From Candidatus Saccharimonadota bacterium (lineage in GTDB: Bacteria; Patescibacteriota; Saccharimonadia; Saccharimonadales; Saccharimonadaceae), in contig WSMR01000004.1 in NCBI GenBank assembly GCA_013316435.1, positions 1 to 39,024 of the forward strand: a stretch of DNA of 39,024 nucleotides, read 5' to 3'. Positions 1 to 39,024 of this stretch are shown here, piece after piece. The notes beneath the pieces were generated by a model. The model had not been told where the DNA came from. It did no database searches and saw only the letters and a list, made by a program, of their open reading frames with translations. Within the stretch, counting starts at the first letter, position 1. Each line of letters opens with the position of its first letter. The translations under genes were made by a program, and so were the position numbers.

Positions 1-48
1 AACGACTATCGTGGCTACGGTTTCGCTCTTCGCTGCGTCGGGAGATGA
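1..48 (+). CDS. C-terminal fragment of a DGR-target-like / FISUMP-type (C-type-lectin-fold) protein, truncated by the window start
   Basis: Frame 1 reads NDYRGYGFALRCVGR* ending in TGA at 46-48; strongly resembles the C-terminus encoded by the VR at the window end (NYYRGYGFAVRCVVREG*). Confidence 0.6.
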   Translation, partial: NDYRGYGFALRCVGR

Positions 49-118
49 GAGGAGAAGGGTGTTAGCGATAGCTTTTTCTCTCTACTCTATCCTGACATCC
101 TTTCTTTAGATTTGGGCC

Positions 119-184
119 GTTGCAAAAAGTACAACAGCCAGCTGCATTCATAAGCTAAATACGTCCTGTTGTACTTTTTGCAAC
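119..184. repeat. Perfect 19-bp inverted repeat (28-nt loop), possible terminator or cruciform
   Basis: GTTGCAAAAAGTACAACAG (119-137) and CTGTTGTACTTTTTGCAAC (166-184) are exact reverse complements. Confidence 0.85.
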
Positions 185-264
185 AAACAAGTCTAGGATG
201 GAGGGGAGAGAGGAGGGAGGAGATAAGCCAAATTAAAAATCCCGGAATTACATCCGGGACCCAG

Positions 265-960
265 CTAGCTTTTCTCCACCTCCTCTTTTAATAATTCGTA
301 TCCCAAGTCCTGGCATACAGCCTCTAATGCCTCATCGGTCGAGACGAAAGCGTAATCTACGGCTTCCACTACGGCACCATCAGACTCCACGGCAACGATA
401 GTCGGCTCGCCAACGCGACGTTTTTCAAATAAATCAACGCGCTGATTGACAGCCTCTACTATGTCGTTTTGGGCCTTCCATCCAGCCTCCGGCCGCAGGA
501 TACGATACACCTTTCTTAGTGTGACCACAATTACTTGTGCGAAATTTGCCATAGCGACATAGGAGATGTCTTGCACGGATGGCGGCGTGTCATCAATATG
601 ATTATGGATACTTATCAAGTTTCCATTTTCTCTAAATAACCTCACCTGTTCATCCGTTTGTTGCACGAACTCGGCGTCATACTGAGTCGTTTCAGAGAAA
701 ATACCCCCATCGCCGTTTAGGACAACTTCCACTTCAAAGTTTAATCCACGTAAGCGCCCTATTGTTTCTGCAATCATGTCGGTTTTAGTTGACGGTTTAG
801 TTGATTCACGAACAAGGTTAACAACCACCATCGGAATAAAGACAAACACAAAAAACATCGACAAAATCGCCCAGACCGTAACTCCAAATACTGCAATTGC
901 TGATTCCATGTCTATTCCCCCTTTTAAAAACTCGGAAACTACAGATACTAGACCCACCAA
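265..960 (-). CDS. Hypothetical membrane-anchored protein, one N-terminal TM segment; soluble domain with an SIHNH...TPPSVQDI motif
   Basis: 231-aa ORF; hydrophobic segment near the N-terminus; no confident family. Confidence 0.65.
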   Translation of the reverse strand: MVGLVSVVSEFLKGGIDMESAIAVFGVTVWAILSMFFVFVFIPMVVVNLVRESTKPSTKTDMIAETIGRLRGLNFEVEVVLNGDGGIFSETTQYDAEFVQQTDEQVRLFRENGNLISIHNHIDDTPPSVQDISYVAMANFAQVIVVTLRKVYRILRPEAGWKAQNDIVEAVNQRVDLFEKRRVGEPTIVAVESDGAVVEAVDYAFVSTDEALEAVCQDLGYELLKEEVEKS

Positions 961-1053
961 GCTAGCCCAGGATGGGTCTCTCCTTCTATTGTATCATACA
1001 TCATCAAAAATGTCAATACTGTCCTAGTCTTCTTGCTATTTTTCTCAGTTTTG

Positions 1054-2622
1054 TCAATTCCAAATCCGCTCACGCGTCAGCTGCAAAACTCCGTCTTTAT
1101 CCTTGGTTAGATAATATATCCAACGGTTATTTGCTGTCACAAATACCGGCTCGCCCAAAGTTTTAGCAGTATCCGCGTTGCCAGCCCGGCTCTTCGCAAG
1201 ATTACGCTGATTTTGGCCGTCAAAGTCCCAAACAATAATTTCGCCATCTTGCACCGCATACATCATACTAGCATCAAACCACTTGAGCTTTGGCGAAATA
1301 GCTTCGTAGTCAACCACTTCGGCCGTCGCAAGGTCAGTGACCATAAATTGCGCTTCGTCCTGCGCCACCAAATACTCGCCATCCGGGCTAGTTTCCAACG
1401 CCTTCGGTAGGTGAGGCAACTCGTAACCATTTAGTAGCTCCTTGAGCTCGGACAAATCAACTTCCTGCTCGCCCTCAGCATCCTTTTTATAAGTCGGCAA
1501 AGCCCCATAAACAATCGTTAGCTTCTGATTAATTGCATAGCAAATATAATCTTCCTCGTAGAATCGCGACAAGGCAATCTGTACCGCCGCGCCCTCATCA
1601 ACCTTCAAGATCGGCACGCTGCCTTCCTCACCATCACGATACGAACCAATCTCGCGCACCACTTTACCATCTTTATCTTTGCTGGAATTCAGATATATCA
1701 CGCTCGAACCGCTGCTGTCAAAATCTTCAATATTATTCAAAAGTACTTTCGATAGGGACTTGTTACCCGCATCAATTTGACGCAAATGATGGTTTTCGAG
1801 CACATAAAGTCGGTTGGCAGAATTGTCAATAATCTCGACTCGTTCAAAATCCAGTCCAAAAGTCTCGGTTAAATCAAGACTTTTGGAGACATCGTTGAGG
1901 TTGACCAAGACCCAACTTTCTTGCCCCGCATATTCAACTTCGGCCAAAATTTTCTCGGCGTTGGCGCTCCATTCCAGACTCTTGATTTTGCCTTCAAAAG
2001 TAAATTTTTTGTTTTCAGCCGGGAGATTAGCCGCCGTCTCAGCACCCGAATCTTCAGCGAGTTCCACCATACCCGGCAAAATCCCGGAAAGATCGAGAAT
2101 CGTATCCTTCACCTTGTCACCACGTACATCCAGCAAATGCCAAGTCGGGGAATTATCCAGCGCGTATAATATATATTCACGATTGCGCGAAGGACTATAA
2201 AATTCCAGCCCCAGTTTTGAGTCCGATTTGTTCAGAGCGAGAGCCTGCTCAGCCGCGCGATTTTGTAAAAAAAGTCGCGGGTAGTAGAGCCGCATCAGAG
2301 CGCCAGGATAGACATTAATCTGTTTTTCCCAAGTATCATAACCTTCACGGTAGATCTTGAAATAATGCTCGCCCTCGGGCAACGTCCGGCTCAGATTTGT
2401 GCGCGCAAAAAGGGTTGAGCCATCTAGCTCCACCGAAGCGCCAGTTGGAAGGGAATGTAACTGCACCAACCCCGACTGCACAATTTGACCATCGCCCGAG
2501 ATAAAAAAGCCCATCGCCGCCATGACCGCCACCACCACGATCACTATCACCGAAACCACCATCCCAACCTCTGCAATGATTACCCGGATGGCTTGTTTAC
2601 GGCGTTTTTCTTCGTAATCCAT
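1054..2622 (-). CDS. PEGA-domain-containing membrane-anchored protein
   Basis: 522 aa; N-terminal TM then GLVQLHSLPTGASVELDGS...LPEGEHYFKIYREGYDTWEKQINV, a typical PEGA repeat. Confidence 0.8.
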   Translation of the reverse strand: MDYEEKRRKQAIRVIIAEVGMVVSVIVIVVVAVMAAMGFFISGDGQIVQSGLVQLHSLPTGASVELDGSTLFARTNLSRTLPEGEHYFKIYREGYDTWEKQINVYPGALMRLYYPRLFLQNRAAEQALALNKSDSKLGLEFYSPSRNREYILYALDNSPTWHLLDVRGDKVKDTILDLSGILPGMVELAEDSGAETAANLPAENKKFTFEGKIKSLEWSANAEKILAEVEYAGQESWVLVNLNDVSKSLDLTETFGLDFERVEIIDNSANRLYVLENHHLRQIDAGNKSLSKVLLNNIEDFDSSGSSVIYLNSSKDKDGKVVREIGSYRDGEEGSVPILKVDEGAAVQIALSRFYEEDYICYAINQKLTIVYGALPTYKKDAEGEQEVDLSELKELLNGYELPHLPKALETSPDGEYLVAQDEAQFMVTDLATAEVVDYEAISPKLKWFDASMMYAVQDGEIIVWDFDGQNQRNLAKSRAGNADTAKTLGEPVFVTANNRWIYYLTKDKDGVLQLTRERIWN

Positions 2623-2734
2623 GAACCATATTATAGCATATTGTGAAGGCTTAGGATTGATTTTGGTCTTGCTTTTTTGTTAGCATTACGATTATAATAG
2701 AAATAAGCAGAATCAACATAGGGAGTGCGAGGGA

Positions 2735-4525
2735 ATGAGAAATCAATTCGAAACTGGTTCGTCGAGTGCTAGAACGCACCGCTTGACGCAACCTTCGAAT
2801 ACCCTGAATCGACGCTATGTTGGTCGACCGACAAATCTTGCGATTGAAGAGGCTGCGCGGATGGCGGATTATCTTGAGGAACACAGTCCTGCCACCGCCG
2901 GGCGTCCGTCACGTTTGGTGAATCTGCGTGTACACAATGATGACCTAGAGAATATTCGCGCCGCCATAGCCGCCGAGGAAGCTGAGAAAGCTCGCGTCAA
3001 GCAAATGACGATGGAATCGCCTAAGTCTAGACCGGTCGTTTCACATAAGGTCGTGGAACTTGGTGGCGAAACTTTACCGCCGCCCCCAGCCGAAGAAGAG
3101 CCCGAAGCCGTGGCCAGCGAAATGTTGATGGTGCCGGCTAAACCAGTTGTAGAGATAGACACCGATTCTGAGCCGGAGCTGACGGTTGCCGAGCCAATGA
3201 TCTCTAATCCCGAAGCCGTGATTGACGACATTTCTGAAGACGATCTCGCCGCAATTGAGTCCGACGAGCAAGTCGAAAAAATTCCACAGATTAAACCACC
3301 GGTCAAAAATGCTGATTTGGACACACGCGCGCTCGCGATGAGCATAGCTGCCGATTATACCGCCGCAAGCCTTGGTGCAACCATGGCAAATTTGCCAACT
3401 GGCACCGAAGAAGTCGACACTACCGACCTTTCTCAGGCTGCTGCCGAGGTTCAAGCTGCAGATTCGATTGATCAAATTGCTAATACCGTTGCTGGCTATG
3501 TAAACAAAATCCGTGAATCACACGATCCGGAAGAAATCAGCCTCACCATCAAAGACCTCAAGGACTACGCTGAAGCCATCAAACAAAGTTCCGATCTCCC
3601 CGAGATTGCCGAGCTAGGTGACACCATCGAAAAATTCATCGCCGTGACCGAGAAATCAACCGGCATCAAAGCCGCCAATCAAAAAAAGACTATGATCACA
3701 CCCAAAATTGAGCGCGCCGCCGCTAAGGTTGATAAATCGACTGATAAAATGACTTTGAGTGCAGCTAAAAATGCCAAAAAAATCGCCGCGGGTTCAAGCT
3801 CGGCACGAAGTCAAGCTTTGATGGCACCAAAAGCTAGAAAAGCCACCCAAACCTTGGCGCGCACTAACACCGTCAGCCTGAACACGCGCGGGCGTCATGC
3901 TATGCGCTCGGCTAGCACTGTTTCCACGCGGATGCGTAATCCTTCCTCAAACAGAAAACTCAACGACGACGAAGCGCTACGCAAAACCATGCGCAAAGTC
4001 GCCAGCATGGAAGAACCAAGTCAATCAGCACATAAGTCGCGTCAAAAATCCGTACGCAAAAAGGGTCGCGTCAAGCGTTTTGTACTAGCGTTTAGCTGCG
4101 CTGCTGCTTGCGTAGCCGGAATTGTCTACGTAGTTTCTTCAAACGTTCCGGATATTTCGGTACGTGTCGCCGCCATGCAGGCCGGTGTGGAGTCGTCATA
4201 TCCGTCCTATGTCCCGACCGAATTTTCACTTAGCGACATCAAATCTAACGACAAAGAAATCATTTTGACTTTTACCAACGCTAATTCTCAGAGTTTCACA
4301 CTTAGTGAGAAAAAGTCCGCCTGGGACAGCGCCGCGCTTGAGCGTAACCTAGTCAAAGAAGCTTGGGGCGACGATTATTCGACTACCCACGAACAGGGGA
4401 TCACCATGTATATTCATGAATCATCCGCAGCTTGGGTAAATGGCGGGGTGCTTTATCAAATCAGCGCAAAAGATGACGTACTCACCAAAAAACAACTGCG
4501 CAGCATCGCGACTTCGATGCAGTAG
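2735..4525 (+). CDS. Hypothetical protein with long low-complexity N-terminal region and single TM near the C-terminus
   Basis: 596-aa ORF; VKRFVLAFSCAAACVAGIVYVVSS TM segment. Confidence 0.75.
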   Translation: MRNQFETGSSSARTHRLTQPSNTLNRRYVGRPTNLAIEEAARMADYLEEHSPATAGRPSRLVNLRVHNDDLENIRAAIAAEEAEKARVKQMTMESPKSRPVVSHKVVELGGETLPPPPAEEEPEAVASEMLMVPAKPVVEIDTDSEPELTVAEPMISNPEAVIDDISEDDLAAIESDEQVEKIPQIKPPVKNADLDTRALAMSIAADYTAASLGATMANLPTGTEEVDTTDLSQAAAEVQAADSIDQIANTVAGYVNKIRESHDPEEISLTIKDLKDYAEAIKQSSDLPEIAELGDTIEKFIAVTEKSTGIKAANQKKTMITPKIERAAAKVDKSTDKMTLSAAKNAKKIAAGSSSARSQALMAPKARKATQTLARTNTVSLNTRGRHAMRSASTVSTRMRNPSSNRKLNDDEALRKTMRKVASMEEPSQSAHKSRQKSVRKKGRVKRFVLAFSCAAACVAGIVYVVSSNVPDISVRVAAMQAGVESSYPSYVPTEFSLSDIKSNDKEIILTFTNANSQSFTLSEKKSAWDSAALERNLVKEAWGDDYSTTHEQGITMYIHESSAAWVNGGVLYQISAKDDVLTKKQLRSIATSMQ

Positions 4526-4548
4526 TATTTCCGTGCTATAATAATGGT

Positions 4549-5991
4549 ATGAAAACACGATTTGCGCCAAGTCCAACTGGCTATATTCATATTGGTAATG
4601 TTCGCAGTGCAATTTATCCCTATTTGCTCGCCAAGCAGCAAAGCGGCAAGTTTATTTTGCGCATTGAGGATACCGACCGAGCGCGGTTCGTGGAAGATGC
4701 GACGACACTAATTGAAGATATCTTGAAATGGCTTGGGTTAGATTGGGACGAAGGCCCGATTGTAGGCGGACCAAATGGACCCTATTTCCAAAGTGAGCGA
4801 AAAGCGATTTATCTCGAATGGGCAAAAAAGTTACTCGCTAGTGGGCAAGCTTATGCCGACGATACGGACGCCGAGACTATTGACAAATATCGCAAGGTGT
4901 GCTACAATAAGAAGATACCCTTCCTCTACCGTGATTTTCGACCAGAAAATCCACCCCAGTGGCAGGAAGGCATTCCGATTCGCTTCAAAGCCGATCCAAA
5001 GCCGCGTAAATGGTATGACGCCGTGATGGGTGATCTTGAAGCGGGGCCGGAAACTCAAGATGATATTATTTTAATCAAAGCTGATGGTTTGCCAACTTAT
5101 AATTTTGCGCATATTATTGATGATTATTTGATGGAAGTTAGCTATGTGATTCGGGGTGTAGAATATCTGCCCAGCATACCAAATTACTTGGCGATTTATG
5201 AAGCGCTTGGGATTGAGGCGCCAGGGCTCGTCTCCCTGCCGCACATTTTGGCGCCGTCGGGCAACAAAAAATTAGGTAAACGCGACGGCGCCAAATCCGT
5301 CACACAATACCGTGACGATGGCATTTTGCCGGAGGCCATGCTGAATTACCTCGCGAATCTCGGCTGGAATGACGGTACCGAAGAGGAAATCTACACCAAA
5401 GAAGAATTGATCCAAAAATTTAGCCTCGATAAAGTTCAAAAATCCGGCGCGCGTTATGATGAAACTAAGCTCCTATGGATGAATGGGCAATGGATTCGCC
5501 GCCTAGTTAACGAAGAAGGCGTCGAGAAATTCTATCCGCGCACACAAGGTTTTTGGCCGGAATCCGCCACGAATTATAGTGACGAAGACCGAATTCAGGT
5601 ACTTGGCATTATCTACGACCGACTCAAAACCCTTGGGGATCTGCGCGAAATGACTGATTATTTCTTCCGCGACCCGCAAATCGACCTTGATGTACTAATG
5701 AAAAATAAAGCCCTCAAGAAACTTTCCGAAGAAGAAGTTTCAGGTCTGCTGCAACAAAGTTTCGAAAAACTAAACGGGCTCGAAGATTGGGATGAGCAAA
5801 ATTTGCAAGATGCGCTAAATGAGCTACTAGCAGAGACAGGCACAAAACCCGCAGTCCTCTTCTCCGCTATCCGCATCGCAGTCAGTTTTGCACCGTTTAG
5901 TCCAGCTTTGCCACTAACGCTAAAAGTACTTGGCAAAAATACTTCTCTCGCGCGAATTCAAAATGTAATTACGGCAATCGAAAATGACTAA
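4549..5991 (+). CDS. gltX: Glutamyl-tRNA synthetase
   Basis: RFAPSPTGYIHIGNVRSAIYPYLLA class-I HIGN signature and NKKLGKRDGA KMSKS-equivalent motif. Confidence 0.95.
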   Translation: MKTRFAPSPTGYIHIGNVRSAIYPYLLAKQQSGKFILRIEDTDRARFVEDATTLIEDILKWLGLDWDEGPIVGGPNGPYFQSERKAIYLEWAKKLLASGQAYADDTDAETIDKYRKVCYNKKIPFLYRDFRPENPPQWQEGIPIRFKADPKPRKWYDAVMGDLEAGPETQDDIILIKADGLPTYNFAHIIDDYLMEVSYVIRGVEYLPSIPNYLAIYEALGIEAPGLVSLPHILAPSGNKKLGKRDGAKSVTQYRDDGILPEAMLNYLANLGWNDGTEEEIYTKEELIQKFSLDKVQKSGARYDETKLLWMNGQWIRRLVNEEGVEKFYPRTQGFWPESATNYSDEDRIQVLGIIYDRLKTLGDLREMTDYFFRDPQIDLDVLMKNKALKKLSEEEVSGLLQQSFEKLNGLEDWDEQNLQDALNELLAETGTKPAVLFSAIRIAVSFAPFSPALPLTLKVLGKNTSLARIQNVITAIEND

Positions 5992-7297
5992 ACCAAAAAC
6001 TTCACAAAATCTCCAAAAACAAGAATCCGGGCAAACTCAAGAATCTAAGCAAAAGCTTAACCAAAAATCGCAAAAGGCAGCAAAAAAGTCAAAGCGCCAG
6101 CACAAAAAACTTACCAAAAAGCAAAAAATTATCCTAGCTATTGTCATCGCAATTTTTTTACTAGCGGGGATTGGCGTCGGGATTTGGATATTTTTGAATC
6201 GCTCAGAAGATGCCGAGACTTTGGACGAGAAAGAAGAAATCGAATATGCCGAGCCGATTTATAGCGCTTTGACCGGGCTCGAGATCGCGGACGAAAAACT
6301 AAATTCTAGCCCAACTTACTGTGTGCAAATTCCTAACGGCAGCACCGACGGCGCGCGCCCGCAAGCTGGGCTGGGTGCTGCTGCGGTAGTTTTTGAAGCG
6401 ATTGCCGAGAGCGGTATCACGCGCTTTGCAGCTATTTTCCAAAATGCCGAAGTTAGCGCAATTGGCCCAGTGCGATCGCTTCGTCCGTATTATCTTGACT
6501 GGGATACGCCTTTCGACTGTACCGTGGTTCATGCTGGCGGCTCTGACGAAGCTATGCAGGCGCTGCGAGTTGGCGGACAACGCGATCTAAACGAAAGCTA
6601 TACCTATATGTGGCGCGAGAGTGGCGGTGGACGCAATTGGAATAATTTATTTACTTCGCCTACACTTCTGAACGAATATAACGGTAGCAAAGGCTGGACG
6701 TCAAGTCAGCCAAAAGTCTTTCCGCGTCAAACGCCGAGCGAGACGACCGAGTTACTAGAACGGCGAAGAAAATGTGCCGAGCAAAATAGTGCGGAGGGGG
6801 TTGATGATAACGATGATAATGGTAGTGAGGGAGCTCTGACTTGCGAAGCTTATACGCCGGCGACGACTATCAAAATAAATTTTTCTGCCAACACTTCGCA
6901 TAACGTAATATATAATTATGACGCCGCGAGCAATACTTATCTACGCAGCCATCAAGACGGCAAGCCACATCTCAGCTATGAATGCCCAGCTGACCTTAGC
7001 AAGCCAAATACTCAGACTGCCTGTGGCGAGCCAAAACAATTAGCGCCGAGCGTAGTTATAGCGATGGAAGTTCATCAAAGCACAATGGCGGATAATTACC
7101 ATCAATCAATTCGAACGGTCGGTAGTGGCAAAGCCAAGATTTTCCAAAATGGCGAACTCATCGAAGGCACGTGGACAAAAGATTCACAAGACGCTAGGAT
7201 TATTTTCAAAGATAGTAATGGAACCGAGATTAAGTTTTCGCCAGGTCAACTTTGGATTTCCGCCGTGCCTGGATATGGCAAAAGTTTGAGTGAATAA
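5984..7297 (+). CDS. DUF3048 (YerB-like) domain membrane-anchored protein
   Basis: N-terminal TM; GARPQAGLGAAAVVFEAIAESGITRFAAIFQ...IGPVRSLRPYYLDWDTPFDCTVVHAGGS is characteristic of DUF3048. Confidence 0.8.
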   Translation: MTKPKTSQNLQKQESGQTQESKQKLNQKSQKAAKKSKRQHKKLTKKQKIILAIVIAIFLLAGIGVGIWIFLNRSEDAETLDEKEEIEYAEPIYSALTGLEIADEKLNSSPTYCVQIPNGSTDGARPQAGLGAAAVVFEAIAESGITRFAAIFQNAEVSAIGPVRSLRPYYLDWDTPFDCTVVHAGGSDEAMQALRVGGQRDLNESYTYMWRESGGGRNWNNLFTSPTLLNEYNGSKGWTSSQPKVFPRQTPSETTELLERRRKCAEQNSAEGVDDNDDNGSEGALTCEAYTPATTIKINFSANTSHNVIYNYDAASNTYLRSHQDGKPHLSYECPADLSKPNTQTACGEPKQLAPSVVIAMEVHQSTMADNYHQSIRTVGSGKAKIFQNGELIEGTWTKDSQDARIIFKDSNGTEIKFSPGQLWISAVPGYGKSLSE

Positions 7298-7351
7298 TAT
7301 TAACTGCGTGCAGGGTTAGACTGTGGTAAAATAAGATACTAAAGGAGGAAA

Positions 7352-8089
7352 ATGTTAAAAGATAAAATCGCAATTATTACGGGTGGAACTCGCGGCATCG
7401 GCTTTGAAATCGCAAAAGTCTATTTAGAAAACAAAGCTAAGGTAATTATTCTCGGTTCTAGAAAAGAGAGCGTTGAAAAAGCCCTTGGAGAACTCAAGAA
7501 AGCCGGTTTCAAAGCCGAGGGTTTTTGGCCGAATCTAGGTATCTACAAAGAAATCGAAAAAATGGTTCAAACCGTAATCAAAAAACACGGACGCATTGAT
7601 ATTCTAGTTAATAACGCTGGCATTGCCGCAAAAGATCCGATTGAGGAAACCACTGCCGAAGATTTTGAAAAGATTTTCGATCTAAATATTCAGGCAATTT
7701 TTCGTACTACCAAAGCCGTGGTACCAATTATGAAAGAGCAAGGCGAAGGCGTAATTTTGAATACTTCATCCATGGTCAGTTTATATGGGCAGCCATCCGG
7801 TGTGGGCTACCCAGCTAGCAAATTTGCCGTAAACGGTCTCACCAAATCACTTGCGCGCGAACTTGCCCCAGTCGGCATTCGTGTCAACGCCGTTGCACCA
7901 GGCATTATTCGTACCGATATGATGAAGAGTGTACCCGAAGAAGTAATTGCGCCACTAGTCAAAACTATTCCACTCGGACGAATCGGGGAGCCACGCGACG
8001 TTGCCAATGCCTTCCTATTTTTGGCTAGCGATATGGCGAGCTATGTCACCGGCGAAATTCTTTCCGTCGATGGCGCTGCACGTAGTTAA
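7352..8089 (+). CDS. SDR-family oxidoreductase (3-oxoacyl-ACP reductase-like)
   Basis: TGGTRGIGFEIAK, NNAG, YPASK motifs; AGGAGG ribosome-binding site just upstream of ATG. Confidence 0.93.
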   Translation: MLKDKIAIITGGTRGIGFEIAKVYLENKAKVIILGSRKESVEKALGELKKAGFKAEGFWPNLGIYKEIEKMVQTVIKKHGRIDILVNNAGIAAKDPIEETTAEDFEKIFDLNIQAIFRTTKAVVPIMKEQGEGVILNTSSMVSLYGQPSGVGYPASKFAVNGLTKSLARELAPVGIRVNAVAPGIIRTDMMKSVPEEVIAPLVKTIPLGRIGEPRDVANAFLFLASDMASYVTGEILSVDGAARS

Positions 8090-8104
8090 AACAAAATACT
8101 AGTG

Positions 8105-8110
8105 TATAAT
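8105..8110 (+). promoter_or_regulatory. Candidate -10 element (TATAAT) of the template-repeat transcription unit
   Basis: AGTG-TATAAT-ACTC immediately after the SDR stop codon; -35 not clear. Confidence 0.4.
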
Positions 8111-8339
8111 ACTCTAGGGGCGGTCAGTTCATCGAGAATATGCTTGGTGGATTTGGACGAAATCTTTTGCGGAAGGTGGGAGATGCACTTTTTAAAAGTA
8201 TAAAAGTATGCGAGGTTAGGTACACTTGCATACAAAGTCGTCTCAAAATTGTGTGCGATTTGCCTCGCACCGTCGATTCAAAGTTGAGGGTCTTGATTTT
8301 CGTTCGTGCATAGCTGCACCTGTATGGACTTTTATTACT

Positions 8340-8523
8340 TTCTCCGTACGGGCAACTACAATCGCTCGAATGGCAACATCAACGAACGCGTCACAAATGG
8401 CAACTGGTGGTCTACTACTGCTGGCTCTGCTACAAACGGTCACAACTTGAATACGAACCCGACGAATGTCAACCCTCAGAATAACAATTACCGCGGGAAC
8501 GGTTTTGCCGTTCGCTGTGTGGT
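8340..8523 (+). repeat. Candidate DGR template repeat (TR); 5' boundary approximate
   Basis: Conceptual translation NYNRSNGNINERVTNGNWWSTTAGSATNGHNLNTNPTNVNPQNNNYRGNGFAVRCV; 17 of 49 codons in 8354-8500 are AAC/AAT, the usual DGR TR composition. The 8481-8523 part matches the VR at 38982-39024 at 41/43 positions, both mismatches at TR adenines. Confidence 0.85.
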
Positions 8524-8657
8524 TTTGCCGGCACCTTTGACATGCCCCCATATATTATATATTTGCTTCCGGCGGAGAACTTCGCTAGCGTCAATGCTTA
8601 GTAAGAGTTAATCGCGGCGAGAAGCCTCGCTGCGCTCGGCGCTTCGTCGTCGACTCA

Positions 8658-8685
8658 AAAATCCCAAAAATAATTTTGGGATTTT
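8658..8685 (+). terminator. Rho-independent-terminator-like hairpin after the TR
   Basis: AAAATCCCAAAA (8658-8669) / TTTTGGGATTTT (8674-8685), perfect 12-bp arms ending in a T-run. Confidence 0.6.
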
Positions 8686-8755
8686 CTCGCGCTCCTCCTC
8701 GCTACGAACCCACTGCTATCGTAGTCGGTTCGTCCCGCCACCAAAATGTAAAAAA

Positions 8756-8793
8756 ATAGAAATAGTCTAGGCAAATGCCTAGACTATTTCTAT
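8756..8793 (-). terminator. Rho-independent terminator of the tRNA-Glu unit
   Basis: ATAGAAATAGTCTAGGCA (8756-8773) / TGCCTAGACTATTTCTAT (8776-8793), followed on the minus strand by TTTTTT. Confidence 0.75.
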
Positions 8794-8869
8794 GGTGATT
8801 CCGGCGGGAGTCGAACCCGCGATTTTCTGGATGAGAACCAGACGTCCTGGACCACTAGACGACGGAACC
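8793..8869 (-). tRNA. tRNA-Glu (anticodon CTC), with encoded CCA
   Basis: Minus strand GGTTCCGTCGTCTAGTGGTCCAGGACGTCTGGTTCTCATCCAGA...GGGTTCGACTCCC...CGGAATCACCA; 7-bp acceptor stem, T-loop, anticodon loop TTCTCAT. Confidence 0.93.
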
Positions 8870-8912
8870 ACTGCGTATATTATAACACAGTGGTTCCTAG
8901 TTGAAAAGACTT

Positions 8913-10277
8913 TTATGGCTGGCTTTGATCGCTATTATCCGGATTTGGGACGTTAGAATTATCATCTCCGCCCGGTGTCACCGTCGTATCACCGCCGCCG
9001 GATCCATCACCCGAGCCATCGCCAGTATTACCGGAATTATCACCGCTACTACCACCGGACGGGTTGCCATTGCCACTACCGTTTCCGCCAGCATTACCGT
9101 CGGAACTATCCGGGTTCGGTGGAGCTGTTGCGCCAGCAGAGCCGGAGTTGGAATCGCCACTAGTACTACCGGAATTATTTGGTCTTGAGCTATTATTCAT
9201 GTTAGTTGAAGGAGCCTCTTGGCCGGAATTACCCCCGCTCCAGTGTGCCGTAAGCGTAATATCTTCCTCTACCGGTTCGGAAAAATCAAATTTCTTATCG
9301 TCGAGATACCAACCGTCAAAGCTATAGCCATCGCGAGTCGGGTCGCTCGGTGGCATCGTCGCAGTACCGGCCTTAATCACTACGTCTTCGACAAATGATC
9401 CGCCAGCCGAGTCAAAACTAATTGTCACCGTCTCGGTATCTTCGGATGCATCCCATTTGGCGACCAAAATTATGTCTTCGTTAACAGCACTGTCATTGAA
9501 GCTAAACTTCTTACCACGATAGGCCCATTCACGGAACTCAAAACCCTCCTTCTCGGGGTCTGCTGGTTGTTTTACCTTGCTACCACAAACTACTTCTACG
9601 CTATCAACTTTTGAACCGCCGTTAGATTCAAAATCGACTGTACACATACTGCGATTATTGCGATTAATCGCCCAAACCGCGACACCAGCAATAATTCCTA
9701 CCACCAAAGTCACCGAAAGCGCGATCAGCGGAGCTTTCTTTTTGTTCTTCTTTGATTTTTTGGCTTTTGGCTTCGCCTCAGCGCTAGACTGCGACTGCGA
9801 ACTAGTCGCTGGGGAATTTGCAGACTTTTTCATCTCAGCATCCGCTTCAGAATCTCGCGCTTCCGCAGGTTTAACCATGCCATCAATCGCCTTATTTGCC
9901 GAGGCTGCATTTGCGCTAGATTTTGTTGCCTCGCCAAGCTCAACCACATTCAAAACGCGACTATTACCATTAGTTTTATTGCTCTTCGCACTAGACGACG
10001 GGGCATTCGTTTTGCTCGAAGTTTTGGATTTATTCGCATTATTTGCACTATTAGCCTTGTTTGCAGGCTTTGAATTATTATTCTTAGGTTTCTGAATATT
10101 CACCTTCACGGCTGAATCGTTTTTGGCGCTGGATTTTACTGGCTTATTCGTACTCTTAGTATTGATCTTAACAGCGGTAGAGCTCTTCTCGGCCTCAGCT
10201 GTAGCAGCCTTGATTTGGCTCGACACCTTCGTAACCTTGGCGCTGGCTGAATTATTTTTAGTATTACTCTTTGTCAT
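8913..10277 (-). CDS. Membrane-anchored protein with two InlB B-repeat / Listeria-Bacteroides repeats and Gly/Asn/Ser-rich tail
   Basis: CTVDFESNGGSKVDSVEVVCGSKVKQPADPEKEGFEFREWAYRGKKFSF and VTISFDSAGGSFVEDVVIKAGTATMPPSDPTRDGYSFDGWYLDDKKFDF repeats; central TM. Confidence 0.85.
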   Translation of the reverse strand: MTKSNTKNNSASAKVTKVSSQIKAATAEAEKSSTAVKINTKSTNKPVKSSAKNDSAVKVNIQKPKNNNSKPANKANSANNANKSKTSSKTNAPSSSAKSNKTNGNSRVLNVVELGEATKSSANAASANKAIDGMVKPAEARDSEADAEMKKSANSPATSSQSQSSAEAKPKAKKSKKNKKKAPLIALSVTLVVGIIAGVAVWAINRNNRSMCTVDFESNGGSKVDSVEVVCGSKVKQPADPEKEGFEFREWAYRGKKFSFNDSAVNEDIILVAKWDASEDTETVTISFDSAGGSFVEDVVIKAGTATMPPSDPTRDGYSFDGWYLDDKKFDFSEPVEEDITLTAHWSGGNSGQEAPSTNMNNSSRPNNSGSTSGDSNSGSAGATAPPNPDSSDGNAGGNGSGNGNPSGGSSGDNSGNTGDGSGDGSGGGDTTVTPGGDDNSNVPNPDNSDQSQP

Positions 10278-10431
10278 ATTTTATATCCCCATTCAGATTC
10301 TCGCCGGCAATCGAGAGTCTGCTCGCAGTTGTTGATTGAGTTTGCCTATTTAGCCATATTATACCACTCGGGTTCTTAAATTAAAAGCATAAAAATTTTA
10401 CTTTTTCTCTTCATCTCGCTATAATAAACTC

Positions 10432-11835
10432 ATGAAGAAACTACCGATTGTAGCCTTAATTGGTCAGACAAATGCCGGAAAGTCGAGTTTACTGAATCGT
10501 TTGGCTCGTCGCAACATTGCCATCGTAGCCCGCGAAGCTGGTACCACCCGCGACAACGTTATGGCGCGCATTGATGATCGTTTTTTGTTAATTGATACCG
10601 CTGGACTTAAAGACCCTGAGGACGATTTTGAAGCTAATATCCAAGATCAAATCAACGATGCAATTGATGCAGCGGACGTAATCCTACTGACTCTCGATTC
10701 TTCAAAGTATCCCGATCAACGTGACACCGCAATCGCGCGCTCGGCACTAAAATCGAAAAAACCCGTGTTACTACTGCTGAATAAATCAGATTTGGGCGAA
10801 TCACTACCCGAAGTTGAATTTATTAATCTCGGTTTCAAAGATGCAGAAACTTTCCGTGTTTCAGCGACAACCGGGCAGGGAATTAAAGAATTAAAAGCCA
10901 CCATCCTGGGCTTATTGCGCGGCGGAGAGCATAGTGCGCGTTCTCGTTCCGAACTTTTTGCGACCAACGGGGAGCAACCAAAGCGCAGCTCCACCCATAA
11001 CGATAGGTTGGAGCAAGCGGGTTCGGGGGAGAATGCGGGCTATGCTCCACCGCTCAAACTCGCCCTCATCGGCCGCCCAAATGTCGGTAAGTCCAGCCTC
11101 TTCAACCGACTTGGGCAAAAACAGCAGGCACTTGTCAGCTCCCGCCAAGGCACTACGCGCGATGTAAACCGCGTTGAGGTGCGCTATCATAAACGCACAA
11201 TCGAGATTTTGGATACCGCTGGCTTGCGTCGTCCTGGCAAGCGTGAAGTGGGAATTGAAAAATTTTCCGCTTTGCGCACTCTAGCCGCTATTGAGGAATC
11301 GGATGTCTCAGCACTACTCATTGACGCAACGGAGCCGCACGCAAAACTCGATCAATCACTTGCTGGTCAAATTGTCGAAGCTGGCAAGGGAATTATTGTC
11401 GTACTAACCAAAGTAGATTTAATCGATGATCCGGATCCAATCATCGCCGAGCTTGAACGCGATTTTAATTTCTTGCCCTATGCGCCCGTACTACTAACCT
11501 CGAGTGAAACCGGCGCCAATATCACCCAACTTTTCCAGCTTGCAACCGAAATTGATGTCACCCGCCACCAAGAAATCAAGACTTCCGAACTCAATAAAAT
11601 TTTGAATGAAGCAATTCTTGAGCACACTCCAGCCGGACTAAAAAATACCAAACCCAAGCTCAAATACATGGTCCAAACCGATACCTGTCCGCCGTGGTTC
11701 GTGGTTTATGGTCGCGATACCCAGCTTTTGCACTGGTCATACAAGCGTTTTTTGGAGCGCAAAATTCGCGAAAAGTATCCCTTTGTAGGTACGCCAATTT
11801 GTTTCTCCTTCCGCGAAGATAGCAACAAAAAATAG
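10432..11835 (+). CDS. der: Ribosome biogenesis GTPase Der (EngA)
   Basis: Two tandem G domains: GQTNAGKSSLLNR and GRPNVGKSSLFNR, each with DTAGL; C-terminal KH-like region. Confidence 0.95.
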   Translation: MKKLPIVALIGQTNAGKSSLLNRLARRNIAIVAREAGTTRDNVMARIDDRFLLIDTAGLKDPEDDFEANIQDQINDAIDAADVILLTLDSSKYPDQRDTAIARSALKSKKPVLLLLNKSDLGESLPEVEFINLGFKDAETFRVSATTGQGIKELKATILGLLRGGEHSARSRSELFATNGEQPKRSSTHNDRLEQAGSGENAGYAPPLKLALIGRPNVGKSSLFNRLGQKQQALVSSRQGTTRDVNRVEVRYHKRTIEILDTAGLRRPGKREVGIEKFSALRTLAAIEESDVSALLIDATEPHAKLDQSLAGQIVEAGKGIIVVLTKVDLIDDPDPIIAELERDFNFLPYAPVLLTSSETGANITQLFQLATEIDVTRHQEIKTSELNKILNEAILEHTPAGLKNTKPKLKYMVQTDTCPPWFVVYGRDTQLLHWSYKRFLERKIREKYPFVGTPICFSFREDSNKK

Positions 11836-11852
11836 CCCGCAACCCCTGCGAG

Positions 11853-12068
11853 CTATCCTGCAAAATCAGCTTTATTCCAGCAACTCAAAGGATAATCGAT
11901 TCTCAGCGCCAAAGCTTCCACTGGCACCTCAAGTTCAAACAAAATATCGTCCGGGTTCAAAGTCGTCCAACAACTATGCTCCGTGCGAGCTCCAACAATG
12001 TTCGGCATAACGCCGCGTTGCTTCTGCTCCACCAGCAGATCTAGTCGTCCTATTTTTCGCCTCGCCAT
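11853..12068 (-). CDS. Small hypothetical protein (start revised to MARRKIGRL)
   Basis: 71-aa ORF with GGGGGTGATATT ribosome-binding site upstream of ATG. Confidence 0.55.
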   Translation of the reverse strand: MARRKIGRLDLLVEQKQRGVMPNIVGARTEHSCWTTLNPDDILFELEVPVEALALRIDYPLSCWNKADFAG

Positions 12069-12221
12069 AATATCACCCCCTTCAAAGTTGTGGCTTCTTA
12101 ACGTACGGCGCCCTATCTTTTTATTATAGCACACTAAGGCGTAAAAGTCAATAGGCTTATGTTTATTTTTTGTTCGGGATTTCGAGCCCACAATTTAAGA
12201 TTTTTATGTTATAATTTAGCA

Positions 12222-13184
12222 ATGCAAACCAATGTTTGGGAAAACCTACCACCAAATTTCACTATTCTTGCACCGATGGAGGGTGTGACAGGCATAATTT
12301 TTCGCCAAGTTATCGCTAAGGCCGGCCGGCCGGATTTGTTCTTTACCGAATTCACGAACGTGAGCAGTTTTGCCTCCGAAAAAGGTCGGAATAATGCGCT
12401 TGAACGCCTGGAAATTACACCAAGTGACGCACCAATTATTGCTCAGATTTGGGGCAAAAATCCGGAACATTTCCGAATTCTAGCTAGCGAGCTCGAGGGG
12501 CTCGGTTTTGCGGGACTAGATATTAATATGGGCTGCCCGGATCGCCACGTTAATGCCGCTGGCGGTGGCGCCGCGATGATTCGCACGCCCGAGCTAGCAC
12601 TTGATTGTTTGAAGCAAGCCAAGCAAGCAACTACGCTTCCAGTCTCAGTTAAGACTCGGCTTGGTTATACTTATCTTGACGAATTTCGCGAGTGGCTGCC
12701 GACTATTTTGCACGAACATCCGGCTGCGCTAACTGTGCACCTTAGGACCCGCAAGGAAATGTCCAAAGTCCCGGCGCACTACGAGTTGATTCCTGAAATT
12801 ACTAAAATCCGCGCGCAAATCTCGCCCACTACCCAACTTATTATTAATGGCGACATCAAAAATCTCCAGGATATTCAAAATCTTAGCGCAAAAAATCCCG
12901 ACGTTGATGGCTGGATGATCGGACGCGGAATCTTTGAAAATCCGTATTGTTTCACAAACCATCAAGTTTCACACACTGATTTGCTAAAGCTCTTTCAGCT
13001 TCATCTTGACCTGTTTGACAAAACCAGTGAAAAAGCCCAAGCAAAATACGGTCATACACTTAGCTTTGAACCGCTCAAACATTATTTTAAAATCTATATT
13101 AATAATTATGATGGCGCCAAGGAACTGCGCGCTAGACTAATGGAATGCCATAGCACCGAAGAAGTGCGACGGCTAATTGGCTGA
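12222..13184 (+). CDS. dus: tRNA-dihydrouridine synthase
   Basis: LAPMEGVTGIIFRQ, DINMGCPDRHV, SVKTRLGY, INGDIKN, GWMIGRGIFENP; likely start ATG at 12222 within the 12159 ORF. Confidence 0.9.
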   Translation: MQTNVWENLPPNFTILAPMEGVTGIIFRQVIAKAGRPDLFFTEFTNVSSFASEKGRNNALERLEITPSDAPIIAQIWGKNPEHFRILASELEGLGFAGLDINMGCPDRHVNAAGGGAAMIRTPELALDCLKQAKQATTLPVSVKTRLGYTYLDEFREWLPTILHEHPAALTVHLRTRKEMSKVPAHYELIPEITKIRAQISPTTQLIINGDIKNLQDIQNLSAKNPDVDGWMIGRGIFENPYCFTNHQVSHTDLLKLFQLHLDLFDKTSEKAQAKYGHTLSFEPLKHYFKIYINNYDGAKELRARLMECHSTEEVRRLIG

Positions 13185-13235
13185 AGCTCAAAACTGTAAT
13201 GCCATCAATACTAGCTCTCGGCTGACCGGCTGATT

Positions 13236-13883
13236 CTAGAAAAAACTAATTTTATTCAGTGGATAAATCCGCATCAAGACTGGACCAATCACTCGGCAGT
13301 AGGGAACCGTGCCAAGCCCTGAGCGCGAGTCAAGCGAATGCGCGCCTTCGCGATTGTCACCGGCTACGAATAGTTCACCGTTCGGCACTACCATATCAAC
13401 TTCGCCGGAGCTATTGGTTTTTGGTCCGTTGTTTTCGTCAATCCGAGTATCGTCATCAGGATGAAAACCATCAGGATGCTCGTCATTATAAACTGTGACC
13501 TCACCGTTTTTAACCACTACGCGCTCGCTGGGAAAAGCAATCACACGCTTAATCAAAAATTGATCAGCATGACCCGAGAGAGCCTCGCAAGTTAGCGGAC
13601 CGGAGGCCGCACCATTGGCAAATACAATCACATCACCACGCTGCGGCACATACTCCTTGCCCAGGAAATGATCCCAAGAAACCAGCAAGCGATTCACAAT
13701 TACGCGGTCTTCGTTATGAAAAGTGTTTTCCATGCTTGAGCCGACGACATTATACGAACGAAAAACAAAAGCGTTCAGCACGATTGTGCCTAGTACCACA
13801 CAAATAATAAACACCACTAGGCTCAGAAAATCCTTCACAAGCGGATGACGATTAAAATAGTTGACCTTAGTTGGCGTATCCAT
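13236..13883 (-). CDS. lepB: Signal peptidase I
   Basis: VGSSMENTFHNEDRVIVNR, GDVIVFA, LIKRVIAFPSERV, GDNREGAHSLDSR. Confidence 0.93.
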   Translation of the reverse strand: MDTPTKVNYFNRHPLVKDFLSLVVFIICVVLGTIVLNAFVFRSYNVVGSSMENTFHNEDRVIVNRLLVSWDHFLGKEYVPQRGDVIVFANGAASGPLTCEALSGHADQFLIKRVIAFPSERVVVKNGEVTVYNDEHPDGFHPDDDTRIDENNGPKTNSSGEVDMVVPNGELFVAGDNREGAHSLDSRSGLGTVPYCRVIGPVLMRIYPLNKISFF

Positions 13884-13918
13884 TATTTCATTATAGCACA
13901 TTATGTTATAATGGGGAT

Positions 13919-14713
13919 ATGGCTGATTATATTTTTATTCGGAAAAGTCGTAATGCTTTGAGCTCTTTGATGCACGTACTACTAAATCTCGCTCTCGCGG
14001 TGGTTTCGATTGGTGCGACGGTAATCACTGGAAACTGTTTGATCGGTCTAATCCTGATCTTTGTCTCAAAATGGCGTATTTTTGCGGTTAATCATCGCTA
14101 TTGGCTGCTCAATATCCGCTCTAGCCTAGTAGATTTTATCGTTGGCGCGGGTTTTGTGCTGCTGGCTTATGCTGCTGGAAAAAGTTTTCTACCGGTACAC
14201 TTTGCGCTAATGGCGGCTTATGCAATTTGGCTAATCGTCCTCAAACCTCGTTCTTCGGCTAATTTTGCTATCACGCAGGCATTGGCAGCTATCTTGGTCG
14301 GCAGTACCGCCGCCTCGATTTTTGCCGCCATCACAAACGATAATATCATGTCACTGATTTTGGCAGTAAGCGAATTCATTATTGGCTACGCCGCCTCAAA
14401 TCACGTCCTAGTGCAGGCTAGCGATACGAATCCAACTCTGATTTCATTAGTCGTTGGGCTGGTTTTTGCCGAAATTGCTTGGCTGAGTCACGTTTGGTTG
14501 ATTATTTATACTATCGGCAGCACCGGAATCTGCTTGTCGCAACTAGCACTCATCCTCACGATTCTAGCTTTTGCTTATTTCCAGATTTATTCCGACATGT
14601 CCAAGCACAAAGGCAAACTAATGCTCGGTAATGTTTCTTTGCCACTAGTCTTCTGCGCGATTATGATCTCGGTGCTAGTGATCGGCTTTAGCCAACCGCG
14701 CTTTAGTATCTAG
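13919..14713 (+). CDS. Polytopic membrane protein, hypothetical
   Basis: Start ATG 13919 (MADYIFIRK) in the 13871 ORF; several hydrophobic helices. Confidence 0.75.
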   Translation: MADYIFIRKSRNALSSLMHVLLNLALAVVSIGATVITGNCLIGLILIFVSKWRIFAVNHRYWLLNIRSSLVDFIVGAGFVLLAYAAGKSFLPVHFALMAAYAIWLIVLKPRSSANFAITQALAAILVGSTAASIFAAITNDNIMSLILAVSEFIIGYAASNHVLVQASDTNPTLISLVVGLVFAEIAWLSHVWLIIYTIGSTGICLSQLALILTILAFAYFQIYSDMSKHKGKLMLGNVSLPLVFCAIMISVLVIGFSQPRFSI

Positions 14714-15624
14714 GGCTTGGTCGGGCGAGCTTTAGCGAGAGTTTTGCTAAGGGGTTTCTTGCTGGCAGGCTTTCTATTTGCTCGCTCAGGTCTTTTGTAG
14801 ACCCGCTTTTTGCGGAAACATAGCCCATAGTCTCGCGTTTCGGCTAGCTTCCACCCGAACTCCGTGGCGATTTTTATCAACTCCTTGTGTTGGCAAGGAT
14901 CTGCTTCGACAACGCAAAACTTCATGCCCAGCTTCTCAAGATGCGGCTTCATCTCTTCGAAGAAGCGCCGATAGAGCGAAAGACCGTTCTCGCCCAGGGC
15001 ATAAAGCGCTTCAAGCGGCTCATGGCGCAGGGAATTAGTATCAACCCAATCCCAATTTGGATTAACATAAGGTAAATTCGCAACCACCACATCAAACTGA
15101 CCATGGAGCCGTGGCTTAATTGCTTCAAAAAGATCCGATCTCAACAGGCTAAGTCGACCTTCGTGCAGGATATTATTGTACTCGGCAATCATCAATGCGT
15201 CTGAGCTAATATCGGTCGCAAGCACCTCCGATTGCAGAAACTCCAGCGCCAAAGTAACTCCAATACAGCCACAGCCAGTACCGATTTCCAAAAACCGTGC
15301 TCGTGGCGGCAAGTCGAGTTCCTTAATTAAATCAATCAGCGATTCCGTCTCGGGGCGGGGAATCAACACGCCCGGACGTACCTGAAATTTACGTCCATAA
15401 AACTCACGATAACGCAGCAAATATGCCAACGGTACACCAGCGGCGCGTTTTTTTAACATCTCGTCAGCCTGACGCTTCGTATTTGTTGTAATTTTTACAA
15501 CATTATTCGATACCAGCCAACTGCGATCCGCCCCCTCCGGAGCAAAGTTGCAGAGTGCAATGAGGTCCGCATCTAGAGAATCCACCCACCATTTTGCCTC
15601 TTTAAGCCAAGTACCGACGTCCAT
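14710..15624 (-). CDS. prmC: Peptide chain release factor N5-glutamine methyltransferase
   Basis: GVPLAYLLRYREFYGRKFQVRPGVLIPRPETESLID, LEIGTGCGCIGVTLA, VVANLPYV. Confidence 0.93.
   Translation of the reverse strand: MDVGTWLKEAKWWVDSLDADLIALCNFAPEGADRSWLVSNNVVKITTNTKRQADEMLKKRAAGVPLAYLLRYREFYGRKFQVRPGVLIPRPETESLIDLIKELDLPPRARFLEIGTGCGCIGVTLALEFLQSEVLATDISSDALMIAEYNNILHEGRLSLLRSDLFEAIKPRLHGQFDVVVANLPYVNPNWDWVDTNSLRHEPLEALYALGENGLSLYRRFFEEMKPHLEKLGMKFCVVEADPCQHKELIKIATEFGWKLAETRDYGLCFRKKRVYKRPERANRKPASKKPLSKTLAKARPTKP
15484..15502. promoter_or_regulatory. Dyad motif copy 1: TGTTGTA-ATTTT-TACAACA (inside prmC)
   Basis: Perfect 7-bp arms, 5-bp spacer. Confidence 0.6.
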
Positions 15625-15876
15625 AGTTCCATTATATCACACATTCGTATAAAAGTCAATAAAATGCCCACGATGTAAAACATTACCGTTGAAAGAAACT
15701 GTGCGAGATTAATCTAGCAATCCTTAGTTTTTAATGTTTTGATACCTTCGTCCCAAATGACTAAAATTAAACCAGCCACTGTGAAGAATGCAATTACACT
15801 ACCAATGATACCTGTGATTATCGCGATAATTATGATACACCCCCTTATCAACTACTCCTCCCGTGACTATTATACT

Positions 15877-16914
15877 CTACTGGGGCAATTCGCGCTCGGC
15901 TTTGGCGAGTTCGTCAATCAAATCTTCGATATCGCCGTCCATTGCCGCCGAAACGTTTGAACGCGAATAGTGCACGCGATGATCGGTAATGCGGTCCTGC
16001 GGGAAATTATAGGTGCGAATTTTTTCACTGCGATCGCCTGATCCAATCAGCGACTTGCGCGCATCACTAGCGTTTTTTTGATCTTCGAGTTTCTTTTTTT
16101 CCATCAAGCGCGTGCGCAGCACCGTCATTGCTTTGACACGATTTTGCTGCTGGGAGCGCTCATCTTGCATCGCAACCACAATCCCAGTTGGCAAATGCGT
16201 AATCCGCACTGCAGAATCGGTCGTGTTGACCCCCTGACCGCCATGACCACCCGAGCGGTAGATATCAATTCTCAAATCTTCCGGTTTAATCTCAACATCA
16301 CTCTCGGCAGCCTCCGGCAGCACCGCCACCGTAGCCGTCGAAGTATGAATCCGACCCTGACTTTCGGTCACCGGTACCCGCTGGACACGATGCACTCCGC
16401 CTTCGAACTTGAGTTGCCCATATGGCCGCTCACCAGTGATGCGCAGCACGACTTCTTTCATGCCACCAGCCTCGTTCTCGTTTTGGCTCAACAGCTCAAC
16501 CTTGAGTCCATGGCGCTCGGCATAGCGCACATACATACGGTAAAGCTCGCCCGCAAACAGGGAAGCTTCGTCACCGCCTGCGCCTGCACGGATTTCCATA
16601 ATTGTCGGGCGATCATCATCGGGGTCACGCGGGAGCAGTAGTTCATCAAGCGCTGCCGTCTTCTCGGCTAATTTCTTTGTTGCCTCATCAATATCATTTT
16701 TCGCCAGTTCACCTAGATCCGGATCGTTAACGAGCGCGCGCGCTTCATCTAGGTTCTGTTGTAACTGCTTGATTTCTGCTCCTATTGCCAAAATCTTATC
16801 AATCTCAGCCAGGCGACGTGAACGATCGGCAAAATCCGGCTGCGCATAAGCTTCCGGCTGTGCCAAGAATTGCTCAATTTGGGTCTTTTCGTCCTCGTAT
16901 TTACCTAGGTCCAT
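15877..16914 (-). CDS. prfA: Peptide chain release factor 1
   Basis: [62 protein letters not shown] (GGQ). Confidence 0.95.
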
Positions 16915-16977
16915 GATGTAATATGATTTATAATTTTGTCTAGCTTTCCACGCTACTTTATGCTATTATATCACACA

Positions 16978-17023
16978 TAGGGCTGGAAAGATAGTTCTGT
17001 AATCTCTATTTTCCTCAGCCCTA
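16978..17023. repeat. Inverted repeat upstream of tRNA-Val
   Basis: TAGGGCTG (16978-16985) / CAGCCCTA (17016-17023), extended by near-complementary GAAAGATAG / CTATTTTCC. Confidence 0.6.
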
Positions 17024-17096
17024 TTAGATATCATACAATTGATTCCTTGGTACGCGATGTCCAGTTTTCGGGGAGAAAGTATTTTACATTTATGAT

Positions 17097-17173
17097 GGTT
17101 CCTTAGCTCAGTTGGCTAGAGCGCACGATTCACATTCGTGAGGTCACAAGTTCGAGCCTTGTAGGAACCACCA
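17097..17173 (+). tRNA. tRNA-Val (anticodon CAC), with encoded CCA
   Basis: GGTTCCTTAGCTCAGTTGGCTAGAGCGCACGATTCACATTCGTGAGGTCACAAGTTCGAGCCTTGTAGGAACCACCA; cloverleaf by eye. Confidence 0.93.
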
Positions 17174-17257
17174 TAAGTGCAAAATCTTTTTCTAGAAAGC
17201 TTGTTTTACAATCCAGCAGAAGGCGCCAAGCATAAAAGCTATGCTATAATATAGTAC

Positions 17258-19828
17258 ATGAAACTAAAATCGCGAGGTCAGGTTTGTCGTATCGTTTATT
17301 CTACCGCCGTTGCAGTTGTTGCCATTTTGGTTCCCTTTGCTACAATTATCGCCCCCCATTTTGTATTTGCGACCCCTGATGATGCCACCTTGGACGATTT
17401 TTATCGTAACGGGATTTATTACTATGACCCTTCGGGATGTGATCCGAGCGATGTTCCAAGCGCAACTTCATCCAAACCTTCCGGCGACCAAATTACTTGG
17501 ATTGGCGACTCTTATTCTGTAGGCGCCCAGGGCATAATCCAAAGCAAACTTACTGGTGTCGATATCACCGCCCAAAGCTCCAAACATTTCCAACTCGACG
17601 TCGAGGGTAATGAATCCGGCATGACCATCCTCAAGCAAAAGAAAGATTCTGATGACTTGCGCAAATACGTTGTTTTTGCTTTGGGAACGAACGATGAAAG
17701 CGATACAAAACTTGACGACGCCATCAAAACCATCATGGATGATTATCTCTCAAAAGACCAAACTTTGATTCTAGTTACGCCATACACCAAAAAATCTAAG
17801 TATACCAAAGTGAACGAGCAGTTTGAAAAAGCTGCCGAAAAATACAATAATATTATTCTAGCTGACTGGCGCAAAGCCGCTAAAGACCACCTTGACGAAT
17901 ACTTTGGCGACGATGGCATCCACCCAAATACCAAAGGTTATAAGGTTTGGGTTGATACAATTTACAATGCTTTGCCGGGCGGAGTCGGTACTGTATCGGG
18001 TGACAATAACGAAGAACGCACCTGGAATTATTTTGCAACCGCCAACATCCCGGGAGTTTCGGACAACGCTGCAGTGATTGCTGGGATTATGGGCAATCTA
18101 AAACAAGAATCTGGATTCAACCCGTTTTCACATACTGGCGGAACTTCATATTACGGTATCTATCAAACTAGCGACTCAAAGTTTATTCAAGAAGTCGAAG
18201 CGAAATTCGGTTCAAGGTGGGGCACGCAGCCCGCAGATGATATCGCGGGCGAAGTAATTGCTTTTGAGCTTAATTGGCTAACGCAGAAAAACGAGCGCTG
18301 GCTTGGCACTGGTTGGGCAAGCAAATTCGGTTTCGTAAACCACTTAACAAACGTTAAGAGTAACACTCCGGGAGCATATTCTGACCTGTTTTTAATGGCG
18401 GTTGAAGGCGCTGTTACCAGCATAACTTCCGCCGAAAACGCGCTAGAAGACCCGGGCGTTATTGCGCTTGGTGCCGGTAGCTTCTCGAGCAACGCAGGTG
18501 GCGGAAAATATTTTCAAGAGGCCAAGAAGCGCCGCACTTTTGCACAGGAAATCTTTGATAAGTATGCCAAAAATGCCGTCAAAACTGCTTCAACTCTAAG
18601 AGACCCTGAGTTTACTTCGCCGGTTAATTATAATCAGATCGCCTCTACCGCGCCGATCAAAAAACACACCGTCCAAGTTGCAGATACTACCGGTAGTAGT
18701 CAAATCTCGAGTACCGTTACCCACCTCGACGATGAGCGTAAAAAATTCGTGAAAGACCATTACGAAGTTGCCCAAAAGCTCAGCATCGCCTATGGTATTC
18801 CGTGGGAAACTGTGATGGCTCAGGGCATAGTAGAGAGTAATTCCGGCAAATCGCAGATTGCTCAAGATAAGCATAATTACTTTGGCATTGGTGCTTACGA
18901 TTCTTGTCCCTACGAATGTGCCAAGAAATATGCTAATGAGCTTGAGGGTTGGAAAGGATATTACGAAAATATCCGCAAAACCCCAACCTACCGTAACCAT
19001 GGCGTCTTTTCTGGCAATACTATCACCGATCCAATGGCTTATCTCGTTGCGATCAAAGCCGCCGGCTATGCTACCGACCCGAATTATATCTCGACTATCT
19101 CCAGCATCATTCTCGGTATTCAGGAATACGCCGATGCAAATGGCTGGAAGAGTTCCGAAGAACTCGCCAAGCAGCATCCCGAAATGATTGAAAACGCAAA
19201 AAAATACGCCGCTGGAGCGGGTGCAGCGCCAACTAATCTTGGCGAAGCGGCAAACGTTTGCGTAGGCGGTGATGGTGCAATATCCAACTATGATGGTTCC
19301 GGCTTCCCGTGGTATGACCAATGTGATCCCGAATGGGAGAAAACACCATTCGGAAGTTGCGGTAATACTTGCGATTCCGGATGTGGACCATCATCTTTCG
19401 CCATGATGGTAACAGCAATCACCGGTAAGGAAATTACACCAAAAATGACTACGAAAGTTGCCGGTGACAAAGGTCAGCATGCTTGCGGTGAAGGCAGCTA
19501 CTGGACACTTACTGGGGTCCTAGCAGACTATTACGGTTTACAACACAAGGACCTAAAATCTTCTAGCGCTTCTCAGGCAATCGAGAAAATTAATGAAGCA
19601 CTCAGGGATGGATGGATGATCCACACCAGCGGTAGAGGCTCAAATCCATTTACTAGTGGCGGGCATTATATCGGCATTCGCGGTATTACTGAAGATGGCA
19701 AATGGTTGCTAGCTGACTCAGCTGGCAGCAGAGGTAAAGAAAACACCTTGTCAAAGTCTTTTCCGCCCGAAGAAGTTATTAATGCCGGCATGGCGATTGA
19801 CAATATTACAGCAATCAAGGCGAAGTAG
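17258..19828 (+). CDS. Large secreted multi-domain cell-wall hydrolase: SGNH-like + phage-tail-lysozyme-like + glucosaminidase-like + C39-like peptidase
   Basis: Signal-like N-terminus; WIGDSYSVGAQG...GTND...DGIHPN (SGNH); AAVIAGIMGNLKQESGFNP...YGIYQ (lysozyme-like); AQGIVESNSGKSQIAQDKHNYFGIGAYD (glucosaminidase-like); WEKTPFGSCGNTCDSGCGPSSFAMMV...GGHYIGIRG (C39-like Cys/His). Confidence 0.8.
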   Translation: MKLKSRGQVCRIVYSTAVAVVAILVPFATIIAPHFVFATPDDATLDDFYRNGIYYYDPSGCDPSDVPSATSSKPSGDQITWIGDSYSVGAQGIIQSKLTGVDITAQSSKHFQLDVEGNESGMTILKQKKDSDDLRKYVVFALGTNDESDTKLDDAIKTIMDDYLSKDQTLILVTPYTKKSKYTKVNEQFEKAAEKYNNIILADWRKAAKDHLDEYFGDDGIHPNTKGYKVWVDTIYNALPGGVGTVSGDNNEERTWNYFATANIPGVSDNAAVIAGIMGNLKQESGFNPFSHTGGTSYYGIYQTSDSKFIQEVEAKFGSRWGTQPADDIAGEVIAFELNWLTQKNERWLGTGWASKFGFVNHLTNVKSNTPGAYSDLFLMAVEGAVTSITSAENALEDPGVIALGAGSFSSNAGGGKYFQEAKKRRTFAQEIFDKYAKNAVKTASTLRDPEFTSPVNYNQIASTAPIKKHTVQVADTTGSSQISSTVTHLDDERKKFVKDHYEVAQKLSIAYGIPWETVMAQGIVESNSGKSQIAQDKHNYFGIGAYDSCPYECAKKYANELEGWKGYYENIRKTPTYRNHGVFSGNTITDPMAYLVAIKAAGYATDPNYISTISSIILGIQEYADANGWKSSEELAKQHPEMIENAKKYAAGAGAAPTNLGEAANVCVGGDGAISNYDGSGFPWYDQCDPEWEKTPFGSCGNTCDSGCGPSSFAMMVTAITGKEITPKMTTKVAGDKGQHACGEGSYWTLTGVLADYYGLQHKDLKSSSASQAIEKINEALRDGWMIHTSGRGSNPFTSGGHYIGIRGITEDGKWLLADSAGSRGKENTLSKSFPPEEVINAGMAIDNITAIKAK

Positions 19829-19829
19829 A

Positions 19830-20309
19830 ATGAATATTCAACTCATCAAACCCGAAACCCAAACCAAACTCCGCAAACCAGTTTTGATTGGCACGGGCAT
19901 ACTACTTATATGCGGCGTTGGCTGGTTCACGATACACGCCATCCAAACCTCGGGGTTATCGCGCACTGAGCATATAGATAGAATTTCAGATACCGTCGTC
20001 GATGCTTATTCCGGCGCAGCCACTGACGGAAAAGTGATTTATGGTCTTGAGACGATTCAGGGCGATTTCACAATGCCGGTCTACCACAAGTTGGCAACGC
20101 TCAGCGAAGAGTTCGTAACCTTCGCCTTTCCAAATGAGCAATTCAGCTACAAAAAGTCTAGTTTGCGCCAAGATACAGAGGGCACTTATAGTTTCGAAAT
20201 CGAATCAAAATCTCAGCGCCTAGAAATTCGCTTCACTACTACCGACGATAAACTTAATTATCTCGAAATCTTAAGCAACAAAACAAGTATTTATAATTAT
20301 AGCGGCTAG
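19830..20309 (+). CDS. Hypothetical single-TM protein
   Basis: ATG at 19830 (MNIQLIKPETQ) directly after the preceding stop; one N-terminal TM. Confidence 0.65.
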   Translation: MNIQLIKPETQTKLRKPVLIGTGILLICGVGWFTIHAIQTSGLSRTEHIDRISDTVVDAYSGAATDGKVIYGLETIQGDFTMPVYHKLATLSEEFVTFAFPNEQFSYKKSSLRQDTEGTYSFEIESKSQRLEIRFTTTDDKLNYLEILSNKTSIYNYSG

Positions 20310-21023
20310 TTATTCTACATCCGGAAAATCATAATCCGGTTCATAAAGGTAAAGTTCCTGCATATTATAAATATAAGCTTCAGGATCGTAACCTTTCTCT
20401 TTCAAAACAGACTTAACTTTGCTAAGATCGCCATTCGATTCATAAACTTCAAGACAGGGAACTACGCCACAATCATCGCTCGAAGGCATCACCTGGACAA
20501 TCGTGGCATTATCATCCCTCGATACAATAAACCCGTGCTTATCGGCGTAGAATTCACCAATATTCTCGCTCAACGGTAGAATATCAAGAATTGCCAGCTT
20601 CTTTTCGGTAGCATTTACTAGATCGGTTAGCTTTTGGTTGCCAATCGCCGGCGCCAGCATTTTAATCTGATTATAAGTTTCCAGCGATTCTAGATACGAA
20701 TCATACCCACCATCTTCATCTTCCAACACCGCGCGCAGCAACGTGGTTTCATTTGCAATTAAATCAATTGTTTGGGTCTGCGACTGGTACTCCGGGCTTA
20801 AAATTTCAACCTCGACATTTTTTTGTGGGAAGAATTTGTATTGCCCATTGGTATATTCTTCACCGTTAATCTTGATCGTAGCGCTACTCGGCGCCACCAA
20901 AATACTAAGCTCGGCTGATTTGGCCATATTATATATAACAATTCCACCCATACCAAGAATTACTGCCAAAATTAAAATAATAACTATTACTTTACCAACT
21001 TTAGAATTCTTTTCCATTACCAT
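20310..21023 (-). CDS. Hypothetical membrane-anchored protein with PEGA-like segment
   Basis: N-terminal TM; ILVAPSSATIKINGEEYTNGQYKFFPQKNVEVEILSPEYQSQTQTIDL. Confidence 0.7.
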   Translation of the reverse strand: MVMEKNSKVGKVIVIILILAVILGMGGIVIYNMAKSAELSILVAPSSATIKINGEEYTNGQYKFFPQKNVEVEILSPEYQSQTQTIDLIANETTLLRAVLEDEDGGYDSYLESLETYNQIKMLAPAIGNQKLTDLVNATEKKLAILDILPLSENIGEFYADKHGFIVSRDDNATIVQVMPSSDDCGVVPCLEVYESNGDLSKVKSVLKEKGYDPEAYIYNMQELYLYEPDYDFPDVE

Positions 21024-21143
21024 AATTATAATAAATGTTTCCAAAAAAGTCCAAAAAATCCCAAAATCAGTGTTATAATAGAACATAGAAAGTCAACAAA
21101 ATCGAATTATTGAGCAACATTTTTCGCCAATCAGAAAAAGTCG

Positions 21144-21172
21144 TTGACATTAACATAAAAATATGCTATCAT
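21144..21172 (+). promoter_or_regulatory. Sigma70-type promoter
   Basis: TTGACA (21144-21149), 17-bp spacer, TATCAT (21167-21172). Confidence 0.7.
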
Positions 21173-21196
21173 AGTGGTAGAATTTAATATCAATTT

Positions 21197-22261
21197 ATGT
21201 TCGGGTCGGGGAATGAAAGGAATCTGATGGACCAAAACGCCAGTATCATCGAAAATGCAATTACCGGAAGCCTCAATATTATTGAGCAAGAGCGGGAGCG
21301 GGAAATTATTTCGCGTCGCTTTGGTCTGAATGGGCAGAAAGAAACACTTGAACAGATCGGCGAACTACTAAATATTACTCGCGAGCGCGTCCGTCAGCTC
21401 GAAAAGGCGATTTTGGTGCGGCTGCGAATTGGCGCCGATGAAGGTCACATTGCCGAACTAGCCGCCGCTGAGAAACTAATGATTCGCAATTTGACCGAGC
21501 TAGGTCGCGTTGCACGTACTCCGGACCTCGGTGAGCGTATTTTTGGGCACGAACCTTCGTCAATAGAAAAGGCACAGCTGGTTTTTATCGGCTCAATTTC
21601 TAAAAATCTAACCGAAATCAGCGAGAATGATAATTATTATTCGGCGCTAGGTATTGCAACTTATGGTGATGCCAAGTCTATTACAACCCGCGTCGATGAG
21701 ATCGTCAAACTTATTAAAAAACATGGCGAGCCGATGACAATCGACCAGCTAGATGCTGAGCTTGATTACGAACATCCGGATATCATTCGCGCCGTAGCTT
21801 CGGTTTCAAAGCAGCTTGCAACTTTGAATGGTCTTTGGGGTCTAACCAAATGGCCGACCGTCAACCCGCGCAATATTCGGGACAAGATTTTTGTAGTGCT
21901 CGAAAATCACAAAGAACCAATGCATTTTTCTGATATTGCCAAGGCGATTTCTGCTTCGAATTTCCGTCGAAAAAACGTTACTACTCAAGCAATTCACAAC
22001 GAGTTGATTAAGGATAAGCGCTTCATTCTAATTGGTCGCGGTATCTACGCCCTTGATACTTGGGGTTACGCCAAGGGTACAGTTGCCGAGATCATCACGC
22101 AGATCCTCGAGAAAGCCGGTGGTCCACTTTCGCGCGAAGAGATTGTCAAACAAGTTCTACATTCACGCAAAGTTAAAGAAACAACCGTTTTGCTCAATCT
22201 CCAAAACAAAGAATTATTTGATAAAGTTGGTAAAGACGAGTATCAATTAGCGAAAAAGTAA
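21197..22261 (+). CDS. Sigma-70 region 4-like HTH fused to HARE-HTH-like winged helix domains
   Basis: EREREIISRRFGLNGQKETLEQIGELLNITRERVRQLEKAIL (sigma region 4); later HFSDIAKAI...GRGIYALDTWGYAKGTVAEIITQILEKAGGPLSREEIVKQVL (HARE-HTH). Start may be ATG 21227. Confidence 0.8.
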   Translation: MFGSGNERNLMDQNASIIENAITGSLNIIEQEREREIISRRFGLNGQKETLEQIGELLNITRERVRQLEKAILVRLRIGADEGHIAELAAAEKLMIRNLTELGRVARTPDLGERIFGHEPSSIEKAQLVFIGSISKNLTEISENDNYYSALGIATYGDAKSITTRVDEIVKLIKKHGEPMTIDQLDAELDYEHPDIIRAVASVSKQLATLNGLWGLTKWPTVNPRNIRDKIFVVLENHKEPMHFSDIAKAISASNFRRKNVTTQAIHNELIKDKRFILIGRGIYALDTWGYAKGTVAEIITQILEKAGGPLSREEIVKQVLHSRKVKETTVLLNLQNKELFDKVGKDEYQLAKK

Positions 22262-22273
22262 TTCGAGTAACGG

Positions 22274-25200
22274 GTGGTCATGTTTGCACAGATTATTGAA
22301 TTTATTTTACAGCCGTGGGTGTGGATTCCGATTGTGGCAATCCTTGGCTACCTTAGCTATCAAAACTACCGCAAACTAAACCGTCTCAAGGTCCTAAACG
22401 TCGACTCGGTGCTGCTGATGCTTGAAATCCCACGCACCAACGACAAGCAAGAGCTCGCCGCTGAGCAATTATTTGCTAGTTTACACGGAATTTTGCGCGA
22501 CAAAGACGAGCTCAAAAACTCCGGCGGCGTTCAGGAACATCTCAGTTTCGAAATTGTCTCGACCGGTGGACAAATTCGATTCTACGTTTGGGTACCAAAA
22601 ATCCTGCAAAGCTTCGTCGAGGGGCAAATTTATGCCCAATATCCAAGCGTCCAAATCTATCGCATGAACGATGATTATGCTGATTCGCGCGAAAAATATC
22701 CTGTACAATATACCGCTGAACTCACTCTGACTGAAGACAGCGCTCTACCCATCAAAACCTTTGATAACTTCGAAGTTGACCCGCTCGCCGGGATCACTGG
22801 TACGCTAGCAAAACTCAGCCCCGATAATTCCGAAGAGCTTTGGGTGCAAATTTTGACTCGCCCGGTGGCAGATAGCTGGCACAAACAAACTGACGATTGG
22901 ATCAGCCGCATCAAGGCTGGCAAAAAGCTGGGGGCCTTTCGGATTGATTGGATTTGGATCATTCAAGCACTAGGCGCATTCTTTAAGCCGCCCGAAGGTG
23001 GGGAAGATGCTTCAAAACCTGAGCTTTCTGAGCGTGACAAAACCCGCATTGCCAAAGCCGAAGAAAAAGCCACCAAGCTTGGCTACGAAGTAAAAATCCG
23101 CCTCGCTTATCTTGGTCAAGACCAGGTCAACGCCCGTCTCAATATGCAGGCGCTAGTTGGTACTTTCAAACAATATAACTCAACCAATCTCAACGGTTTC
23201 AAATTAACTGGCGGGAGCTTTGAAGACTCGGCAATGGACGCTTACAAAATGCGCCAATTCGCCGATCATGGCTTTATTTTAAATATTTCTGAGCTCGCTT
23301 CGGTTTACCATCTACCCCATACCTCAGTCGAAACGCCAAATATCGTCTGGGCAACCTCCAAGACTGCCGAACCGCCAGCTCAGCTACCGCTGATTACCGG
23401 TGATCCGACTCACGACGAAAACATCTCTGCTTTCGGACTAACCAACTTCCGCGGGATCAATCATCAATTCGGCATGTTGCGCCGCGACCGTTCTCGCCAC
23501 GTCTATATTATTGGTCAGACTGGCGCCGGCAAGTCCGGGATGCTCGAACTGTTTGCACTTTCCGACGTTTTTTATAATCAAGGTTATTGTATTGTTGACC
23601 CGCACGGCGACTTTGCAATCAACAATCTGCGCTTTGTACCCGAATATCGCATCAAAGACGTAGTTTATTTCAATCCAGCCGATACCGCCTTCCCGGTCGC
23701 CTTCAACCCGCTCGAAGTCACCGACCCATCCAAAAAGCCAAACATTAGTTCCGAGGTAATTGGCGTGCTCAAACGCATGTTCGGTGATTCTTGGGGTCCA
23801 CGTCTTGAGCACATTTTGAGATACACCCTGCTAGCTTTGCTTGACCGCCCGGAAACAACCCTGCTCGATATTTCGCGCCTACTCACGGATAAAGATTTCC
23901 GCAAAGAGACGCTTGATTATTGTCAGGATGTCACCGTATTACAGTTCTGGAAACACGAATTTGGCCAATGGAGCGAAAAACAGATTAACGAAGCGATTGC
24001 GCCAGTACTAAACAAGGTGGGAGCTTTCACTGCTAACCCAATTATTCGCAATATCGTTGGTCAGCCGAAGAGTAGTTTTGATATTCGCAAAATTATGGAC
24101 GAAGGCAAAATCCTAGTCGTCAATCTATCGAAAGGTCTAATTGGCGAGGATAATGCCGGGATTCTCGGCGCATTCATCGTCACCAAAGTCCAGCTTGCCG
24201 CTATGAGCCGCTCGGATATCGCCGATGTTGCCGACCGACGCCCGTTCTATCTCTACGTTGATGAGTTCCAAAACTTTGCTACCGATAGCTTTGCGGTGAT
24301 TCTGTCCGAGGCACGCAAATACGGATTAAATTTAACTGTTGCTAATCAATATACTGCCCAAATGACCGATTCGGTGCGTGACGCCGTCTTTGGTAACGTC
24401 GGTACCACAATCTCTTTCCGAGTCTCCGCTGACGATGCACCAATTCTTTCCAAGCAATTCGAACCAACCTTTGACGCCGCCGATCTTATCCAAATGAACA
24501 ACCGTAACTTTGTAATCTCAATGATTATTAATGGCGAAAAAGTTCCAGCGTTCTCAGCAACTACGCTCAGTCTCCCAACCACTCCGCAAGACAATTTCGA
24601 TCAAATCATTCAAAGTTCGCGCGAGCTCTACGCTCGTCCACGTAGCGAAGTCGAAGATGCCATCCGCGAGACCATTGAGCAATCCGAGAAGTACAAAAAA
24701 GATCTTTCTGACAGTGGTCGTGCCGCCGGAGAACGCGGTGCCGGTACGAATAATGATGGCGCCGGGAATGGTATGAGCTCTACTCGTCCCAGCCGCCCTG
24801 ATTTTGCTTTTGTACCTAGTGCCGCCAAGGAATATCGCCCCAAGCCCGCAACGCCCGCCGGGGATTTCCGTAAGCTCAAACTCTCGCCCAATGCCGCCGA
24901 AAATAAAGAGAGCCGCCCCGGCCTAAAGGATCTCGGCAGCCTAGTTGCCGCTAGAGCGGAAGTCGAGAAAAATGGGCAGATAGAGAAAAAAGGGCAGGCT
25001 GAGAGAGCTGAACAGTCGATTCCTGCTGGGAAGACTGAACAAGAAGCGAGGTCGGCCGAAAAGAACGAACAGGCAACACCCAGAAACCAGGCCGGGAAGC
25101 TGCAAAATAACCCAAAAATCGACAACCGAAAACACCAAAATGACACAAAAACTCCACAAACCGAGGCTTCGTATCCAGCCACAAACACCCCCAAAAGACC

Positions 25201-25417
25201 GGTTACTCCGACCAAATCTGAAGCCACTAATACCTTTTACCTCCATAGTAAACCTGGGCAAGTAGTACCTAAACCGGAGCGGGATCCAGAACGAACATCC
25301 GATAACGTCGCCAACGAATCTACCCCGGAGACTACCACAACCCTCAATACTTCTAGGGGTCAAAAATCTGTTCACAATCGCCGTAGACCTAGATATAATA
25401 AGCCAAAACATCATTAG
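22274..25417 (+). CDS. VirD4/VirB4-like (DUF87 / TraG-type) ATPase, membrane anchored
   Basis: IIGQTGAGKSGMLELFALSD (Walker A), IVDPHGDF, YLYVDEFQNFATDSFAVILSEARKYGLNLTVANQY (Walker B region); low-complexity charged C-terminus. GTG start at 22274 or ATG at 22280. Confidence 0.85.
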   Translation: MVMFAQIIEFILQPWVWIPIVAILGYLSYQNYRKLNRLKVLNVDSVLLMLEIPRTNDKQELAAEQLFASLHGILRDKDELKNSGGVQEHLSFEIVSTGGQIRFYVWVPKILQSFVEGQIYAQYPSVQIYRMNDDYADSREKYPVQYTAELTLTEDSALPIKTFDNFEVDPLAGITGTLAKLSPDNSEELWVQILTRPVADSWHKQTDDWISRIKAGKKLGAFRIDWIWIIQALGAFFKPPEGGEDASKPELSERDKTRIAKAEEKATKLGYEVKIRLAYLGQDQVNARLNMQALVGTFKQYNSTNLNGFKLTGGSFEDSAMDAYKMRQFADHGFILNISELASVYHLPHTSVETPNIVWATSKTAEPPAQLPLITGDPTHDENISAFGLTNFRGINHQFGMLRRDRSRHVYIIGQTGAGKSGMLELFALSDVFYNQGYCIVDPHGDFAINNLRFVPEYRIKDVVYFNPADTAFPVAFNPLEVTDPSKKPNISSEVIGVLKRMFGDSWGPRLEHILRYTLLALLDRPETTLLDISRLLTDKDFRKETLDYCQDVTVLQFWKHEFGQWSEKQINEAIAPVLNKVGAFTANPIIRNIVGQPKSSFDIRKIMDEGKILVVNLSKGLIGEDNAGILGAFIVTKVQLAAMSRSDIADVADRRPFYLYVDEFQNFATDSFAVILSEARKYGLNLTVANQYTAQMTDSVRDAVFGNVGTTISFRVSADDAPILSKQFEPTFDAADLIQMNNRNFVISMIINGEKVPAFSATTLSLPTTPQDNFDQIIQSSRELYARPRSEVEDAIRETIEQSEKYKKDLSDSGRAAGERGAGTNNDGAGNGMSSTRPSRPDFAFVPSAAKEYRPKPATPAGDFRKLKLSPNAAENKESRPGLKDLGSLVAARAEVEKNGQIEKKGQAERAEQSIPAGKTEQEARSAEKNEQATPRNQAGKLQNNPKIDNRKHQNDTKTPQTEASYPATNTPKRPVTPTKSEATNTFYLHSKPGQVVPKPERDPERTSDNVANESTPETTTTLNTSRGQKSVHNRRRPRYNKPKHH

Positions 25418-25451
25418 TAGTTGAAAAACCGTAAAAAGTATCAAAATGCTA

Positions 25452-25480
25452 TTGACTTTTTGAGTATTGTGTGATACAAT
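25452..25480 (+). promoter_or_regulatory. Sigma70-type promoter
   Basis: TTGACT (25452-25457), 17-bp spacer, TACAAT (25475-25480). Confidence 0.7.
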
Positions 25481-25558
25481 GGAAGTAACCCTCCAAGAGG
25501 GGTGTCACCGAGAGGCGCGACAGGCGCCCTAGCAAATTAAAAGAAAGGAGGGAATGAT

Positions 25559-27421
25559 ATGAAAAAAATTAAATCATTCTCAATGTTACTCGTTATGGCA
25601 ATGGTACTCACGATGATGTCCATGCCGGTTCAGGCTGCTGCTAAAAAGTCTGCTGTACAGAAAAAGGCAGACGCGGTAACCAAGGAGTTGACGGCTTATG
25701 CCAACTACTATGGCTGGGAAATGGTAACCAATAAAACCACCAAGAAAAGCAGTACGCAGGTAAAAAAGAGCCTCAAGATGCAGACCACGTCCGGGACCTA
25801 TTTCACCTACACACAGGTAACGAAGAAGTCGGGAAAGAAATATTCGACTTACTTCACCTCGAAAGGGAAAAAGTTTAAGCTTTCGGAAGTCAAAAGCGGC
25901 TTGAAAAAGTATTCTTCGAGCAAAGCCGTAAAGAGCTTCCTGAAGGCCCGCGCGGAAAAACAGGCAAAAAGCCTGAGCTCGTACGCAAAAACACGGAAAT
26001 GGGATGTATCAACCAAGACTTCGGCCAACACTAAAAAGGCCACCACGACCCTGAATTTCAGCAATAAAAAGGTGAAATTCACGGCAACCGTCACAGTGGC
26101 CCGCAATAAGAAGAGCCCGAAAGTCAGCTTCACCCGCAAGGGGAAGAAATCCTCTGCAAAATCCATCAAAGCATGGCTGGAGCAGTATAAAGACAAGGAC
26201 TCTGAGAAACCCACAGACAATGACGACAGCAAGCCGGATGACAACAAGGATGCTGTTACTGACACTGAGCTGATTAAGCTCGCCAGTGACAAAATGGCAG
26301 AATTGACAAAAGTCGGTCAGGAGAAGAACTGGACTATGGCGACTACTGGAACCGGGACAAAGACGCTGACGACCGTCTTTGCGAACAGTGAATGGAAATT
26401 TACCGTAGTAGTGAAGGCGGAGAACAATAATGGCAAAGCGAAACTGTCATACATGTTGCAGAATAAAGCGTCAGATAAGGACACAATAGTGTCTTGGCTG
26501 ACCAAATACGCACTCGCGCCAAACCCGTCAGATGGCAGTCCTATCGACCCGGATGGACCAATAAAACCCACCCAGGCCGAGATGGTTGCTTTGGCAAAAA
26601 CCGAATCTGATACAGTACAGGCCGTAGCAAAAGCGAAACAGTGGACTCTGACCGACAATACTGGAGCCGGAACTACAGAAATTAAATTGCAGTTCGAAAA
26701 CTCCAAATACAAGATACGTGTCGGCCTCAAAGCCACGGAAAGCAGGACGGTAACTTATACGTTAATGGATAAGGAGTCATCCAAGGAAGAAATCCTTGGA
26801 TGGTTCACAACTTACGCGGCGGACCCCATCACAAATGGGGGCACAACGCCGCCGTCACCATCACCGTCTCCGAGCCCGGGTCCAAATCCGGAACCTGAGG
26901 TAAAGCCGCTTACGACAGAACAGTTGACGAAAGCTGCTCGCACAGCAATGGACGAACTTGTGGTCGAATCGATTAAATTCGATTGGACCGCCACGGAGAC
27001 TATCAACGGCGGCACCCGTATTCAGACACTATTTGAAAACGCGTCGTACAACTTCCGTATTGATGTGGAAGCTAAGGACGTAGGGAAAGGCACAGCGGGA
27101 ATTACGTATACCTTCGCAGGTAAAACAACATCAACGATTACCCGTGAAGCAGCTATCAAGTGTTTCGAGCAGTATAAAGCTGCTGCTAAGCCATCTGACA
27201 ACAACCATAACAATAGCAGCGGCAATACGACTCCGACCACTCCGGCTCCATCACCCACACCGGGCGATAATACTGGAGATAACACCGGAGGAAATACTGG
27301 CGGAGACACTACCGACCCTGGCACGAATCCTGGCGGATCAACCGATGTGCCGAGCACACCGACCAACCCGAACGGTCCGGTAGCCAACCCGGACAGTGAC
27401 TTCCAACCGTCGAAACCATAA
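25559..27421 (+). CDS. Secreted protein with five degenerate ~65-85-aa repeats and Pro/Gly/Asn-rich linkers
   Basis: Signal peptide MKKIKSFSMLLVMAMVLTMMSMPVQAAA; repeat units beginning YYGWEM, TRKWDV, EKNWTM, AKQWTL, KFDWTA; AAAGGAGG ribosome-binding site. Confidence 0.85.
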   Translation: MKKIKSFSMLLVMAMVLTMMSMPVQAAAKKSAVQKKADAVTKELTAYANYYGWEMVTNKTTKKSSTQVKKSLKMQTTSGTYFTYTQVTKKSGKKYSTYFTSKGKKFKLSEVKSGLKKYSSSKAVKSFLKARAEKQAKSLSSYAKTRKWDVSTKTSANTKKATTTLNFSNKKVKFTATVTVARNKKSPKVSFTRKGKKSSAKSIKAWLEQYKDKDSEKPTDNDDSKPDDNKDAVTDTELIKLASDKMAELTKVGQEKNWTMATTGTGTKTLTTVFANSEWKFTVVVKAENNNGKAKLSYMLQNKASDKDTIVSWLTKYALAPNPSDGSPIDPDGPIKPTQAEMVALAKTESDTVQAVAKAKQWTLTDNTGAGTTEIKLQFENSKYKIRVGLKATESRTVTYTLMDKESSKEEILGWFTTYAADPITNGGTTPPSPSPSPSPGPNPEPEVKPLTTEQLTKAARTAMDELVVESIKFDWTATETINGGTRIQTLFENASYNFRIDVEAKDVGKGTAGITYTFAGKTTSTITREAAIKCFEQYKAAAKPSDNNHNNSSGNTTPTTPAPSPTPGDNTGDNTGGNTGGDTTDPGTNPGGSTDVPSTPTNPNGPVANPDSDFQPSKP

Positions 27422-27489
27422 CCCCTACCTCAGTCGTCAGACCTGGGGAGGCATAGATTAAGTAACAAATTAAAACCTTTCTCAACTAA

Positions 27490-27524
27490 TGCCCTCTGCA
27501 CATATCGCAGGGGGCAAACTTTTT
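27490..27524 (+). terminator. Rho-independent terminator
   Basis: TGCCCTCTGC (27490-27499) / GCAGGGGGCA (27507-27516), then a short T-tract. Confidence 0.6.
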
Positions 27525-27568
27525 GCCCAAAATTGACCAAACCTCCGCGATTAGAGTAAAATAAGGTT

Positions 27569-28435
27569 ATGAATCAACTTGATTTAGCCCGAATTATTCT
27601 ACTACTCATCGGTCGTCCGGTGAGTAAGGTGCGACTTGCGCGGTTGATTTATTTTGTGCATAAAGATTTGATCCGCAAAAAACTGCTGACACCCGCTAAT
27701 ATCCTCTATATTCGCTCGCCGCTTGGCCCGATTCCGGATGGATATACTACTTTGACCTTAGAGAGCGAAGACATTATCGCTCAGCCTAATACTTCATCCA
27801 ACCTTTCTTATGCCGCCGAAGACTATGCGGTTTCCGAGCGCGCTATCGAAACCGAATCCACTCTACTAGAGCAATACCGCGACATGTTGGGCGTAATTGA
27901 AAAAACCCTCAAAATTCTCCAACCCTATACCACGCCGGAATTGATTCGAATCAGCCATCATGAACCGAGCTGGATAGCGCATCGCAACGGCGAAATTTAC
28001 CAAATCTCGCCTCAAGACCTCAAGCTAACCTTCCCCGAGCAAAAACCGCTCCATCTGAAACTGAATCTTATCCCACTTGCGGATAAATCAAAAGCTGAAG
28101 CAAACAAAATCGGAGCCATGCAGGCGCATCTCCTACGCGGAATGATTGCTGACATCGTCAAAGAAAGCACCGATCTCGAATATCCCGACGATCCCGCGAC
28201 TTCTACACCTCCCGAAAAACCTAATAAGTGGCTTCAGCTACCGTTAATTCGCTTTAAAATCACCCGCAAAAAGCCGGAAAAAGCCAAGCAGGGGAAAAAT
28301 CAGAAGAATTCTCAAGATGAGTCGAAACCAGCCGAAAACCCCCAGCCGCCAGTCAAAGATTCCCCAATCCTGGTAGAAGATTCTGACCGAACAAAACCCG
28401 AACAGAATAATCCTAGCGAAGGTAACAGGGAATGA
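27569..28435 (+). CDS. Panacea/DUF4065 (SocA-like) domain protein, putative antitoxin
   Basis: SKVRLARLIYFVHKDLIRKKLL...YIRSPLGPIPDGY resembles the Panacea core (KLQKLLYF...YGPVPxxY); stop overlaps the start of the Fic gene. Confidence 0.55.
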   Translation: MNQLDLARIILLLIGRPVSKVRLARLIYFVHKDLIRKKLLTPANILYIRSPLGPIPDGYTTLTLESEDIIAQPNTSSNLSYAAEDYAVSERAIETESTLLEQYRDMLGVIEKTLKILQPYTTPELIRISHHEPSWIAHRNGEIYQISPQDLKLTFPEQKPLHLKLNLIPLADKSKAEANKIGAMQAHLLRGMIADIVKESTDLEYPDDPATSTPPEKPNKWLQLPLIRFKITRKKPEKAKQGKNQKNSQDESKPAENPQPPVKDSPILVEDSDRTKPEQNNPSEGNRE

Positions 28436-29163
28436 GCAACGCCGAACGCTACGAGCTCGCTGAAACCGACGTCGCGAAATCGCTTTGGCGCAAATATCGA
28501 CATACCATAGAGTATAAATCCGGCCGCCGTTTTTCAATCAATTCTACGCACCCACTAGTCAGGGAAGCAGAGGAAAAAGGTCTCGCCGACGTGATTATGA
28601 GCTTCGTGCGCGAACTAGAACGCCCGATCGACATCCGAACTACATTATCAGACCGCCAAGAAAATGATTGGATTGAGGATTGGAAACGTATGCATTCGCT
28701 GCTATTTCGACGGGTTTATCGCAAAACGGGGAATTTGCGCGCCAAAGGACACGACGTCCGTTTTGGTGAACCAGGGGATGAGGACCTGCACCGAATCCCA
28801 GCCGGTGGAGCCGAGGTCTACAATGAGCTTTATGCCCTCTCCCGCTATCTGCGCGAGAGTTTGCCTTATATCCCACTCGAAAACCTCGATGAAGTTTGTC
28901 GTTTCCTGGCTCATTTTCATTATAATTTTATCCGTACTCATCCCTTTTTCGATGGTAATGGTCGGATTGCGCGCGTTGTTACTGATCAATTGTCAGTTGC
29001 ACTCGGCTTCGTGCCAATCATAGCCGGTTTTCCGCGTAACAATGCCGAGAAAAAGCGGATTTATCACGCCGCCATCAAGTCAGCAGCATCAGACACCTCG
29101 TACTCGGAATTAACATCTTGGATTAAGGTCCAAATGCAAGACAAACTCGCTCAAATTACTTAA
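28432..29163 (+). CDS. Fic/Doc-family protein
   Basis: THPFFDGNGRIARVV matches the Fic motif HPFx(D/E)GNGRxxR; 4-bp overlap with the upstream gene. Confidence 0.93.
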   Translation: MSNAERYELAETDVAKSLWRKYRHTIEYKSGRRFSINSTHPLVREAEEKGLADVIMSFVRELERPIDIRTTLSDRQENDWIEDWKRMHSLLFRRVYRKTGNLRAKGHDVRFGEPGDEDLHRIPAGGAEVYNELYALSRYLRESLPYIPLENLDEVCRFLAHFHYNFIRTHPFFDGNGRIARVVTDQLSVALGFVPIIAGFPRNNAEKKRIYHAAIKSAASDTSYSELTSWIKVQMQDKLAQIT

Positions 29164-29598
29164 ATCGGGGAATAATTTGAAACAAAAAGATGGGTATAAT
29201 ATCGTCTTTTTGATATATATCCAATGTCGCACAATATAGATTTTGCGACACTATATCTGTAAATACGCCTAGAACAGACTCTACCTAGGCTAAGCCCGCC
29301 GGCCGCCCATTTTTACCCAAATCCAGCTTTTTCAATTTATTGAGCCCTCTCCCGTTTTCTAATATTTTAAACAGAGAATTATCACATCTATGAATGCGAC
29401 GAACATAAAGTACGTGATTATTCGAATTCTTGTCATTCCAATGTTCCATTTTTACCGAACAAAACCCGAACTAAATCCCACTTTTTTGAGAGACTATATC
29501 AATGTTGCACCAAGCATTTCTTTCAGAGTTTTCCACAATTCCGTTAGCGTCCGGCCCACCTTGACATTTGGACTTATTTGACATAAATAGACTACAGA

Positions 29599-29617
29599 TG
29601 TTGTAGAATGTACAACA
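29599..29617. promoter_or_regulatory. Dyad motif copy 2: TGTTGTA-GAATG-TACAACA (intergenic)
   Basis: Perfect 7-bp arms, 5-bp spacer. Confidence 0.6.
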
Positions 29618-29804
29618 TTCCCTGTGCCGTTTTTAACCTCCCCCGCATGCTACACTCTTCAACCAATTCCCCGTTTCACCCTCCCGTCCTATCTTCCGTC
29701 AATATTTTGCGACATTACCCCATCCCGCTCAAAGTGTCTTTATCCATTACAATCCCACAATCGCCGCACCATAGCCTGCACCACCGCGTCTATCATTCCC
29801 GCCT

Positions 29805-30350
29805 CTATTGATAATAAGCCTTCCCCTCTACTCGCACATCCACATAACCAGGAGTCAGCCCACGATCCTGCAAATATTTCAGCATTCGCGAGATATCCTC
29901 CGCTGTTACCCCTGTACTACGATCAAGGCTAACCTTAAAATAAGTCGTGCTCGCATCCGTATCAACATAGAGCTCCCGGCTCGTATTCACTGGCAAAGTT
30001 GCACGCGTCATCTTGATTCCCAGCTCGGCCAAATCCTGTTCCAGCAAACCAATATAATCAAGTGTGCGCCGAGAAATCTGCTCACTGCCAGTCTCATCCA
30101 TCACCTCCGCCTGAAGTTGATATTCCGCACCGGGGTCCGTAGGATTTTTTTGCGCCTCAATTACCACGCCGCGAGCCCCCATATAAGCCAGCAGCCCCAA
30201 AATTGCTACCATCAAGCTTGCTAACACCGCCGAGGTCATGTGCTTGCGACGTAGCCGCCGACGCTCTGCCATCCGCTCCGATTTCAGCTCCGATAAAAGT
30301 TCACGCTCATCGCGCTCAGCTTGCTTTTTGGCTTTTCTCCCACCCCACAT
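29805..30350 (-). CDS. Short FtsQ/DivIB-like single-TM protein (inferred)
   Basis: Basic N-terminus, one TM, C-terminal LTPGYVDVRVEGKAYYQ resembling the FtsQ terminal strand; directly downstream of murG. Confidence 0.5.
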   Translation of the reverse strand: MWGGRKAKKQAERDERELLSELKSERMAERRRLRRKHMTSAVLASLMVAILGLLAYMGARGVVIEAQKNPTDPGAEYQLQAEVMDETGSEQISRRTLDYIGLLEQDLAELGIKMTRATLPVNTSRELYVDTDASTTYFKVSLDRSTGVTAEDISRMLKYLQDRGLTPGYVDVRVEGKAYYQ

Positions 30351-30352
30351 CT

Positions 30353-31819
30353 CTATCTGCCCTTCTTTGCGCCAGTTTTATGTTTTTCGACTTTACGCAT
30401 CCTTTTTTCGTGTCGCGTCGGGCGTTGGTTGCGCACTGACCGCTGAGCTGCCGGCTTTTTAGAGCTATTCTTCTTTGGCTGCTCCCGCTCCTTTGCAATT
30501 TGTAGCAAAATCGCCGCCAGTCTCGCCGCTGCATCTGGCGCTGCTTCTTTATGTAATTTTTCAGCTAAATTTGCTCGTTCTCTTGGCGACCGCACTAAAT
30601 GCCGAATTTCATCTAGTAGCAAGGTAGGTTTTTTACGCATCGCCGAGTCCTTAATCATCACCACGGCGCCACTATCCGCCAAATCCTCCGCATTACGCAC
30701 CTGATGGCTATTCGGCAGCGCCTCGAACGGTACTAGTACAACCGCTTTCTCGAGCGCCGCTAGTTCCGCAATCGTGGTCGCCCCCGCCCGACTAATCACC
30801 ACATCGGCCGCACCAAGAAGCTCATGCATTGCCGAATTAAACTCCCACAGCCGAAAATTCGACTGTAACTTAGCCCGATTCCAATCTTCATAGCGTTTCA
30901 GCTCGACCATTTTTTCGTATTGCTTATGCCCTGCTACTAGCCCAACCGACGTAAACTCTAACATTTCCGGCAAAATCTCGCGCATTGCCTCGTTGATGTT
31001 CTCTGCCCCTTGGCTACCGCCAGTTACAACTACTAGCGGCTGCTCAGGATCAAAGCCAAAGCTCTTTTTGAGTGCACTTTGCTGCGCCGGGCTCACGCTT
31101 CGAAATTCTGCCGCCACCGGTATCCCAGTGAAAATCCGCAACGGTCTAGTATCACCCTTACTAGATTCCCCATTGACAATTCCATCAATCTGTGATATAC
31201 TAGAAGTATACGCAGGTTCGCCCTGACCGGGTTTTTGTTGCTTAGTACTAGACCCGCTCTCCTTCTGTTTCCAACCGGTCGCGATTACCGTAGCATCTTC
31301 CATTAAAATCCGATTTGCCAGCCCCGGCACCGCATCGCTCTCGTGAATCACATACGGAATCTTGAACCATTTTGCGACCAACCCAACGGGTAAGCCCACA
31401 AAACCACCCTTGAGAAAAATCACATCCGGGCGTTTACTCCTGGGAAGCAGCCGCCAAAAACTTTGCCAAAGCCCTGTCACGAAGCGGAAAAATCCAACAA
31501 TATTACCAAGGACTAGATCCTTGAGCACAATCCACCAGTTACGAATCCACTGCAAAAATGTCCAGCCGGAGTAGCGTCGAAACTTCCCCGCCGAAATCTT
31601 ACGCACGCGAATATACGGAACGCCACGCGTGCCGGTCTGCGCACTCGATCCCCACCGCACGCCTAATTCTGTTGTAATTTTTACAACATTCTTGTAATAC
31701 TTTTTGTCGGTCCAAAACTCAACTTTGGAGCGCGGAGATTTTTCAAGAATTTCTCGCACCACAGCTACGGCGGGCGTAATATGACCGCCTGAACCGCCAC
31801 CAACTACTAAAAACTTCAT
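30353..31819 (-). CDS. murG: UDP-N-acetylglucosamine--undecaprenyl-pyrophosphoryl-MurNAc-pentapeptide GlcNAc transferase
   Basis: VVGGGSGGHITPAVAV, IPYVIHESDAVPGLANR, VTGGSQGAENINEAM, VISRAGATTIAELAALEKAVVLVPFE. Confidence 0.93.
   Translation of the reverse strand: MKFLVVGGGSGGHITPAVAVVREILEKSPRSKVEFWTDKKYYKNVVKITTELGVRWGSSAQTGTRGVPYIRVRKISAGKFRRYSGWTFLQWIRNWWIVLKDLVLGNIVGFFRFVTGLWQSFWRLLPRSKRPDVIFLKGGFVGLPVGLVAKWFKIPYVIHESDAVPGLANRILMEDATVIATGWKQKESGSSTKQQKPGQGEPAYTSSISQIDGIVNGESSKGDTRPLRIFTGIPVAAEFRSVSPAQQSALKKSFGFDPEQPLVVVTGGSQGAENINEAMREILPEMLEFTSVGLVAGHKQYEKMVELKRYEDWNRAKLQSNFRLWEFNSAMHELLGAADVVISRAGATTIAELAALEKAVVLVPFEALPNSHQVRNAEDLADSGAVVMIKDSAMRKKPTLLLDEIRHLVRSPRERANLAEKLHKEAAPDAAARLAAILLQIAKEREQPKKNSSKKPAAQRSVRNQRPTRHEKRMRKVEKHKTGAKKGR
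31670..31688. promoter_or_regulatory. Dyad motif copy 3: TGTTGTA-ATTTT-TACAACA (inside murG)
   Basis: Perfect 7-bp arms, 5-bp spacer; identical to copy 1 over all 19 bp. Confidence 0.6.
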
Positions 31820-33039
31820 GATATCCTCCTTCGCGGGATTTGGTCGGTCCCATGTTTACTGCTTACCTCTGGCGCTACCTGCTGCTTGCGTGGTTCACGA
31901 TCGGTATAGCAACTGAGTTGCAATGCCAAACCAAGTGCCGCCGATGTAAATAACATACTCGTCCCACCGTAGCTAAGCAGTGGCAACGTAATGCCGGTCA
32001 GCGGAATTAGACCCGTCATCGAGGCGATATTCACCACTACGTGCGCTGTCAGCCAAGCAAAAATTCCGACTACCACTAGCGATTCCTCGTCGTCCGCCAA
32101 ATAATTTGCCACTCGAAGTAGCCGCATCAAAAGCAGTGTGAAGCTGCCCACAATTACAAATAGTCCCACAAAACCAAAGGTTTCGCCTAGCACCGCAAAA
32201 ACCGAGTCATTGATTGATTCTGGCAAGTACCCAGTCGCCTGAACACTATTGCCAATCCCAACTCCGAACAAACCGCCGGTACCAATCGCAATTTTAGCGT
32301 TTTCGATATGATATGAATCGCTTGAATCTTCCGACTGAAAAGTGAGCAGCCGCTCTACTCGGTGCGGCGAAGCCACAATTGCTAGCACGCCACCAATCAA
32401 CACAATACCGAGCGTAAGCAAGAAATAGCGCAGCTTGACTCCGCTCATCAGTAGCATCGCTAAAATAATCGCCATGATGCTTACGCCAGTGCCTAAATCT
32501 TTTTGTATAACTACCACAAACCCAAGCGAGACCACCGAAATCACGCTAAACGGAATCCAAAAGTCCGACGACGCCAGGCGACCATGTTTTGCGCGTTCAG
32601 CCATCAAACTAGCAAAGTAGAGCACAAGCCCCATCTTTAGCACCTCTGCCGGCTGGAGGCTAAACCCGCCAAATCGGAACCAGCGACAAGCACCAAGCTC
32701 GCACTTGGCAATACTACTACCAGCTAAAGCCAAAAACGCCAGCATTACGCAGAGTACCAAGCCGGCGATAATCACACATTTGCTAAATTTTCTCAGTTTG
32801 CTATATGGAAATTTAAACGCTACCACAAACGCTACCGCCGCCAGCGCCACATTAATTAGCTGCCGGATAAAGAAATAGTTTTCACTGTAATCCGAACCAT
32901 AGGTTGAATTCAACACATTAACCCGCATCGGACCAATTGCGTAGATAATGATTAACCCTACGCCGAGCAAAATTACCGTTAATGCACCGATGATGCGGTC
33001 ACTTTTGTGTTTACGCATTACCGCTCCTAGAGCCATCAT
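31816..33039 (-). CDS. ftsW: SEDS-family peptidoglycan polymerase FtsW
   Basis: FSLQPAEVLKMGLVLYFA, VVIQKDLGTG, YLPESINDSVFAVLGETFGFVG, PLTGITLPLLSYGGTSML. Confidence 0.92.
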   Translation of the reverse strand: MMALGAVMRKHKSDRIIGALTVILLGVGLIIIYAIGPMRVNVLNSTYGSDYSENYFFIRQLINVALAAVAFVVAFKFPYSKLRKFSKCVIIAGLVLCVMLAFLALAGSSIAKCELGACRWFRFGGFSLQPAEVLKMGLVLYFASLMAERAKHGRLASSDFWIPFSVISVVSLGFVVVIQKDLGTGVSIMAIILAMLLMSGVKLRYFLLTLGIVLIGGVLAIVASPHRVERLLTFQSEDSSDSYHIENAKIAIGTGGLFGVGIGNSVQATGYLPESINDSVFAVLGETFGFVGLFVIVGSFTLLLMRLLRVANYLADDEESLVVVGIFAWLTAHVVVNIASMTGLIPLTGITLPLLSYGGTSMLFTSAALGLALQLSCYTDREPRKQQVAPEVSSKHGTDQIPRRRIS

Positions 33040-34156
33040 CCTGGTTATTTACATTTGGCACTATTCGTTCTTCCCCTGACATTTCGCTCCAAATACTGCG
33101 ATCAACTGCTTGTTGTTGTTTGACGCCACGCACAATTCCGCCCTGCACCGCCAAAAACACGCCAATAATCGCAAACATCCCCGCAATCACCCAAAACCGC
33201 ATCACGATTTTTGCCTCATTCCAGCCTTTTGCTTCGAGATGATGATGAATTGGTGCAGAGATAAATAATTTCTTCTTGAAAACTTTTTTCCAAAAAATTT
33301 GGATCAGCGACGATCCAGCCTCAACCACGAACAACGCGCCAATAATTGGTAGCAAAAAGAAAGCATCGGTCATCATCGCAACCACACCAAGACCCGCGCC
33401 AATCGCAAAGCTACCGGTATCGCCCATCATGAAACGTGCCGGCGGAACATTGAACCAAATATAACTAAGCAGCCAGCCAACTACCGTGAGACAAAACGCC
33501 GTCAGCATCCATTGTCCCTGAAGCAATGCGATTACGCCATAAGCACCATATGCCAGCATTGCCAGCCCACCGGCAAGACCGTCTAGCCCGTCGGAAATAT
33601 TTACGGCATTGCTAGTTGCCACCACGGCAAAGGCAAAAATCAGAATCATCCCGATCACGCCGACTTGGGCATCACCGAGGAATGGCACAGCAATCTCGGT
33701 CCAACCCAGCTTGACTGCAAACCACCAACCAAGAAAAAGCCCCAGCCCGGTAATCATCGCAAATTTCACCGGTGCACGTAGTCCTGCCGCGCCCTTGCCG
33801 CTACCAAAAACGTTGATCAAATCGTCAATCAGCCCGACCACGCTACCGCCAACAAAACCAAGCAGCGGCAACCAGGTTTGTTCACGATTCAAATTACAAA
33901 CAACGGTTACAATCGTTACCGTCACGACGCCAATAATTCCCGCCATAGTTGGAAAAGCGCGCTTGAATTTTTTGGCATGGAGCTTAGTCATTACCGGTAA
34001 AGCATCGCCCGTGAGCGTAGTTTTTTTCTGTTTTTTCCAAAATTTATATTTGTAAGCAAAATGAGTATAAATCGGAGTTAGAAATGTTGCCAGCAAAAAA
34101 CCTGACATCGACAAAATCAATCCGTAGAAAACTTCATTATTTACTGTATCAGCCAT
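33011..34156 (-). CDS. mraY: Phospho-N-acetylmuramoyl-pentapeptide transferase
   Basis: FPTMAGI, GLIDDLINV, NAVNISDGLDGLAGG, MMGDTGSFAIG, APIHHHLEAKGWNEAKIVMRFW. Confidence 0.94.
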   Translation of the reverse strand: MADTVNNEVFYGLILSMSGFLLATFLTPIYTHFAYKYKFWKKQKKTTLTGDALPVMTKLHAKKFKRAFPTMAGIIGVVTVTIVTVVCNLNREQTWLPLLGFVGGSVVGLIDDLINVFGSGKGAAGLRAPVKFAMITGLGLFLGWWFAVKLGWTEIAVPFLGDAQVGVIGMILIFAFAVVATSNAVNISDGLDGLAGGLAMLAYGAYGVIALLQGQWMLTAFCLTVVGWLLSYIWFNVPPARFMMGDTGSFAIGAGLGVVAMMTDAFFLLPIIGALFVVEAGSSLIQIFWKKVFKKKLFISAPIHHHLEAKGWNEAKIVMRFWVIAGMFAIIGVFLAVQGGIVRGVKQQQAVDRSIWSEMSGEERIVPNVNNQDDGSRSGNA

Positions 34157-34177
34157 ACCTCTATATTATACTACAAA

Positions 34178-35908
34178 CTACGCCTTCGGTCTAACCTTCA
34201 GCGCATCCTGGACGTAGGCTTTGAGTGCATTAAAGACCGGGAGCGCCACTGCTTGGCCGCCAGCTTTTTTACCGTCTTCCCAAACTCGTACCATAATTAA
34301 ATATGTCGGTAGTTCACCCTCGGTCCCACCTACGCCGATATAGGTTGCGCTAGTTTCATCGAGCGAATAAGCCCCGTTTTTGATAATCTGCGCCGTACCA
34401 GTCTTGCCGCCCACGTAATATCCTGGTGCATCCGTGCCATTTGCCCGCCACATCCGCCGCGTACCGTAGAGCATATCGCGCATTGTCGCGCTAGTTGCTT
34501 CCGACACTGTACTGCGCGCGGCCGCCTTTGGCTCGTTCTCGACAAATTTATCGTTCACCATCTTCCCCGCCACAATCGTAGGCGTATAAAATTTCCCACC
34601 GTTCACAACTGATGCCATCGCCGCCGCCGTTTGCAGCATTGTCACCTGCATGTTCTGACCAAAAGTCATATTTGCATAAGTTCCATTGAGGCCCCAAATC
34701 TCGGCGTTCGGTTTTTGCACGGTACCAGCTGATTCAATTAGCTCAATTCCTGTCGCCTGACCAAGCCCAAATTTATCATGATAATATTCATACAGTCTCG
34801 TGCGCCCCAGTTCGGTGATATCAGTTTCACTTCCGCCCAGCCAACGCAACATTTGCGTGGTTCCCGTATTGAGAGAGTAGTTAAACGCGATTTGCATCGT
34901 CTGTGTGCCAGCCACTTCCGGGCCCTGCTCGGCATTACTAATTGGCCAATCATCAACCGTCGTCGAGCCAGTATTATAAAAAGTTGTCTCCGGCGTCATT
35001 ACTCCGTAGTCTATGCCGGTTGCAAAAGCAAAAGTCTTGCAAACGCTCGCCGGCTCATACGGATCTTCGACCACGTGATTGATATAATCCGCCGCACTCT
35101 TTACCCGCCCAAAATTCGCTGGATCATAGCCCGGATAATTCGCCATCGCAAGTACCCTGCCATTATTCGGGTCCATCACTAGCGCAGAGATATTCGCAAA
35201 ACCCACTACGCGCGTCTGTTCTTCGATGATTTTTTCGACATTACGCTGGATACTTTTGTCGATTGTCAGTACCACATTTTCGCCATCCACAGCCGGGATT
35301 TTGACGTTATCGTCGCCAATCGAAAGCGCCACGTTATTAATGTCTTTGACCGTTTTGAGTAGACCGTTTTTGCCGGCAAGAGTTTCGTTCAAAGCTCCCT
35401 CAACGCCATATTGCCCCAGCCCATCATTATTCACAAATCCGAGCACCGTCGAGCCCAGCGCGCCTTCCGGATAGACCCGCCTAGTATTCGCCTGAAGCCA
35501 AACGCCATCAAAATCCGCCTCGGCAATTTTTTCGGCCGCCGAGCGTTCTACATTTTTGCCCACGATATAATAACGCCGCGCGCGATTCGCAAACACATCA
35601 TCCCACTTAGCGATTTGTTTATCGCCCATAATCGCAGTGAGTTTTTCGGAAATTTCCTTTTGATCCGCCAGCATTGGGTCAACAATTACCGTATAGACAG
35701 TTGCGTTAAGCACCACCGGAGACGGCTCGGCGCCATCCATCATGTAGATTTCACCGCGCTTGGCCGGGAGGACATTTTGCAGAGTTTGCTGCGCCGCCGC
35801 CTTGGCCGACCAATCTTCGTGCTCAACAATCTGAATCGTAAATAGCTTCACGATAATCACCGCCATCACCAGTAGCAAAACCGTACGTAAAAACCGGTAT
35901 CTATTCAT
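34178..35908 (-). CDS. ftsI: Class B penicillin-binding protein (FtsI/PBP2-like)
   Basis: N-terminal TM; YEPASVCKTF (SxxK), YSLNTG (SxN), GGKTGTAQI (KTG). Confidence 0.92.
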   Translation of the reverse strand: MNRYRFLRTVLLLVMAVIIVKLFTIQIVEHEDWSAKAAAQQTLQNVLPAKRGEIYMMDGAEPSPVVLNATVYTVIVDPMLADQKEISEKLTAIMGDKQIAKWDDVFANRARRYYIVGKNVERSAAEKIAEADFDGVWLQANTRRVYPEGALGSTVLGFVNNDGLGQYGVEGALNETLAGKNGLLKTVKDINNVALSIGDDNVKIPAVDGENVVLTIDKSIQRNVEKIIEEQTRVVGFANISALVMDPNNGRVLAMANYPGYDPANFGRVKSAADYINHVVEDPYEPASVCKTFAFATGIDYGVMTPETTFYNTGSTTVDDWPISNAEQGPEVAGTQTMQIAFNYSLNTGTTQMLRWLGGSETDITELGRTRLYEYYHDKFGLGQATGIELIESAGTVQKPNAEIWGLNGTYANMTFGQNMQVTMLQTAAAMASVVNGGKFYTPTIVAGKMVNDKFVENEPKAAARSTVSEATSATMRDMLYGTRRMWRANGTDAPGYYVGGKTGTAQIIKNGAYSLDETSATYIGVGGTEGELPTYLIMVRVWEDGKKAGGQAVALPVFNALKAYVQDALKVRPKA

Positions 35909-36039
35909 GAATATATTATAACATAAGCGGGGTAGAAGAATATTCTTCCTGTCTCACACCTGTTATAATCCAAAATAAACTCCACAAATTCAAAAAATCC
36001 AATATTTGCGTAGTTCACGATATGGCTAGATTGCACTAG

Positions 36040-37332
36040 TTACACCTCAAACTCTTGCCCGGCTGCCCGCCAAATCCGCTGCTGCATTTTGCGACAACCA
36101 TAATTCACACAACCACCCATATACGACATGATCGTATCAAGATCTTTGAGCCCGCTCGCCACGTCCATCAGCGCTTGATAATAATTCTTCTGATACCGAT
36201 GGTCCATTTCAATATGACCGGAGCGCAAAAACCTACCTAAATAAGTTACTCCGTGGCGCACGTCAATCCAACGTGTCTTGCTCGGGTGCATGGTTAGCCC
36301 CATGGTCAGTAAATAACTCCGAAGCCGTTCAATATCTCGCTCCAGCTGCGGTATTTCATCGTCATTCACAACCACATAAAAATCATCCACGTAGCGGCCG
36401 TAGTGCTGATAGCCAAGTTGGTAAACGATAAATTTATCCAGCGCATCAAGGAAAATATTCGAAAGTAGCTGCGAAGTAAGATTGCCAATCACAATTCCCC
36501 GCCCGGCATTCTGAAAGAACAAACTCTTGTCACGCGGCAAATCGTCCCAATGTTTAATCTTACCTCGCACCCGCACTTGCTTGAGCGGATCGTCCATAAT
36601 TACCTGTCGCCATAAATAGGTCAGCAATCTTCCCAGTGGTCCAAAATGATGAAACTGCCGATGCGCACCGTCAATCGCAAGATCCCGCAATTTCTCACGT
36701 TGCATACTCATAAAAAATCCTTTGATATCCATTTTGACAAAATAGGTATGCCGAGTATAGTTCCGACTTTTTACTGCAATATGATGCGCCGCGCGACGCA
36801 CGCCATAATCCGTCCCCTTCCCCACTCGACAGGAATACGAGTCACGCACAAAATGACGATTCCACCACGGAATACAAATATTAATAATCAGATGATGTAC
36901 AATGCGATCCCGAAAACTTGCCGCAAAAATTTCCCGCACCACCGGATCAAACACGATAAATGCCTCACTACGCGATGGAAAATACTTACGCTCGGCAATA
37001 TCCACCGCCAGTCGATAAATATTATCATACAAATTCGCCTCAATCCGCTGGACGTCATAGGTTCGCCGTTTCCCAGGTCGCGCATCAAAATAAGCATAAA
37101 ATAGCATTTCGTAAATCTCATCGGCATTAAAATCCGAGCGCCCCGATTCGATCACATTTTGCTCCATCGCGCTGAGATGAGAATATTTACTATGCATTTC
37201 GAGCAACTTTTTCTCGTAACGCGCCATCCGCGCTCTAGTTTTGAGAAGCTTAGTTTCGCGCCAAGCAATCCGGCTGGCAACTTCTATCGGATCTTTCTGC
37301 CGGTCCCGCTTCGCATATCTTGGGTCAGCCAT
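36040..37332 (-). CDS. Diversity-generating retroelement reverse transcriptase
   Basis: GIVIGNLTSQLLSNIFLDALDKFI (DGR-type IGNLTSQ) and HYGRYVDDFYVVV (catalytic YxDD); 430 aa without obvious maturase or endonuclease domain. Confidence 0.92.
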   Translation of the reverse strand: MADPRYAKRDRQKDPIEVASRIAWRETKLLKTRARMARYEKKLLEMHSKYSHLSAMEQNVIESGRSDFNADEIYEMLFYAYFDARPGKRRTYDVQRIEANLYDNIYRLAVDIAERKYFPSRSEAFIVFDPVVREIFAASFRDRIVHHLIINICIPWWNRHFVRDSYSCRVGKGTDYGVRRAAHHIAVKSRNYTRHTYFVKMDIKGFFMSMQREKLRDLAIDGAHRQFHHFGPLGRLLTYLWRQVIMDDPLKQVRVRGKIKHWDDLPRDKSLFFQNAGRGIVIGNLTSQLLSNIFLDALDKFIVYQLGYQHYGRYVDDFYVVVNDDEIPQLERDIERLRSYLLTMGLTMHPSKTRWIDVRHGVTYLGRFLRSGHIEMDHRYQKNYYQALMDVASGLKDLDTIMSYMGGCVNYGCRKMQQRIWRAAGQEFEV

Positions 37333-38683
37333 CAGCTTCGTTGCCGTCTTTTAGCTTCTCAATCACATCGTGTTGATGATAATGCGTATTCAGTTTTTGC
37401 CTAGTTAACTCACGCGCCTTTGCTAATCCGAGACTTACCCGCGCAATCGTATTCCGATTGGCAATCCCAAGATCAGCATAGTTCGCCAGCACCGACATCG
37501 CATCGCCGATATGTACATCAACTTGTTCCAGCGCCTGCCAACGCGCTGGGTCACGGCGTGACCGATTTGCTACGTCATAATAAGCTCGGCGTACTTTGAA
37601 CATACTATCCATCAGTGGATGAGAAATGGCCGGGCGAGAATTACTATCAAGATGTCGCTCCAAATGGTAGCTATCGCGCAGTGCTGCCACAATATAATTA
37701 TTTAGCTCCACTTCCGGTGCAGCGGTGAAAATATTATTACTAATATTTTTCAGGACTTCAGCATCGAGTTTATGGAAGCGACGCAGCTCATTATCAGTCA
37801 GTGCTACACGCAAGCGATAAGCCCGAATCAAATCTTGAAACGGGCCAAAGTTAACTTTCTTATCCAAAGTGAGTGGTGCGCCGGAATAGTGAATATCTTT
37901 TTGCAAACGCTGCTCGTCTTGAAGACAAATCACACCTTCGCGAAATTGTCCGAACAAATCTCGATCAGTATTAACTTTGATTTCACGATCGAGATAGGTC
38001 GCTATCATCAAGCTATGAATTGCAATAGAGTTGCCACCCATTTTCCACCAATTCCCAGTGGCAGATTTGAAAATAAAAATGTGCAAGTGATTATCTTTTT
38101 CTAACCGCCGAACTAGCAATTTCGCATGTTTGAGTAATTCGCGTTGGTATTTAGCTTCTTCATCCTTGGTCAATTCCTCTTTGTCTTTGAGGTCACCTAG
38201 TTCGTTGTCTAGCATATCTACCACCGCCGCGAGTCCAAAGCGGATGTTTTCGTAGGCCTCTTTTTCTTCGTTTTCCTGTTTGATATGTAGCAAAGTTTTT
38301 TGGTGAGGCTTGTCTTTGTATTTGGTTGGCAGTTCATAGCGTCGTACTTCGTCGGCAAGTTTTTGTAGACCCTCCGAACCGCGACGACCATCCTCACGCC
38401 TCACACGTTCCGCCACGTCGCTGAGCGGCGGCACTGATGATTTATCCTCTTTAGTGGCGGACTTCTCGGAAGCCTTCTTGGCTGCCTTTGCCACCCGCGC
38501 TACGCGCGCCGCATTCGCGGTTGGTTTGGATGCTAACTTCGCCGGACGAACCTTTTTCGTATCGTTCGCCTGTTCAGAGTCAATCCCCAAATCGAGAGGC
38601 ACTTTTTCCAAATTGTGGATTTTATTTTCGGTCACTGTTTTTGTCCTTTTTTGGCAAATGGTTGCAGGGACCTTCTGTCCCAC
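37325..38683 (-). CDS. DGR accessory protein: Lys/Ala-rich N-terminus and helical (Avd-like?) C-terminal region
   Basis: Overlaps the RT start by 8 bp, same strand; C-terminal SMFKVRRAYYDVANRS...LANYADLGIANRNTIARVSLGLAKARELTRQKL looks like a helical bundle. Confidence 0.6.
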   Translation of the reverse strand: MGQKVPATICQKRTKTVTENKIHNLEKVPLDLGIDSEQANDTKKVRPAKLASKPTANAARVARVAKAAKKASEKSATKEDKSSVPPLSDVAERVRREDGRRGSEGLQKLADEVRRYELPTKYKDKPHQKTLLHIKQENEEKEAYENIRFGLAAVVDMLDNELGDLKDKEELTKDEEAKYQRELLKHAKLLVRRLEKDNHLHIFIFKSATGNWWKMGGNSIAIHSLMIATYLDREIKVNTDRDLFGQFREGVICLQDEQRLQKDIHYSGAPLTLDKKVNFGPFQDLIRAYRLRVALTDNELRRFHKLDAEVLKNISNNIFTAAPEVELNNYIVAALRDSYHLERHLDSNSRPAISHPLMDSMFKVRRAYYDVANRSRRDPARWQALEQVDVHIGDAMSVLANYADLGIANRNTIARVSLGLAKARELTRQKLNTHYHQHDVIEKLKDGNEADG

Positions 38684-38968
38684 ACAACCATTTTTCCCAG
38701 AGATTATAATAGTTTTTGTTTTCGTTATTTTTCGCGGATTCGCCGCTACGGTTTTCCTTGTCCCTGCGCTTTTCGCTTGTTCCCTCCTCCGGAGGAGGCG
38801 AGAAAGCGGGGACTTAGAAAACCTTTCCCTTTTTCCAGCAAAATTTCTGACAAATTTTGCGGTGCATATTATTACTTTCGCTTCGCTCCTTTTCGGTCGG
38901 AGCGGGAAGCCGTAGACCTTATGCTTCGGTCACTACAACCGGCTCCCCCAAGAGCATTACTACCTCTC

Positions 38969-39024
38969 TCACCCCTCCCGTACCACACAGCGAACGGCAA
39001 AACCGTACCCGCGGTAATAGTTAT
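38969..39024 (-). CDS. DGR target gene, C-terminal end with VR (truncated by window end)
   Basis: Minus strand reads ...NYYRGYGFAVRCVVREG*; the 43 nt at 38982-39024 match the TR at 8481-8523 with two A-to-T differences. Confidence 0.85.
   Translation of the reverse strand, partial: NYYRGYGFAVRCVVREG

Follow-up and report, generated by a model that had tools for sequence, protein, structure and literature searches.

The DGR of this very small bacterium, whose own assembly comprises 692,579 bases in 63 contigs and is 81.6% complete, is probably split: a template repeat (TR) at positions 8337–8523 on the forward strand of the window, i.e., the whole stretch of 39,024 nucleotides analyzed here, would act in trans with a reverse transcriptase (RT) encoded 27.5 kb away. 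We assign to this reading a probability of about 0.82. A TR acting in trans from a remote locus had been proposed in an earlier note on this DNA, and the proposal is supported by the adenine specificity of the repeat, the alignment of the target VR, the single RT and the synteny of the region. As far as can be read from the DNA itself, the identity of the TR, its adenine specificity, the single RT with intact motifs and the derived insertion of the TR at tRNA-Glu are clear, and so is the genus-typical layout of everything but the TR. Furthermore, the genome carries about 38 stand-alone VR copies of roughly 190–215 nt, hereafter solo cassettes, which are intergenic and attached to no gene.

Identity and Adenine Specificity of the Template Repeat

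A search of the 692,579-base genome returned about 40 relatives of the 187-nt TR, a number that places the match far beyond chance. We scored against the TR, which contains 51 adenines, each of 35 ungapped VR copies located elsewhere in the same genome, and the mismatches resulted to be adenine-specific: 657 of 1527 adenines were changed (43.0%) vs. 113 of 4049 other bases (2.8%; Fisher p ~5e-297). With 8337–8523 as reference, 85% of the differences fall on A, whereas this share is 17–44% when any other full copy is used, indicating that 8337–8523 is the template and not a variable copy. The same comparison ruled out the candidate explanation that it is just another VR; it is the sole template-like copy in the assembly.

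The earlier note had located the repeat at 8340–8523, and the sequence indeed proved to be a true TR, while that extent was too short, the actual one being the 187 nt of 8337–8523. The 43-nt match that had drawn attention to it, between 8481–8523 of the forward strand and the reverse complement of 38982–39024, was found again with exactly two differences (8486 A to T and 8498 A to T) and with identity over the final 25 nt, and our recount of codons in 8354–8500 agreed with the 17 AAC/AAT out of 49 reported before.

The Reverse Transcriptase, Its Partner and the Target VR

The DGR RT (430 aa; 36040–37332, reverse strand; PF00078, 2.7e-13) is the sole RT detected in the assembly. Its motifs IGNLTSQ and YVDDF conform to the DGR patterns [ILV]GxxxSQ and YxDD, and are invariant in the aligned relatives apart from one x position. 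The best PDB match is chain A of 8ub7 (3.9e-26), which we take to be an entry of the Bordetella phage DGR RT series. Overlapping the RT start, an ORF of 452 aa (37325–38683, reverse strand) encodes an accessory protein in which an alpha/beta domain precedes a predicted Avd-like four-helix bundle, and homologues of this protein are found immediately 5′ of the RT in 16 loci of relatives. Its predicted fold resembles the S23/Avd-type bundles 2gsc, 2rld and 4dwl, the last being the Avd of the Bordetella phage DGR, with a target TM of 0.7–0.84; since the E-values are weak (best 0.0084; 0.33 for 4dwl at a target TM of 0.79), the label Avd-like rests on fold shape and position. Comparison of the protein with Pfam, and of its profile with PDB sequences, gave nothing convincing.

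Upstream of the accessory gene and the RT, at 38982–39024 on the reverse strand, the window ends within the 3′ end of a VR (TR positions 145–187) that is cut by the assembly. This piece is probably part of the VR of a target gene lying on contig C1, and its position matches that of the target VRs of relatives. Contig C1 starts inside a VR closing a gene of at least 585 aa that has a signal-peptide-like start and a FISUMP domain (TIGR02145, above cut-off). It is the one target gene found, predicted to encode a secreted FISUMP-domain protein, and it carries its VR at the 3′ end as expected for CLec/FISUMP-like targets of DGRs, which the solo cassettes do not. As the order in relatives is target gene, accessory gene and RT, C1 and the end of the window (contig C60) probably join. 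As a check of its remote template, the earlier note had suggested aligning the full VR with the TR: the C1 piece (TR positions 1–122) and the window end (145–187) together show 17 differences at A and none at the 121 other positions. Our searches also upheld its observation that no further TR-like sequence adjoins the RT, and no better TR for the target was found elsewhere in the assembly.

In the split DGR, the RT and its Avd-like partner, which occupy a site near ftsI where the DGR is often located in this genus, would use template RNA from 8337–8523; the RT would reverse-transcribe this RNA, introducing errors at adenines, and the resulting cDNA would replace the VR at the 3′ end of the secreted FISUMP gene, which lies on C1 and whose VR would continue at the window end. 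Transcription of the TR, its use by the RT of the window and the joining of C1 to C60 are the steps of this scheme that we infer.

The Locus of the Template Repeat and the DGRs of the Genus

The TR is part of an insert of about 1.5 kb (7298–8792), made up of an SDR gene (7352–8089) and the TR, between the gene at 5984–7297 and tRNA-Glu (CTC; 8793–8869, reverse strand), which adjoin each other in relatives (gene order in G022, G032, G034, G001 and G027). The conserved arrangement in relatives is PEGA gene, hypothetical gene, gltX, LppL-like gene, tRNA-Glu and der, and the window departs from it only by the insertion of the SDR gene and the TR, which separate the LppL-like gene from tRNA-Glu. 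In G027 and G022 the RT is about 25–28 kb from der, near the ftsI cluster. The conservation of everything but the SDR gene and the TR shows that the TR moved, the RT stayed and the contig is sound. Thus, the synteny check proposed together with the remote site turned out in its favor: both sides are genus-like and the distance of about 25 kb between der and the RT is kept, so that the location is no misassembly. No homologue of the SDR gene was found in relatives at the limit used. Between the TR and the RT, the window also contains a Fic-type gene (28432–29163) with the fic/DOC motif HPFFDGNGR, recognized by eye in the ORF list.

The non-coding gap between the SDR gene and the TR (8090–8336, forward strand) presumably holds the promoter and the 5′ part of the template RNA; a promoter scan of this gap recognized no consensus promoter. 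On the other side, the region 8524–8792 (forward strand) differs from the 3′ flank of every VR copy and is a candidate spacer of the template RNA. The 272 nt 3′ of the TR have a folding z of -8.9, partly due to the tRNA-Glu terminator; the folding is mainly in 8600–8745 (z = -5.6), with z = -0.5 for 8524–8663, and the structured signal could come from terminators. No homology was visible between the spacer of the host TR and those of the relatives' TRs.

Like that of the host, the DGRs of the genus have an RT with the accessory protein directly upstream, the VR in a nearby gene and the TR convergent with the RT. We resolved TR/VR pairs in 14 loci of the genus, with the proviso that in one of them (L104) the choice of the TR member rests on few differences: in all 14 the RT and the TR are on opposite strands, and in 13 the TR lies 21–187 bp past the RT stop. 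The opposite strand, presented in the earlier note as an oddity of the window, is therefore the norm of the clade and has to be discarded as unusual, while the distance is not the norm, as a TR less than 190 bp from the RT in 13 of 14 loci, within the few-kb cassette typical of DGRs, contrasts with 27.5 kb in the host. Inverted (group 4) DGRs, in which the TR and the RT gene are on opposite strands, are known (Schillinger et al., 2012; PMC3521204), and in these, as would be the case in the host, RT and template come from separate transcripts. They keep TR, VR and RT in one cassette, whereas 27.5 kb and a series of housekeeping genes separate the host TR from the RT. Proximity of the TR to the RT is usual in DGRs and not mechanistically required (PMC3521204).

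Two alternatives bear on the distance. Chimeric joins at repeats could have misplaced the TR and the solo cassettes during assembly, and contigs do often end inside VRs; yet neither flank of the TR resembles those of the VRs, both flanks being those of a single unique TR, synteny is maintained along the contig, solos are also present in four independently assembled contigs (L098, L099, L127 and L128) and false joins cannot make gene-less 5′ borders, all of which largely refutes an artefact and makes it extremely improbable. The remote TR might instead be the template of a second DGR, with an RT encoded in the 18% of the genome missing from the assembly, the TR of the window RT having been lost or left unassembled. 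Two or three DGR RTs are common in relatives, family 2 of the VRs (see below) has no TR in the assembly, and with about 18% of the genome absent and the rest in 63 contigs, another RT, TR or target may be missing. Nevertheless, the VR beside the window RT matches the TR perfectly outside A and one RT was found, and we regard a second DGR as improbable.

Number, Borders and Position of the Solo VR Cassettes

We collected 40 VR copies or fragments, excluding the C1 and C60 pieces; since the five fragments at contig ends could pair up, at least 38 cassettes are distinct. The in-frame upstream ORF is at most 44 aa in every copy except C1, and the cassettes have the character of silent cassettes, i.e., silent, incomplete copies with conserved ends. 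Cassette borders are near the VR borders, with a 5′ flank of CTCA (16) or CTCTCA (9) and a 3′ flank of ACGGGAGGGG in 33 of the 50 rows of the border table, in which split hits are counted separately. Most cassettes keep the VR-type flanks, 5′ CTCA and 3′ ACGGGAGGGGTGAGAG, which are missing from the TR, indicating that they were copied from VR-type DNA; the same flanks rule out the solos as retro-insertions of TR cDNA.

The ends of family 1, CTCTCA and TGAGAG, are mutual inverted repeats; those of family 2 are TCTCCTCT and AGAGGAGA, and the terminal repeats measure only 6–8 bp in both families. Family 2 ('PLDFVYTG...FALRCVGR') consists of eight or nine solo VRs, located on contigs C6, C24, C32, C37, C50 and C59 and at positions 1–58 of the window (forward strand), where the 3′ end of a VR is cut by the contig start; three copies include a longer 5′ part of the FISUMP domain. 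Inspection of the cassettes by eye showed no target-site duplication. No empty site was found, and further flank searches of viral contigs returned only the contigs already matched.

Some cassettes depart from this structure. Those at C5:2577, C15:3270, C17:79, C24:2934 and C37:27293 break at TR position 177 and continue in a different tail (TCTAGTAACTTCGCTATCGCTC...), with a hairpin repeat in four of the five. Those at C31:1428, C41:51, C49:14999, C32:3710, C37:11695 and C50:38607, together with the one in L128, have the same ends and a middle that differs at many non-A sites, and may derive from other, older TRs. The genome also contains several families of short intergenic repeats, and a small repeat of about 90 nt (CTCGTAGGAGACG...) occurs at or near cassette ends at C27:4105, C49:12295 and C5:9927–10014.

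The cassettes are concentrated near tRNA genes. Twenty-one of the 40 are at most 600 bp from a tRNA gene vs. 21.8% of intergenic DNA (p = 2e-5), and 10 are at most 100 bp from one vs. 7.3% (p = 5e-4); the test is conservative, the intergenic background being itself rich in cassette neighborhoods. Seven cassettes are no more than 100 bp from the 5′ side of a tRNA gene, and six of these direct their 5′ end at it; the TR likewise adjoins a tRNA gene (tRNA-Glu). In a contig of a near-identical strain (bin G082; 98.8% over 1376 nt), the C5 cassette and tRNA-Ser stand in inverted order (L098:3976–4386 vs. L038:1376–1757), which shows the repeats to be involved in rearrangements. The contigs L098 (G082:C43) and L099 (G024:C36) are nearly identical to the host species but were binned with other species, a likely case of binning contamination (7% in each bin); L099 has a Mob/Pre-like fragment at its start and a tyrosine recombinase gene.

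Copying, Age and Distribution of the Solo VR Cassettes

Two pairs of cassettes at different loci have an identical VR, and three more share long tracts: the shared-block scores were 18.2, 18.2, 15.1, 14.9 and 9.4, against a maximum of 5.7 in 200 shuffled data sets, pointing to copying among cassettes at the DNA level. Copying from a solo to the target was not detected, the best block with C1 scoring 4.6, inside the null.

The TR has C at position 89, where 19 of 28 cassettes have T. At position 161 it has G, and 13 of the 28 cassettes show A, T or C instead, the outcome expected had their TR carried A at this site. Both changes are silent. Most cassettes are thus older than the TR in its present form and have escaped rewriting since then. 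The TR state shows no correlation with the number of other changes (p = 0.79 and 0.43), so that the state is no simple clock, and we discarded the idea that the solos are one age cohort. Change at A sites is unequal among codons, with 7% for TAC and 3% for ACG vs. 67–77% for the first positions of AAC/AAT, and the non-A changes lean synonymous (43 of 78, p = 0.002). To judge from these sequences the pattern looks filtered at the protein level, and adenine context could explain part of it.

Outside the host species, IMG/VR gave matches to only two contigs, mobile elements of Clostridia type (ICE) with serine recombinases, in both of which the homology to the host genome ends at the cassette borders; gene content and weak plasmid matches suggest that they are Clostridial. 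Their solo cassettes (L127:11023–11209 and L128:14723–14909, both on the reverse strand) belong to the same family as those of the host, and the one in L127 is 84% like the TR, its differences falling on 22 of the 51 A sites and on 7 of the remaining 136. Phage and plasmid collections contained no match to the repeat. The VR 3′ signature, present 33 times in the host genome, is absent from the 392 other genomes of the order that were searched. Two near-complete relatives had one TR and one VR per DGR searched and no solo VRs.

Origin and Role of the Solo VR Cassettes

We tentatively propose, at somewhat less than even odds, that DGR VRs become independent gene-less mobile cassettes: seeded by the DGR, they would spread intergenically near tRNA genes, record past TR states and selected variants, swap tracts and reach mobile elements of another phylum, with the TR as a free-standing gene acting in trans. 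As the sequences show, VR units were copied at the DNA level into intergenic sites, where they exchange tracts and mostly are not refreshed by the TR. We think that the spread is a miniature-element-like process, or a recombination process favoring tRNA neighborhoods, and not retrohoming.

The solos could be passive or selfish MITE-like mobile elements that contain a VR and have no function in the cell, a serious possibility that we also place a little under even odds. The short inverted ends of the two families, the intergenic sites with their tRNA preference, other small repeats in the same places, the two copies in Clostridia-type ICE contigs with homology stopping at the cassette borders and the involvement of transposons and MITEs in DGR loci already on record (PMC10907252) speak for it; no linked transposase and no target-site duplication were observed, the 5′ borders vary and the inverted ends are short. 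A possible, less likely role is that of a functional silent archive of selected VRs, recombined into the target by gene conversion while the DGR supplies the variants. Conserved ends with variable middles, tract copying from VR to VR and the low change at TAC and ACG with the synonymous lean, as if the cassettes had once been expressed and selected, would fit an archive, but no significant tract is common to the C1 target VR and any solo, adenine context alone may account for part of the codon pattern, and cassettes in foreign mobile-element contigs are not predicted by it. MITE-like spread, toward which we lean, and an archive role are not mutually exclusive. That the solos are active DGR targets, rewritten in trans by the TR, is decidedly unlikely for most of them: their 3′ end has stayed the same as that of the TR, some show the current state (C89, G161) with zero to two other changes (e.g., C37:28110) and a site common to a close strain differs strongly in its VR, but most have the older TR state together with several non-A changes, which rewriting would erase, and identical copies at separate loci are unexpected under random mutagenesis.

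Relation to Known Systems and Implications

In Neisseria pilS and Borrelia vls, a variable segment exists in numerous silent versions, which have conserved ends and undergo segmental copying. The host cassettes are like them in form, whereas the variation in the host is written by adenine-specific reverse transcription. MITEs and tRNA-targeted retroelements are likewise short, dispersed, bounded by short inverted ends and located near tRNA genes; the host cassettes differ from them in that no helper transposase was identified and the content is a DGR VR. Among DGRs, opposite-strand TRs are already known (PMC3521204), and so are remote VRs and action in trans, as in Thiohalocapsa PB-PSB1 (PMC10907252), in cyanobacteria (PMC7517822) and in Trichodesmium with its 18 TR/VR loci (PMC8867640). 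As proposed for the host, one RT/TR serves distant VRs in these organisms, and mobile elements are tied to the dispersal. In the cyanobacterial survey, no remote VR was located other than at the 3′ end of a CLec gene (PMC7517822), whereas the dispersed VRs of the host are almost all gene-less and the remote part is the TR itself. Neither a TR far from its RT nor gene-less VR cassettes were found in the open-access library that we searched, a limited literature that makes the novelty provisional.

DGR surveys have looked, for example, for a repeat no more than 1 kb from the RT and for its partner no more than 20 kb away (PMC8144416). Such rules miss a detached TR by design, so that DGRs classified as lacking a TR may in fact be complete. 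A TR working as a separate gene would ease experiments on the requirements of a template RNA. Past DGR output is preserved in the solo cassettes as a natural fossil record, in which the TR state may serve for dating, and they raise the question of whether a cell able to make endless variants also stores good ones. Finally, the association with tRNA genes and with mobile elements of foreign origin points to a possible route for the transfer of hypervariable domains between phyla.

Follow-up and report, generated by a model that had tools for sequence, protein, structure and literature searches.

In current understanding, a diversity-generating retroelement (DGR) is a compact locus, and the gene that it rewrites is expressed. 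The locus described here has the expected reverse transcriptase (RT) and only a fragment of a target. The DNA analysed, referred to as the window, is a stretch of 39,024 nucleotides. It corresponds to contig C60 of a Saccharimonadota genome, G000 (0.69 Mb, 63 contigs, 81.6% complete). The following features are found at one end of the window.

36040-37332, minus strand: DGR RT, 430 aa, with IGNLTSQ (motif 4) and YVDDF (motif 5)
37325-38683, minus strand: accessory protein, 452 aa from a called GTG start, of a family kept upstream of the RT in relatives
38951-38968, minus strand: non-coding tail, GAGAGAGGTAGTAATGCT, common to other variable repeat (VR) copies and outside the homology to the template repeat (TR)
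38969-39022, minus strand: VR 3' end of the presumed expressed target (last 17 codons and stop), truncated by the contig end

An earlier note, made from the sequence alone, had described an RT with these two motifs, a gene upstream of it with an 8-bp overlap and, beyond a further 285 bp, the C-terminus of a target. All three observations held; both ORFs have the coordinates listed, and the target stub, which closes with NYYRGYGFAVRCVVREG and a stop codon, ends at position 38969.

The RT is the only one of DGR type in the assembled genome. Among solved structures, the Bordetella DGR RT (8ub7; E = 3.9e-26) is its closest relative. The best group II RT (E = 7e-6) was 20 orders of magnitude behind. 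The window protein was also matched by PHROG 1423 (reverse transcriptase; E = 4e-67) and by the general RT model of Pfam. In the alignment, IGNLTSQ falls opposite IGSLTSQ of the Bordetella enzyme, and a group II protein has GGVISP at the same place. Assignment to the group II, retron or DRT classes was considered and rejected; only weak matches were obtained, with models of other classes below cut-off or poorer. The class call rests on structure-relative, profile and motif matches, without a tree spanning all RT classes.

A TR beside the RT is a usual, not strictly defining, DGR trait. It is present in most canonical relatives examined and absent from the window. A distance of 27.5 kb separates the RT from the sole A-rich copy of the repeat, which is on the opposite strand.

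8337-8524, plus strand: TR, adenine-rich, with AAY at variable codons, intergenic
8525-8700, plus strand: stretch 3' of the TR, with a predicted fold steadier than shuffles (z = -2.8)

Judged by predicted folding, the second of these could be a structured spacer of the template RNA. The TR is 270 bp from a gene for tRNA-Glu (region 8337-8869). A promoter scan around the TR found none, and an Rfam scan of the window returned two tRNAs and nothing else.

Because contig C60 ends inside the repeat, the window holds just the final 54 nt of the target. The last ~60 nt of the target occur a further 36 times in G000, with 88-100% identity. A search with the TR located 41 further places, including some contig-end fragments and members of a second family described below. 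By our count, the genome has at least 35 full or near-full VR copies. Rates of change were measured for 28 ungapped copies with at least 80% identity to the TR. At TR adenines, 616 of 1407 cells (43.8%) were changed, compared with 105 of 3701 (~3%) at other bases (C, 3.2%; G, 2.6%; T, 2.6%). The bias is supported by a Fisher test that treats cells as independent (p ~1e-279). One copy has 24 adenine differences from the TR and none at any other base. The recurrence of the last ~60 nt, and the adenine-specific pattern, show that the target stub is not a product of chance. Taken together, the element is a DGR because its RT matches the Bordetella enzyme and the TR/VR pairs differ almost solely at TR adenines.

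Only one VR copy is found in a long gene. This copy is at the end of contig C1, where the upstream frame of 585 aa opens with a signal-peptide-like start and includes a Fib_succ_major domain. The gene is broken by the assembly within its VR. All remaining VRs are gene-less. The arrangement in relatives suggests that C1, with the target, joins C60, with the RT. We infer from its sequence that the long target is probably a secreted or surface protein of the Fib_succ_major type; that it is expressed is also an inference. The earlier note had read the locus as a DGR, contained in one minus-strand cassette, with a surface-displayed hypervariable target. The DGR identity is supported by the RT match (4e-26 vs 7e-6) and by the TR/VR pattern. 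A surface-displayed target is plausible, given the signal-peptide-like start and Fib_succ_major domain of the only long target with a VR of this family. The single cassette is an incomplete description; the TR is remote and most VR copies are outside genes.

The solo copies are intergenic cassettes of ~200 bp, with no gene, shared start codon or common flank. Each starts sharply at the VR start, preceded by 0-9 nt of target-type sequence, and ends shortly past the stop codon; beyond these limits the flanks are unrelated. Nearly all VR copies sit in ORFs of ~54-180 aa, which open at unrelated stops and share no start. A few run into unrelated frames. Around 30 full cassettes are internal to contigs and have unique 5' flanks. 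Lacking a start of their own, the solo copies are unlikely to be expressed in place, as far as sequence can tell. Of 39 listed places, one of which is the TR, 20 have a tRNA gene no more than 600 bp away. For random points ~8% would be expected, a rough figure that rises if intergenic space alone is counted. The reading frame is intact in nearly all cassettes, with one clear break (L018:2791), and none of 74 non-adenine changes creates a stop. A test for purifying selection at non-adenine sites of the cassettes was not significant (24 of 49 changes synonymous, 39% expected, p = 0.09). Coding constraint at these sites is weak, as decaying copies would show. An empty-site comparison with relatives was tried for one cassette, and its flanking genes were not neighbours there.

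Three further observations concern the structure of the cassettes. Their ends in G000 form an imperfect inverted repeat, CCTCTCAACTTTCTCCGTAC / GTACGGGAGGGGTGAGAGAGG, which may bear on cassette spread. In five VR copies (L012:2967, L020:255, L029:3446, L058:1501 and L059:1675) the 8 nt GCTGTGTG of the VR 3' end are replaced by ~110 nt (TAGTAACTTCGCTATCG...CCCTAG) carrying a hairpin. The position of the replacement is constant though the VRs differ, and L020 has a variant form. There is also a second family of solo ends (SPLDFVYTGYY...FALRCVGR, then stop), represented in the window, at L022:2401-2680 and in L011, L014, L018, L012, L095 and L098. Its ends are often chained to the first family, and vary mostly at codon positions 1-2. 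No template for this family was found in the loci examined. The window copy is at the opposite contig end from the target stub.

2-60, plus strand: 3' end of the second hypervariable cassette family (...FALRCVGR and stop)

The cassettes exchange segments with one another, because identical and mosaic VRs are set in different flanks. The VRs match completely in two pairs and at 97% identity in two others; the flanks differ in all four. With near-duplicates removed, another pair still has 14 consecutive mutated adenines in common (positions 78-162), yet the upstream parts differ. The maximum in 400 column shuffles was 9. The cassettes L009:7430 and L014:4130 have a 5' flank in common (79% over 263 bp) and different VRs. 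Therefore, duplication was followed by the in-place replacement of at least one VR. These two cassettes lie in paralogous units (L009:6985-7621 and L014:3700-4325), each with two divergent VR cassettes and a ~235-bp spacer, and both near tRNA genes. The units may represent a duplicated or mobile block. Two non-adenine markers, at TR positions 8425 and 8497, divide the VR copies into T/non-G (11 copies), T/G (11), C/G (7) and C/A (2). This division suggests that the set records at least three successive versions of the TR.

The accessory protein has a disordered or helical N-terminus, an alpha/beta domain (residues ~201-291) and a C-terminal helix bundle (297-448). In the AlphaFold model (mean pLDDT 73) the alpha/beta domain is confident, and the helix bundle is also seen. 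Structure comparison shows that the bundle resembles the S23/Avd four-helix family. Against the crystal structure of Bordetella Avd (4dwl_D) the probability was 1.00, with a TM score of 0.82 of target and an rmsd of 1.9 A, at an E value of just 0.13. Sequence-family searches with the protein gave no family match and no convincing sequence-level match. Most relatives examined encode a homologue of ~270 aa immediately 5' of the RT. We consider it likely that the accessory protein is of Avd type, fused to an additional domain, with the caveat that this rests on the fold match (E = 0.13) of a predicted model. DGRs include a MutS-like accessory class, and we do not imply that the window protein belongs to it.

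Among the 59 other genomes of the genus, 37 have a homologue of the RT; the rest of the order has almost none. Most relative loci examined have the order target, accessory, RT, with a convergent TR directly 3' of the RT. The dispersed layout of G000 is shared by G022, from a second species of the genus. In G022 (98% complete, 20 contigs) the RT and TR are on separate contigs. There are ~40 TR-homologous cassettes, in places forming dense internal arrays of alternating orientation, and 42% of adenine cells are changed, vs 8-13% for other bases. The assembly breaks off the one long candidate target, of 940 aa, where the Fib_succ_major domain begins, the domain also present in the G000 target. 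Many solo VR ends also occur in G011, G008 and G030. The last of these genomes (L156, L232-L234; 97% complete) has 49 VR-like matches and no detectable RT; an archive left behind after loss of a DGR is one possibility.

We propose that this is a dispersed DGR feeding a silent-cassette archive for one surface protein, and put the probability of this reading at roughly 0.6. In outline, the one RT and its Avd-type accessory protein would copy a single free-standing template RNA (8337-8524) into cDNA mutated at adenines. This cDNA would home to the VR that forms the 3' end of one long gene, probably for a secreted or surface protein. Variants would also have reached at least 30 gene-less copies of the target 3' end scattered between genes. 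Direct homing of cDNA to these solo cassettes is inferred; they may instead be mere copies of the target end or of one another. The solo copies would act as a silent reserve of finished variants. They recombine segment-wise among themselves, as shown above, and, by inference, with the expressed gene. Diversity would thus arise off-line, and expression would draw on one variant at a time, like antigenic variation of the vls or pilS type. No read data were available, the genome is incomplete and the target VR is cut, so cassette-to-target transfer is not directly seen. For the Bordetella DGR in E. coli, transcription of the target mildly affects the mutation rate and no more (PMC12875486). Silent recipients are therefore plausible. 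A bolder form of the proposal, which we think slightly more likely to fail than to stand, is that the RT writes random, adenine-directed variants into a large silent reservoir, from which homologous recombination installs segments in one expressed surface protein. Mutagenesis would then be uncoupled from expression, in a two-stage type of system not described so far.

The main rival is a graveyard. Here, an ordinary DGR target has shed many 5'-truncated, non-functional copies; the cassettes are by-products without a role, and their adenine changes were inherited by copying from the active VR. This remains possible, and it stays the main rival because non-adenine sites of the cassettes are only weakly constrained by coding. 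The missing start codons, the genome (G030) with many such ends and no RT found, and the compound and paralogous cassette pairs, which resemble repeat spread, also favour it. Conversely, frames are intact in nearly all cassettes, the non-adenine changes include no stop and, outside adenines, the cassettes are near-perfect matches to the current TR or a recent one. Furthermore, the common flank and different VRs of L009:7430 and L014:4130 require at least one replacement after duplication.

Two other explanations fare less well. Each cassette could be an expressed short target, or a gene end missed by ORF calling, so that one RT serves dozens of targets in trans. Trans activity and multiple targets are known for DGRs (PMC10907252: 15 targets, 21 VRs). 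However, the cassettes have no common start or upstream coding sequence, their ORFs open from unrelated stops and their flanks differ, and we regard this explanation as unlikely. Least likely of all is an artefact in which short-read assembly fused VR ends to unrelated flanks. The terminal 41-56 nt of many contigs, the window included, do belong to the conserved 3' end of the VR, as expected of repeat-length breaks. Against this are the ~30 full cassettes inside contigs with unique 5' flanks, the dense internal arrays of the G022 assembly, and the many solo ends in G011, G008 and G030.

The DGR of Bordetella phage BPP-1 (bRT, Avd, TR and the mtd VR; PDB 8ub7 series, 4dwl) has an RT homologous across the catalytic motifs, adenine-specific TR-to-VR change, an Avd helix bundle like that predicted here and a VR at the target 3' end. 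The window differs in that the TR is remote and on the other strand, the protein with the Avd-like bundle carries an additional alpha/beta domain, and G000 has its many VR copies, nearly all gene-less. DGRs of Patescibacteria/CPR (Roux 2021; PMC8144416) are likewise cellular and from a small-genome lineage; G000 differs in its solo VR archive. In Thiohalocapsa PB-PSB1 (PMC10907252) several VRs occur and some are diversified in trans. That genome has its VRs within complete target genes, and its DGR loci number nine, whereas G000 has a single RT, a single TR and cassettes that mostly lack a gene. Published claims of very high VR numbers exist, for example for repeats within one adhesin-like gene (PMC6642488). 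Borrelia vls and Neisseria pilS comprise one expressed gene and many promoterless truncated copies that share segments. G000, and also G022, similarly have one long gene, whose expression is inferred, and many truncated copies without starts, and the G000 copies recombine segmentally. Unlike those of vls and pilS, the G000 copies are diversified from a template RNA by reverse transcriptase, and gene conversion into the expressed gene is inferred. We found no report of DGRs coupled to silent cassettes, or of solo VR cassettes, in the open-access literature searched; subscription papers were not covered. Trans-acting and multi-target DGRs were already known (PMC10907252).

A published survey required one repeat within 1 kb of the RT (Roux 2021; PMC8144416). 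The window locus fails this rule, and such a survey would therefore miss it. If our reading is true, surveys that demand a repeat close to the RT overlook systems of this kind in Patescibacteria. The cassettes would also preserve an ordered record of earlier template versions. Templated mutagenesis and silent-cassette conversion, both known routes to surface variants, would then be joined in one very small genome.
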